46,076 nucleotides of DNA from Ruminococcus sp. (GTDB lineage: Bacteria > Bacillota > Clostridia > Oscillospirales > Acutalibacteraceae): contig JAFRDE010000024.1 of NCBI GenBank assembly GCA_017403985.1, positions 1-46,076 of the forward strand, read 5' to 3'. Below are positions 1 to 46,076 of this stretch, piece after piece. Position 1 is the stretch's first letter. Each line of letters begins with the position of its first letter. The notes beneath the pieces are model-generated. The model did not search any database, was not told the DNA's origin, and worked only from the letters and a program-made list of their open reading frames with translations. A program made the position numbers and the translations under genes.

Positions 1-887
1 AGCTTCTGCTCGGTTTTCTCACCGGTGCGGACAAAGAAGGTACCGATGATGGAGCAGATGATACCCAGCGCCGCCATGATCATGGGGATCGCCATCGCCT
101 GGAATCCCATGCCCTGCGCGTTGAACGCCGCAACGCCCAGCGCGGAGCAGGAAATGACGGAGCCGACATAGCTCTCGTACAGATCGGCGCCCATACCGGC
201 AACGTCGCCGACATTATCGCCGACGTTATCCGCGATAACAGCGGGGTTGCGGGGGTCGTCCTCGGGGATACCGGCTTCGACTTTACCGACGAGGTCGGCG
301 CCGACGTCGGCAGCCTTGGTGAAGATACCGCCGCCGACACGGGCAAACAGCGCCATAGAGGACGCGCCCATACCGAAGGTCAGCATCGCGGAGGTGATAC
401 CTGCCGCATCCAGCTTAAATACAAACTTCAACAGTGTGAACCAGATCGAGATATCGAGAAGTCCCAGACCTACGACGGTAAAGCCCATAACGGAACCCGC
501 CGAGAAAGCGACTCTCAGACCCTTGTTCAATCCGGTACGGCAGGCGTTCGCGGTACGCGCGTTCGCCGCCGTCGCGATCTTCATGCCGATAAAGCCCGAC
601 AGACCCGAGAAGAAACCGCCCGTGATAAAGGCGAAGGGTACATAGGGGGTCAGCAATCCGAAGAGCGCCATCGCGCCGAGGATCACGAACATGACAGCAA
701 AGAAGATCGATACGATCGTATACTGTCTTTTCAGGTAAGCGTTCGCGCCCGAACGGATGGAAGCGGAAATTTTCTTCATCCTGTCGGTACCTTCATCAAA
801 GCCCATGACGCGCTTCGCCATGATCAGTGCGAAGCCCAGCGCCAGCAGAGCGCCGACGAAGATAGCGATCACAAGATAAACATCCAT
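1..887 (-). CDS. hppA: Membrane-bound ion-pumping pyrophosphatase, N-terminal part
   Basis: The first about 295 residues of a membrane pyrophosphatase, which hydrolyses PPi and drives H+ or Na+ across the cytoplasmic membrane; the C-terminal half lies beyond the left edge. The start ATG sits behind AAAGGAGA. Several hydrophobic helices precede the diagnostic loop with GGGIFTKAADVGADLVGK, then EDDPRNPAVIADNVGDNVGD (the acidic repeat near residues 220-228) and GADLYESY; these are the Mg-PPi-binding motifs of the family. The residue that separates K+-dependent Na+ pumps from K+-independent H+ pumps lies in the missing half, so the ion cannot be told. It is transcribed leftward from its own promoter and has no co-directional upstream gene. 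Confidence 0.95.
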   Translation of the reverse strand, partial: MDVYLVIAIFVGALLALGFALIMAKRVMGFDEGTDRMKKISASIRSGANAYLKRQYTIVSIFFAVMFVILGAMALFGLLTPYVPFAFITGGFFSGLSGFIGMKIATAANARTANACRTGLNKGLRVAFSAGSVMGFTVVGLGLLDISIWFTLLKFVFKLDAAGITSAMLTFGMGASSMALFARVGGGIFTKAADVGADLVGKVEAGIPEDDPRNPAVIADNVGDNVGDVAGMGADLYESYVGSVISCSALGVAAFNAQGMGFQAMAIPMIMAALGIICSIIGTFFVRTGEKTEQK

Positions 888-1031
888 TGATTCTACGTCT
901 CCTTTCTGATACCGCGCTATGACAAAGGAACGTGGCTATCACGCATTTTTGCCGCAGCCCGGTACATATCGTGCCGCATTTCTGCAGGAAATGTCCTGCC
1001 ATCCTGCAAGCATCGAATTTACGTAACCTAT

Positions 1032-1060
1032 ATTTTACTATAATAAGGCAAAATAGTCAA
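1032..1060 (-). promoter_or_regulatory. Sigma-A-type promoter for hppA
   Basis: On the minus strand TTGACT (1060-1055) and TAAAAT (1037-1032) are separated by exactly 17 bases, about 145 bases upstream of the hppA start. The rest of the leader shows nothing I recognise. Confidence 0.65.
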
Positions 1061-1188
1061 GAAAATTCAGCGGTTCAAAGTACCGCAATCTGCCGAAATC
1101 ACGGCGTATTTTTCGTATAAATTGTTAAAAGACCGACGATTTCCTGCTCATCTCTCCCGTCGGGCCTGCCCGACAAACAGAATCATCG

Positions 1189-1286
1189 CTTCTGTTTCTG
1201 TTTCCGTTTCCGTTTCTGTTTCTGATTCTGTTTCTGATTCTGTTTCTGCTTCTGTTTCTGTTTCTGCTTCTGTTTCTGATTCTGTT
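1189..1286. repeat. Hexanucleotide tandem repeat, TCTGTT type
   Basis: About 16 degenerate copies of a 6-bp unit (TCTGTT with variants TCCGTT, TCTGAT, TCTGCT) lie in the gap between hppA and the ABC exporter. The array is open in more than one frame and would read Ser-Val/Ser-Asp on plus and Asn-Arg on minus. No ribosome binding site or conserved partner sequence supports translation. It is a microsatellite able to change length by slippage, about 166 bp upstream of the exporter promoter. Confidence 0.85.
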
Positions 1287-1376
1287 TGGCTTGTTTTGCT
1301 TGCATTTGGTTGTTTTCGCTTGCGTTTTCCCGATCGTTAAGCCGAAAACGCCTCTCACCTATGCCGAAATCAAGCT

Positions 1377-1404
1377 AAAAGTTGCATATCATTATGCAAC
1401 TTTT
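1377..1404. promoter_or_regulatory. Perfect 11-bp inverted repeat, possible operator or terminator
   Basis: AAAAGTTGCAT and ATGCAACTTTT form a perfect inverted repeat around ATCATT, about 50 bases upstream of the -35 box of the exporter promoter. The symmetry fits a dimeric repressor site of MarR or TetR type, which often controls multidrug ABC pairs. A-run and T-run flanks would also suit a weak bidirectional terminator. No regulator gene is adjacent. Confidence 0.5.
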
Positions 1405-1451
1405 GGGCTGCAAAAATCTTTCTCCATTCTGTTTTCAGCGTCAATTTCATA

Positions 1452-1480
1452 TTGCGTCTTATACATATATATGATAGAAT
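1452..1480 (+). promoter_or_regulatory. Promoter of the ABC exporter operon
   Basis: TTGCGT and TAGAAT are spaced by 17 bases, and the start codon of the first exporter gene follows about 41 bases after the -10 box. Confidence 0.55.
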
Positions 1481-1521
1481 AAGATGATACCGATATTTCG
1501 GTCAAAAGAAGGTATGATCCA

Positions 1522-3282
1522 ATGAAATCAATCATGCGGCATTTCACGAAGCGCGACTGGGGCGCCGTCGCGGGCGCAGTGGTGCTGATCGCCCTGTCGG
1601 TCTGGCTGGAACTGCTCATGCCCGACTACATGAAAGACGTCACGGCGCTGCTGATCACCCCCGGCTCGTCCATCGGCGAGCTCCTGTGGGCAGGCAGCAA
1701 GATGCTCCTGTGCGCTTTAGCAAGCCTTGTCGTCAGTATCCTGGTCACGATCATCTCGGGCTTTTTAGCCGCGAACTACTCCTACAACGTCCGCGAGAAG
1801 CTCTATGACGCGGTCGAAGGCTTCTCGATGGCGGAGATCAACCGCTTCTCCACCGCCTCGCTGATCACCCGCTCCACCAACGATATCACACAGGTGCAGA
1901 CCATCATCGTGTTCGGTCTGTTCGTCATCGTGCGCGCGCCGCTGATGGCGGTGCTGGCGATCCTCAAGATCGCCGATCACAGCACGGAATGGACTTTCTC
2001 GGCAGGCGTCGCCGTCGTGCTGGTCATCATCGTGCTGGGCGTATGCTTCATCTTTGCGCATCCGCTGTTCCGGCGCATCCAGATGCTGACCGACAACATC
2101 AACCGCATCACGCGCGAGAACCTGACGGGTATCCGCGTCGTGCGCGCCTATAACGCCGAGGATTACCAGAAAAAAAAGTTTGAAAAGGCAAACTATGATC
2201 TGACGAGCAACAACATGAAGGCGCACCGCATCATGTCGATCATGCTGCCGTCGATGCTCCTGATCATGAACGGGCTCTCCCTGATCGTCTACTGGATCGG
2301 CGCCTATCTGATCGACGGCGCTCCCCTCGCGGAAAAAGGACAGCTTTTCGTCGACATGACGGTGTTCTCCCAGTACGCGCTGATGGTCATTATGGCGTTC
2401 ATGATGCTGAATATGATCTTCATCATGGGTCCGCGCTCGCTGGTCGCCGCGAGGCGCATCAACGAGGTCATCGACACCAAAAGCTCCGTCACGGACGGCA
2501 AAGGCGTCGAGCACACCGACGTCGAGGGCGAGATCGAGTTCAGGAACGTCTGCTTCAAATATCCCGACGCCGCCGATTATGTGCTGAAGGATATCAGCTT
2601 TACGGCGAAGAAAGGCGAGACCGTCGCCATCATCGGCTCCACCGGCTGCGGCAAAAGCACGATGATCAACCTCATACCCCGCTTCTATGACGCGACCGAG
2701 GGCGAGGTGCTGGTGGACGGCGTGAACGTCAGGGAATACACCCTTGAACAACTGCATAACAAGATCGGCTACGTCCCGCAGAGAGCGGTGCTCTTAGCCG
2801 GCACCATCAATACCAACGTCGCGATGGGCGACAACGGAAGCGAGGGCTATACGCAGGAGGACGTCGCCCGCGCCATTGAGATCGCGCAGGCAAAAGACTA
2901 TGTCGAGCAGTATCCCGAGGGCTATGAGCACCCTGTCGCGCAGGGCGGCTCGAACCTCAGCGGCGGTCAGAAGCAGCGCGTCTGTATCGCGCGCGCCATC
3001 TGCCGCGATCCCGAGATCCTGATCTTCGACGACAGCTTTTCGGCGCTCGACTATAAGACCGACCGCGAACTGCGCCGCAGCCTGAAGGAAAACACCGCCG
3101 GCGTGACCAATATCATCGTTGCCCAGCGCATCGGCACCATCAAGGACGCCGATAAGATCATCGTCCTCGACGAGGGCAAAATAGCCGCCATCGGCAAGCA
3201 TAAGGAGCTGCTCAGGACCTGTCAGATCTACCACGAGATCGGTCTGTCCCAGCTCGGAGAGGAGGAGCTCAACAATGTCTGA
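1522..3282 (+). CDS. ABC exporter half-transporter with degenerate ATPase site
   Basis: A 586-residue fusion of a six-helix type IV exporter membrane domain (about residues 15-325) and an ATPase domain. The ATPase has Walker A GSTGCGKST (372-380) and signature LSGGQ (479-483). The Walker B segment LIFDDS has Asp at 504 where the catalytic Glu belongs, and the switch-loop His is Gln (VAQR, Q535). That pair of changes marks the subunit carrying the non-hydrolysing site in heterodimeric exporters such as TM287/288, LmrCD and BmrCD. The partner gene overlaps this one by 8 bases, so the two are almost certainly translated together. The substrate is unknown; drugs, lipids or peptides are all possible. 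The start follows AGAAGG. Confidence 0.92.
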   Translation: MKSIMRHFTKRDWGAVAGAVVLIALSVWLELLMPDYMKDVTALLITPGSSIGELLWAGSKMLLCALASLVVSILVTIISGFLAANYSYNVREKLYDAVEGFSMAEINRFSTASLITRSTNDITQVQTIIVFGLFVIVRAPLMAVLAILKIADHSTEWTFSAGVAVVLVIIVLGVCFIFAHPLFRRIQMLTDNINRITRENLTGIRVVRAYNAEDYQKKKFEKANYDLTSNNMKAHRIMSIMLPSMLLIMNGLSLIVYWIGAYLIDGAPLAEKGQLFVDMTVFSQYALMVIMAFMMLNMIFIMGPRSLVAARRINEVIDTKSSVTDGKGVEHTDVEGEIEFRNVCFKYPDAADYVLKDISFTAKKGETVAIIGSTGCGKSTMINLIPRFYDATEGEVLVDGVNVREYTLEQLHNKIGYVPQRAVLLAGTINTNVAMGDNGSEGYTQEDVARAIEIAQAKDYVEQYPEGYEHPVAQGGSNLSGGQKQRVCIARAICRDPEILIFDDSFSALDYKTDRELRRSLKENTAGVTNIIVAQRIGTIKDADKIIVLDEGKIAAIGKHKELLRTCQIYHEIGLSQLGEEELNNV

Positions 3283-5152
3283 GAACAATACCTCTCAAAA
3301 GCAGTACATCAAAAAATCCCGCGAGCAGTTCATCGGCGCGGACAGTAAGCGCCCGCAGGCGCAGAAGGGCTTCGGCGGTCCCAAGGGCGTCGTCACCGAA
3401 AAGTCCGACAACTTCGGCGCGGCATGGAAAAACCTGCTGAGCTACGCCAAGCCGCAGATGCCCGCGATCATCATCGCCATGACCTGCGCCGTCATCGGCA
3501 CAATCATCGCCCTGATCGGTCCCAAGCAGATCCAGAAGATTACCGACCTGATCACCCAGGGCATCACCGGCGTCATCGACCTCGAAGCCGTCACCTCGAC
3601 CTGCGTCTTCCTGCTGGTCCTCTACGGCGTCAGCTGGCTGATGAACTTCGTTCAGCACTTCATCATGGCGACCGTCGCACCGACCGTCAGCAGCCGCATG
3701 CGCCGCGACATCACCGAAAAGACCAACCGCCTGCCGCTGAAATATTTTGACTCCACCCCCTTCGGCGATATCCTCAGCCGCATCACCAACGATATCGACA
3801 CCATCGAGCGCACGCTGAACCTTTCTATCGCCCAGTTTATCACCTCGATCGCCCTGTTCTTCGGCTCGGCGGCGATGATGTTCATCACCAACTGGATCCT
3901 GGCTCTGACCGCGATCGTCGCGTCGGTCATCGGCTTCTTCCTGATGTCCGTCATCATGAAGAAATCCCAGCTCCACTTCAACCGTCAGCAGCGCCACCTC
4001 GGCGCGATCAACGGTCATGTGGAGGAGATCTACTCCGGTCACAACATCGTCAAGGCGTATAACTACGAAAAGGAAAGCAAAGAGGAATTCAGCCGCATCA
4101 ACCGCCATCTGCGCGACAGCGTATTCAAATCCACGGCGCTTTCGGGCGTGATGCAGCCGCTGATGACCTTCATCGGCAACTTAGGCTTCGTCGCCGTCTT
4201 CGTCGTCGGCGCGCTGCTGGTCAAGGACGCCGTCATCACCTTCGGCGTCATCATCGAATTCACCATCTATGTGCGCCTGTTCACCCAGCCCTTACAGCAG
4301 CTCGCGCAGAGCTTCTCGAATATGCAGAGCACCGCTGCCGCGGCTGACCGCGTCTTTGAGTACCTCGGCGAAGAGGAGCTCTCCGACGAGAGCAGCAAGA
4401 CAAAACGTCTTGACACCGTCAAGGGTCATGTGCGCTTCGATCACGTGCACTTCGGCTACAATCCCGATAAAATCATCATCAACGACTTTTCCGTCGATAT
4501 CCCGGCGGGACAGAAGGTCGCCATCGTCGGACCCACCGGCGCGGGCAAGACCACGATCGTCAACCTGCTGATGCGTTTCTATGAACTCAACTCCGGGCGT
4601 ATCTTTATCGACGGCGTTCCCATCGACGAGCTCACCCGCGAGAACGTCCACGACCTGTTCTGCATGGTCCTGCAGGACACATGGCTCTTTGAGGGCACGG
4701 TGCGCGAGAACCTTGTCTACAGCAAGGAGGGCGTGACCGACGAAGAGCTTGAGCGCGCCTGCAAGGCGGTCGGCATCCACCACTTTATCCGCACCCTGCC
4801 GAACGGCTACGACACGGTTCTGGACGACAAGGCGAGCCTGTCGGCAGGTCAGAAACAGCAGCTCACCATCGCCCGCGCGATGATCGAGAACGCGCCCCTG
4901 CTGATCCTCGACGAGGCGACTTCCTCCGTCGACACCCGCACCGAGCGCATCATCCAGAAGGCGATGGACTCCCTTACCGAGGGCAGAACGAGCTTCGTCA
5001 TCGCTCACCGCCTGTCCACGATCAAAAATTCCGATTTGATTTTAGTGCTCAAGGACGGCGACATCATCGCCTCCGGCACCCACGACGAGCTGATCGCCGA
5101 GGGCGGCTTCTACGCCGACCTGTACAACAGCCAGTTTGAGCAGAGCGCTTAA
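3275..5152 (+). CDS. ABC exporter half-transporter with consensus ATPase residues
   Basis: A 625-residue partner of the preceding gene. A hydrophilic N-terminal extension of about 45 residues leads into six membrane helices and an ATPase domain with Walker A GPTGAGKTT (419-427), Walker B LLILDEATSS with catalytic Glu 547 and switch His 578 (IAHR). Its signature is LSAGQ (522-526), not LSGGQ. In a heterodimer this altered signature faces the partner's degenerate Walker B, so one composite site is doubly impaired and the other intact, as in the TM287/288 class. The start ATG lies inside the end of the upstream gene behind GGAGAGGAGG. The stop codon is overlapped by the left arm of a repeat. Confidence 0.92.
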   Translation: MSENNTSQKQYIKKSREQFIGADSKRPQAQKGFGGPKGVVTEKSDNFGAAWKNLLSYAKPQMPAIIIAMTCAVIGTIIALIGPKQIQKITDLITQGITGVIDLEAVTSTCVFLLVLYGVSWLMNFVQHFIMATVAPTVSSRMRRDITEKTNRLPLKYFDSTPFGDILSRITNDIDTIERTLNLSIAQFITSIALFFGSAAMMFITNWILALTAIVASVIGFFLMSVIMKKSQLHFNRQQRHLGAINGHVEEIYSGHNIVKAYNYEKESKEEFSRINRHLRDSVFKSTALSGVMQPLMTFIGNLGFVAVFVVGALLVKDAVITFGVIIEFTIYVRLFTQPLQQLAQSFSNMQSTAAAADRVFEYLGEEELSDESSKTKRLDTVKGHVRFDHVHFGYNPDKIIINDFSVDIPAGQKVAIVGPTGAGKTTIVNLLMRFYELNSGRIFIDGVPIDELTRENVHDLFCMVLQDTWLFEGTVRENLVYSKEGVTDEELERACKAVGIHHFIRTLPNGYDTVLDDKASLSAGQKQQLTIARAMIENAPLLILDEATSSVDTRTERIIQKAMDSLTEGRTSFVIAHRLSTIKNSDLILVLKDGDIIASGTHDELIAEGGFYADLYNSQFEQSA

Positions 5153-5428
5153 GGTAACGGAAGTCGAACCACAACCGCCGATAATGAGTTGTTTTCAGCC
5201 TTTATCGGCTTATCGTCGATCGCAACCCGTCAGGGTTACTCCTCCTCTGCACCGATAAATCCAAGAAAACAATCTCATTCTCGGTGCGAAGCAGTTATTG
5301 GCGAGCAGATTTGAGTCTGATCGAGGAAAAACCGCAGCGAATACTGACGTATTCACGAGGATTTTGACAAAGAGCAGGCACAAATATGCCGCCAAGAACC
5401 GATTGGGGGTTCGACTCCCGTTACCTTA
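5150..5428. repeat. Repeat element with 21-bp inverted ends, tRNA-3'-end-like
   Basis: TAAGGTAACGG... (5150-5170) and ...CCCGTTACCTTA (5408-5428) are inverted copies matching at 20 of 21 positions. The right arm contains GGTTCGACTCC, the look of a tRNA T arm, but no tRNA can be folded here. Positions 5303-5391, read on the minus strand, closely match 29259-29348 inside the larger element at 29.2 kb; shared words include CATATTT, AAAATCCTCG and CAGACNNAAATCTGCTC. The left arm begins with the stop codon of the exporter gene. No gene is seen in this interval. Confidence 0.75.
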
Positions 5429-5464
5429 GGGTGACAGTAATAATCCGAACCTGCTGTCGCCCTA
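5427..5464. terminator. Hairpin made from a repeat-element end
   Basis: TAGGGTGACAG and CTGTCGCCCTA pair across a 16-base loop, directly downstream (minus) of the stop codon of the next gene. The first 29 bases are nearly identical to the terminal repeat of the element at 29224-29605. It may end transcription of the minus operon, although it has no clear T-run. Confidence 0.6.
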
Positions 5465-6820
5465 CTAAAACGCGTACGGATTAAAGCCGTTCGCCGCCAT
5501 CACAAACCATGCGGCAGGAGCGATATGCGGATCCTGACGGTATTCCCATGAAGAGCCGTCGGGCAGATACATGCCCGTAGACAGGTTATCCACCGTCGCG
5601 GCAGGGAACAATCCGTTGTCGAGCTGGGTATCGCACAACACATCCATGGCGTCGTTAAAGCCGTCTTCATCGGCGCGCAGCTTGTACATCAGCGCGGTAA
5701 AGGCAGTGCCCTCGCACCAGAAGCCGCCGTTTTGATTATCGCGGCAGAAGGGGTAGCCGCCCTCTTCGGTCTTCATCTGTTCGACCATCCCGAGCGCTCT
5801 CTCATAAGGCTTGAACTCGTCCCCCATCGCCAGCGCACTCCACACCTGCGCGTCCAGAACAATCACGTCGGTGTTCGGCGTAACGCCGTCGTCGCCGGTG
5901 CCGGTATAGAAATAACCGCCCTCTTCATTGTACATTGATCGGATGAACGACAGCGCGCTGTCAGCGGCTTTTTGATACTTTTCGTCTCCCGTAGCCTCAT
6001 ACAGCTGCCGGAACGCGGCGTAGGCGTCGATATTGTGCTCGGTGGACTTGTAAGTGAGGATCTGCGCTTTGCCGTACTCTTCCGGCCAGCCGTTGACGCC
6101 CGCTGTGAATCCGTCGCTGCTGTCGGAGCAGTCGGATATCACCCAATCCATCAAAGCCTTGGCGGTATCGAGATACCGATCGGTATCATATTTTTTGTCA
6201 TACTGTAAGAGCGCCAGCGCGGCATATGAGGTATTGCCCGTGCCGGAACCGACCTGCTGTGCGTCTTCGCACCATTCGGAGCCGTTATACCAGCCCGGCA
6301 GCTTGACGCTTTTCCTGCCGTCCTCATTCCAATAGATCATATCCGCCGCATACGCGTTACGGATGCGTCCGCTCTTGAAGCGATCGTTTTCAACCGCATA
6401 CTCGAAAGCGTCAAGGAGTTCTTCCGCGTCGGAACGTCGATCCTCCGAAAGAAACGCCATCGCGGTCAGCGCGTTGTCGTAGGTATAGGCGGTATTCGCC
6501 AGCTCCTTCTGATCGGTATCGTAGGAACGAAGCATCACGTTGGATTTACCCGGATACTTTTGCGTTTCCGCAAGCCTGTCGGACAGCTCGTCGATCGCCG
6601 CTGTTTTGGCTTTTTCAAGCGGGGACGTCGGTTCATCGGGTGTCTCGGTTGCGGCAGGAGCCGTCGCTGCGGCAGTTTCATCCGCGGTCGCAGCCTTTGT
6701 CTCCTCCGGCTGCTCTGTCGAAGATTCCTGTTCACCGGAACAGCGCGCGCATAATACGCCGCTCATCAAAATCAATATCAGCGCCGTAATCATCGCGATT
6801 ATACGGTTTTTCATATTCAT
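5465..6820 (-). CDS. Secreted six-hairpin glycosidase-like protein
   Basis: A 451-residue protein with an N-terminal hydrophobic segment (residues 5-25). A Thr/Ala/Glu-rich linker (about 30-68) follows, then a domain rich in repeating helical hairpins with aromatic and acidic pairs (YTYDNALTAMAFL, KSTEHNIDAYAAF, GGYFYTGTG, FWCEGTAFTALM). This pattern resembles the (alpha/alpha)6 barrel of glycoside hydrolases and terpenoid-cyclase-like folds. TEHNID and WCEGT are candidate active-site segments by family habit; no specific activity is claimed. A Cys at residue 27 lacks a clear lipobox, so export may be by ordinary signal peptide or membrane anchor. It is last in a three-gene minus run with an 18-base gap to the upstream gene. 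The start follows AGGAGGAG; a second in-frame ATG two codons later is possible. Confidence 0.75.
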   Translation of the reverse strand: MNMKNRIIAMITALILILMSGVLCARCSGEQESSTEQPEETKAATADETAAATAPAATETPDEPTSPLEKAKTAAIDELSDRLAETQKYPGKSNVMLRSYDTDQKELANTAYTYDNALTAMAFLSEDRRSDAEELLDAFEYAVENDRFKSGRIRNAYAADMIYWNEDGRKSVKLPGWYNGSEWCEDAQQVGSGTGNTSYAALALLQYDKKYDTDRYLDTAKALMDWVISDCSDSSDGFTAGVNGWPEEYGKAQILTYKSTEHNIDAYAAFRQLYEATGDEKYQKAADSALSFIRSMYNEEGGYFYTGTGDDGVTPNTDVIVLDAQVWSALAMGDEFKPYERALGMVEQMKTEEGGYPFCRDNQNGGFWCEGTAFTALMYKLRADEDGFNDAMDVLCDTQLDNGLFPAATVDNLSTGMYLPDGSSWEYRQDPHIAPAAWFVMAANGFNPYAF

Positions 6821-6838
6821 TTCTCCTCCTGATATATC

Positions 6839-7408
6839 TTATTGGAAACGGTATCGGCGACGGTAGCCGACGCCTGTCCTCAGCCACTTGTCCGCCGCGG
6901 TAGGCGTTTTGTATCCCCAGTTTTCCAAAGCAGCGTAGATGACGCGTTTAAATCCGTTCTTTTTCAGCACATTGGCGGACGCTTTATTCCCGATCATCGT
7001 GCTCGCCGTGATAACCTCAACGTCCGTTTCCTCCAGCAGGTATTTCACTAAAAGACCGAGCGTCTCGGTGGCGATCCCTTTCCCCCAGTATTCCGGCAGC
7101 AGACGGTAGCCCACGCTCGCTTTCAGCAGCGGCGCGCGGTAGCCGTAAATCTCCGCCAGACCGCAGAATTCATTCTCCGTAAAAACGCCGAGGATCAGCG
7201 ATTCTTTCAAGCATTCACCATACAGACGGTTGATGACCGTATGAACGTCGCCGTATTCTTTCTCAAAGAGATAGGCAGGGAGATACCGGTATACTTCTTC
7301 GCTGTTGATCAGCCTGCTCAAGCCGTCGGCGTCATCCTGCGTCAGCCGCCTGAGCGTGATCCTCTCTCCCGCAAGGCGCGGTATCTCGGAAAACAATTTT
7401 TTCTTCAT
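6839..7408 (-). CDS. GNAT-family N-acetyltransferase (RimJ/RimL type)
   Basis: A 189-residue acetyltransferase. It opens with the LAGERITLRRLTQDDAD strand-helix typical of RimJ/RimL-like enzymes. The acetyl-CoA pyrophosphate loop is YWGKGIATE, followed by the C-terminal signature NKASANVLKKNGF. Such enzymes transfer acetyl from acetyl-CoA to an amine on a protein, peptide or small molecule; the acceptor cannot be read from sequence. The start follows CAGGAGATTAGCTG. It lies 27 bases after the hydrolase gene and 18 bases before the glycosidase-like gene, so the three are probably co-transcribed. Confidence 0.88.
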   Translation of the reverse strand: MKKKLFSEIPRLAGERITLRRLTQDDADGLSRLINSEEVYRYLPAYLFEKEYGDVHTVINRLYGECLKESLILGVFTENEFCGLAEIYGYRAPLLKASVGYRLLPEYWGKGIATETLGLLVKYLLEETDVEVITASTMIGNKASANVLKKNGFKRVIYAALENWGYKTPTAADKWLRTGVGYRRRYRFQ

Positions 7409-7435
7409 CAGCTAATCTCCTGTTCAGCAATATAA

Positions 7436-8191
7436 TCACAACTCTAAAAACTCAGCCGTCGCTTTTACGGCGATATCCATGGTCTTCGGATCTTTAAAGC
7501 GATGATCCGCATTTTCAACTGCGATGAACCGGATATCGTTTTGTCGGGCAAAAGCCTCGACGCCGTCAAACGGCACGATCTCATCCTTCGTGCCGTGGAG
7601 GATCAGGATATCGTCGGCATAAGCATGAAAATCGCGCGCGGTGATATCCGCTTCCTTCAGCTCATCCAGAAACGACTGTGTCACTCTGATCTTGCGGTCG
7701 AATCCGACAAGAACCGGTTTGTTCCTCGACAGCGCCTTCCGCTCATCCGGATTCATGATCCTGCCGGAAAGCACTTCATACATATGGACCGCGGGACTTC
7801 TCAAAACTATTTTGCGAAAAGGATTCCCGTTTTCCGAAATATACTTCAGAAACTGATAGCCGCCGAAGCTGGTCGCGTAAGCATACAGCGCATCGGTATG
7901 ATACTGCTTTTCTACATACCGGGTCACCAATCCGAGATAAGCGCCGCAGTCGGAAAGCGACAGTTTCTTTTTCACATCGTCCCCGTGACACGGCGCGTCA
8001 TAGGTCACGACCGCGGTATCCCTGTGCTTTTTCAGCACATATTCCGCAAAACGTTCCGCCGCTTTATTATCCTTATGCCCGCTGAAGCCGTGTCCGTAGA
8101 TCACTGCTTTTTTCACGGCTTTCGGTGAATCACAGTATATTTTGCATTTGATGCTGTTACCCTGTTCGTTGACAGAAAAATACTTTTCCAT
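7436..8191 (-). CDS. Alpha/beta hydrolase (serine esterase/lipase type)
   Basis: A 251-residue cytoplasmic hydrolase without signal peptide. HGFSGH forms the oxyanion-side HG loop. The nucleophile elbow reads YATSFGGY, a variant of GxSxG with Ala in the first Gly position. The acid is in LHGTKDEIVP and the catalytic His in NADHRF near the C terminus, completing a Ser-Asp-His triad. The substrate is unknown; small acyl esters are typical. It is the first gene of a three-gene minus operon, and the space upstream is shared with the divergent RyR cassette. Confidence 0.85.
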   Translation of the reverse strand: MEKYFSVNEQGNSIKCKIYCDSPKAVKKAVIYGHGFSGHKDNKAAERFAEYVLKKHRDTAVVTYDAPCHGDDVKKKLSLSDCGAYLGLVTRYVEKQYHTDALYAYATSFGGYQFLKYISENGNPFRKIVLRSPAVHMYEVLSGRIMNPDERKALSRNKPVLVGFDRKIRVTQSFLDELKEADITARDFHAYADDILILHGTKDEIVPFDGVEAFARQNDIRFIAVENADHRFKDPKTMDIAVKATAEFLEL

Positions 8192-8322
8192 GATAGACCT
8201 TCATCACCCGTCTTTTCGATTCAGCCTTATCATATCATACCCGCCGCCGATCATCAATACCTTTCTTCGGATTCTCCGCTGCCGTACATACGTCCGATCT
8301 TCATTTTGCTCATAAAATGGTG

Positions 8323-8350
8323 TTGACTTACCCGAAAAAAACAGTATGAT
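8323..8350 (+). promoter_or_regulatory. Promoter of the RyR-domain cassette
   Basis: TTGACT and TATGAT are spaced by 16 bases about 64 bases upstream of the start codon. The 222-base divergent gap also has to hold the leftward promoter for the hydrolase operon, which I could not place with confidence. Confidence 0.6.
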
Positions 8351-8413
8351 ATTAATATAGGATTTACACCATATTGCAGATAATCGGTAATCATTCACGC
8401 GAGGTATTATCAT

Positions 8414-10843
8414 ATGACAGCGTTCTTTATCGGATTGACCAAAACGGATATCCTGTTTTTGATCCACATCATTCTCTCGGTACTCGTATTATGCGCAACG
8501 GTAATCTTCTCCGTTAAGCGCGCGAGATCGCACTCGGAGATTAAGCATCTTTTTTCCGCTCTGCGCATCCTGACGTTCGGTACCTTTATCTCCTGTATTA
8601 TCATCCATCTGCCGTTCTATTATTACGGCGAATACATATATCATGACGGCTATACCTTTTTTCGACCGTTCATCATGTCGATACACAGTACCCTTCAGGC
8701 TTTTGTTTTAGGCTTTAATTACAGGGATCTGATGGAGGATATCCCCGAACTGAACGACGTCATCAACGCGGTTTACACCTGTATCGTCGCGATCCTGTAT
8801 ATCATCGCTCCTATCCTGACTCTCACCAATATCCTCTCCCTGTTCAACGCCTTTTTAAGTGAATTGAAGATAAAACGGAACTTTTTCCGCCGCAAGCCTC
8901 TCTATGTTTTTTCGGAAATGAACGGACAGTCGATCGCCATAGCGCAAAGTATCGCCGAAAACTATCAGGATTCCAAGAAAAACAATGGAAATCAAAAAAA
9001 GCTCCGAAAGCCCCTGTTGGTCTTTACCGACTTTTATCCGTCAGAAACCGAACCGGATCAGGATATGCTGCAATCGGCTCAGAATCTGAAAGCCGTATGC
9101 GTCAAAACGGATATCACCCATCTGAAGCTCAACAAAAAAAGATATCCGATCGAATTCTTTATCATCGGCGGGGATGAATCCGAGAACATGGAGCAAGCCA
9201 TCAAGCTCAACGACGAATACAAGGATTCTTCCAAATGCTCCGTTTACTTGTATTCCGCCAAACCGAACGCCGGGTATATCCTGGACTCTATAGACAAAGG
9301 CAAGCACACCATCACCTCGCGTAAGCTGACCCCGAAAGACGCAGAGGATTTTCTCGATAACAAAGAATCCGCCAAAGAAGCCTACAGCAGTGATAACAGT
9401 TATTATTACATCCGCCGCGTGAATGTGGTAAACTCCTTTACGATCAAAGCGCTCACCGACAGCGCCCTGATGCAGAAACTGTCGGAACAGGCAAGATCGA
9501 AAAAAACGATCTCCGTCATGATCGTCGGTCTCGGTCTGTACGGCACAGCTTTTCTGAAAAACGCATTATGGCTGTACCAGTTCAAAGGCTGTACGCTGAA
9601 AATCCACGTTATTGAATCAGAAAAAAAGGAAACGCTTCGTGATAAGATTGCCAAAGAAATGCCGGGTTTATCCGCACATCTCTGCAAAGATGAAGCTTCT
9701 TTCCTGCACTATTGTTCCGATACAGAAGGAGACTGTTTATTTGACGTCTTTATCTATCATTCGATCGATTGTGAATCCTCCCATCTGAACGATCTGATTC
9801 TGCAGCAAAACAAATTTGAACCTGCCGCATTCGGCGATGTATCGCCAAAGGAACTCCCGAACAGGTTTATTGACGTATACGCAGCTTTCGTCACGTTAGG
9901 CGATGACAATAAAAACATCGAGACCGCAGTCATTCTCAGAGGTCTGTTCGACAGGATAAAGCATATCAAAAACAAAGATTTGATAAACATTCCGGCGAAC
10001 GAACTGCCGCTCCTCTATTCCGTAGTTTACGACAACAGAACTGCCCAAAATCTCAACTGCGGCAATAACGGCAAAAACAGTAAAGACGACAAAAACAATA
10101 CCGGTATCATCTGTTATAACGACATTCCTTATCATATCCATTTTATCGGGCGCATGTCGGAGCATTTCCATTATGATACGATCAGGGAAATGAAGAAACA
10201 GGAAGCCAAAGCGATCTGCCATCATGTTGAATGGATCCAGAACGAAAGCGCTCTGCGGGAATGCTTCCGTACCGATCCGAAAAGCGTCAAAGACAAAAAA
10301 ATCGAAGAATCGCTTACCAAATTTCAAAAGGAGATGCAAGCCGACTTCACCGCTTTCTACGGCGGTGAAGAAGTGTGGTATGACAGAAAATTCTACTATA
10401 CCGGCAAAGATATCCTGAAAAAGAAAGGCTCTGAAAAGTTCAGAAGAAAAACCGGCTCTATTAAAAAGAAGCTCAAGCTGAAAACAGAATGGATCAAAAC
10501 CAAAGCGGTCGAGAACAACGTCAATCTGTATGACCAGTACGAATATTACAGAGACTCTTCGGTCGCCAAAGAAACCTACTGCAAATTGATCCGCGACGAC
10601 GCTTTCAAAGAGTATTTTGAAGAGAATTTCAACGCATCCAACCACATCGAAGAAAAACCGTACGAAAAAATCTGTTCCTGTAAAAAATGCATCGCGTTCA
10701 GAGAGAGCGAGCATATGCGCTGGAACGCCTATATGATTTCAAATGGATATCGCTACGATCCCATCCGCAACGACCGCGCCAAAACGCATCCAAATATCCA
10801 GCCGTGGCATAGCCTGCCGGTATCCGACAAATACAAGGACTGA
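8414..10843 (+). CDS. Membrane protein with two TrkA-N-like domains and RyR-like C terminus
   Basis: An 809-residue protein not recognised as any named family. Four membrane helices lie at about residues 11-33, 48-70, 82-100 and 118-147. Next comes RRKPLYVFSEMNGQSIAIA (from 159), a strand-turn-helix like the start of a TrkA-N/RCK nucleotide-binding domain. A second Rossmann-like start, VMIVGLGLYGTAFLKNA, has glycines at 372, 374 and 377, followed by a strand ending in Glu (IHVIE), as in NAD-binding folds. A basic Lys-rich stretch and a CSCKKC cluster (754-759) lead to a C terminus EHMRWNAYMISNGYRY...NDRAKTHPNIQPWHSLP. This parallels the RyR motif of the next gene position by position but stops before the final helix. 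The helices lack a K+ filter such as GYG. Codons are A/T-richer than in neighbouring genes, suggesting transfer. A modest GAGG precedes the ATG. A ligand-gated membrane sensor or channel is inferred, not shown. Confidence 0.7.
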   Translation: MTAFFIGLTKTDILFLIHIILSVLVLCATVIFSVKRARSHSEIKHLFSALRILTFGTFISCIIIHLPFYYYGEYIYHDGYTFFRPFIMSIHSTLQAFVLGFNYRDLMEDIPELNDVINAVYTCIVAILYIIAPILTLTNILSLFNAFLSELKIKRNFFRRKPLYVFSEMNGQSIAIAQSIAENYQDSKKNNGNQKKLRKPLLVFTDFYPSETEPDQDMLQSAQNLKAVCVKTDITHLKLNKKRYPIEFFIIGGDESENMEQAIKLNDEYKDSSKCSVYLYSAKPNAGYILDSIDKGKHTITSRKLTPKDAEDFLDNKESAKEAYSSDNSYYYIRRVNVVNSFTIKALTDSALMQKLSEQARSKKTISVMIVGLGLYGTAFLKNALWLYQFKGCTLKIHVIESEKKETLRDKIAKEMPGLSAHLCKDEASFLHYCSDTEGDCLFDVFIYHSIDCESSHLNDLILQQNKFEPAAFGDVSPKELPNRFIDVYAAFVTLGDDNKNIETAVILRGLFDRIKHIKNKDLINIPANELPLLYSVVYDNRTAQNLNCGNNGKNSKDDKNNTGIICYNDIPYHIHFIGRMSEHFHYDTIREMKKQEAKAICHHVEWIQNESALRECFRTDPKSVKDKKIEESLTKFQKEMQADFTAFYGGEEVWYDRKFYYTGKDILKKKGSEKFRRKTGSIKKKLKLKTEWIKTKAVENNVNLYDQYEYYRDSSVAKETYCKLIRDDAFKEYFEENFNASNHIEEKPYEKICSCKKCIAFRESEHMRWNAYMISNGYRYDPIRNDRAKTHPNIQPWHSLPVSDKYKD

Positions 10844-10845
10844 TG

Positions 10846-10871
10846 AGCGCGCATGTTCATCGGCGCTTTTT
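10846..10871 (+). terminator. Weak hairpin plus T-run between the two RyR genes
   Basis: AGCGC and GCGCT pair over a 12-base loop and are followed by TTTT, starting three bases after the stop codon. The stem is short, so partial read-through into the small RyR gene is likely. Confidence 0.4.
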
Positions 10872-10906
10872 CAGTCAAAACCGATATACTGCAGAAGGGT
10901 GATCAT

Positions 10907-11188
10907 ATGTATAATCCGAAACCAATCGACACAAGCTCTGTCGAACTCAGCAGCGAGCTGACTGAGCTCACCGAAAAACTCGCGGAAAACGTCCACGACA
11001 TATGGGCGCAGGGCAGGATCAAAGAGGGCTGGACCTACGGCAAAGAACGCAACGACGCCCTCAAGCAGACTCCCTGTCTTGTCCCTTACGACGAACTGCC
11101 CGAGTCAGAAAAGGAATACGACCGCAATACGGCTGTATCCACCGTAAAAATGATACTGGCGATGGGATTCAGAATCGAAAAGCCCTGA
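10907..11188 (+). CDS. Stand-alone RyR-domain protein
   Basis: A 93-residue protein that is essentially one RyR domain (Pfam PF02026 type, named after the repeats in ryanodine receptors). The hallmark residues are all present: ENVHDIWAQGRIKEGWTYG, then ERNDALKQTPCLVPYDELP and EKEYDRNTAVSTVKMILAMG. A short Ser/Glu-rich helix precedes the domain. I chose the ATG behind AGAAGGGTGATC; an upstream in-frame ATG at 10853 lacks a ribosome binding site and lies in a hairpin. It has no membrane segment. It sits between a larger protein ending in the same motif and a ClC-type protein, so it may bind the same ligand or act as a soluble partner. Prokaryotic RyR domains have no firmly established general role known to me. 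Confidence 0.85.
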   Translation: MYNPKPIDTSSVELSSELTELTEKLAENVHDIWAQGRIKEGWTYGKERNDALKQTPCLVPYDELPESEKEYDRNTAVSTVKMILAMGFRIEKP

Positions 11189-11230
11189 ACGGTCCATCCG
11201 CCAATACACTTCTGAAAGGAAAACGGTGTT

Positions 11231-12451
11231 ATGAAAAAAGCAAAAAACAGCATACTGTTTCTACTGTACACCATCATCCTCGGCGCGATCGTCGGCGCGA
11301 TCATCTGGGCTTTTCTGCGCGTAATGAATCTCGGTATCGAACTGATCTGGCATATCGTGCCCGAGCAGCTCAACTTTCCGCTGTATACGCTGTGCGTATG
11401 CACGGTGGGAGGTCTGCTGGTCGGCTTATGGAAGCGTAAATTCGGGGATTATCCCGAAGAGCTTCCGGTCGTACTTGCACAGGTCAAACAAACCGGGCGT
11501 TATCCCTATAACAATGTGTTCTCCATACTCGGATCTGCGCTGTTCCCGCTCATATTCGGCGCTTCCGTCGGTCCCGAAGCGGGACTCACCGGCGTGATCG
11601 CGGGGCTGTGCACCTGGGTTGGCGACAAGCTCAAGCGCTTTCGCAAGGAGGTGCAGGAGCTGACCGCCATCGGCATGAGCGCGACGCTGGGCACGATCTT
11701 TCGTTCGCCGATGTTCGGCTTCGTCGAGCCGCTCGAATCCGAGAGGGATACCGTTCTGCCGAAAACGTCCAAGATCGTTCTCTATTTCGCCGCTATCCTC
11801 AGCTCGTTCGGCGCTTTCATCCTGCTGAACAAGCTCGTTGGAGGCGGCGCCGGGATCGAGGGGATCGAAAAGGAGAGCATACCGCTTACCTCCTACCTCT
11901 ACGCCATACCGCTGACGCTGGTCGGTATAGCGGCGGGTTATCTCTATTTCCTCTTCAAAAAACTGACAGACACTCTGGAGCAAAAGTTCAAAAAATATGT
12001 CGTGCTGCGCGCCGTATGCGGCGGATTACTGTTAGGTGTTTCCGGCACCCTCATTCCGCTGACGATGTTTTCCGGCGAACACCAGATCGCCGAAGTGATG
12101 GCGGATATGAAAACCATCGGCGCGGTGATGCTGCCGGTGATCGCCGTCGTCAAGCTGCTCCTGACCAACATCTGCATCAGCTCCGGTCTTAAGGGCGGGC
12201 ACTTCTTCCCCGTCATCTTCTGCGGTATCTGTATCGGCTGCTCGATGAGTATGCTGTTCGGCATCAGCGCGGTACTCAGTACCGCGGTCGTCACCACCGC
12301 CCTCGTCGGTCATACGATGAAAAAGCCGTTTGCGACCGTCCTGTTGCTGATGATCATCTTCCCTCCCCTGCTGATACCGATCATGCTTGCAGCCGCCGTT
12401 GCGGCAAAGTTCATCCCTACGCCGAAGGCGCTGTTGCCTGAACAGGCATAG
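11231..12451 (+). CDS. ClC-family chloride channel or Cl-/H+ antiporter, divergent
   Basis: A 406-residue polytopic protein with about ten helices. GASVGPEAGLTG (110-121) occupies the place of the ClC selectivity motif GREGP. SGLKGGHFFPVIFCG (about 318-332) corresponds to the conserved GxFxP loop of the anion pathway. The usual gating Glu before GP is absent and a Glu follows it instead (E116), as in the YfeO-like branch. Whether it is a channel, an exchanger or a fluoride-type transporter cannot be decided. The start follows AAAGGAAAACGG. It lies 42 bases after the small RyR gene in the same direction and ends in a strong terminator, so it is probably the last gene of the cassette. Confidence 0.85.
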   Translation: MKKAKNSILFLLYTIILGAIVGAIIWAFLRVMNLGIELIWHIVPEQLNFPLYTLCVCTVGGLLVGLWKRKFGDYPEELPVVLAQVKQTGRYPYNNVFSILGSALFPLIFGASVGPEAGLTGVIAGLCTWVGDKLKRFRKEVQELTAIGMSATLGTIFRSPMFGFVEPLESERDTVLPKTSKIVLYFAAILSSFGAFILLNKLVGGGAGIEGIEKESIPLTSYLYAIPLTLVGIAAGYLYFLFKKLTDTLEQKFKKYVVLRAVCGGLLLGVSGTLIPLTMFSGEHQIAEVMADMKTIGAVMLPVIAVVKLLLTNICISSGLKGGHFFPVIFCGICIGCSMSMLFGISAVLSTAVVTTALVGHTMKKPFATVLLLMIIFPPLLIPIMLAAAVAAKFIPTPKALLPEQA

Positions 12452-12487
12452 TTACCACCGTTCGGAAAACTGCATCTTTACTATAAC

Positions 12488-12516
12488 AAAAGGCTGTTCA
12501 GCGAACAGCCTTTTTT
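12488..12516 (+). terminator. Intrinsic terminator after the ClC gene
   Basis: AAAGGCTGTTC and GAACAGCCTTT pair around a 3-base loop and run into six T residues; the A-run on the left lets it also serve the opposing gene. Confidence 0.9.
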
Positions 12517-12535
12517 GCATGTTGTACTTAAAACA

Positions 12536-12844
12536 TCAGGAACAATAATCCTGCAAAAGTTCTTTTAATTCCTTAATAGAATCAACATGTATTCCTTCCT
12601 CTAATCTGGCGCGGTCGGATTTCGGCAGAGAAGATAATAACGTCTCGGTTTTCAGATACAATATCCCGTCGCGAAAAACCGCCACGCGATCATCCGCAAC
12701 ACCGATCCGAAAGCCCTTTTCCTGCTGTGCTGTCTGTGCGGACGCCGAAGCGGCGACAGGAGCGTCTGCCTGCGGCGAAACGAAGAGATTCAGCGCCAGA
12801 TAAATCATCACGATAACGCCCGCGATCAGGATCAATTTCTTCAC
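12536..12844 (-). CDS. Small membrane-anchored protein with BofC-like C-terminal domain
   Basis: A 102-residue protein with one N-terminal membrane helix (about 3-22), a short Ala/Gln linker and a domain of about 65 residues. That domain reads RIGVADDRVAVFRDG, then LLSSLPKSDRARLEEGIHV and KELKELLQDY. This order resembles the C-terminal domain of BofC, the forespore protein that delays SpoIVB signalling, and is common in short clostridial proteins outside sporulation. I chose a GTG start (MKKLIL) placed five bases after AGAGGTGA; a GTG three codons earlier would overlap the ribosome binding site. It is monocistronic and convergent with the ClC gene. The family call is moderate and the role unknown. 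Confidence 0.6.
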   Translation of the reverse strand: MKKLILIAGVIVMIYLALNLFVSPQADAPVAASASAQTAQQEKGFRIGVADDRVAVFRDGILYLKTETLLSSLPKSDRARLEEGIHVDSIKELKELLQDYCS

Positions 12845-12965
12845 AACGATCACCTCTGAGTTAGTTTTTGCCTGATATTTAGATAATATTCATATTTTTA
12901 TAAGTAGTTTGTTGTGAAAAATCTCCGTTATTTTGGAAAAAGTTATTTATTTATTTACAAATAAG

Positions 12966-12974
12966 TGGTATAAT
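12966..12974 (+). promoter_or_regulatory. Extended -10 promoter for the PBP gene
   Basis: TGGTATAAT is a consensus extended -10 element about 73 bases before the start codon. No good -35 box lies at the right distance, which is usual for extended -10 promoters. The surrounding 150 bases are very A+T-rich. Confidence 0.55.
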
Positions 12975-13047
12975 TGCAGTATATATTGTATTAAACTATA
13001 TATGCAACTTTTCTCAGTTCATCTCACAGACTAACAGGAGGAATAAC

Positions 13048-15450
13048 ATGAGAAAAACCGATATCAGCAAATACACCGATAAAATCGACGTAGCTCCCAA
13101 GAAGCAAAGCGGCGTCGGAAAATTCTTTTCCGTTGTCGGCCGCGTGATACTCACGGTGGTGGTGATACTCCTGATCGCAGGCGTTATCATCGGCATCTCT
13201 CTCGGCATCTATGTCATGAAAATCGCCAACGAGCCCACCGGTATCGACCTGAACGCCCGTTCGCTGAACCTGAGTTCTTTCATCTATGTAGAGAACAAGG
13301 ATTCCGGAGAGTTTGAGGAATACCAGACGCTCTATGGTACGGAAAACCGTATCTGGGTCGATCTGTCCGAAATGCCCAAGGCGATGCCCGACGCGATCGT
13401 CGCGATCGAGGACAAGCGTTTTTATGAGCACAACGGCGTCGACTGGTACCGCACCGGCTCCGCGATCCTTTCGCTGGTGACCGGCAAGAACAACTACGGC
13501 GGCTCCACCCTGACCCAGCAGCTGATCAAGAACATCACCGACGACAGCGAGGTATCTCTCACGCGAAAGCTCAGAGAGATCTTCCGCGCGCTGAACATCG
13601 AACGCGAGTACAGCAAGGACGATATCATCGAAGCCTATCTGAACGTCGTCAACTTCGGCAACAACTGTCAGGGCGTCGAATCGGCGTCAGAGCTCTACTT
13701 TGACAAGCCGATCGGCGAATGTTCCATCGCCGAGTGCGCGGCTATCGCGGGCATCACGCAGAATCCTTCCAAATGGAATCCGCTCTATTATCCCGAAAAT
13801 AATAAAGAACGCCGCGAGGTCGTACTTGACCAGATGTATGAGCAGGGCAAGATCACCAAGGCTGAATACGATGAAGCGATGGCTGAATCCGCTACGATGA
13901 CCTTTGTAGGCGCGGAAGACGAAGATGAAGACGAAGAAGACGACGAGGATAACACAAAGGTCCAGAACTGGTATATCGACCAGATGTACTGGGATCTGTG
14001 CCGCGACCTCGCGAAATACTACGACATCAGTGAAGACGCGGCTTCATTAAAGCTGTACACCGAGGGTCTGAAGATCTACTGCGCGATGGATACCGAAGCG
14101 CAGGAGATGATCGAAGAGGAAGCGCTGAAGTCCAACGACGAATACGACTATGACCTGCAGACGGCTATGACCATGGTCGGCTACGACGGCAGGGTCATCG
14201 CTACGGTCGGTTCCTCCAAGGAAAAGGAAGGCAACCTCGACTGGGACCGTGCGTCGCACTCCGTGCTGCAGCCCGGTTCTTCGATCAAGGCGATCATCCC
14301 CTATCCCCTCGCGATCAACGAGGATATCTACAACTATTCCAGTATGACCAAGGACCAGCCCATCGAGAAATACAAGATGGACTACTGGGGCAACTGGCAG
14401 GCAGGTCCTCCGAACTCCTACGAGGGCTACAATCAGTATATGACCATGCCCGAAGCGATCTCATGGTCGTCCAACGCCTGCGCCGTACAGACGATGGAGC
14501 TCATCGGCGTCAACAAGGCTTATGAGCAGGCGACGGAAAACCTCGGCTTCAAAAACCTCGGCGAAGCGGACAAGACCAACGTCGGTGCGCTCTCGCTCGG
14601 CGGTATGGAAGGCGGCGTTACCGTACGTGAGATGGCTGCCGCGATGCAGTATGTCGGCAACGGCGGCTTGTACTACGAGCCTTACACCTACTACTATGTC
14701 ACCGACCAGAACGATACCATCATCCTCGATAACCGCAACAACGCGCCCATCGAGGCGTATACGCCCGAGACAGCGTATAAGATGAATCGCGTACTCAAAT
14801 ACAACGTCATGACCTCGACGCACACCGCGTCCCATTACGCACAGATCGACGGCTGGGATATCGCCGGCAAGACCGGTACCACGGACTATGACCGCGACCT
14901 GTGGTTCGTAGGCGCTTCCCCCTACTGCACGCTCGCGTGCTGGATGGGGTACGACCAGCCCGACACCGTCAGCTACTACGGTCTGTCCACCATCATCTGG
15001 CAGAAGGTCATGTCCAACTATCTGAAGGACAAGCCCTATAAAGAATTCACGATGCCGGATAATATCATCCCCGCAACCTACTGCAAGGGCTCCGGTCTGC
15101 TGGCTGCCTCCTACTGCTCCGATACCGCGACGGGTTACTACACCGAAGACGATATGCCCGCCTACTGCAACGGCGTCCATACCGCGGGCGGCTTAGGCGG
15201 AGAAAAATCCACCGACTATTCAGACGCTACGTATGATGACAGCGGAGAAACCTATTCACAGTCCTCGTCAAGCGGTGCGGAATTACCGTCGGGCGGCTCT
15301 GTGGAACCGTCGGGCGGCGGCGACTCCAGCAGCAGCGGCGCGAGCTCCGAGGGCGGCGACGATCCGAGCAGCAGCGGCGCGAGCTCCGAAGGCGGCGAAG
15401 ACAGTTCGGCTGTCGAACCGGAACCTCCGGTTGAAAACGGCGGAGAATAA
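13048..15450 (+). CDS. Bifunctional class A penicillin-binding protein (PBP1 type)
   Basis: An 800-residue bifunctional peptidoglycan synthase. It has a cytoplasmic N terminus, one membrane helix (about 28-55) and a GT51 glycosyltransferase domain with catalytic Glu in AIEDKRFYEHNG (E121) and GGSTLTQQLIKN. A penicillin-binding transpeptidase follows with Ser 411 in SSIK, SSN at 474-476 and KTGT at 608-611. It polymerises and cross-links lipid II outside the membrane. Two features are unusual: a run of about 15 acidic residues near 290-305 between the domains, and a Ser/Gly/Glu tail of about 70 residues with repeated SSSGASSEGG. The ATG follows AGGAGGAATAAC. hom starts 27 bases downstream, so the wall gene and the amino-acid genes may share a transcript. 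Confidence 0.95.
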   Translation: MRKTDISKYTDKIDVAPKKQSGVGKFFSVVGRVILTVVVILLIAGVIIGISLGIYVMKIANEPTGIDLNARSLNLSSFIYVENKDSGEFEEYQTLYGTENRIWVDLSEMPKAMPDAIVAIEDKRFYEHNGVDWYRTGSAILSLVTGKNNYGGSTLTQQLIKNITDDSEVSLTRKLREIFRALNIEREYSKDDIIEAYLNVVNFGNNCQGVESASELYFDKPIGECSIAECAAIAGITQNPSKWNPLYYPENNKERREVVLDQMYEQGKITKAEYDEAMAESATMTFVGAEDEDEDEEDDEDNTKVQNWYIDQMYWDLCRDLAKYYDISEDAASLKLYTEGLKIYCAMDTEAQEMIEEEALKSNDEYDYDLQTAMTMVGYDGRVIATVGSSKEKEGNLDWDRASHSVLQPGSSIKAIIPYPLAINEDIYNYSSMTKDQPIEKYKMDYWGNWQAGPPNSYEGYNQYMTMPEAISWSSNACAVQTMELIGVNKAYEQATENLGFKNLGEADKTNVGALSLGGMEGGVTVREMAAAMQYVGNGGLYYEPYTYYYVTDQNDTIILDNRNNAPIEAYTPETAYKMNRVLKYNVMTSTHTASHYAQIDGWDIAGKTGTTDYDRDLWFVGASPYCTLACWMGYDQPDTVSYYGLSTIIWQKVMSNYLKDKPYKEFTMPDNIIPATYCKGSGLLAASYCSDTATGYYTEDDMPAYCNGVHTAGGLGGEKSTDYSDATYDDSGETYSQSSSSGAELPSGGSVEPSGGGDSSSSGASSEGGDDPSSSGASSEGGEDSSAVEPEPPVENGGE

Positions 15451-15477
15451 GATAATCGGTCAAAGGAGAAAACGAAA

Positions 15478-16716
15478 ATGATATCAGTAGCGATCATGGG
15501 TCACGGCGTAGTCGGCTCAGGCGTAGCCGAGATCCTTTACACCCATAAACAGAAGCTCTTTGCCGCGATCGGCGAAGAGATCGACGTCAAGCACATCCTT
15601 GACTTAAGAGATTTTCCCGACTCTCCCTATGCGGAGCGCTTTACCAAAGATTTCAAAGATATCGTCAGCGATATCGAGGTGCGCGTCGTCGTCGAGACGA
15701 TGGGCGGCTTGCATCCGGCTTATGAATTCGTCAAAGAATGCTTAAGCTGCGGCAAGAGCGTCGTCACCTCCAACAAGGAGCTGGTCGCCGCCTACGGCGC
15801 CGAGCTGCTCGCGATCGCTTCCGAACAGAACGCCAACTTCCTGTTTGAGGCTTCTGTCGGCGGCGGTATCCCGATCATCCGACCGATCAACCAGTGTCTG
15901 GTCGCGAACAACGTCAGCGAGATCGCCGGCATCCTCAACGGCACCACCAACTTCATCCTCACCAAGATGATCCATGAGGGCATGGGCTTTGACGAAGCGC
16001 TGAAGCTGGCGCAGGATCTGGGTTACGCAGAGCGCAATCCCGAGGCGGACGTTGAAGGACACGACGCCTGCCGCAAGATCTGCATCCTCGCTTCCCTCGC
16101 GTTCGGCAAGCATATTTATCCGGACGCGGTACATACCGAGGGCATCACCAAAATCAAAGCTGCCGACGTTGAATATGCGGACGCATGGGGCGGCGTGATC
16201 AAGCTGATCGGATCCGTCAAGAAGCTCAGCAAGGACACCATCGACATCATCGTCGCGCCGATGTTCGTACCCAATCACAGCCAGCTCGCCAATATCGACG
16301 ACGTATTCAACGGCATCATGGTACGCGGCGACTGCACCGGCGACGTCGTATTCTACGGCAAGGGTGCGGGCAAGCTGCCCACTGCCTCCGCCGTTGTCGC
16401 CGATATCGTCGACAGCATCAAGCATCTGAAATCCCGCAAGTATCTCTCTTGGGCGGATTCGGACAACAGCTCCGTCCTCCCCTACGAAAAGAGCGAGCGC
16501 GCGATGTATGTCCGCGGTACGGCAAACGACCGCGATGCTGCATATAATGAAGCAAAAGAGATTTTCGGCGAAGTTCATCTTCTTTCAAAAGCCAACGCAC
16601 CGGAGAACGAGATCGCGTTCATCACCGAGCCGATGGCGCTGTGCGATTTTGAAGCGAAGAAAGACAAACTGGAAGGCATCAAGGTCGAATCCGTTATCAG
16701 GATCGGCGATTTATAA
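15478..16716 (+). CDS. hom: Homoserine dehydrogenase
   Basis: A 412-residue cytoplasmic enzyme that reduces aspartate semialdehyde to homoserine with NAD(P)H, the branch toward threonine and methionine. The Rossmann motif is MGHGVVGSGVAEIL (residues 7-20). The catalytic domain has NGTTNFILTKM, EADVEGHDACRKI with the conserved Asp and Lys, and GAGKLPTASAVVADI. A C-terminal regulatory ACT-like domain begins near ERAMYVRGTANDRD, so threonine feedback is expected. Length is normal for Gram-positive enzymes. The ATG follows CAAAGGAGAAAAC. Aspartokinase is the next gene, separated only by a 48-bp palindromic repeat. Confidence 0.95.
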   Translation: MISVAIMGHGVVGSGVAEILYTHKQKLFAAIGEEIDVKHILDLRDFPDSPYAERFTKDFKDIVSDIEVRVVVETMGGLHPAYEFVKECLSCGKSVVTSNKELVAAYGAELLAIASEQNANFLFEASVGGGIPIIRPINQCLVANNVSEIAGILNGTTNFILTKMIHEGMGFDEALKLAQDLGYAERNPEADVEGHDACRKICILASLAFGKHIYPDAVHTEGITKIKAADVEYADAWGGVIKLIGSVKKLSKDTIDIIVAPMFVPNHSQLANIDDVFNGIMVRGDCTGDVVFYGKGAGKLPTASAVVADIVDSIKHLKSRKYLSWADSDNSSVLPYEKSERAMYVRGTANDRDAAYNEAKEIFGEVHLLSKANAPENEIAFITEPMALCDFEAKKDKLEGIKVESVIRIGDL

Positions 16717-16720
16717 ATCT

Positions 16721-16768
16721 GTAGGGACGACCATCGGTCGTCCGCGGGCGAGCAATGCTCGCCCCTAC
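16721..16768. repeat. Double-hairpin intergenic repeat
   Basis: GTAGG...CCTAC ends enclose two perfect 8-bp hairpins, GGACGACC/GGTCGTCC and GGGCGAGC/GCTCGCCC, each with a 3-base loop. A shortened relative ending in the same CCCCTAC lies at 31321-31345. It sits between hom and lysC inside an operon, where it could pause transcription or protect mRNA ends. Confidence 0.8.
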
Positions 16769-16794
16769 TATTGATATTGGGGGTATATGATAAA

Positions 16795-18009
16795 ATGAGT
16801 TTAATTGTCATGAAGTTCGGCGGTACGTCCGTAAAGGACGCCGAACGCGTACGCAATGTAGCCGGTATCGTTACCGACTGCTACAAAAAGGGCAACAGCG
16901 TTGTTGTCGTCGTATCCGCTCAGGGTGACACGACCGATGACCTGATCGAAAAGGCGGCTGAGATCACTGCCAATCCGACCAACCGCGAGATGGATATGCT
17001 GCTCGCCTCCGGCGAACAGATCTCCGCTTCCCTGCTCGCGATGTGCATCCAAGATATGGGTTATCCCGCGATCTCCCTCACCGGTTGGCAGGCGGGCTTC
17101 CTGACCTCTTCCGCACACTCTTCGGCGCGCATCCGCAACGTCTATCCCGACCGCATCAAGCGTGAGATCGATCAGAAAAAGATCGTCGTCGTGTGCGGCT
17201 TCCAAGGTGTATCGCGCTATGACGATATCACCACACTCGGACGCGGCGGCTCCGACACCAGCGCGGTCGCTATTGCCGCGGCAATGCACGCCGACCTGTG
17301 CCAGATCTACACCGACGTAGAAGGCGTATTCACCGCCGACCCGCGCAAGGTTCCCGAGGCGAGAAAGCTCGACGAGATCTCATACGACGAGATGCTCGAG
17401 CTTGCGACCTTAGGCGCGCAGGTGCTCAACAACCGTTCCGTTGAAATGGCAAAGAAATACAACATCGAGCTCGAGGTCCTCTCTTCCTACACCAAGGTCC
17501 CGGGTACAATCGTAAAGGAGAAGGTAAAAATGGAAAAAATGCTTATCAGCGGTGTCGCGAAAGACACAGACGTAGCCCGTTTATCAATCACCTGTATTCC
17601 CGACAGACCCGGAATGGTGTTCAAGCTGTTCTCAAAGCTGGCGGCAAGAAAAATCAACGTCGACGTGATCCTGCAGAGCGTCGGAAGAGACGATACCAAA
17701 GATATCGCCTTTACCGTAGCGAAGAACAAGGGTGCCGAGGCGAAGGAGATCTGTGAGAAGTTCGCCGATACCGTCGGCGCGGAAAGCGTCGATTATGACG
17801 ACGATATCGCCAAGGTATCCATTGTCGGCGCGGGCATGGAAAGCCATGCGGGCGTTGCGGCGAAGATGTTCGAGGCGCTGTATGACAAGCAGATCAACAT
17901 CCGCATGATCTCCACCTCCGAGATCAAGGTCTCCGTCATCATCGACAAGGACGACGCCGACAGAGCGGTTTCCGCGATCCACGAGAAGTTCTTCCCCACC
18001 GATAATTGA
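16795..18009 (+). CDS. lysC: Aspartate kinase
   Basis: A 404-residue aspartokinase that phosphorylates aspartate in the first step to lysine, threonine, methionine and diaminopimelate. The N-terminal kinase domain shows VMKFGGTSVKDAERV, TLGRGGSDTSAVAIA and TDVEGVFTADPR. Two ACT domains fill the C-terminal 150 residues (for example MVFKLFSKLAARKINVDV and AAKMFEALYDKQINIRMIS), as in lysine- or threonine-sensitive class II enzymes. I chose the ATG giving MSLIVMKFGG, 11 bases after GGGGG; the upstream in-frame codon adds eight residues without homology. A MITE-like repeat begins at the last base of the stop codon. Pairing with hom and with the PBP upstream suits joint supply of amino acids and cell-wall precursor. 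Confidence 0.95.
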   Translation: MSLIVMKFGGTSVKDAERVRNVAGIVTDCYKKGNSVVVVVSAQGDTTDDLIEKAAEITANPTNREMDMLLASGEQISASLLAMCIQDMGYPAISLTGWQAGFLTSSAHSSARIRNVYPDRIKREIDQKKIVVVCGFQGVSRYDDITTLGRGGSDTSAVAIAAAMHADLCQIYTDVEGVFTADPRKVPEARKLDEISYDEMLELATLGAQVLNNRSVEMAKKYNIELEVLSSYTKVPGTIVKEKVKMEKMLISGVAKDTDVARLSITCIPDRPGMVFKLFSKLAARKINVDVILQSVGRDDTKDIAFTVAKNKGAEAKEICEKFADTVGAESVDYDDDIAKVSIVGAGMESHAGVAAKMFEALYDKQINIRMISTSEIKVSVIIDKDDADRAVSAIHEKFFPTDN

Positions 18010-18168
18010 TACTAAACTCTAACTAAAAAGATTGATAATCTATTGCGGGAAATTTCGCATAGCTTTGTTGGACTCCTTGACATACGGCAGTATGCCTGCG
18101 TCGTCCGCCGTGCTCTGCAAAATTTCCCGCTAATATCTTTATCATATATTTTAATTAGAGTTTAGTAT
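18009..18168. mobile_element. 160-bp palindromic MITE-like element
   Basis: The ends ATACTAAACTCTAACTAAAA and TTTTAATTAGAGTTTAGTAT are inverted copies matching at 19 of 20 positions. A second nested pair, GCGGGAAATTT and AAATTTCCCGC, lies inside, so most of the element can fold as one long hairpin. It has no coding capacity, which fits a non-autonomous element. No target duplication is evident. From here to 18261 nothing else is seen. Confidence 0.75.
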
Positions 18169-18261
18169 AAGACACGTATGCTTGATACCGCCTATTGCAA
18201 AGTCATTGATATCAATTACAAATCATTAACGGCGGGAAACAAACGAATTCAGTTTCAGTAA

Positions 18262-18298
18262 AAAGCAGCGCTGTAGTTTTTAGCTACAGCGCTGCTTT
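18262..18298 (-). terminator. Intrinsic terminator of the DUF308 gene
   Basis: A perfect 15-bp stem, AAAGCAGCGCTGTAG with CTACAGCGCTGCTTT, around a 7-base loop lies 16 bases after the stop codon of the minus-strand gene; it could also stop rightward lysC transcripts. Confidence 0.85.
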
Positions 18299-18314
18299 GA
18301 TTTGTTGATTATTC

Positions 18315-18911
18315 TTATTTCTCTTCGCCGTCGGTATCGATAACGTTTTCTTTCGTAATAGTGGGGAAGTTCTTCATAGAAACGCCGAAAATAATCAGCG
18401 AGATGATATCGAACAAAGCGGATACCAGGATCAGGATGCCGAGTATCATCCACATCGCCTGTGTAGAAGCGAAAGGATTGAACGCGATGACAAAGCCGAG
18501 GATGATGGTCACGATTGCGCCGACAGCGGCGAACCACATCACGGGACCGATCTTGCGGATAGTAATGAATTCAGCGAGCTTGAGCACGCCGCTGAACGCC
18601 ATAATGATGCCGATAACAACGGTAACGGCAGACATGATCTCCATGACCGAGCCGGAAGCCGCCGTAAAGAACGCGCCGATAGCAATCAGCACGATAGCCA
18701 GCACCAGCTGAGCGGTTGAGATCGAGCCGCCGTTTCTGCCGGCGAGCAGGCTCCTGATCAGCGAGATCAAGCCGCAGATCAGCATCAATACGCCGAAGAT
18801 AACGAAAATGACCTGCGTGAATTTTTCGCCGTTGATGATCAACAGCACACCGATGACCACTTCAAAAATCAACATTAAAATGGTTGGGATCAAACTTTTG
18901 AATTTAGACAT
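18315..18911 (-). CDS. DUF308/HdeD-like membrane protein
   Basis: A 198-residue integral membrane protein with six hydrophobic helices, arranged as pairs broken by short polar turns (for example FEVVIGVLLIINGEKF and GPVMWFAAVGAIVTIILGF), and a charged C-terminal tail. The repeated helix-pair pattern is that of the HdeD/DUF308 family. In enterobacteria HdeD is linked to acid stress; in Clostridia the role is unknown. The ATG follows GAGGAGG by five bases; an upstream in-frame ATG adds seven residues that overlap the ribosome binding site. It looks monocistronic, between its terminator and the DUF1292 gene. Confidence 0.8.
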   Translation of the reverse strand: MSKFKSLIPTILMLIFEVVIGVLLIINGEKFTQVIFVIFGVLMLICGLISLIRSLLAGRNGGSISTAQLVLAIVLIAIGAFFTAASGSVMEIMSAVTVVIGIIMAFSGVLKLAEFITIRKIGPVMWFAAVGAIVTIILGFVIAFNPFASTQAMWMILGILILVSALFDIISLIIFGVSMKNFPTITKENVIDTDGEEK

Positions 18912-18986
18912 TTTTTCCTCCTCAATAAACAAGAAATATTATATGTATCCTCCGCCCAACGGGCGGGGGTTGTCAGCGATATTAAA

Positions 18987-19286
18987 TCAATCCTCAAAAT
19001 CGAATTCGTCTTTATATCGATCCTTGAAAATGGCGAAAACATTTTGCAAAATCTCCTCGTCGTCGATCCCGACATAATTCTCATTTTCATCGTCGATGGA
19101 ATCGATCCGCAGGATCATGACTTCATCCGCTTCCTCCCCGTCTTCAACGGGCAGCAGGATGATGTACTCATCGCCGTCATACTCGACGACATCGAGAAAT
19201 TCGAAATCCTGTTCGTTTCCTAAATCATCCTCGAGGGTGATGATCTCTACCTCATAATCCTCTGCAAAATCTTCATTGTTCAGCAT
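18987..19286 (-). CDS. DUF1292 family acidic protein (YrzB-like)
   Basis: A 99-residue, strongly acidic soluble protein. It reads IITLEDDLGNEQDFEFLDVV, then EYIILLPVEDGEEADEVMILRI and DEEILQNVFAIFKDRY, the usual order of the DUF1292 family found in most Firmicutes. The function is unknown; relatives often neighbour ruvX and alaS, which are absent here. Of two close ATGs I chose the second, seven bases after AGGAGG. A 17-spaced promoter lies immediately upstream. Confidence 0.85.
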   Translation of the reverse strand: MLNNEDFAEDYEVEIITLEDDLGNEQDFEFLDVVEYDGDEYIILLPVEDGEEADEVMILRIDSIDDENENYVGIDDEEILQNVFAIFKDRYKDEFDFED

Positions 19287-19316
19287 AGCATAACCTCCTA
19301 ATAATAATCCCATATG

Positions 19317-19345
19317 ATTGTACACTAAACGCGGGTAAAATGCAA
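19317..19345 (-). promoter_or_regulatory. Promoter of the DUF1292 gene
   Basis: Minus-strand TTGCAT and TACAAT are separated by 17 bases, about 30 bases upstream of the start codon. Confidence 0.6.
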
Positions 19346-19440
19346 CATTTATTGTCTAAATAAGCGTTGAAAGAAAGCAAATATAACATCTGCTCCTCTT
19401 TATGGGATGCCGCGTGGATTAATCCCATCGCAATGACAGC

Positions 19441-19474
19441 AAAAAGCTCCCGGTGCGAAATGCATCGGGAGCTT
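19441..19474 (-). terminator. Terminator of the str operon
   Basis: On the minus strand AAGCTCCCGATGC and GCACCGGGAGCTT pair over a 5-base loop and are followed by T residues, about 30 bases after the tuf stop codon. Confidence 0.85.
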
Positions 19475-19503
19475 AAGGTCAATTAATAATTCTTTGAAAG
19501 AAA

Positions 19504-20706
19504 TTACTCGTTGATCGCGATAACAGCACCGGAACCTACGGTACGGCCGCCCTCACGGATAGCGAAACGCAGACCGACTTCGATAGCGATAGGAGTGATC
19601 AGCTCAACGTCCATCTCAACGTTATCGCCGGGCATGCACATCTCTACGCCCTCGGGCAGGGAGATGGTGCCGGTAACGTCAGTAGTTCTGAAATAGAACT
19701 GGGGACGATAGTTGTTAAAGAACGGAGTATGACGACCGCCCTCGTCCTTGGTCAGAACGTAAACCTGACCGCGGAACTTAGTGTGCGGATGAATGGTGCC
19801 AGGCTTAGCCAGAACCTGACCTCTTTCGATCTCGGTTCTCTGAACGCCACGGAGCAGAACGCCAACGTTATCGCCGGCCTCAGCATAGTCCAGAGTCTTT
19901 CTGAACATCTCAAGACCGGTAACAACAACGGTTCTCTTCTCTTCGGTAAGACCAACGATCTCAACGGACTCGGAAGTACGGATCTGACCTCTCTCAACAC
20001 GACCGGTAGCAACAGTACCGCGGCCGGTGATGGTGAAGACGTCCTCTACGGGCATCAGGAAGGGCAGGTCAGCCTTGCGCTCGGGAGTGGGGATGAACTC
20101 GTCAACAGCGTCCATCAGCTCATGGATGCAAGCATACTCGGGAGCGTTGGGGTCGGTAGAAGTAGAGGTCAGAGCGATATAAGCGGAACCCTTGATGATG
20201 GGGGTATCGTCGCCCGGGAACTCATACTCGTTCAGCAGGTCACGGATCTCCATCTCAACGAGCTCGAGCAGCTCGGGATCGTCGACCTGGTCGGTCTTGT
20301 TCATGAAAACTACGATATAGGGAACGCCAACCTGACGAGAGAGCAGGATGTGCTCACGGGTCTGGGGCATAGGACCGTCAGCAGCGGAAACGACGAGGAT
20401 AGCGCCGTCCAGCTGAGCAGCACCGGTGATCCTGTTCTTGACATAGTCAGCATGTCCGGGGCAGTCAACGTGAGCATAGTGACGCTTAGCGGTCTCGTAC
20501 TCAACGTGAGCGGTGTTGATGGTGATACCGCGCTCGCGCTCTTCGGGAGCCTTATCGATATTGGCGTAGTCAACGAAGTCAGCAGCGCCGCCAAAGTTCA
20601 GGACCTTGGTGATAGCAGCGGTCAGAGTGGTCTTACCATGGTCAACGTGGCCGATGGTACCGATGTTAACATGCGGTTTATTTCTTTCAAACTTTTGTCT
20701 TGCCAT
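19504..20706 (-). CDS. tuf: Elongation factor Tu
   Basis: A 400-residue GTPase that delivers aminoacyl-tRNA to the ribosome. The G1 loop [15 protein letters not shown]3 [11 protein letters not shown] and G4 NKTD are intact. Domain II ([13 protein letters not shown]) and domain III ([18 protein letters not shown], with the usual kirromycin-region residues) follow. The start [10 protein letters not shown] lies behind AAAGGAGG; an upstream in-frame codon would run through the ribosome binding site. It is last in rpsL-rpsG-fusA-tuf, but a 278-base gap with its own promoter and a dispersed repeat separates it from fusA, so expression is probably partly independent. Confidence 0.98.
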
Positions 20707-20823
20707 TGGAAAATTTCCTCCTTTAATATGGTAGATAAAAATACCGATTACAGTTATTGTATCAATTCTCAGTGAGAATTGCAATAGCTTTTTGCAAATT
20801 TTTCACAAGAAATAGTGTTTTAT

Positions 20824-20852
20824 TTGATAAAACCGACTATCTGTTGTGTCAA
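20824..20852 (-). promoter_or_regulatory. Internal promoter for tuf
   Basis: Minus-strand TTGACA and TATCAA are spaced 17 bases apart, about 118 bases upstream of the tuf start and downstream of the repeat that follows fusA. Confidence 0.6.
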
Positions 20853-20871
20853 ATCAAGTTATAGCCTCCCT

Positions 20872-20977
20872 TTTCTAAGGGAGGTGGCACGAAGTGCCGG
20901 AGGGTTGACAAAAGCACATATAAGTCTTTTCAACCCTCAGTCAGCTTTCGCTGACAGCTCCCTTGGGAAAGGGAGCC
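20872..20977. repeat. Dispersed GC-rich repeat with terminal and internal hairpins
   Basis: AGCCTCCCTTTTCTAAGGGAGG at the left and CTCCCTTGGGAAAGGGAGCC at the right are imperfect inverted copies, each itself a hairpin. Inner pairs are GGCACGAAGTGCC, AGCTTTCGCT and AGGGTTGACAAAAG with CTTTTCAACCCT. This style of repeat is common in intergenic DNA of Ruminococcus-type genomes. It fills the space right after the fusA stop codon. Confidence 0.75.
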
Positions 20978-20984
20978 TGTGAGA

Positions 20985-23063
20985 TCAGTCCTTCTTGCTT
21001 CTCTCGGACATGATCTCTTCGCCGACGTTCTTCGGCACCTCTGCGTGATGCGAGGGCTCCATGACATAGTTGCCGCGGCCCTGTGTCTTAGAACGCAGGT
21101 CGGTCGCGTAACCGAACATATTGGAGAGCGGAACCTCAGCGATGATGCGAGCTACGCCGTCGGAGATCTCCTGATCTCTTACAGCGCCGCGGCGGGCGTT
21201 GAAGTCGCCGAAAACAGTACCTGCGTACTCTTCGGGGACGGTAACGCTGACCTTCATGATCGGCTCGAGCAGGACGGGATCAGCCTTCTTCATAGCCTCC
21301 TTGAACGCCATGGAACCGGCGATCTTGAACGCCATCTCAGAGGAGTCGACCTCGTGATAGGAACCGTCATAAACTTCGCACTTAACGTCAACTACGTTGT
21401 AGCCTGCGAGGACACCCGCGAGCATAGCGCCCTGGATACCCTGATCAACAGCGGGGATGTATTCCTTCGGAATCGCGCCGCCGACAACGGAATTGACGAA
21501 TTCGTAGCCCTTGCCGGGATTGGGAGAGATACGCATCTTAACGTGACCGTACTGACCCTTACCGCCGGACTGACGGGCGTACTTCTGATCGACGTCCGCT
21601 TCACGGCGGATCGTCTCTTTGTAAGCGACCTGGGGCTTACCGATGTTCGCCTCAACCTTGAACTCACGCAGCAGTCTGTCTACGATGATCTCGAGGTGAA
21701 GCTCACCCATACCGGCGATGATGGTCTGACCGGTCTCTTCATCGGTGTAAGCCTTGAAAGTGGGATCCTCTTCCGCTAACTTCGCGAGAGCGATACCCAT
21801 CTTCTCCTGGCCTGCCTTGGTCTTGGGCTCGATCGCAACCTTGATAACGGGCTCCGGGAACTCCATGGATTCGAGGATTACGGGATGATTCTCGTCACAG
21901 AGAGTGTCGCCGGTGGTGGTGTTCTTCAGACCGACGGCGGCGGCAATATCACCGGCATAGCAAACGTCGATGTCCTTACGGTCATTGGCGTGCATCTGCA
22001 GGATACGGCCGATACGCTCGTTCTTACCCTTGGTGGAGTTGAATACGGAAGTACCCTTCTCTACCTTACCGGAGTAAACTCGGAAGAAGCACAGCTTGCC
22101 GACGTAGGGGTCGGTAGCGATCTTGAAGGCGAGAGCGGAGAACGGCTCGTCATCGCTGGCGTGACGGTCAACCTCTTCGCCTGTATTGACGTCCTCGCCC
22201 TTGATAGCGGGGATGTCGGTGGGAGCGGGCATGTAATCAACGATAGCGTCCAGCAGCTTCTGTACGCCCTTGTTGCGGTAAGAGGTACCGCAGCATACGG
22301 GAACCATCTCGTTGGCGATTGTCGCCTTGCGGATAGCAGCCTTGATCTCGTCGATCGTGAGCTCCTCGCCCTCTAAATACTTTTCAGTCAGCTCATCGTC
22401 GGTCGAAGCGACCGCTTCGATCATCGCGTCATGATACTCCTGAGCCTTGTCCTTCATATCATCGGGGATCGGGATCGTCTCGCGCTTCTCGCCGTTGGGA
22501 CCGGTGTAGGTCTCGGCGGTCATCTCTACGAGATCGATGATACCGGTGAAGGTATCCTCAAAGCCGATGGGCAGCTGGATCGGAACAGCGTTACATTTCA
22601 GTCTGTCCTTCATCATCTGCAGAACATGGTAGAAGTCGGCACCCGTGATGTCCATCTTGTTGACATATACCATGCGGGGAACCTTGTAGTTATCCGCCTG
22701 GCGCCAAACGGTCTCGGACTGGGGCTCGACGCCGCCCTTCGCGCACAGAACGGTCACGGAACCGTCCAGAACACGCAGGGAACGCTCGACCTCAACAGTG
22801 AAGTCGACATGTCCGGGGGTGTCGATGATGTTGATACGGTTATCCTTCCAGAAACAGGTGGTAGCGGCGGAGGTGATGGTGATACCTCTCTCCTTCTCCT
22901 GCTCCATCCAGTCCATGGTAGAGGCGCCGTCATGCGTCTCACCGATTTTGTGGTTGATACCTGTATAGTAAAGGATACGCTCGGTTGTAGTAGTCTTACC
23001 GGCATCGATATGAGCCATGATACCGATATTTCTTGTCATTTCAAGTGATACCTGCCTGGGCAT
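20985..23063 (-). CDS. fusA: Elongation factor G
   Basis: A 692-residue translocation GTPase. G1 is [16 protein letters not shown]3 [16 protein letters not shown] and G4 [11 protein letters not shown]. The fusidic-acid-region and domain IV segments ([40 protein letters not shown]) are standard. The length matches classic EF-G1, not a paralogue. The start [14 protein letters not shown] follows AAGGAGG by five bases. It lies downstream of rpsG across a 181-base gap containing a small hairpin repeat. Confidence 0.98.
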
Positions 23064-23174
23064 AATATCCTCCTTAGTGCGTACGTGTAATCATATTACA
23101 CATTCATCTTCAAATCATATACCTTTGCGTGTTATACGCAGGCAGTCAATCGATGAATCAAACAGAAAACGGGT

Positions 23175-23238
23175 GCGGGCAGAGCCCGCCATACACCATT
23201 CACCGTTAACCATTCATCATTAACCGCGGCGAAGCCGC
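23175..23238. repeat. Hairpin-flanked CCATTCACC-type repeat
   Basis: GCGGGC/GCCCGC at the left and GCGGC/GCCGC at the right flank a stretch of CACCATTCACC, AACCATTCATC and related words. The same words recur at 24721-24773. It lies in the gap between rpsG and fusA. Confidence 0.65.
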
Positions 23239-23244
23239 CACAGC

Positions 23245-23715
23245 TTACCAGCTGTAATGTGCGAACGCCTTGTTGGCTTCAGCCATCTTATGGGTATCCT
23301 CACGCTTCTTGAACGCGCCGCCGGCGCCGTTCACTGCGTCGAGGATCTCACCGGCCAATCTCTCCTTCATGGTTCTCTCGGAGCGGGCTCTGCTGTAGTT
23401 GGTGATCCAACGAAGGCCGAGCGTCTGCTTTCTGGCGTCTCTGACCTTGATCGGTACCTGATAGGTAGCACCGCCGACACGGCGAGCCTTAACCTCCAGC
23501 TCAGGCATACAGTTGTCCATCGCCTGCTCGAAAACCTCGAGAGCGTCCTTACCGGTCTTTTCTGCGATAATATCGAATGCACCGTAAACGATCTTCTGGG
23601 CTACACCCTTCTTGCCGTCGAGCATGATATTGTTGATCAGACGGGTAACGAGCTTGGATTTATAAACCGGATCCGGCAAAACATCACGTTTTGCGATCTG
23701 ACCTCTTCTGGGCAT
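23245..23715 (-). CDS. rpsG: 30S ribosomal protein S7
   Basis: A 156-residue S7, the assembly protein of the 30S head that contacts the 3' major domain of 16S rRNA and the E-site tRNA. The N terminus [18 protein letters not shown], the central [20 protein letters not shown] and the C terminus NKAFAHYSW are all typical and the length is standard. The ATG follows AAGGAGGGAAGTAAAG. It is preceded by rpsL with a 147-base gap in which I see no further signal. Confidence 0.98.
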
Positions 23716-23862
23716 CTTTACTTCCCTCCTTCACAATAATTGAGAAATCATTGGTACTCGAAAGTGACAAACTCCCGTAGTGCCGCAGAGGTCAGATATC
23801 TATATCCAACTCTGCAACAATACAGAACAAGAAATCAAAATTTCTTTGAGTGTGTCAATTCC

Positions 23863-24279
23863 TTACTTTTTCTTCGGACGCTTAGCGCCGTACTTCGATC
23901 TTGCCTGCATACGACCGGTAACACCCTGAGTATCCAAAGTACCGCGGATGATGTGGTAACGCACACCGGGTAAGTCCTTAACACGACCGCCACGGATCAG
24001 AACAACGGAGTGTTCCTGCAGGTTGTGGCCGACGCCCGGGATATAGGAACTGACCTCGATACCGTTAGAAAGACGAACTCTTGCAATCTTACGGAGAGCG
24101 GAGTTAGGCTTCTTAGGAGTCGCAGTCTTGACGGCGGTGCAAACGCCGCGCTTCTGAGGAGAAGTCTGATCGATCGCACGATTCTTCTGAGAGTTCCAGC
24201 CCTTCAAGAGTGCGGGAGCCTTCGCTTTCTTCTCAGATACCTGTCTGCCCTTGCGGACTAACTGATTAAAGGTTGGCAT
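23863..24279 (-). CDS. rpsL: 30S ribosomal protein S12
   Basis: A 138-residue S12, which lines the decoding centre. The start [13 protein letters not shown] follows AAAGGAGGAAAAAC; the longer frame upstream has no homology. [17 protein letters not shown] and [17 protein letters not shown] contain the positions where streptomycin-resistance changes arise, both with the usual sensitive-type residues (Lys in TPKKPNSA). The Lys-rich end GAKRPKKK is normal. It is the first gene of the str operon, with a strong promoter about 215 bases upstream. Confidence 0.98.
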
Positions 24280-24493
24280 GTTTTTCCTCCTTTCAAAGAA
24301 TAATAAAGAATTGAACAGCAGCGCAAATTTCTTTGCAACTGCGTTTATGAAAAACACCTGTCAGATAGATAAGTGTTTAACACACTAAAGCAGTGATGGT
24401 CAAAACACACGAAAAGTATAGATAAAATCTATTGTTTTCACGTATTTCGACGGAAAAAGGGCGCACTTACGGCACACTCTTCCACAATTAGGT

Positions 24494-24522
24494 ATCATAC
24501 CATAAAGAGGGGTGTTTGTCAA
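24494..24522 (-). promoter_or_regulatory. Main promoter of the str operon
   Basis: Minus-strand TTGACA and TATGAT with exactly 17 bases between, close to consensus. It leaves a leader of about 208 bases before rpsL, long enough for regulatory structure, although I could not identify one. Confidence 0.75.
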
Positions 24523-24552
24523 TCTTTTTTTGACGCGAAAATTCAGTCCCGC

Positions 24553-24710
24553 TGTCATTGCGAGGGAGCCGGAGACCGTGGCAATCCCACAAAGCAGCGC
24601 ACTGTCTTTTCTCTTACATCTACCGGCTGCAAACGTCAGGGGGATTGCCGCAGCCTGCCCCTTTGGGGCACCGTCCTCACAAGAGGACGGCTTCGGGCTT
24701 TGCAATGACA
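24553..24710. repeat. TGTCATTGCGAGG-type dispersed repeat
   Basis: TGTCATTGCGAGG at the left and TTGCAATGACA at the right are imperfect inverted ends. GGCAATCC and GGATTGCC repeat inside, with a GAGGACGG/CCGTCCTC stem. This type of element occurs in intergenic DNA of many bacteria. A degenerate end, CGCAATGACA, also lies at 19430-19439. Confidence 0.7.
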
Positions 24711-24720
24711 TTTACAAATC

Positions 24721-24773
24721 GGGTGAGGGCGAAGCCCTCCCTTCACCATTCACCATTCACCAATTAATCATTC
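24721..24773. repeat. Second CCATTCACC-type repeat
   Basis: A GAGGGCGAAGCCCTC hairpin is followed by three CACCATTCACC-like words, matching the copy at 23175-23238 in build. The rest of the gap from 24280 holds the str leader and promoter and nothing else recognised. Confidence 0.65.
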
Positions 24774-24837
24774 CTGCATAGTATAAGGTGTAGCTGATGA
24801 AAAGTCATCGCTAATACCAATATAGGAGGCAACACAT

Positions 24838-24975
24838 ATGTGTAACGGAAACGGTTTATTCGGCGGCAACAGCTGCTGCGGCATCATCATCCTGCTGATC
24901 GTCCTGTGGGCTTGCTGCGGCAATAACAACAACGGCGGCTGCGGCTGCGGCAACGATTGCGGCTGCGGGTGCTAA
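24838..24975 (+). CDS. 45-residue Cys/Gly-rich small membrane peptide
   Basis: A short gene with a strong ribosome binding site (ATAGGAGG, seven bases before ATG) and an intrinsic terminator 40 bases after its stop. The peptide has ten cysteines: one at residue 2, pairs CC at 13-14 and 26-27, and five in the tail at 35, 37, 41, 43 and 45. A hydrophobic helix (16-25, IIILLIVLWA) lies between the CC pairs, and an Asn run and Cys-Gly alternation follow. It recalls the tiny glycine-rich one-helix proteins of sporulating Firmicutes (YjcZ type) but is far richer in Cys. Metal binding or a disulfide-linked coat role is possible; none is shown. Confidence 0.75.
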   Translation: MCNGNGLFGGNSCCGIIILLIVLWACCGNNNNGGCGCGNDCGCGC

Positions 24976-25015
24976 ACCGCTAAAAGGGTGATTCATCACT
25001 GAATTATCCCATCTC

Positions 25016-25048
25016 AAAAAAGCGCCGCTTGTTCAGCGACGCTTTTTT
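25016..25048. terminator. Bidirectional intrinsic terminator
   Basis: AAAAAAGCGCCGC and GCGACGCTTTTTT pair around a 7-base loop between the Cys-rich peptide gene and the convergent gtrA-like gene. One mismatch in the stem is tolerated. Confidence 0.85.
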
Positions 25049-25059
25049 CAATATACCGT

Positions 25060-25524
25060 TTACTTTTTATAAATAAAAACTCTTCTCGCTACATAGTTCC
25101 AGATCAGGACGAGCGCCGTCGATACGATCCACACGAGCATATAATGGATGCCCAGTTGGATGTTGAAGCACCACAGCAAGCCTTCTTTGATCAAAAGACC
25201 GATGGCGCTGATAATGAATACAACGATGAATTCACCCGTGATCTTCATGCTCTTTTCGTTAGCTTGGAAAACGAACAGTCTGGACAGAATAAAATTGGTG
25301 ACCGTTCCCAAAACGAACGCGATCGCCTGTGACAGATAAACGAAGAAGGCTTTTTCATCCGAGAAGATAAAATGCTGGATCAGCCAGAGTGCCGCTCCCT
25401 CTACCACTGTCGCAATACCGCCGACAAAACAATACCTGAAAAACTGGATGACATTGTTTTTGGTCGGCGCGAAAAAGAGTTCCTTCAGCTTGAATTTTGC
25501 CAAAAGGCTCAAAAATTCTTTCAT
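25060..25524 (-). CDS. GtrA family membrane protein
   Basis: A 154-residue protein with four membrane helices. It shows the GtrA opening FFRYCFVGGIATVVEGAALW, the mid motif NFILSRLFVFQ and the C-terminal NYVARRVFIYKK. GtrA-like proteins are thought to flip or stabilise polyprenyl-phosphate-linked sugars for cell-surface glycosylation. It is the last gene of a three-gene operon, 14 bases after the epimerase gene, with GGGAG as ribosome binding site. The context supports transfer of a sugar made or modified by the two upstream enzymes. Confidence 0.9.
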   Translation of the reverse strand: MKEFLSLLAKFKLKELFFAPTKNNVIQFFRYCFVGGIATVVEGAALWLIQHFIFSDEKAFFVYLSQAIAFVLGTVTNFILSRLFVFQANEKSMKITGEFIVVFIISAIGLLIKEGLLWCFNIQLGIHYMLVWIVSTALVLIWNYVARRVFIYKK

Positions 25525-25538
25525 ATCGGCTCCCGTTA

Positions 25539-26585
25539 TCAGGAGAAGAACTTCAGCACACGGATCGCCAGACCCATATCCGCTTCCCTGTTATGCGCGG
25601 ATACGTCGTCGCCGTCTCTTTGTCTGATCTCTTCCTTGTTCTTATGGAAATACTCATAAGATTTCAGGAGCATTTCTTCATTGGTCAGCGTGGGTTCCCA
25701 GCCCAGTTTTGTCTTAATCTTTGTCGTATCAAATACAAAGGTCGATGAGATCATATTGTACTGATAAACGCCCAAAGGCGAAATGCCGAGATGATAGCAC
25801 AGCTTCATCATCGTCTTCGCGAAGCCCGCGGGGAAATGACCCAGCTTTGACGTCGATTCGGAATGGTCGACAACATACTGATAGGTGTAGTTGAAGGATT
25901 TGACGTCGTCAGAGCCGATGTTGAAGACGTCGCTCGCGTTATAATCCAGAGCGAGCTCGCAGGCACGCGCCAGATCCTTCGCGTAGATAAACTGATATCT
26001 GTTTTCGCCGTTTCCGACCAGCCACAGCTTTTTGTTATCGTCAACAAATTCATACAGGATCGCCAGCAGACCCAATCTGCCCTCGTCCATGATCGTCGGG
26101 CAGCGGAAGATCACCGAATTCACCTTATCGGGATGAGCGAGGAGGATCTTTTCACCCTCCCACTTCGACTGTCCGTATATCTCTACGGGCGCCGGAGGCT
26201 CTTCCTCTGTTACCGGATCATCAAAATTCCTGCCCCATAAACAGTTGCTCGAAGTAAAGATGATCTTATCCACATTGTACTTCAGGCAGGCGTCCATGAT
26301 ATTCTGTGTGCCGTCGACATTGGACGTCCACAGCTCCTTGAGCATTTTCTTTTCATGCGCCAGCATAGCGGCAAAATGAAAAACAGCTTCAAACTGATAT
26401 TTTGAAAACAGCTCGTCAAGGATATCTTTATTTCTGATATCATCCTGATAAGAGATCAGGTTTTCGTGTGTGAACTCACTTTTTACAAGATCGATATTGA
26501 CGCATTTGAAGCCTCTGTCGGTCAGGTATTTACACATGATCTGTCCGAAAAAGCCCGAACCGCCGGTTACCAGTACCGTTCTCAT
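25539..26585 (-). CDS. NAD-dependent sugar epimerase/dehydratase (extended SDR)
   Basis: A 348-residue extended short-chain dehydrogenase. The Rossmann loop is VTGGSGFFGQIM (residues 5-16), followed by an Asp ending strand 2 (NIDLV). The catalytic pair is in IYGQSKWEGEK (Tyr and Lys of YxxxK), with Ser in FTSSN upstream. Substrates are normally NDP-sugars or polyprenyl-linked sugars, and the exact reaction cannot be read. The ribosome binding site (AAAGGAA) is weaker than those of its neighbours. It sits between a UDP-galactopyranose-mutase-like flavoprotein and GtrA, which suggests a surface-glycan pathway. Confidence 0.88.
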   Translation of the reverse strand: MRTVLVTGGSGFFGQIMCKYLTDRGFKCVNIDLVKSEFTHENLISYQDDIRNKDILDELFSKYQFEAVFHFAAMLAHEKKMLKELWTSNVDGTQNIMDACLKYNVDKIIFTSSNCLWGRNFDDPVTEEEPPAPVEIYGQSKWEGEKILLAHPDKVNSVIFRCPTIMDEGRLGLLAILYEFVDDNKKLWLVGNGENRYQFIYAKDLARACELALDYNASDVFNIGSDDVKSFNYTYQYVVDHSESTSKLGHFPAGFAKTMMKLCYHLGISPLGVYQYNMISSTFVFDTTKIKTKLGWEPTLTNEEMLLKSYEYFHKNKEEIRQRDGDDVSAHNREADMGLAIRVLKFFS

Positions 26586-26654
26586 AATCTATCCATTCCT
26601 TTCATCAATAGCATAAATCTACTTAGTATAATCCAAGTGCAAAGCGGCGCCGCC

Positions 26655-28226
26655 TTATTTTTGTGCTTCGCTTTCGCTGCTCGCCTCGTGATACTCCTTC
26701 TCGGTGTTGACGTTCCAGATTGCAGACTTATCGGTGCTGCCGGCGAGTATCGCCTTGACCGTCTCAAAAGAGGTGCACATACTGTGGTCGATGTTGTTAT
26801 AGCGGTGCTGACCGTTACGGCCGACACAGAAGAGGTTCGGGATGGTGTTGAGATAATCTCTGAGGTCGTCCATATGCTCGTAGGTGTCGAAGTAGGCGGG
26901 ATATGCCTTCTTTACGCGCTCGACATGGTAGTCGATGACGTCGCTCTCGTTGTCGATCAGACCCATCTTGACCATCTCGGAGATACCCATCTTGCCGAAT
27001 TCTTCATCGGTCATGGACCACATCCAGTCGCCTTCGTTGCAGAAGTACTCCAGACCCATCCAGACGGTGTCCTTGATCTTCTCGACCATGTACGGCGACC
27101 AGTTGTTGTAGATCTGGAAGCGGCCCATGTGGACGGTCTTGTCGTGGACATAGACCCAGTTATCGGGCACGATATCGCCCATGGTAGGCGTTTTTGTCTC
27201 ATTCTTGAGATTCAGGTGCGGGATCAACACGCCGACGGTCATGTAGTCGCGGTACGGCAGACCGGTCGCGATCGCGGCGATTTCCTCGGGCACGTCATTC
27301 ATGCCCTCAACCAGATCCTTAACGGGCATCGAGGAGATCACATAATCGCCGTCGATCTGTACTTCCTTGCCGTCCTTGACGTAGGCAAGACCGGTGACCT
27401 TGTTATCGGCGTCCTTGATGATCTTGGTGACCTTGGCGTTCTTGATGATGGTACCGCCCATCTTTTCAAAATCGGCGGCAGTCAGCTCCCACAGCTCGCC
27501 GGGGCCGAGCTTCGGATAGGCGAACTCTTCGATCAGCGAGGTCTCAACGACACGGTTCTTCTTATTAAACGTCTTGCCGAAGATGTCTTTCAGTACCGCG
27601 CGGATGGACAGGCCCTTGACGCGCTGCGCGCCCCATTCGGGAGAGATCTCGGACGGATGTCTGCCCCAGAGGTTCTCGGTGTAGTTCTCGAAGAACATGG
27701 AATAGAGCTTTTTGCCGAAGCGGTTGATATAAAAATCCTCGAGAGACTTTTCTTCTCTCTTGTGGAAAACGGTCTTCATATAGGAGCAGCCGACAGCGAT
27801 CGTTGTGCCAAGTCCCATGTTCTTGATAGTATCGAATTTCAGCGATACGGGATAATCGAAGAACTTGGAATTGAAGAAGATACGGCTCAGACGGTTGCGG
27901 CGCAGCATGACGCGGTCTTCCTTTTCGGGATCGGGACCGCCGTCCTTTACGGTAGAGGTTCTGCCGAGCTCGATATCGTCAAACGGCATCGCGCCCTGCG
28001 TCGGGAGCATCTTCTCCCACCACTCATTGACCTCGGGCACCTTGGAGAAGAAGCGGTGACCGCCCATATCCATACGGTTGCCCTTATAGTTGACGGTACG
28101 GGAGATACCGCCGAAAACATCGCTTTCTTCAAGAACAGTGACCTCAAAATCCTTAGATTTATCCAGCAATTCGTAAGCGGCAGTCAATCCCGCGGGACCC
28201 GCGCCGATGATCAAAACTTTTTTCAT
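26655..28226 (-). CDS. FAD-dependent oxidoreductase, UDP-galactopyranose-mutase/amine-oxidase-like
   Basis: A 523-residue flavoprotein. The N-terminal FAD-binding motif is [19 protein letters not shown], with an acidic strand end (VLEES). The GG-motif segment FGGISRTV and [11 protein letters not shown] are as in the protoporphyrinogen-oxidase and UDP-galactopyranose-mutase superfamily. The C-terminal FAD contact appears in [15 protein letters not shown]. No membrane helix is seen. The chemistry may be a flavin-based isomerisation or desaturation of an activated sugar or lipid; which one is undecided. I chose the ATG behind ACAGGAGATTCAG; an upstream in-frame start adds 13 residues before the Rossmann strand. 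It heads an operon with the epimerase and GtrA genes. Confidence 0.85.
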
Positions 28227-28278
28227 TCTGAATCTCCTGTTATCAAAAAATAGTAGTGCACACACTCATACAAAATAT

Positions 28279-28307
28279 ATCATAACACAACGAATTTGAT
28301 TTGTAAA
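28279..28307 (-). promoter_or_regulatory. Promoter of the flavoprotein-epimerase-gtrA operon
   Basis: Minus-strand TTTACA and TATGAT are spaced 17 bases apart, about 53 bases before the start codon. Confidence 0.65.
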
Positions 28308-28310
28308 GAA

Positions 28311-28337
28311 AAAGCCGACACGAGGTCGGCTTTTTTT
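28311..28337 (-). terminator. Terminator of the zinc-ribbon protein gene
   Basis: AAAGCCGAC and GTCGGCTTT form a 9-bp stem with a 5-base loop and A/T-runs on both sides. It lies about 64 bases after the minus gene's stop and abuts the next promoter. Confidence 0.85.
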
Positions 28338-28400
28338 CAATCTTGGGAGTCTAAACCCAAAAACTGCTGCACTTAGTTTGACAAATCACTTCTTGAATCA

Positions 28401-29150
28401 TTACTCAGCAACTACGGTCGCAGGCGGCGCCTCGGTCACGGGCGGATCCGTCGGGGTCACGGGAGGCTCGGTGGGCTTGGGCGCTTCGGTGATCGGCGGT
28501 GCTTCGGTCTCGGGAGCCTGTGTCGCAGGCGGCTCGGTAGGAGCCTCGGTCGGCTTTTCGGTGGGTTTCTCGGTGGGCTTCTCCGTCGGCTTTTGCGTCG
28601 GCTTCTCGGTAGGCTTGACGGTAGCGGCTATGGTAGGTGCGGTCGTCGGCTTGCTATCGCCCTTAAAAAGCGTGCCGGAAAACGCCAGTATCGCAAAGGT
28701 GATGATCAATACGACAGCCAGTACGCCGAGCGTGATCCACAGCCAAGTCTTGCTTTTCTTCGGAGGACGGTCGTCGTCATTGCGGCGAAAGCGGTTATCC
28801 ATACGATCCATAAAGGTCTCGTCATCCTCGCCGTCATAATAATTCTCATAATCGTCGTCTATCGTATTGAAAGGCTGATCCTGCTGAAAGCGATCGTCTT
28901 CAAACTGACCCGGTTCATAGACCCGGGTCTGTTCGGCGGCGTCGCGGATCGGATCGAACACGCGGGTCGGCTCCTCGGGAGGAGTCGCGTCGAGCACGTC
29001 GTGCTGTTCCTTATCGGAATAGGAGTACACTTCGTCTGTCTCGGGCTCGGGGCGGGCGTGACGCGGAGCGGGCTCGGGCAAAGGAGCGCCGCAGTAGTTG
29101 CAGAACTTCGCGCCGTCGGGAACTTCTTTACCGCAGTGACTGCAGAACAT
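28401..29150 (-). CDS. Zinc-ribbon membrane protein with Pro/Thr-rich tail
   Basis: A 249-residue protein in three parts. The N-terminal zinc ribbon is MFCSHCGKEVPDGAKFCNYC with four cysteines. An acidic, low-complexity region (about 25-130) carries several Asp/Glu/Tyr stretches. One membrane helix (TWLWITLGVLAVVLIITFAI, about 139-160) precedes a tail of about 80 residues dominated by PTEKPTEK and TEAPTEPP repeats. Orientation is probably ribbon inside and stalk outside, as in many clostridial zinc-ribbon regulators or envelope proteins of unknown role. The DNA of the PTEK repeat can slip. The ATG follows AAAGGATG. Confidence 0.8.
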   Translation of the reverse strand: MFCSHCGKEVPDGAKFCNYCGAPLPEPAPRHARPEPETDEVYSYSDKEQHDVLDATPPEEPTRVFDPIRDAAEQTRVYEPGQFEDDRFQQDQPFNTIDDDYENYYDGEDDETFMDRMDNRFRRNDDDRPPKKSKTWLWITLGVLAVVLIITFAILAFSGTLFKGDSKPTTAPTIAATVKPTEKPTQKPTEKPTEKPTEKPTEAPTEPPATQAPETEAPPITEAPKPTEPPVTPTDPPVTEAPPATVVAE

Positions 29151-29190
29151 CAAATCATCCTTTCGTATCATTCTTACGCTTTATAGGCGT

Positions 29191-29219
29191 AATATAATAT
29201 ACTTTCTCACAATTGTCAA
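29191..29219 (-). promoter_or_regulatory. Promoter of the zinc-ribbon protein gene
   Basis: Minus-strand TTGACA and TATATT are separated by 17 bases, about 41 bases upstream of the start codon. The -35 box ends five bases from the repeat element on its right. Confidence 0.65.
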
Positions 29220-29223
29220 TGCT

Positions 29224-29605
29224 TAGGGTGACTGCAATAATCCGAACCGTGGTTTTGACGGGCATATTTCCGCCTGCCCTTTGTTAAAATCCTCGCGAAC
29301 CCGTCAGGGTTCGCTGTGGTTTTGCCGCGGTCAGACAAAAATCTGCTCCGTCAAAACTCCATAGGACTGAAAATGAGTAGGATTTCGAGTAAGTTTCGGC
29401 GCAGAAAGCGCAGGCAGGCTGGCGCCAATCCCGGGGACCCCGACGCGCCCCTGCGCGGTGGGGAAAGGAGGAGTCGCTAAACGAGCACGCGGGCGGTCAC
29501 GCTTGACCGCTCGCAGCGAAAGCAGCGAACGACGACGCATTGATAAGGCGAAAATTGCCGGAATACTGCTATTTTCAGCAGGTTCGGATTACTACAGTCA
29601 CCCTA
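29224..29605. mobile_element. 382-bp non-coding element with 25-bp terminal inverted repeats
   Basis: TAGGGTGACTGCAATAATCC... at the left and its inverted copy at 29581-29605 match at 23 of 25 positions. Inside, 29259-29348 is homologous to the minus strand of 5303-5391, and the end is homologous to 5427-5455. It has no credible gene; the open frames inside are arginine- and proline-rich and lack ribosome binding sites. It ends two bases from the corA stop codon. No target duplication is obvious. It is best read as a MITE-like family with a rearranged second copy in this window. Confidence 0.75.
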
Positions 29606-29607
29606 TC

Positions 29608-30525
29608 TCATAACCACTTTTTCTTTTTGAAATACAGCAGGCTGCCGACCAGGATCAATGCGCTGACAGCGATAACGATAGGATAGCCCCAGACGCTCTC
29701 GAGCTCGGGCATATAGCGGAAGTTCATGCCGTACCAGCCGACGATCAGCGTCAGCGGCATGAAGATGGTGGTGACCACCGTCAGAACGGTCATGATGCGG
29801 TTCTGCTTGATGTCCAGATGCGCTTTATAAATATCTCGTATCTGCACGGAATGGTCGCCGATCGCCCTCGCGGAATCGCGGAACCGCTCGATGCGATTGG
29901 AAAACAAGCGGAAATAACGCAGGTTATCGGGCTTGAAGAAATTGTTCTCATTCTCCTCTAACTCCTGTGTAAAATCCAGAAGCTGTTCATAATGCACGCG
30001 CAGAATACGCAGGTCGCCGCGGATCTCGTTCGCGCGCTCGACGTCATACGGTTTATCGTCTTCTCGCTCGATGATATCCTCGATCTTGCTCAGCTCGCTG
30101 TCATAGTTTTCCAGCATATCTCGGTCACGGATGACGATCTGCTCCAGAAAGTCGTAGAGGAAACGCTCCAGGCTGGGCAGGCGCCACTTTTTGGTGCGCC
30201 TGATCTCGTCGATGATCTGCAGCGCCGTGCCGCCTTCATCGATGAATACCACGCCCTTTTCATCGAGCGCGAATGCGAAGCGGCTGTTCTTCTCCATATC
30301 GCTGCGATCGGGGATGCTGAACGTACCGGTCAGGGAGTCGTAGTTGACCTCGGCTTTGGTGGAGTGGATCTCTGACGTCTGCGGTTCGATATCGATACCC
30401 ATGTCAAAGCTCTCTTTCTGGGTCGTCCACTGAGCGGGAGTCAGCACAGCCACGTACTGCTCTCCCGAGCTTTTCATTTGAGCAAAATCAGCCGGTATCA
30501 GCGTCTGTCGGATCAGATAATACAT
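29608..30525 (-). CDS. CorA-like magnesium/divalent cation transporter
   Basis: A 305-residue CorA-superfamily protein. A long soluble N-terminal part rich in charged helices (for example ERANEIRGDLRILRVHYEQL) forms the expected cytoplasmic funnel. Two C-terminal membrane helices follow, with the filter motif GMN at 266-268 (WYGMNF) at the end of the first, and a Lys-rich end (FKKKKW). It moves Mg2+ or related ions down the electrical gradient. The start MYYLIRQT follows AAAGGGGAG; a longer in-frame start lies in the ribosome binding site. The 3' end is directly bordered by the repeat element. Confidence 0.92.
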   Translation of the reverse strand: MYYLIRQTLIPADFAQMKSSGEQYVAVLTPAQWTTQKESFDMGIDIEPQTSEIHSTKAEVNYDSLTGTFSIPDRSDMEKNSRFAFALDEKGVVFIDEGGTALQIIDEIRRTKKWRLPSLERFLYDFLEQIVIRDRDMLENYDSELSKIEDIIEREDDKPYDVERANEIRGDLRILRVHYEQLLDFTQELEENENNFFKPDNLRYFRLFSNRIERFRDSARAIGDHSVQIRDIYKAHLDIKQNRIMTVLTVVTTIFMPLTLIVGWYGMNFRYMPELESVWGYPIVIAVSALILVGSLLYFKKKKWL

Positions 30526-30584
30526 GTCGCTCTCCCCTTTCCGCATTACTCTTTTATTATACTACATTTTTTAACGTATGCAAG

Positions 30585-31268
30585 TTATTTTGACAAAGGA
30601 ACCGCTTTTGTTACGATCGCTTTTTTATCGATCACCCTGAAACGGATATCATAATCGCCGTATCGGAAGCCGTAGACGCGGTCGGAGTCGCTCTGATAGC
30701 CCGGACGGGGATCGAAGGAAAGCGCCTCTTTGAGCGCTTCCGATTGCTCAGATGTATACAGTGCCGCTACCTCGTCCGGTATTTCGACATCCAGCAGCTC
30801 CTGATACTGCGGTCCGTACTCCCCCGCCGCCGCGTCGGGAACGCTGTCGGCATACGGCAGATAGGGCTTGATATCCAGTATCACGGTGCCGTCCATCAGG
30901 TCGGCGCCTCCCACCGTCATCACGGGACCCTGCGGCGTATTCCATTCGACGTTCAGGAGCCTGACTCGCGTCAATCCGATCGGATTCGGACGGTTGGGCG
31001 AGCGGGTCGCGAATACGCCCATGCGCTTGTTGCCGCCGAGCTTCGGCGGCCGCACAGTCGGCGACCATTCGCGCTTACCCATCTCGTCAAAGCACCAGAT
31101 CAACCACAGGTATTCGAAGGCTTCGATCCCGCGGAACGCGTCGGGATTGCGGTACGGCTCCTCCATCACGATCCGGGAGATCAGATGCTCGGATAAGCCG
31201 CTCTGACGCGGGAGTCCGAACTTGGTCGGAAAGTCGTTATGTATCGTTGCGATCGGTTGATAATTCAT
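30585..31268 (-). CDS. trmO: tRNA (N6-threonylcarbamoyladenosine(37)-N6)-methyltransferase TrmO
   Basis: A 227-residue TrmO (TsaA/YaeB) enzyme, which adds a methyl group from S-adenosylmethionine to t6A37 of threonine tRNAs. The family hallmarks GLPRQSG, EYLWLIWCFDE, RMGVFATRSPNRPNPIGLTR and DIKPYLPYADS appear in order, with the usual C-terminal all-alpha/beta cap (DPRPGYQ...YGFRYGDYDIRFRV). The start MNYQPIATIHNDF follows AAGGAGAAAACC; the upstream in-frame extension is rejected. It sits 59 bases upstream of corA on the same strand. Confidence 0.93.
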   Translation of the reverse strand: MNYQPIATIHNDFPTKFGLPRQSGLSEHLISRIVMEEPYRNPDAFRGIEAFEYLWLIWCFDEMGKREWSPTVRPPKLGGNKRMGVFATRSPNRPNPIGLTRVRLLNVEWNTPQGPVMTVGGADLMDGTVILDIKPYLPYADSVPDAAAGEYGPQYQELLDVEIPDEVAALYTSEQSEALKEALSFDPRPGYQSDSDRVYGFRYGDYDIRFRVIDKKAIVTKAVPLSK

Positions 31269-31320
31269 GGTTTTCTCCTTGTAAGGATATAGGTGGAATC
31301 CGTCCACATTTGATTGATAG

Positions 31321-31345
31321 CGGGAGGAGCAAGCCCCTCCCCTAC
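31321..31345. repeat. Single-hairpin relative of the double-hairpin repeat
   Basis: GGGAGGAGCAAGCCCCTCCC is a near-perfect hairpin followed by CTAC, the same build as the right half of 16721-16768. It lies just after the stop codon of the rsmJ-like gene (minus) and may help end that transcript. Confidence 0.6.
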
Positions 31346-31350
31346 AATAT

Positions 31351-32088
31351 TTATAGGACGATCACGTCATAGCGGATCGCCTTGCCCTTGACGGTATAGC
31401 CGGGCTTTTTATCCGCCAGAAAGGGGCTGTGAAGCGGGCGCTTGATCACGATCTTTCTGGGATGGACCGCTATCGCCGCCGCGAGCAGTTCTTCCTCCTG
31501 CGCGCAGGGCTGTTCCAGCTTTTGGATTAATTGCAGTTTTTTATTGATCAGACCGCTTTTGCGCCGTGCGGGAAACATCGGGTCGAGATAGACGAGCTCG
31601 GGCTGTTCGGGAACGGTCGCCATCAGCTCGATGCTGTCCCCCTCGGTCAGGTGCATCCTCCCGACGATCTCTTTGAGCTCTGGATTTTGTTTTGCGCGCC
31701 GTATCGTATCTTTAAGCAGCGCCGCGATAACGGGATCCTGTTCAAACAGGTATACCGTATAGCCCGCCGCGGAGAGCAGCAGCGCGTCCTCTCCCATTCC
31801 GGCGGCGGCGTCGATCGCGACGGGATGCTCCGTCTTGGTTTTCGCGATCTTCACCAGCATTTCATGATTGAGTCTGCCGCCCGAGATACGGCGCAGCAGC
31901 TCCGTATAATCGCCCTGAAAACGCAGCCCGTAACCGACGAGCGACAATCCGCTTTGATCGAGCGTCAGCGTCAAGCCTTCGCCCGGCACATCGGACAGCG
32001 GCGCACCAATATGCTGTGACAAAGCGAGCGCTTCTTCACGCGGGACGTCCGCGCCCGCAGCGATCACTAAATCGGGGAAATCCGTCAT
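31351..32088 (-). CDS. Class I SAM-dependent methyltransferase, RsmJ-like
   Basis: A 245-residue methyltransferase. The SAM-binding motif I is AIDAAAGMGEDALLLSAAG, followed by the acidic end of strand 2 (LFEQDP). The catalytic-loop segment VYLDPMFPARRKSGLINKK is characteristic of RsmJ, which methylates the exocyclic amine of G1516 in 16S rRNA (E. coli numbering). The preceding GEGLTLTLDQSGLSLVG and LRRISGGRL also fit that family. The ATG follows GAGGAGGG. The match is to the RsmJ group; rRNA as target is inferred. Confidence 0.82.
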   Translation of the reverse strand: MTDFPDLVIAAGADVPREEALALSQHIGAPLSDVPGEGLTLTLDQSGLSLVGYGLRFQGDYTELLRRISGGRLNHEMLVKIAKTKTEHPVAIDAAAGMGEDALLLSAAGYTVYLFEQDPVIAALLKDTIRRAKQNPELKEIVGRMHLTEGDSIELMATVPEQPELVYLDPMFPARRKSGLINKKLQLIQKLEQPCAQEEELLAAAIAVHPRKIVIKRPLHSPFLADKKPGYTVKGKAIRYDVIVL

Positions 32089-32153
32089 GCTTTTCCCTCC
32101 TCATAACTACGGTTTATTATAAACGGAAAAAGCCGAAAAATCAACAATGAGGA

Positions 32154-32182
32154 TTGAAAAACATCCGCGGATATGATAAAAT
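32154..32182 (+). promoter_or_regulatory. Promoter of the dockerin-protein gene
   Basis: TTGAAA and TAAAAT with a 17-base spacer, about 53 bases before the start codon. Confidence 0.55.
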
Positions 32183-32235
32183 AAAAATGTATATAATTCA
32201 GATTTACGCTATCCCGATATTAAGGAGGAATCATC

Positions 32236-33402
32236 ATGCTGAAAAAGACCTTATCCCTGATCCTGATCCTCGGGATCGTGATCGCGGCGTTCGCTGTCGT
32301 ACCGTTCCGCGCGGAAACGCCCGTCGTCATTTTCTACGGAACTGACGCCGCGCCTCTGCTCGGCGACGTCAACGGAGACGGTACCGTCGACAGCACCGAC
32401 GCGACCTTTATCCAGCGGCGTCTCGCGGATATGCCGCTGCCGTTTCTTTTCGATCTCAATATCGCCGACACCGATGAGGACGGCTACATCACCGTATTCG
32501 ACACCACCGTTGAGCAAAGATGGATCTCTAAGATGGCTTCGAACGATAACATCGGCAAGCCCGCCGATATCTGGCTCGATAAAAACACCGCGACACATTA
32601 TGACTCCACCTTTTCCGGAGATATGGTCATAACCGAGGTCTACCCGACTTATTTTCTGGCGAGACCGGTGACCTCGCTCCCCACGGAATTCAAGATCCAC
32701 GCCATTCTCGGAGATTCCTGGCGCCCGGGCGATCAGATCTGGTGTACCTACTGTAATGTATATTATAGTCATGATTATGATTCTTACTGTTTCGAACGTG
32801 AAGAAGGATGCATGATCTCTATCCAGCCTTCCACTTTCGTTCCCGATCCCAACGTCTGCTATAAGCCTGTCATCTACCTCTATCCCGAAGAAGAAACCGA
32901 GGTGAATGTACAGCTCGACCTCGACGGCGAATTCCTGACCACCTATCCCGCGTATGAGGACGGCTGGACGGTCACCGCCGCTCCCGACGGAACGCTGACG
33001 GACGAAAGCGGCAAGACTTACCCCTACCTCTTCTGGGAGGGCAAGCTCAACGCCGACTACGATCTGTCAAAGGGCTTCTGCGTCAAGGGAGAAGATACCG
33101 AAGCGTTCCTGAACGAAAAGCTCGCCGTACTGGGGCTCAACGATAAAGAGATCGCCGACTTCACCGAATTCTGGGTCGGCTGTATGGCAAAGAATCGGTA
33201 CAATGTGATCTCCTTCCAGACCACAGCCTACACCGACGCGGCGCAGCTAAACATCTCCCCAGCTCCCGACAGCGTCATCCGCGTGTTTATGACATGGTAC
33301 GCTTCCGATAAAGCGGTCGATATCCCCGCGCAGGAGCTGACCGCTCCCGCGAGATCGGGCTTCACCGCCGTCGAATGGGGCGGACAGATGGTCGCGAAAT
33401 AA
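32236..33402 (+). CDS. Secreted dockerin protein with KPVIYLYP domain
   Basis: A 388-residue exported protein. A signal peptide (about 1-27, LKKTLSLILILGIVIAAFAV) is followed by a two-repeat type I dockerin: GDVNGDGTVDSTDATFIQRR and DTDEDGYITVFDTTVEQRW, each with the Ca-loop D-x-N/D-x-D pattern. After a linker, VCYKPVIYLYPEEETEVNV opens a beta-rich domain running to the C terminus (YPYLFWEGKLNADYDL, AVEWGGQMVAK). Dockerins plug into cohesins of cellulosome-type scaffolds or surface anchors; none is in this window. The KPVIYLYP domain is recurrent in gut Clostridia and its role is unknown to me. The start follows AAGGAGGAATCATC. Confidence 0.85.
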   Translation: MLKKTLSLILILGIVIAAFAVVPFRAETPVVIFYGTDAAPLLGDVNGDGTVDSTDATFIQRRLADMPLPFLFDLNIADTDEDGYITVFDTTVEQRWISKMASNDNIGKPADIWLDKNTATHYDSTFSGDMVITEVYPTYFLARPVTSLPTEFKIHAILGDSWRPGDQIWCTYCNVYYSHDYDSYCFEREEGCMISIQPSTFVPDPNVCYKPVIYLYPEEETEVNVQLDLDGEFLTTYPAYEDGWTVTAAPDGTLTDESGKTYPYLFWEGKLNADYDLSKGFCVKGEDTEAFLNEKLAVLGLNDKEIADFTEFWVGCMAKNRYNVISFQTTAYTDAAQLNISPAPDSVIRVFMTWYASDKAVDIPAQELTAPARSGFTAVEWGGQMVAK

Positions 33403-33430
33403 ACCTTTCTTTTGATTTATCAAAAAACAC

Positions 33431-33448
33431 CCGGAATGTGCTTTCCGG
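33431..33448 (+). terminator. Weak hairpin after the dockerin gene
   Basis: CCGGAA and TTCCGG pair around a 6-base loop and are followed by TAAAAA, not a T-run. It may attenuate read-through into the lipoprotein gene, which starts 29 bases later. Confidence 0.4.
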
Positions 33449-33476
33449 TAAAAATGTATAAAAAGGAGTAGTATCA

Positions 33477-33950
33477 ATGAAGAGAATAATCGCAATCGTA
33501 TTAGCGGCGATCATGCTGGCGGCTGTCGGCGCTTTGACCGGATGCGGCGGAACAACAACAGAACCCACAGAAAACAGAAATATTGAAACTTATTATCAAT
33601 ATCTCTCGGATGATGAATATGCGATGTGTAAGAATATCGTCACCGCTATAGACGATTATATGGACGGCAAGATGACGTACAAAGAAAGCTACAGCATCCT
33701 CTCCACCGAGGGCGCTCAGCTCGAGTATCTGTACAAAAGCTATTTAGACGGAAATGACAACTTACGACCGGGTCTCAGTAAGGAAGAAGAATATAAAGCC
33801 TTATGTCTTATGACATTCTATGGCTATTATTACGGAGCCTATAACCATTACCTGATCGAGCTGGACGATACCGATCCGTATATCGAGTCGGAGTATCTGA
33901 TCTTGCCCAGAAACGAAATGGCAAAGTTTATCGGCATGTCGGAGAGATGA
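33477..33950 (+). CDS. Small lipoprotein, unknown function
   Basis: A 157-residue protein with a clear lipoprotein signal (MKRIIAIVLAAIMLAAVGAL then lipobox LTGC, Cys at 23) and a short Thr/Glu linker. The soluble domain is helical and rich in Tyr and acidic residues (NIETYYQYLSDDEYAMCKNI, LMTFYGYYYGAYNHYLIEL). I recognise no family. It is anchored outside the membrane. The ATG follows AAAAAGGAG. It is 74 bases after the dockerin gene and may be co-transcribed with it; a terminator follows. Confidence 0.75.
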   Translation: MKRIIAIVLAAIMLAAVGALTGCGGTTTEPTENRNIETYYQYLSDDEYAMCKNIVTAIDDYMDGKMTYKESYSILSTEGAQLEYLYKSYLDGNDNLRPGLSKEEEYKALCLMTFYGYYYGAYNHYLIELDDTDPYIESEYLILPRNEMAKFIGMSER

Positions 33951-33980
33951 TCAAAAAAATAGTGTTCAGAGAACAAAATG

Positions 33981-34012
33981 CGGCACAGGGCAGCAAAAGC
34001 TCTCCTGTGCCG
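33981..34012 (+). terminator. Intrinsic terminator after the lipoprotein gene
   Basis: CGGCACAGG and CCTGTGCCG form a 9-bp stem over a 14-base loop, followed by TTATTGTTATT. Confidence 0.8.
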
Positions 34013-34066
34013 TTATTGTTATTATGTGAAATTATATACTAATAAATCAGAATTATCGATCGTATC

Positions 34067-34095
34067 TTGTCAGAATCTATCGCACGTGTTATACT
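34067..34095 (+). promoter_or_regulatory. Promoter of the cardiolipin synthase gene
   Basis: TTGTCA and TATACT are separated by 17 bases, 39 bases upstream of the chosen start codon. Confidence 0.7.
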
Positions 34096-34134
34096 TGAAC
34101 TGTATAGAATTATCTATTGAGGGGAGAGAATCAT

Positions 34135-35697
34135 ATGGATGACGTTTACAGACTGGCGCCACCGAGGAAGAAAGGGCTGCTGAGTCTTGTTTTCAGCCGT
34201 TTTTCCATCATCGCGATACTGATCCTGCTTCAGGTGTTTATCTATATTTATATTTACGGATGGCTGGTCCATTTGATCCCGTTTTTCACGGCGTTCATGG
34301 TGATCTTCACCGTGATCATGATCTTCTATCTGTTCAACAACAGTATGGATTACAGCGCGAAGCTGACGTGGATGCTGGTACTTGCCGTCTTTCATGTACC
34401 GGGCGCGATCTTCCTGCTGTTCACGCAGACGAACATCGGCTACCGCAAGCTCGCGAAAAGAGAAAACGCGCTGATCCGCCACACGCGCAGCGCCATCCCT
34501 CAGTCGCAAACGGTCTTGGACGAACTGGAAAAGGACGGCTCGGGCACGGACGATCTGGTCAGATACCTCAACCGCAGCGGATGCTTCCCCGTATACGACA
34601 ACACCGAGGTCACCTACTTTCCCATCGGTGAGGATAAATTCGACGCGATGCTGAAAGAGCTCGCCGCCGCCGAAAAGTTCATCTTCATGGAATATTTCAT
34701 CGTCGAAGAGGGCTATATGTGGGGCAAGATCCTCGAGATCCTGGTCGAGAAAGCGGCGCAGGGCGTAGAAGTGCGCGTGATGTACGACGGCATGTGCGAA
34801 ATGTCCACGATCCCGCCGGATTACTTTAAGCTGCTGCAGGAGAAGGGCATCAAAGCCAAAGCGTTCTCCCCCATCAAACCACTGCTGTCCTCTCACTATA
34901 ATTACAGAGATCACCGCAAGATCCTCGTCATCGACGGCGAGGTCGCCTTCAACGGCGGCGTTAATCTCGCGGACGAGTACATCAACCGCATCGAGCGCTT
35001 CGGTCACTGGAAGGATACCGCGGTGATGCTCAAGGGTGAAGCGGTCAAGAGTTTTACCCTGATGTTCCTGCAGATGTGGAACATCACGGAGAAGGACGCA
35101 CAGTTCGACCAATGGCTCGTCGATAATAGAAAGGCGCCGGAGCATCCGAGCGGCTATGTGATCCCCTACGGCGACAGTCCGCTGGACAGCAAAAAGGTCG
35201 GCGCGGCGGTCTATACGGATATCATCAACCGCGCCAATAACTATGTCCACATCATGACGCCGTACCTGATCCTCGACGGCGAGCTGGAGGGCGCGATCAA
35301 ATACGCCGCCGAGCGCGGTGTCGAGGTCAAGATCATCCTGCCGGGCATCCCGGACAAGAAAACGGCGTACGCCCTCGCGAAATCCCACTACAAGCGGCTG
35401 ATTTCCTCGGGCGTTGAAATCTATGAATACACCCCCGGCTTCGTTCACGCGAAGGTGTTTATCAGTGACGGCTGGAAAGCGACGGTCGGCACGATCAACC
35501 TCGACTACCGCAGCCTGTACCATCACTTTGAATGCGCGACCTACCTGTACAAAACGGATTGCATCCCGGATATCGAAGCCGACTTTCAGGATACGCTGAC
35601 AAAGTGCCGCAAGGTCACCTTCAAGAGTATCAAGGAGGAAAAGCTCTCGTACAAGATCATGGGCGCTCTGCTGAAGCTGATCGCGCCGCTGATGTGA
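34135..35697 (+). CDS. cls: Cardiolipin synthase (phospholipase D family)
   Basis: A 520-residue membrane enzyme that joins phosphatidyl units to make cardiolipin. Two to three N-terminal helices (about 18-95) precede two phospholipase-D domains. The HKD motifs are HRKILVID (H260, K262, D267) and HAKVFISD (H438, K440, D445), each followed by the usual GG/GT and N residues (FNGGVNLADEY, VGTINLDYRS). Length and order match bacterial ClsA-type enzymes. The start MDDVYRLAPP follows GAGGGGAGAG; a TTG six codons earlier lies in the ribosome binding site. It has its own promoter. Confidence 0.93.
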   Translation: MDDVYRLAPPRKKGLLSLVFSRFSIIAILILLQVFIYIYIYGWLVHLIPFFTAFMVIFTVIMIFYLFNNSMDYSAKLTWMLVLAVFHVPGAIFLLFTQTNIGYRKLAKRENALIRHTRSAIPQSQTVLDELEKDGSGTDDLVRYLNRSGCFPVYDNTEVTYFPIGEDKFDAMLKELAAAEKFIFMEYFIVEEGYMWGKILEILVEKAAQGVEVRVMYDGMCEMSTIPPDYFKLLQEKGIKAKAFSPIKPLLSSHYNYRDHRKILVIDGEVAFNGGVNLADEYINRIERFGHWKDTAVMLKGEAVKSFTLMFLQMWNITEKDAQFDQWLVDNRKAPEHPSGYVIPYGDSPLDSKKVGAAVYTDIINRANNYVHIMTPYLILDGELEGAIKYAAERGVEVKIILPGIPDKKTAYALAKSHYKRLISSGVEIYEYTPGFVHAKVFISDGWKATVGTINLDYRSLYHHFECATYLYKTDCIPDIEADFQDTLTKCRKVTFKSIKEEKLSYKIMGALLKLIAPLM

Positions 35698-35797
35698 TTG
35701 CAGTTTACAAACAAGCGCTCTGCTATACGGACGAAAGAACGTCCTGTTTATCAAAATATTTCAGCTAAACATTCTTGTAAAATTTCAGGAGAAAAAA

Positions 35798-36553
35798 ATG
35801 AAAAGATTTTTTGCATTGATTCTATCCCTTTTATCAGTTTCTGTTTTTTGTTCATGTTCATTCATAAACAATAATTACTATGTGCAAAATGATTCTGCAG
35901 TAAGCAGCGAATCTGTTGCAGAAAGCAAACCCGTTGAGAAAGAACCTGTTGCTTCGTCGGCACAAGAGAATAATAATTCTCAGTCTTCTTCTAAAACTGA
36001 TGTTTCAACTTTTCATGAAAATACACCGTTTTACGGGATTTGGGTAAGTGCTTCAAAAAGCTATGACGATGCGGCGGCTTTTTCCGATGAAGTGTCATCA
36101 AAAGGCTTTAGCGGTTTCGTTGAGGTCACTACAGACTGGAATAATCTCAACAACGAAAAATGGTATGTTGTTACCGCCGGAAAGTATGCGTCAGAAGATG
36201 AAGCAACAAACAAATTGGATGAAGTCAAAAAGTATTATCCCGACGCATATGTTAAGTACTCCGGTGAGTATCATAATTCAAGCAGTTATCATCCATCGTT
36301 TTACGGAATTTGGGTAAGCGCTTCAAAAAACTATGACGACGCGGCGGCTTTTTCCGATGAAGTGTCATCAAAAGGCTTTAGCGGTATTGTTGAGGTCACT
36401 ACAGACTGGAGTAATCTCAACAGTGAAAAATGGTACGTTGTTACCGCGGGAAAGTATACGTCAGAAGATGAAGCAACGAACAAATTGGATGAAGTCAAAA
36501 AGTATTATCCTGACGCATATGTTAAGTATTCAGGTGAATATTTAAACGATTGA
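35798..36553 (+). CDS. Lipoprotein with two near-identical SPOR-like repeats
   Basis: A 251-residue lipoprotein. The signal MKRFFALILSLLSVSVFCSC gives a candidate lipid-bearing Cys at 18 or 20. A Ser/Asn/Glu linker follows, then two copies of a domain of about 84 residues at a 90-residue period: FYGIWVSASKSYDDAAAFSD..., KWYVVTAGKYASEDEATNKL, KKYYPDAYVKYSGEY. The order strand, helix with DAAAFSDEVSSKGF, strand, then GKYxSEDEA and helix is that of SPOR domains, which bind denuded septal peptidoglycan. The repeats are nearly identical in DNA, so the duplication is recent. The gene is A+T-richer than its neighbours. The SPOR call is by pattern and is moderate. Confidence 0.75.
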   Translation: MKRFFALILSLLSVSVFCSCSFINNNYYVQNDSAVSSESVAESKPVEKEPVASSAQENNNSQSSSKTDVSTFHENTPFYGIWVSASKSYDDAAAFSDEVSSKGFSGFVEVTTDWNNLNNEKWYVVTAGKYASEDEATNKLDEVKKYYPDAYVKYSGEYHNSSSYHPSFYGIWVSASKNYDDAAAFSDEVSSKGFSGIVEVTTDWSNLNSEKWYVVTAGKYTSEDEATNKLDEVKKYYPDAYVKYSGEYLND

Positions 36554-36677
36554 AGCGTCTAAGACCCGGTTCACTGTGCTGTCGTTTTCCCTTTACATCT
36601 TTGACTGTATCAGTCAGTTTTCAAAGCAAAGAATGCACCTAACCGACCGTCCTATCAAAAACAAAATTTTTAAAATG

Positions 36678-36724
36678 AACGCTCTGCCTATCGGACAGCA
36701 TAACAGTCCGGTAAACAGAGCGTT
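36678..36724 (+). terminator. Terminator after the SPOR-like lipoprotein gene
   Basis: AACGCTCTG and CAGAGCGTT form a 9-bp outer stem with an inner CCGGAC-like pairing (TCGGAC/GTCCGG), followed by GTTTTA, about 125 bases after the stop codon. Confidence 0.7.
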
Positions 36725-36740
36725 GTTTTATGACGGCACA

Positions 36741-37134
36741 TGTCAAAACGATATGCTGGATATGGCGTTCGTTTTATTTATCAGTGCCGACTGCCCCGTC
36801 TTCGGGGCGTCACCTCCTGTCTGAAGTCGCGCCTACGCTCTCCCTCAAAACAGTCCACCGGACTGTGTTTTGACCTGCGAGGTGCGCTAACGCTTACCTC
36901 TTGGCACGGTCGCCTTCAATTCCCGCCATCATCCACTGGTTGGTCAAAATGATATGGACGGAGATGGCGTATGTTTTACATGTCGGTGCCGGCTGCCCCG
37001 TCTTCGGAGCGTCACCTCCTGTCTGAAGTCGCGCCTACGCTCTCGCTAAAAAAGTATGCTATACTGTTTTTACCTTCGGCTCTTCGCGCGCTCGAGCCTC
37101 AGCACGCTCGCCTTCAATTCCCGCCATCTCCACT
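36741..37134. repeat. Two tandem ~200-bp units ending in tmRNA 3'-end-like sequence
   Basis: Unit 1 (from 36741) and unit 2 (from about 36940) share TCAAAAYGATATG, ATATGGCGT/AGATGGCGT, GTGCCGRCTGCCCCGTCTTC, GCGTCACCTCCTGTCTGAAG and TCGCGCCTACGCTCTC. Each ends in CGCCTTCAATTCCCGCCATC. That end equals the 3' end of the neighbouring tmRNA gene but in the opposite direction: 37113-37133 is an exact 21-base inverted copy of 37194-37214. The middle parts of the units differ. No gene is evident. Confidence 0.75.
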
Positions 37135-37150
37135 TTGCTTGTCAATATTT

Positions 37151-37187
37151 AAGGGATGGGGACATCTTGATGATGTCCCCATCCCTT
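37151..37187. terminator. Perfect 16-bp hairpin downstream of tmRNA
   Basis: AAGGGATGGGGACATC and GATGTCCCCATCCCTT pair perfectly over a 5-base loop, four bases beyond the tmRNA 3' end on its transcribed side. The minus-strand tail (AAATATT) is only partly U-rich, so it could be a terminator or another repeat. Confidence 0.6.
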
Positions 37188-37191
37188 AAAA

Positions 37192-37533
37192 TGGTGGAGA
37201 TGGCGGGAATTGAACCCGCGTCCGAAAACAGCTCCACAAGGTTTTCTCCGAGTGCAGTTATTGTTTTAGGATTCCCCCGACGCAGCGCCCAATAACAGGC
37301 TCGGCGCTTCGGTAGCCTTTGATGTGTGACAGCTTAAAGGCGTGGGCTGTTCACAGAAACCGCTGTCGACGCCTTGTCCCGTGCCGCGGTCCTCACGGGC
37401 AGACGAGCTGCATTAAGCAGCTAAAGCAACTTTATTAGTGTTGTTTAATTTATAAATTGAGGCTTTTAGAGCGGCGCCTCACCGCTACTCGCTTACCAAG
37501 CTTCTCCGTCCCCGTCGAAACCTTTACATCCCC
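37192..37533 (-). ncRNA. ssrA: tmRNA (transfer-messenger RNA)
   Basis: A 342-base one-piece tmRNA. The 5' end GGGGATG pairs with CATCTCC before the encoded 3' ACCA (one G-U). GTAAAGGTTTCGACGGGG follows the 5' end, and the T arm is GCGGGTTCAATTCCCGC. The tag reading frame ends NNTNKVALAA then TAA. Going upstream in frame it reads Ala-Ser-Ile-Tyr-Lys-Leu before that, so GCC after CTCTAAAA is my candidate resume codon. The tmRNA rescues stalled ribosomes with SmpB, whose gene lies about 180 bases upstream on the same strand. Confidence 0.95.
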
Positions 37534-37543
37534 ATGTAGGCGA

Positions 37544-37653
37544 AGCTGACGCTTCGCAGTGATGTTTCGCTTCGCGAAGTGAAGTGCTTCGCGTGATGTT
37601 CGGCTGTGCCGAGTGATGTGTGCCCGCGGCACGTTTCGGGAGGGCTTCGCCCT
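37544..37653. repeat. Array of short hairpins separated by GTGATGT-like spacers
   Basis: Successive palindromes (GAAGCTGACGCTTC, TTCGCTTCGCGAA, GCTTCGC, TCGGCTGTGCCGA, GTGCCCGCGGCAC, AGGGCTTCGCCCT) are joined by GTGATGT, GTGAAGT, GTGATGT and GTGATGT. It lies just upstream of the tmRNA 5' end, between it and smpB. It has no CRISPR character, because the constant part is the 7-base spacer and the stems vary. Confidence 0.7.
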
Positions 37654-37670
37654 CACCTATTAATATAATT

Positions 37671-37722
37671 CGGAGCGAAGCGACCCTATAAACTAACCAC
37701 TGGTCACTAATCACTGACCACT
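37671..37722. repeat. Dispersed repeat (inverted copy of 41042-41094)
   Basis: CGGAGCGAAGCGACCCTATAAACT is identical to the reverse complement of 41071-41094. The rest (ACTGGTCACTAA and ACTGACCACT words) matches with few changes. The smpB stop codon and last codons lie inside this repeat. Confidence 0.8.
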
Positions 37723-38175
37723 ACGATTTTCTTTCATCGCGCGGTCGATATCGCGCTTGGCGGTCTTCTGCGCCGCGGCTTCACGCTTATCGTAGAGCTT
37801 TTTACCCTTGCACAGACCGAGCTCCAGCTTCACGAGGCTGCCCTTGAAATAGATCGAGAGCGGGATCAGCGAAAGTCCCTGCTGCTGCAGGGTGCCGAAG
37901 AGCTTATTGATCTCGCGCTTATGCATCAACAGCTTTCTGACGCGCATCGGATCCTTGCCCCAGATGTTGCCGTGGTCGTAGGGGCTGATATGCATCCCGT
38001 TAACAAAGAGCTCGCCTTTGACGACGCTGCACCAGCTGTCCTTCAGGTTACATCTGCCCTGCCGCAGGGATTTCACCTCGGTACCGGCGAGCGAGATGCC
38101 CGCCTCGTACTTTTCGAGGATGAAATAGTCGTGATACGCCTTTTTATTATTAGCGATTACCTTGATATTATCCAT
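37711..38175 (-). CDS. smpB: SsrA-binding protein SmpB
   Basis: A 154-residue tmRNA partner that binds its tRNA-like domain and places it in stalled ribosomes. Family blocks: NNKKAYHDYFILEKYEAGI, LAGTEVKSLRQGRCNLKDSW, LFVNGMHISPYDHGN, RVRKLLMHKREINKL and the basic C-terminal tail GKKLYDKREAAAQKTAKRDI. The ATG overlaps the recR stop as TGATG, with GGAGCGAGCTG as ribosome binding site, so translation is coupled. The last three residues (SGQ) and the stop come from a dispersed repeat. Its RNA partner is encoded next door. Confidence 0.97.
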   Translation of the reverse strand: MDNIKVIANNKKAYHDYFILEKYEAGISLAGTEVKSLRQGRCNLKDSWCSVVKGELFVNGMHISPYDHGNIWGKDPMRVRKLLMHKREINKLFGTLQQQGLSLIPLSIYFKGSLVKLELGLCKGKKLYDKREAAAQKTAKRDIDRAMKENRSGQ

Positions 38176-38777
38176 CACAGCTCGCTCCTGCCTTCCAGCG
38201 CTCTGGCGAGGGTCACGTCGTCGGCGTATTCCAAGTCGCCGCCCACGGGGATACCGTAGGCAAGGCGGGTGATCCTGATGCCGAGCGGCTTCAACAGACG
38301 CGAGATATACATAGCGGTCGCCTCGCCCTCAACGGTGGGGTTAGTCGCCATGATGACCTCGGTCACTTCGCCGTTGTTCAGGCGCGACAAAAGCTGTTTG
38401 ATGCACAGCTGGTCGGGACCGATACCGTTTAATGGAGAGATCACGCCGTGCAGTACATGATAGGTGCCCTTGTACTCGCCGGTGCCCTCGATCGCGATCG
38501 CGTCGCGCGGCGTTTCCACCACGCAGATGACGGTCTTATCGCGCGCCTCATTGCGGCAGATCGGGCACTTCTCCTGATCGGAAAAGTTGCAGCAGATCTC
38601 ACAGCGGCGGATCTTTTTATGCGCCTCAAGGATCGCGTCGGAGAATTCCTTCGCTCTGTCCTCGGGCAGATTCAGCACAAAGTACGCCAGACGCTGGGCT
38701 GTCTTGCTGCCGATGCCGGGCAGGCGCTCGAACTGCTCCACAAGCCTTTGCAGGGGAGCGACGTTATAGGAAGCCAT
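38175..38777 (-). CDS. recR: Recombination mediator protein RecR
   Basis: A 200-residue RecR, part of the RecFOR system that loads RecA on gapped DNA. The helix-hairpin-helix LPGIGSKTAQRLAYFVL is at residues 19-35. A zinc finger CEICCNFSDQEKCPICRNE has four cysteines. The Toprim segment VETPRDAIAIEGTGEY and the Walker-like C-terminal RITRLAYGIPVGGDLEYADD are complete. The length is standard. It overlaps both neighbours by one base (TGATG at each junction), so ybaB-recR-smpB form a tightly coupled unit. Confidence 0.97.
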   Translation of the reverse strand: MASYNVAPLQRLVEQFERLPGIGSKTAQRLAYFVLNLPEDRAKEFSDAILEAHKKIRRCEICCNFSDQEKCPICRNEARDKTVICVVETPRDAIAIEGTGEYKGTYHVLHGVISPLNGIGPDQLCIKQLLSRLNNGEVTEVIMATNPTVEGEATAMYISRLLKPLGIRITRLAYGIPVGGDLEYADDVTLARALEGRSEL

Positions 38778-39136
38778 CAGAACAGTCCGCCCATGCCGCC
38801 GAGATTCATGCCGCCGGAGATTGCGTTCATGGTCTCTTCCTTATCGGTGTTGGCGTTGCGGATCGCCTCGTTGACAGCGGCTGTCACAAGGTCCTGAAGC
38901 ATCTCGATATCGTCGGGATCGACGACCTCGGGAGCGATCTCCATCTTCTGTATCTCCAGCGCACCGGTCACGGTAACGGTGACCATGCCGCCGCCCGCGG
39001 AAGCGGTATATTCCTTCGCGTTCAGCTCTTCGGTCGCGGCTTCCATCTGCTCCTGCATCTTCTGCGCTTGACGCGCGAGCTGCTGGAGGTTCTGACCGCC
39101 GCCGCCACCGTAGCCTTTGGGTATTCTTGCTTTCAT
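38777..39136 (-). CDS. Nucleoid-associated protein, YbaB/EbfC family
   Basis: A 119-residue DNA-binding protein of the YbaB/EbfC family. The central blocks are LQQLARQAQKMQEQMEAATE (helix), KEYTASAGGGMVTVTVTG (strands) and EMLQDLVTAAVNEAIRNAN (helix). Family members form tweezer-shaped dimers that bind DNA and are almost always encoded between dnaX and recR, as here. A Gly-rich stretch (GYGGGGGQN) near the N terminus is slightly longer than usual. The start follows AAAGGATGATCC. Confidence 0.95.
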   Translation of the reverse strand: MKARIPKGYGGGGGQNLQQLARQAQKMQEQMEAATEELNAKEYTASAGGGMVTVTVTGALEIQKMEIAPEVVDPDDIEMLQDLVTAAVNEAIRNANTDKEETMNAISGGMNLGGMGGLF

Positions 39137-39205
39137 ATGGATCATCCTTTCAGGTTGTATTTTGAAAATATAACGTAGTCATTGCACTGTTTCTTTGTGT
39201 TCTAT

Positions 39206-40972
39206 TTATTCCTCCGTCACGTTCACGCCGGAGGCTTTGAGCTGATCGATAAAGCCGTCGAGGACTTCGTCCTTATCGGGCTTTTTTGCTTGGGGCTTTT
39301 TATACGGTCCGAGCTTGTATACCTTGCCGGTGACCTCCTGCACCGCCTTGCGGATCTCTTCACGCTGGGCGGATTTTTTGAGCAGTTCAAAAGCAATCTC
39401 ATGCTTGGTCTCGATCAGCAGGTAATCGCCGCTGACATAGGCGTTGGTATCCTCGAACGCCGCGGAGATCGCGCGGGAGTAATGGCGCAGATTCGACACC
39501 ACCTCTGGCCACAGCTCAAACGGCTTGGCGTTGCGGTACAACTCGTCCATATCGACGTTCTGCTTGCGCGTGGGGGTCTTTTTCTCGGGGGTAGGCGCAG
39601 GCGCTTCGGGGATCGGCGCGGGCGCTGCCGGCTCCTTTACCTCGACAGGCGGCTGCACCGCCTGTTGTACCGGCTCGGGCTTCTCGGGTTGATGATCGGG
39701 CTCCGGCTGTTCGGGAGCTTCTTTAATCGGTTCGGGCTTTTTCGGTTCAGCCTGTCTCACCGGCGCGGGAGCCTTCGGCTTCTCCGGTACAGGTGCGGGC
39801 TGAGGTGCCGCGACAGCGCCGCTTTGCAGCAGGCGCAGCGCCTTTTCGAGCGCCGTCACGCGGGCGAAGAGCGCTTCGTCGGTCTTATCCAGTTCGGGTG
39901 CACAGAGCTTGACGATCGCCATCTCGAGCTCTGTGCGGGGAGATACGCTGTCGCGCATCGCGGCTCTTGCTCTGCCCAATACGTCCATCGCGTAAAGGAT
40001 ATCGGGGAGCGAGAGGTAATCCGACTGGGCTACCGCGGCTTCAAACTCGCGGTCGCTCATCACCACCAGCTCGCGCGGTCTGCTGACCGTTTTGATCAGC
40101 ATCAGTGAGCGGAAGTGGTTCTGCAGTTCCTCGCACAGGGAACCCATATCCTTGCTGTCGTTATACAGGCTGTCGATGATCTCGAGTGCCCTTGTTACAT
40201 TCTTGTTGATCGTGCAGTTGACCAGTTCAAAAAGATGTCCCTGAGCCGCCAGTCCCGCCGCGGAACGTACCGTTTCGGCGTTGATATCGGTCGATATGCC
40301 GATACAGCGGTCAAGCAGCGATATCGCGTCGCGCATCGCGCCGTCTGCGATCACGGCGATCAGCAGCGCCGCCTCGTCAGACAGGCTGACGCCCTCCTTG
40401 ACGGCGATCTCATGGAGCCGCTCGGAGATATCGGCAGGGCTGATGCGGTGGAAGTCGAAGCGCTGGCAGCGCGAGAGAATGGTCTCGGGTATTTTATTGA
40501 CCTCGGTGGTCGCGAGGATGAATACGACGTGAGCGGGAGGCTCTTCGAGCGTTTTCAGCAGTGCGTTCCACGCGTCGCGCGAAAGCATATGCACCTCGTC
40601 GATGATGTAGACGCGGTATTTGGCGCGGGCGGGCGCAAAAGCGACCTCGTCGATGATCGCGCGGATATCGTCGATACCGCGGTTGGACGCGGCGTCCATC
40701 TCGACGACGTCGAGGATTTCTCCGCTGTCAATGCCGCGGCAGTTCGCGCATTTGCCGCAGGGATCGCCGTCACGGATATCGAGGCAGTTGACCGCCTTGG
40801 AGAGGATCTTCGCGCAGGTGGTCTTGCCGGTACCGCGCGAGCCGGTAAAGAGATACGCGTGATGTACGCGGTTCAGGCGCAGCTCGTTGCGTAATGTCGT
40901 CGTCACATGATCCTGACCGTAAACGTCGTCAAAGGATTTCGGTCTGTATTTGCGATATAGTACCTGATACAC
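39206..40972 (-). CDS. dnaX: DNA polymerase III subunit gamma/tau
   Basis: A 588-residue clamp-loader subunit. The AAA+ domain shows Walker A GSRGTGKTTCAKILS, a four-Cys zinc module (CLDIRDGDPCGKCANC), Walker B with DEVHML and sensor-1 FILATTEVNKIPETILSRCQ, then the gamma collar domain. A Pro/Glu/Lys-rich linker (about 400-490, APAPVRQAEPKKPEP type) leads to a tau-like C-terminal domain (NAKPFELWPEVVSNL). I chose a GTG giving MYQVLYRKYRPKSFDDV, six bases after AGGTG; the further upstream in-frame codons have no homology. ybaB and recR follow. The SRP RNA gene lies upstream. Confidence 0.95.
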   Translation of the reverse strand: MYQVLYRKYRPKSFDDVYGQDHVTTTLRNELRLNRVHHAYLFTGSRGTGKTTCAKILSKAVNCLDIRDGDPCGKCANCRGIDSGEILDVVEMDAASNRGIDDIRAIIDEVAFAPARAKYRVYIIDEVHMLSRDAWNALLKTLEEPPAHVVFILATTEVNKIPETILSRCQRFDFHRISPADISERLHEIAVKEGVSLSDEAALLIAVIADGAMRDAISLLDRCIGISTDINAETVRSAAGLAAQGHLFELVNCTINKNVTRALEIIDSLYNDSKDMGSLCEELQNHFRSLMLIKTVSRPRELVVMSDREFEAAVAQSDYLSLPDILYAMDVLGRARAAMRDSVSPRTELEMAIVKLCAPELDKTDEALFARVTALEKALRLLQSGAVAAPQPAPVPEKPKAPAPVRQAEPKKPEPIKEAPEQPEPDHQPEKPEPVQQAVQPPVEVKEPAAPAPIPEAPAPTPEKKTPTRKQNVDMDELYRNAKPFELWPEVVSNLRHYSRAISAAFEDTNAYVSGDYLLIETKHEIAFELLKKSAQREEIRKAVQEVTGKVYKLGPYKKPQAKKPDKDEVLDGFIDQLKASGVNVTEE

Positions 40973-41041
40973 TGCTTTCACCTCACCACGCAGATTCAAC
41001 AAAAAGCTGAAGATTATTACAAAAGAAAATGACCCGACGGA

Positions 41042-41152
41042 CAGTGACCAGTGGTTAGTGACCAGTGATCAGTTTATAGGGTCGCTTCGCTCCGATTAAT
41101 ATGACCGGACAAAAGAAACGAATAACTTGTCACTGATCACTTGTCACTCGTC
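41042..41152. repeat. Dispersed GTGACCAGTG-type repeat (partner of 37671-37722)
   Basis: CAGTGACCAGTGGTTAGTGACC and ATAGGGTCGCTTCGCTCCG at the left match the inverted copy near smpB. A related run, TTGTCACTGATCACTTGTCACTCGTCACT, ends at about 41154. Together the arms can fold as an imperfect hairpin. It lies between dnaX and the SRP RNA gene. Confidence 0.75.
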
Positions 41153-41157
41153 ACTAA

Positions 41158-41333
41158 AAAAGCAAGCCGCAGCCAAACTGGCTGAATAATGCGGATAAGT
41201 GAACGACAGACTTACTGTATCGCATCTCCGATAACACTTAATGCTGCTCGCTTCCGCGCCTGACATGATTCATGGACGGAAATCGTACAGGGCCTGTCGC
41301 TCGCTTATCCACACCGTGGACGGCTTGCGAACA
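41158..41333 (-). ncRNA. ffs: Signal recognition particle RNA (4.5S/scRNA type)
   Basis: The helix-8 signature GTCAGGCGCGGAAGCGAGCAGC is clear on the minus strand; this is the Ffh-binding loop. Flanking arms pair along a long rod: GCAAGCCG with CGGCTTGC, GTGGATAAGCGA with TCACTTATCCGC, and CGACAG with CTGTCG. The 3' arm ends in a T-run, so the terminal stem doubles as terminator. Length is about 175 bases, with ends estimated from the promoter and the T-run. Position directly upstream of dnaX is common for this gene in Firmicutes. Confidence 0.9.
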
Positions 41334-41338
41334 GTCAT

Positions 41339-41367
41339 ATTATAACACACAGCTATGATAAAAGCAA
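41339..41367 (-). promoter_or_regulatory. Promoter of the SRP RNA gene
   Basis: Minus-strand TTGCTT and TATAAT are separated by 17 bases; the -10 box ends six bases before the estimated RNA 5' end. Confidence 0.75.
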
Positions 41368-41395
41368 GTATTTTTACACAGTTAATCCGACAGAA

Positions 41396-41424
41396 GAAAA
41401 AGGCCGTCAAAAGACGACCTTTTT
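41396..41424 (-). terminator. Terminator of the DUF2079-lipoprotein operon
   Basis: AAAAAGGCCGTC and GACGACCTTTTT pair over AAAA with one C-A mismatch, about ten bases after the lipoprotein stop codon on the minus strand. Confidence 0.8.
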
Positions 41425-41434
41425 CGGTATCATA

Positions 41435-41896
41435 CTATTCAGCTAAGCCTCTGATCTTGGAAGCCCACGCGGTGATCTCGCCGTCTACGTCTTCGGCGGC
41501 GATCTTCGCGATCGTGCAGCCTTCGTTCAGCGTCGCCGCGCCGATTGTCTCGCCGTTAAGGGTCATGTAATACGCGTTGTCGGCGCTCTGCGTTTTCAGC
41601 GTCGCGGCGGTCTCATCGCTCATGCGGAACCAGAGTTCCTGCTTTCCGTCGGCTTCGGTGACGATAGCGAAGTAAAGGATATCGTCGCCTGCGGCATAGA
41701 CGTTACCGTCGCCCTCGAGCTGTAATACGCCCTCCGCAAGCGTCCACTCGGGCTCGTCAAGCTGGGTGTCGATATAGGGAGCGTCGGTCGGCGCCGCTGT
41801 CTCGGCAGGTGTTTCTGTCGGAGCGGTATTCCCGCCGCAGGCGGTCAGCGCCAGAACGAGCAGTACAACACTCGCCAAAGCCAATAATCTTCTCAT
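41435..41896 (-). CDS. Small lipoprotein, unknown function
   Basis: A 153-residue protein with signal peptide MRRLLALASVVLLVLALTAC (lipobox LTAC, Cys at 20). A Thr/Pro/Glu linker follows, then a compact domain (WTLAEGVLQLEGDGNVYAAG, ELWFRMSDETAATLKTQ, EGCTIAKIAAEDVDGEITAW) that I do not recognise. I chose the ATG after GGGGGAGAG. An ATG four codons earlier overlaps the stop of the upstream gene as TGATG but has no ribosome binding site of its own. Either way it is translationally close to the DUF2079 gene and may act with it. Confidence 0.75.
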   Translation of the reverse strand: MRRLLALASVVLLVLALTACGGNTAPTETPAETAAPTDAPYIDTQLDEPEWTLAEGVLQLEGDGNVYAAGDDILYFAIVTEADGKQELWFRMSDETAATLKTQSADNAYYMTLNGETIGAATLNEGCTIAKIAAEDVDGEITAWASKIRGLAE

Positions 41897-41907
41897 ACTC
41901 TCCCCCA

Positions 41908-43758
41908 TCACTTATGCTGATACAACTCGGCAAAGCCCGCCTGTTTGACCAGATTATAATTACTGCCCATCGCGGTCTTCATCTCGTTCGCGAGGTCATT
42001 GTAGCGCGTATCGATCACATAGTAATCGGTGTCGACAGGCACGTTGCGTCCGTTCGCCAGGTATTCGGGATTCGTGCGGTTCTGCGTATAATAATCGGGC
42101 ATGCTGTATAGCCACTCGACCTTGTACAGGTGCGGCACCAGACTGTGCGAAGCGGTCACGGATGCGTCGGCGGGGACGCTGTCGATCAGCTCGTCCATCT
42201 GCTGACGGGTGCTTTCGGAATTCTTCATATAACTCGCGTTCGTCTGCATCTTCGGATAGACCAGCGCGACCGTCATCACCGCGCACAAGCACAGAGAGGT
42301 CAGCACAACGACGCGCTTTTTATCGGCGCTGAGCTTCGCGATCACAAAGATCGCGCTCATGATCACCAGCGCCGCGATACCGTAGGTGTACTGGTAGTCG
42401 ACGTCATACTGATACTTCCAGCTCTGCATCAGGTTGATCGGGACGATCGGGAACAGCAGGATCAGAGAGCTGATCTTCTTCGTCATGAACGGCGCGAACA
42501 TCACCGGCGCAAGCATCCACAGCATGAAGGGGATTTTCTCGGCGGTGAACATCTGCTTGATCAGGAAGCCGAAATCGAAGAATACGGACTTGACGACGGA
42601 GCCGAAGGTCTGTTCGCCGTTGATGAAGTAATCGTTCAGACGGCTCATCATCACGCCCTCGGTGCCCGTCGCGGCGACGATCTTCTGAGCGATGATGAAA
42701 TAGACGACCGCCATGCCGAGCATGATCACTCCGCGCCAGATATCCTTGCGGTTGATCATCACGAACAGCGCGATCACGATCAGGTAGATCGCCGCGTCCT
42801 CCTTGACCGACAGCAGCAGGAACGCGAAAATGAACTCCCACAGGGTCTTTTTCGATATGATGAAATAGAACAGGAAAAGGATGATGGTGGTCAGAAATTT
42901 ATTTTCATGGAAATCATAGAACGTACCGTTGAACAGGCAGGGATAGAAGGCATAGATCAGCTCGAGCGCCAGGGTCAGCTTGCCCGAGAATCCCAGCTTA
43001 TTGCAGATCAGATAGACCGCGAATACGCCCGCGGCGACCGACATGCTCTGGATATAGAACAGATAGATCGGCGAACGGAAGATATAATAGCCGGGCAGGA
43101 AAAGGTAGAAGATCGGCGAGAAATGAACGCCGAAATGTGACATCATATAGGAACGCTCGACCGTGGTGTTCGGCGCGAAGGACGACGCCATGCGCTCATA
43201 CATCTGGGCAAAGATGCCGAAGTCGAAGGTGAAGTTGTTGTAGGTTTGATACTTCAGTGAGGTATAGTAGCCGAATATGAAGGTTGTCGCCAGAAACAGC
43301 ACGCAGGCTGCGATCAGCGCCACCTTGCGGCTGATGCTGATACCGGAGATCCCTAACTTGTCCCCGCGCACCTGCCAGAGGACGATGATGAAATCAGCCA
43401 GTCCTACGCCGACGCAGAAATAGACGTCGATCTCTTTATAATTCGCGGCAAGCAGCACCGATACTGCGAACGCGGACAGCATCAGTGCCCATGGGATGAT
43501 GTACTTCTGCTTCAAGAGGTACGTGAAACCGATCAGCGCAGCAAAAACGAGTACGATGATCGCGAAAAACGCAACAAATTTGATGCTGTTGTAATAAGCG
43601 CTCAGATCGGCGAAGCCGCCGTTTGACAAAAGCTGATAGATATACGCGAACAGCACCGAAGCAAACAGCGCCGCCACGATCCGCTCGAGCGACAGATGCC
43701 TGTCCTCAAGCGTTTTGAGAAACGAATTCTTTACGGGGGTATCCGGTTTTTTACCCAT
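41908..43758 (-). CDS. DUF2079 polytopic membrane protein
   Basis: A 616-residue protein with about 12-14 membrane helices. The DUF2079 landmarks are FDFGIFAQMYERMASSFAPN, then a loop with SHFGVHFSPIFYLFLPGYYI and FHENKFLTTIILFLFYFI. The C-terminal soluble part (DSVPADASVTASHSLVPHLY, YYVIDTRYNDL) lies outside the membrane. The fold resembles GT-C glycosyltransferases, which use polyprenyl-phosphate sugars, and an acidic residue in the first outer loop would be the expected base; activity is not proven. The start MGKKPDTP follows AGGAGAGGATCTG. A lipoprotein gene follows within 12 bases. Confidence 0.85.
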   Translation of the reverse strand: MGKKPDTPVKNSFLKTLEDRHLSLERIVAALFASVLFAYIYQLLSNGGFADLSAYYNSIKFVAFFAIIVLVFAALIGFTYLLKQKYIIPWALMLSAFAVSVLLAANYKEIDVYFCVGVGLADFIIVLWQVRGDKLGISGISISRKVALIAACVLFLATTFIFGYYTSLKYQTYNNFTFDFGIFAQMYERMASSFAPNTTVERSYMMSHFGVHFSPIFYLFLPGYYIFRSPIYLFYIQSMSVAAGVFAVYLICNKLGFSGKLTLALELIYAFYPCLFNGTFYDFHENKFLTTIILFLFYFIISKKTLWEFIFAFLLLSVKEDAAIYLIVIALFVMINRKDIWRGVIMLGMAVVYFIIAQKIVAATGTEGVMMSRLNDYFINGEQTFGSVVKSVFFDFGFLIKQMFTAEKIPFMLWMLAPVMFAPFMTKKISSLILLFPIVPINLMQSWKYQYDVDYQYTYGIAALVIMSAIFVIAKLSADKKRVVVLTSLCLCAVMTVALVYPKMQTNASYMKNSESTRQQMDELIDSVPADASVTASHSLVPHLYKVEWLYSMPDYYTQNRTNPEYLANGRNVPVDTDYYVIDTRYNDLANEMKTAMGSNYNLVKQAGFAELYQHK

Positions 43759-43810
43759 CAGATCCTCTCCTTGTTTCAGGTCGTTAGCAGACCATAATAG
43801 TTCATGATAT

Positions 43811-43839
43811 ATTGTAGCACAGAATATCCGACTCGGCAA
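43811..43839 (-). promoter_or_regulatory. Promoter of the DUF2079 operon
   Basis: Minus-strand TTGCCG and TACAAT with a 17-base spacer lie about 53 bases before the start codon. The rest of the 250-base gap, up to the terminator at 43971, shows nothing recognised. Confidence 0.55.
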
Positions 43840-43970
43840 GAGGAAGTTTCATTCTGATATAGAATTATAAACAAGCGTGCCGTAGGGTACGGCGCTTGCC
43901 GACATACCGAATCATTTGATACTATCCACTAAAAGGCAAAGCAAATCCTTAACTACTTCATTGAACAGAA

Positions 43971-43998
43971 AAACGGCGTCCGATCATGAACGCCGTTT
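43971..43998 (-). terminator. Terminator of the sigma/anti-sigma/dockerin operon
   Basis: AAACGGCGT and ACGCCGTTT form a perfect 9-bp stem over a 10-base loop, followed by T residues on the minus strand. Confidence 0.85.
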
Positions 43999-44008
43999 CT
44001 ATGCACTT

Positions 44009-45031
44009 TTATCTGTATTTGGGGTAAGGCGCGTTGACCAGATATCGCTGGATACAGGTCGCGTCGGTGATATCGCGCGATCCGTCGCGGTTGAAGTCGG
44101 AGTAATAAGTCAGCGGCTGAAAAATACTGTCTATATACTCATACGCGTCTACAGAATCGCTTTCGGGGTATTCCATGATACGCGCCTCGCACCGCTGCAT
44201 GATCGTCGCGTCGATCACCGAGATCACGTCGTCCAGATCGAGATCGCCGAGCAGTCTGCCCTTGCCGCAGATATCGATCGCCTCGGCAAGCCCGTCATAC
44301 GCGCTGTAGTCGTCCATTTTCGCTAGATCATAAAAAGTATGCTCCTTCGCGTCATAGACCGCCATACCGAAGGTGAATACGGTCAGCGGTCCCATCAGCA
44401 TGACGCGATTGCCGATAATTCCAAAGCCCATCCACGGCTCAGCTCCTCCGATCTCAGCATAAATCAGCGCCCAGTCGGTATCGCCGCTGATATCGGTATG
44501 CGTATAAAGCTCCTCATAAGAGAATATCTCCGGCAGGTCTGACGGATAGTAAGCGCCGTAGATTTTATACACATAGTACGCGAGTTGATCTTCGATCGAA
44601 GCGTCCTCGGGCGGCTCTTCCAAAGGCGGCTCGCAGGGAAAAGCGCGTACATAGCCGTCGTACCAGCCTGTATCGGAGCTATCGCCGCCGTTGTTGCCGC
44701 CGGGCGTGAACTCGACGGTATAGAACGAGGTGGAATATCGCGGTACATAATCGTTGTCCTCGCTCTTGGGATAGATGGCTGTGATCTCCTTCAAATCCAG
44801 CGAATAAGCGATTCTGAAGGCTGTAGAGGGATTCATGCTAAGCCCCCCAAGCCAATAATAATTCCCTGCTCCGTGCAGACGGTTGCTCTCGCTGAGCTTG
44901 TAATTATCTTGTTTGAAAACAATATAATAGCCGCCGTCTATCGTTTCATCATTCGTGACCGCGCTTGCCGGTACGGCGAGGATCGCCGCCATAAGCGTCA
45001 TGCACAATAAAATCGACAATACTTTTTTCAT
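44009..45031 (-). CDS. Secreted protein with C-terminal type I dockerin
   Basis: A 340-residue exported protein. The signal peptide is MKKVLSILLCMTLMAAILAV with a likely cut after ASA. The first 100 residues form a beta-rich domain (YYIVFKQDNYKLSESNRL, YTVEFTPGGNN); a middle region has YYVYKIYGAYYPSDLP and GFGIIGNRVMLMGPLTVF. The C-terminal dockerin has two Ca loops, GDLDLDDVISVIDATIMQR and SDFNRDGSRDITDATCIQR, separated by an insert of about 30 residues with DAYEYIDSIF. It would be carried to a cohesin-bearing surface. The ATG follows AAAGGAGG, 36 bases after the putative anti-sigma gene. Co-transcription suggests that the sigma factor controls surface-protein output. Confidence 0.85.
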   Translation of the reverse strand: MKKVLSILLCMTLMAAILAVPASAVTNDETIDGGYYIVFKQDNYKLSESNRLHGAGNYYWLGGLSMNPSTAFRIAYSLDLKEITAIYPKSEDNDYVPRYSTSFYTVEFTPGGNNGGDSSDTGWYDGYVRAFPCEPPLEEPPEDASIEDQLAYYVYKIYGAYYPSDLPEIFSYEELYTHTDISGDTDWALIYAEIGGAEPWMGFGIIGNRVMLMGPLTVFTFGMAVYDAKEHTFYDLAKMDDYSAYDGLAEAIDICGKGRLLGDLDLDDVISVIDATIMQRCEARIMEYPESDSVDAYEYIDSIFQPLTYYSDFNRDGSRDITDATCIQRYLVNAPYPKYR

Positions 45032-45067
45032 GTCGTTTCCTCCTTTTTGTTTATTTGATCGATCCTA

Positions 45068-46033
45068 TCACCAATACTCCTGAACCTGTGCCAGCAGCCT
45101 GCCGTGTTGGTCATAGAACACATAGTTGTAATATCCCGGCTGTGTGACAACTCCGTCGGGCACCTCATAGACCACGCTTGCGTGTTGAGAGCCGATATTG
45201 AGAACAGAAGCCATATGCGAGCTGTCGTACAGAGTCGAGCTGCCGAGCCGCCCGCCTGAGCTGTCGTACACCTTGCAGTAAACGCGGGTATAATTGTCCA
45301 TCAAAGCGGAATCGATATACACGAAGATATCGGGCGACTTCATCATACCGCCGCCCTCTGTAGGAATCACGCAACCCGGTTCATTATCCCCGGGAGGCGC
45401 CGTTTCCTCGGGCGTCCACGGTTCGGGATCATCATTCGACGGCGGAGCGCAGGGTATGGTCGGCTCGGGCACTTGTGTCGGCGTACCAATCGGTTTCTCT
45501 GTCGGGTTTGCCGAAGGCTTCTCCGTCGGGTTGGAAAACGATTTTTCCGTAGGCTTCACCGACGAACCGGGCTTTGTTGTTTCCTTTGTCGACGGAGTAG
45601 TCGGATTGTTATTTTTCTCCGTCGGAAAAGTTATTTGATTCGGTGTGCCTGCCGCTGTCGTCGGCTTAGGTAACAGCCAATCCATAATCTGCTGCAAGCC
45701 TGATTTCGGTTCGGTCGGAGCGGAGCCGTCCTGCTGTCCCGGGAGGTCGCCGCCGCTCTCCCCTGTCGGCGCCGAGGGGGTGGTAACGCTTTGAGGGGAG
45801 GGTGCGACGGGAACAGGAGCATGATTTTTATTTCTGAAAAGGAAATATACAGTCAGGCTCAGCACGCTGACGAGCACTAAGCTCGCCGCGGCTAACACCG
45901 TGCGGTTAATGCGGGCAAAAGGGATGATCTTCTCGCTTTTTTCGTCGGGGTGAAAGGTAAAGGACTGCTGACCGTCGGCTTCACAATATTCCGTCAGCAG
46001 CTGATCCAAGCGTTCGTCACTGATCTTCTTCAT
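45068..46033 (-). CDS. Putative membrane anti-sigma factor with Pro/Thr stalk
   Basis: A 321-residue single-pass protein. The cytoplasmic N terminus is short and acidic (KKISDERLDQLLTEYCEADG). One helix spans about 48-70. A Pro/Thr-rich stalk of about 130 residues (NPTEKPSANPTEKP type) is followed by a C-terminal beta domain (FVYIDSALMDNYTRVYCKVY, GYYNYVFYDQHGRLLAQVQE). It overlaps the end of an ECF-like sigma gene, the usual place of its anti-sigma factor, so a transmembrane sensor that holds the sigma factor is likely. No classical zinc anti-sigma motif is seen. The second of two adjacent ATGs is used, seven bases after AAAGGAGG. Confidence 0.65.
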   Translation of the reverse strand: MKKISDERLDQLLTEYCEADGQQSFTFHPDEKSEKIIPFARINRTVLAAASLVLVSVLSLTVYFLFRNKNHAPVPVAPSPQSVTTPSAPTGESGGDLPGQQDGSAPTEPKSGLQQIMDWLLPKPTTAAGTPNQITFPTEKNNNPTTPSTKETTKPGSSVKPTEKSFSNPTEKPSANPTEKPIGTPTQVPEPTIPCAPPSNDDPEPWTPEETAPPGDNEPGCVIPTEGGGMMKSPDIFVYIDSALMDNYTRVYCKVYDSSGGRLGSSTLYDSSHMASVLNIGSQHASVVYEVPDGVVTQPGYYNYVFYDQHGRLLAQVQEYW

Positions 46034-46076
46034 CATAAAGCCTCCTTTTCAACAGTTTCTTTGCGGTATTCAGGCG
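46017..46076 (-). CDS. ECF-type sigma factor, C-terminal 19 residues
   Basis: An open frame enters from the right edge, reads RLNTAKKLLKRRLYDEEDQ and stops. It overlaps the start of the next gene by 17-20 bases. A final RLxxAKxxL basic helix is how region 4.2 of extracytoplasmic-function sigma factors ends. The frame, the overlap and the downstream single-pass protein support the call, but only the tail is visible. Confidence 0.5.
   Translation of the reverse strand, partial: RLNTAKKLLKRRLYDEEDQ

Follow-up and report, generated by a model that had tools for sequence, protein, structure and literature searches.

A host-encoded RyR-domain gene pair in Ruminococcus: an RCK-like membrane protein, a free RyR protein and a possible link to TIR signalling

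Contig JAFRDE010000024.1 of Ruminococcus sp., a gut-type bacterium (assembly GCA_017403985.1), was analysed as one stretch of 46,076 nt on the forward strand, called the window below. It contains a two-gene unit. The first gene encodes P809, which has a membrane part, a tandem RCK-like body and half an RyR domain; the second encodes a free RyR-domain protein. The unit is this pair and not a trio with the ClC-family gene that follows. At a probability of about 0.5, the pair would be a channel-like phage-defence effector gated by a TIR-made signal; the ligand, the pore and the defence role are what this reading adds to the observations.

Anatomy of the locus

The features of the locus are as follows.

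8414..10843, + strand: P809 (809 aa), membrane part, tandem RCK-like gating ring and C-terminal half RyR domain
8441..8887, + strand: predicted helices 10-38, 49-71, 83-98 and 115-158 of P809 (AlphaFold model)
8900..9313, + strand: first RCK-like Rossmann domain, about residues 163-300 (model and Foldseek; borders by eye)
9506..10033, + strand: second RCK-like Rossmann domain, about residues 365-540 (model, Foldseek and alignment; borders by eye)
10673..10690, + strand: CxCxxC motif of P809 (C754, C756, C759)
10700..10840, + strand: half RyR domain of P809, which stops about where the last RyR helix would start
10840..10863, + strand: terminator-like hairpin between P809 and the free RyR gene (pattern scan; -12.0 kcal/mol, z -2.0)
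10907..11188, + strand: free RyR-domain protein, 93 aa, ATG at 10907 (Pfam; residues H30, W33, T55, D72)
11231..12451, + strand: ClC-family transporter, 406 aa, a bystander
12488..12514, + strand: intrinsic terminator 3' of the ClC gene (folding energy -15.9 kcal/mol, z -5.0; absent from the pattern-scan list)

A preliminary description of this DNA reported three co-directional genes, a promoter before them and a strong terminator after them. The three + strand open reading frames and the terminator are borne out. The promoter is not: the scan gave a single 10-of-12 match at 8323-8350, and the region has seven promoter-like sites, about as many as shuffled sequence gives (mean 7.4). The hairpin at 10840-10863 had been missed; it is a possible attenuator. 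PADLOC 2.0.0 returned no family for any of the three proteins at E<=1, and NCBIfam assigns none to P809 or the free RyR protein.

The AlphaFold model of P809 has a pLDDT of 87.0 and a pTM of 0.84. It contains the four helices that had earlier been read as a four-helix membrane protein; by hydropathy three of these look membrane-spanning, and the short helix 83-98 is polar (best mean 0.88). F97 and P133 of the membrane part are invariant in an alignment of 46 sequences. The two nucleotide-binding-like domains described earlier appear in the model as two Rossmann-type domains. In the GxGxxG motif of the second, G372, G374 and G377 are near-invariant in the same alignment. RCK gating-ring proteins lead the Foldseek search of the PDB (GsuK, E 3.4e-4; TrkA, 2.3e-3; Slo1, 6e-3 and worse), with a loose superposition: TM-scores by query length are at most 0.29 among the 50 matches listed. 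The TrkA_N profile matches nine of the 46 alignment members, and P809 itself is not one of them. A Bestrophin-like Pfam match (E 0.37) was dismissed as noise. In viral contigs, seven stretches fit the P809 pattern and none of these is a relative.

The locus covering P809 lacks the TVGYG DNA pattern of the K+ selectivity filter, and the protein has no GYG or GFG. Judged from its sequence, P809 may work like a K+ channel, but it is not classed as one; since the filter is absent, its pore is something we infer.

The RyR-like end ascribed to P809 is upheld in its ligand residues and less so in its profile score. Pfam RyR matches residues 764-808 with 20.1 bits, below the cut-off of 27.4, and covers model positions 26-70 of 91. 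Among the 46 aligned proteins, 18 match RyR at E<=0.01 (best 7.8e-8). H767, W770, H792 and D809 are invariant across the alignment, and their spacing (3, 22, 17) equals that of the ligand quartet H75, W78, H100 and D117 of RyDEP, a phage RyR protein. When the C-terminal 120 residues were modelled alone, from an alignment in which four of 42 rows are free RyR proteins, only solved RyR domains occurred among the 50 of 141 matches listed, with E values of at least 0.08. On these matches the end of P809 looks RyR-like in fold. The CxCxxC motif upstream of the half domain is frequent in the P809 subfamily that is paired with free RyR genes (the count leaves out L173, which lacks HxRW).

The free RyR protein matches PF02026 over the full model with 131.1 bits (cut-off 27.4), as expected from its earlier description as a free 93-residue RyR domain. 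It keeps three of the four RyDEP ligand residues (H30, W33, D72); the third ligand position is Thr (T55) instead of His. Three PHROGs families of unknown function match the free RyR protein and the end of P809 alike.

Genomic company of P809 and its relatives

A free RyR gene lies within 1 kb of P809 relatives in 11 of 80 loci, always on the same strand and at 83 bp or less. At 5-10 kb from the relatives there is one in 481 kb. This supports the link between P809 and the free RyR gene proposed earlier. Of the 80 loci, 63 extend 1 kb to either side, and five are shorter than 4.3 kb. Neighbourhood counts of RyR and TIR used all stop-to-stop frames; the greedy gene caller skips genes under longer antisense frames (L048, and the RyR genes of L137 and L144). 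The samples overlap in part: L134, L135, L137, L139 and L144 are five of the genus-hit genomes, and L164/L045, L174/L049, L160/L239 and L150/L241 are identical contigs. Other recurring partners of the relatives are AAA+/M41 and transglutaminase-like proteins. With its own genome counted, P809 is present in 15 of 120 genus genomes, 15 of 200 family genomes and six of 398 phylum genomes. This distribution is patchy, and the chromosomal site is without the pair in five genus relatives checked.

The third gene is a ClC-type anion transporter, as had been stated (PF00654, Voltage_CLC; 130.7 bits, cut-off 24.8). It looks like a bystander. A ClC profile found no ClC gene in 1,281 kb around the 80 relatives; in 15 control loci, 12 of them used to train the profile, it found 15. 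In the two close relatives L134 and L144 the pair stands before the same penicillin-binding-protein gene, with no ClC at the site. The nine closest ClC orthologues (71-78% identity, 60 genus genomes) occupy other neighbourhoods, without P809 or RyR. The ClC gene is therefore rejected as a partner and loses its place in the cassette first proposed. The co-occurrence that the preliminary description had asked about is found for RyR genes, which relatives of P809 do adjoin, but not for ClC genes.

TIR domains, missed in the preliminary description, are enriched beside P809 relatives. Of the 80 loci, 11 have one at 1 kb or less, a density of 0.74 per 10 kb; the figures for comparison are seven in 481 kb at 5-10 kb (0.15 per 10 kb) and none in 221 kb of 15 control loci. 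The TIR profile leans slightly towards TIRs of this kind, as three of its 11 seeds (L045, L047, L051) come from the neighbourhood of P809 relatives. In 69 of the 80 loci there is no TIR domain within 1 kb, and short contigs account for only part of these, as 63 loci have 1 kb on both sides. The window has no TIR gene; the rest of the genome has ten TIR matches.

Several loci bring these parts together. L056 and L057, which come from two species of the same genus, encode a K+ channel (Ion_trans_2, with the filter sequence) fused to an RyR domain that scores just above the Pfam cut-off, and a TIR_2 gene adjoins it. L243 has a TIR/ThsB_TIR gene, a P809-like gene and a free RyR gene in a single run. 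In L252 a TIR_2 gene is flanked by two RyR proteins, and in L054 a DUF4062 gene follows the pair; a preprint describes DUF4062 as a TIR-like NADase that defends against phage (PMC13174449, in part).

Possible roles of the pair

The preferred reading is a TIR-gated defence effector. Upon phage attack, TIR-domain enzymes would turn NAD+ into a nucleotide signal, most probably ADP-ribose or an isomer of cyclic ADP-ribose, which the half RyR domain of P809 would sense. The RCK gating ring would shift on binding and thereby open or close the membrane part, with arrest of the cell as the result. The free RyR protein may tune P809, either as a second sensor half or as a damper that binds the signal. 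In this genome the signal would presumably come from the TIR genes elsewhere. Because the window has no TIR gene, 69 of 80 relatives have none within 1 kb and P809 lacks the K+ filter, we infer the ligand, the pore and the defence role. In favour of the reading are the invariant ligand quartet, the gating-ring fold, the pairing with free RyR genes, the TIR enrichment, the variant loci and the patchy presence. Further points against it are the other recurring partners, the loose superposition, the RyR end that scores below the Pfam cut-off and ends before the last helix, the Thr of the free RyR protein and the failure of any PADLOC model to match. Ligand binding is probably the common theme: phage proteins with an RyR domain reportedly bind cyclic ADP-ribose isomers (PMC13232231, in part). 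To this extent the earlier idea of ligand-binding RyR copies is supported; its ClC anion flux is not.

A possible though tentative role for the free RyR protein, compatible with the preferred reading, is that of an off-switch, perhaps phage-derived, that soaks up or cleaves the signal like RyDEP. Its identity to RyR proteins encoded on IMG/VR contigs reaches 71%, the residues that it keeps include the equivalents of the RyDEP catalytic dyad, and cyclic ADP-ribose isomers were bound by six of eight phage homologues tested (PMC13232231, in part). The same preprint reports no cleavage by the tested homologues besides RyDEP. Moreover, the third ligand position is Thr in 15 of 15 paired free RyRs examined but His in seven of eight from IMG/VR, and contacts to the phosphates are expected to differ accordingly. 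The residue table leaves out L068 as well as three of the 11 IMG/VR loci (L079, L082 and L088).

A housekeeping role for P809, as a channel or regulator of ion homeostasis that reads ATP, ADP or NAD independently of phage and has the free RyR protein as its regulatory subunit, is unlikely. TrkA is regulated by ADP/ATP (PMC6987127, in part), R12 of the animal RyR binds adenine ligands (PMC13232231, in part) and most relatives have no TIR within 1 kb, all of which would suit such a role. The patchy presence, the sites without the pair and the TIR enrichment argue against it.

A rather speculative extension joins both RyR proteins into one sensor. P809 would contribute a His-type half domain that lacks the last helix, and the free RyR protein a complete domain of the Thr type. 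Together they would form a split two-repeat sensor like animal Repeat12, which would recognise cyclic ADP-ribose isomers from TIR enzymes and thereby gate an RCK channel. If so, the pair would be a bacterial immune counterpart, perhaps a precursor, of the cyclic-ADP-ribose control of RyR channels.

The membrane part could also be a mere anchor, with ligand-driven assembly of the RCK-RyR ring signalling to another protein and no conduction. This is improbable. The missing filter, the polar helix 83-98 and the AAA+/protease and transglutaminase-like neighbours fit it; against it stand the channel and transporter gating rings as nearest folds, the true K+ channel with an RyR end in L056/L057 and the invariance of F97 and P133. 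The original cassette, which couples anion flux through ClC to a ligand bound by RyR, has a 42 bp gap and a strong terminator only after ClC in its favour, but is refuted as a general unit by the ClC-free flanks and sites and the stand-alone orthologues, and is very improbable here.

Comparison with known systems

Among the literature matches listed (titles and abstract starts), none deals with bacterial channels that carry RyR domains. Effectors with such domains may be described in a preprint by Yirmiya on TIR systems (2025, doi 10.64898/2025.12.03.692087), which may overlap with the present findings, and in a NAR 2015 paper on nucleotide-centric conflict systems (doi 10.1093/nar/gkv1267). 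The extracts of PMC9503650 do not mention RyR.

RyDEP (PDB 35TM; PMC13232231, in part) shares PF02026 with the pair; the end of P809 keeps all four ligand residues at equal spacing, and the free RyR protein three. RyDEP serves a phage against host defence, as an enzyme or sponge; in P809 the domain belongs to the host and is joined to a membrane protein of the RCK type. GsuK, TrkA/TrkH and Slo1 (BK) have a Rossmann gating ring below membrane helices, as does P809. P809 differs from them by the absence of TVGYG and the added RyR sensor, with about 10% identity and low TM-scores.

Thoeris is similar in that some P809 relatives adjoin TIR genes, one of which matches ThsB_TIR, and in that Thoeris signals are bound by phage RyR proteins (PMC13232231, in part). 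ThsA effectors, however, are SIR2-SLOG or macro-domain proteins (PMC11204291, in part). No TIR gene stands beside P809 here. If the preferred reading is true, TIR immunity gains channel-type effectors.

The animal ryanodine receptor is a giant Ca2+-release channel, unlike P809. The half domain of P809 aligns with one R12 repeat of its Repeat12; by our own counting, the position that is His in P809 and Thr in the free RyR protein is His in one repeat of structure 5c30 and Asn in the other. Cyclic ADP-ribose is implicated in the control of the animal receptor, and its direct interaction with R12 is left to future studies in PMC13232231 (in part). The TIR neighbours of P809 relatives suggest a bacterial counterpart of cyclic-ADP-ribose/ryanodine-receptor signalling. 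A compact bacterial protein that joins an RyR pocket to a gating ring of the channel type, and whose relatives lie near the class of enzymes that makes such signals, would make this question testable in a simple system.

The three genes and the place of the ClC transporter

The window spans an entire 46-kb contig, from a genome of 2.68 Mb in 63 contigs (completeness 99.6%, contamination 1.7%). It contains the following features:

8414-10843, plus strand: P809 gene, an open reading frame for the 809-residue protein, with a C-terminal partial RyR match
10673-10690, plus strand: CxCxxC motif, directly N-terminal of the RyR half of P809
10840-10863, plus strand: terminator-like hairpin between the P809 and free RyR genes
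10907-11188, plus strand: free RyR gene, a complete RyR domain (Pfam, 131 bits)
11231-12451, plus strand: ClC transporter gene (Pfam ClC match, 131 bits)

The free RyR and the end of P809 are the only two PF02026 matches in the genome. The hairpin is possibly involved in attenuation. The free RyR domain of 93 residues and the ClC-type anion transporter of the preliminary description are both confirmed, but its placing of ClC in one cassette with the other two is not. A family-alignment scan of the genome collection gave 232 P809 relatives, and neighbourhood counts use the best 80 of these (by record title, 79 from Clostridia or taxa within; one, L195, from Eggerthellaceae). Within the 1,281 kb surrounding the 80 relatives the ClC profile had no match, and two additional sets of 25 and 10 loci likewise gave none; as a positive control it gave 15 matches in 15 control loci, 12 of these used in training. 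Nine ClC orthologues (71-78% identity) were found in 60 genus genomes, none with P809 or RyR nearby; their neighbours, judged by eye, are apparently dapA/dapB, hsp33-like, amylase-like and other genes. Locus L134, whose P809 is 66% identical, has the gene order of the window minus ClC: a hydrolase gene comes first, then P809 and RyR, a BofC-like gene (a label from a sub-threshold Pfam match), penicillin-binding protein, homoserine dehydrogenase and aspartokinase. L144 (P809 49% identical) has P809 and RyR upstream of the penicillin-binding protein, again without ClC. ClC is therefore rejected as a member of the unit; it is a bystander, which arrived or departed separately from P809-RyR. Among genus relatives without P809, four (L274, L275, L277, L278) keep the BofC-like and penicillin-binding protein genes, with other genes beyond; the fifth (L276) has different genes immediately upstream. 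This comparison of the site identifies P809-RyR as an accessory stretch, gained in this genome or lost in others.

Body and RyR end of P809

P809 was modelled with AlphaFold2 from a 46-sequence alignment (pLDDT 87.0, pTM 0.84). Helices at 10-38, 49-71, 83-98 and 115-158 are followed by two Rossmann-type domains, in line with the two nucleotide-binding-like domains described before, and then by a helical C-terminal part. The protein had also been described as a four-helix membrane protein; four helices are indeed modelled, but only three are sufficiently hydrophobic for a transmembrane segment, the exception being 83-98. In the second Rossmann domain a GxGxxG motif (G372, G374, G377) is near-invariant across the alignment. 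The top Foldseek match in the PDB is the RCK-gated channel GsuK (E 3.4e-4), followed by TrkA gating rings (E 2.3e-3) and Slo1 channels (E 6e-3 and worse). Four of 547 matches have E <0.001 and query-length TM-scores are low (GsuK 0.24), so what P809 shares with RCK channels is the fold and the arrangement of parts. Pfam detects TrkA_N in 9/46 and RyR in 18/46 alignment members (E <=0.01); P809 itself gives RyR only, without TrkA_N. GYG and GFG are absent from its sequence, and a TVGYG-D/E DNA pattern, present in 19/243 loci, is absent from L003, which covers the P809 gene. The modelled architecture is channel-like; conduction is putative.

The RyR-like end scores 20.1 bits in Pfam, a partial match under the 27.4 cut-off, but other evidence upholds the description. 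The phage cADPR-binding RyR protein RyDEP (PDB 35TM) is reported in a 2026 preprint (PMC13232231) to have the ligand residues H75, W78, H100 and D117. In P809 the corresponding H767, W770, H792 and D809, the final residue, keep this spacing (3, 22, 17). Phmmer aligns P809 765-809 to 35TM residues 74-118 with E 0.043 for the whole protein and 6e-4 for the last 64 residues as query. All four residues are invariant across the 46-sequence alignment (mean column identity 23%). By simple pattern matching over all 80 relatives, 79 contain HxRW and 67 also have the downstream His and Asp; ten relatives are unparsed, two carry a different residue where Asp is expected and one lacks HxRW. The W-to-His step varies between 21 and 33 residues; it is 22 for 20 of the proteins and 27 for 37. 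When the C-terminal 120 residues were folded alone (pLDDT 77.4), the 50 structure matches listed were all RyR domains (probability 0.98-1.00, E >=0.08); as 4/42 alignment rows were free RyR proteins, the RyR fold is supported, not proven. P809 terminates about where the final RyR helix would start.

Free RyR and TIR genes as neighbours

Some P809 relatives adjoin RyR genes, as had been expected. Eleven of the 80 have a free RyR gene inside 1 kb, in each case co-directional and no more than 83 bp away, whereas the background at 5-10 kb is 1 gene in 481 kb; the family sample adds pairs in L051, L054 and L055. CxCxxC, a possible metal or redox site, occurs in 10/11 paired P809-type proteins versus 6/68 others (Fisher p 5.6e-8, the sequences being related and not independent). 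At the RyDEP H100 position, Thr is present in each of the 15 examined free RyRs from pairs; 12 other bacterial free RyRs have Thr (8) or His (4). Two His-type genes (L061:9616-12474, L067:9627-11501) adjoin proteins that by eye resemble SLOG plus TM helix; Pfam gave no SLOG-type match on L061.

IMG/VR yielded eleven loci, some near-duplicates, whose RyR proteins reach 71% identity with that of the window, in agreement with the counter-defence role published for phage RyR proteins (PMC13232231); of eight examined, seven have His and one Asn at the H100 position. In five IMG/VR loci (L078, L079, L080, L083, L086) the RyR gene is followed by two genes and then, by eye, an adenylosuccinate-synthase-like gene. 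One contig, at L087:690-6398, combines a TIR gene (profile E 6e-20) with a free RyR gene in which two ligand positions are Phe and Asn; two further genes there resemble serine recombinases by eye.

TIR domains around the 80 relatives number 11, 5, 3, 6 and 1 at 0-1, 1-2.5, 2.5-5, 5-7.5 and 7.5-10 kb (0.74, 0.25, 0.10, 0.23 and 0.04 per 10 kb); the 15 control ClC loci (221 kb) have none. Nine TIR frames are open, on the same strand and within 53 bp. Against a TIR link, 69/80 relatives have no TIR within 1 kb, although one or both flanks are shorter than 1 kb in 17/80. Of the family-sample loci, 5/12 have TIR near P809 relatives (L045, L047, L048, L051, L058). The 46-kb window contains no TIR gene; ten TIR_2 matches over cut-off, distributed over nine open frames, are on other contigs of its genome. 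Free RyR genes apart from P809 adjoin TIR genes in L062 and L063, and in L054 the pair is followed by a DUF4062-STAND gene; according to a preprint (PMC13174449), such DUF4062 proteins are NADases of a TIR-like kind that act in phage defence. Further arrangements are:

L056:2039-3556, minus strand: K+ channel with TVGYGD filter and C-terminal RyR, adjoining a TIR_2 gene
L057:9329-10846, plus strand: K+ channel with TVGYGD filter and C-terminal RyR, adjoining a TIR_2 gene
L243:7560-13193, one strand: tight run of three genes (TIR_2/ThsB_TIR, P809-like, free RyR)
L252:5812-11066: two proteins with RyR over cut-off enclosing a TIR_2 gene, one of the two with an AAA match too (another family of the phylum, outside that of the window)

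The L056 and L057 proteins, from the same genus, have Ion_trans_2 over cut-off and RyR slightly over it (28.1 and 27.9 bits), and are the clearest candidates for an RyR-gated channel.

A second point against the TIR link is that other sequence clusters recur within 5 kb: a second P809-like gene (14 loci), a transglutaminase-like protein (11/80) and an AAA+/M41-type protein (9/80), the last two each named from one representative. These are a very large membrane protein of 1,899 residues (L164:3869-9568) and an AAA+ protein with an FtsH-type M41 peptidase domain (L157:6551-10027). CASTOR/POLLUX-like channel proteins adjoin P809 relatives at L162:1-1263 (Pfam sub-threshold) and L240:8252-10348 (by eye).

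Proposed mechanism and known systems

What is shown is P809 anatomy, pairing, residue conservation and gene neighbourhood; the mechanism that follows is the most likely one. Upon phage attack, a TIR enzyme encoded in trans would make an ADPR-type signal, to which the RyR half of P809 would bind; the RCK ring would shift, the membrane part would alter ion flow, and the cell would halt. On this reading P809-RyR would join the TIR-linked nucleotide-signalling effectors as a variant form. PADLOC has no matching model. Among the titles and abstract beginnings listed, a partial coverage, there is no paper on bacterial RyR-domain channels; 2025 TIR-system work (Yirmiya) and a 2015 NAR survey may anticipate parts.

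P809 has the gating-ring fold and order of parts in common with GsuK, TrkA and Slo1, although superposition is loose, and it lacks the GYG or GFG that would correspond to the TVGYG filter of K+ channels. By analogy with phage sponges, the free RyR may act as a damper; alternatively, it may be a partner of P809. The partner role is hinted at by two comparisons. The last helix of RyDEP reportedly contributes to its dimer (PMC13232231), whereas P809 is missing this helix. Counted by hand, the position that is His in P809 and Thr in the free RyR is His in one repeat of animal R12 (5c30) and Asn in the other.
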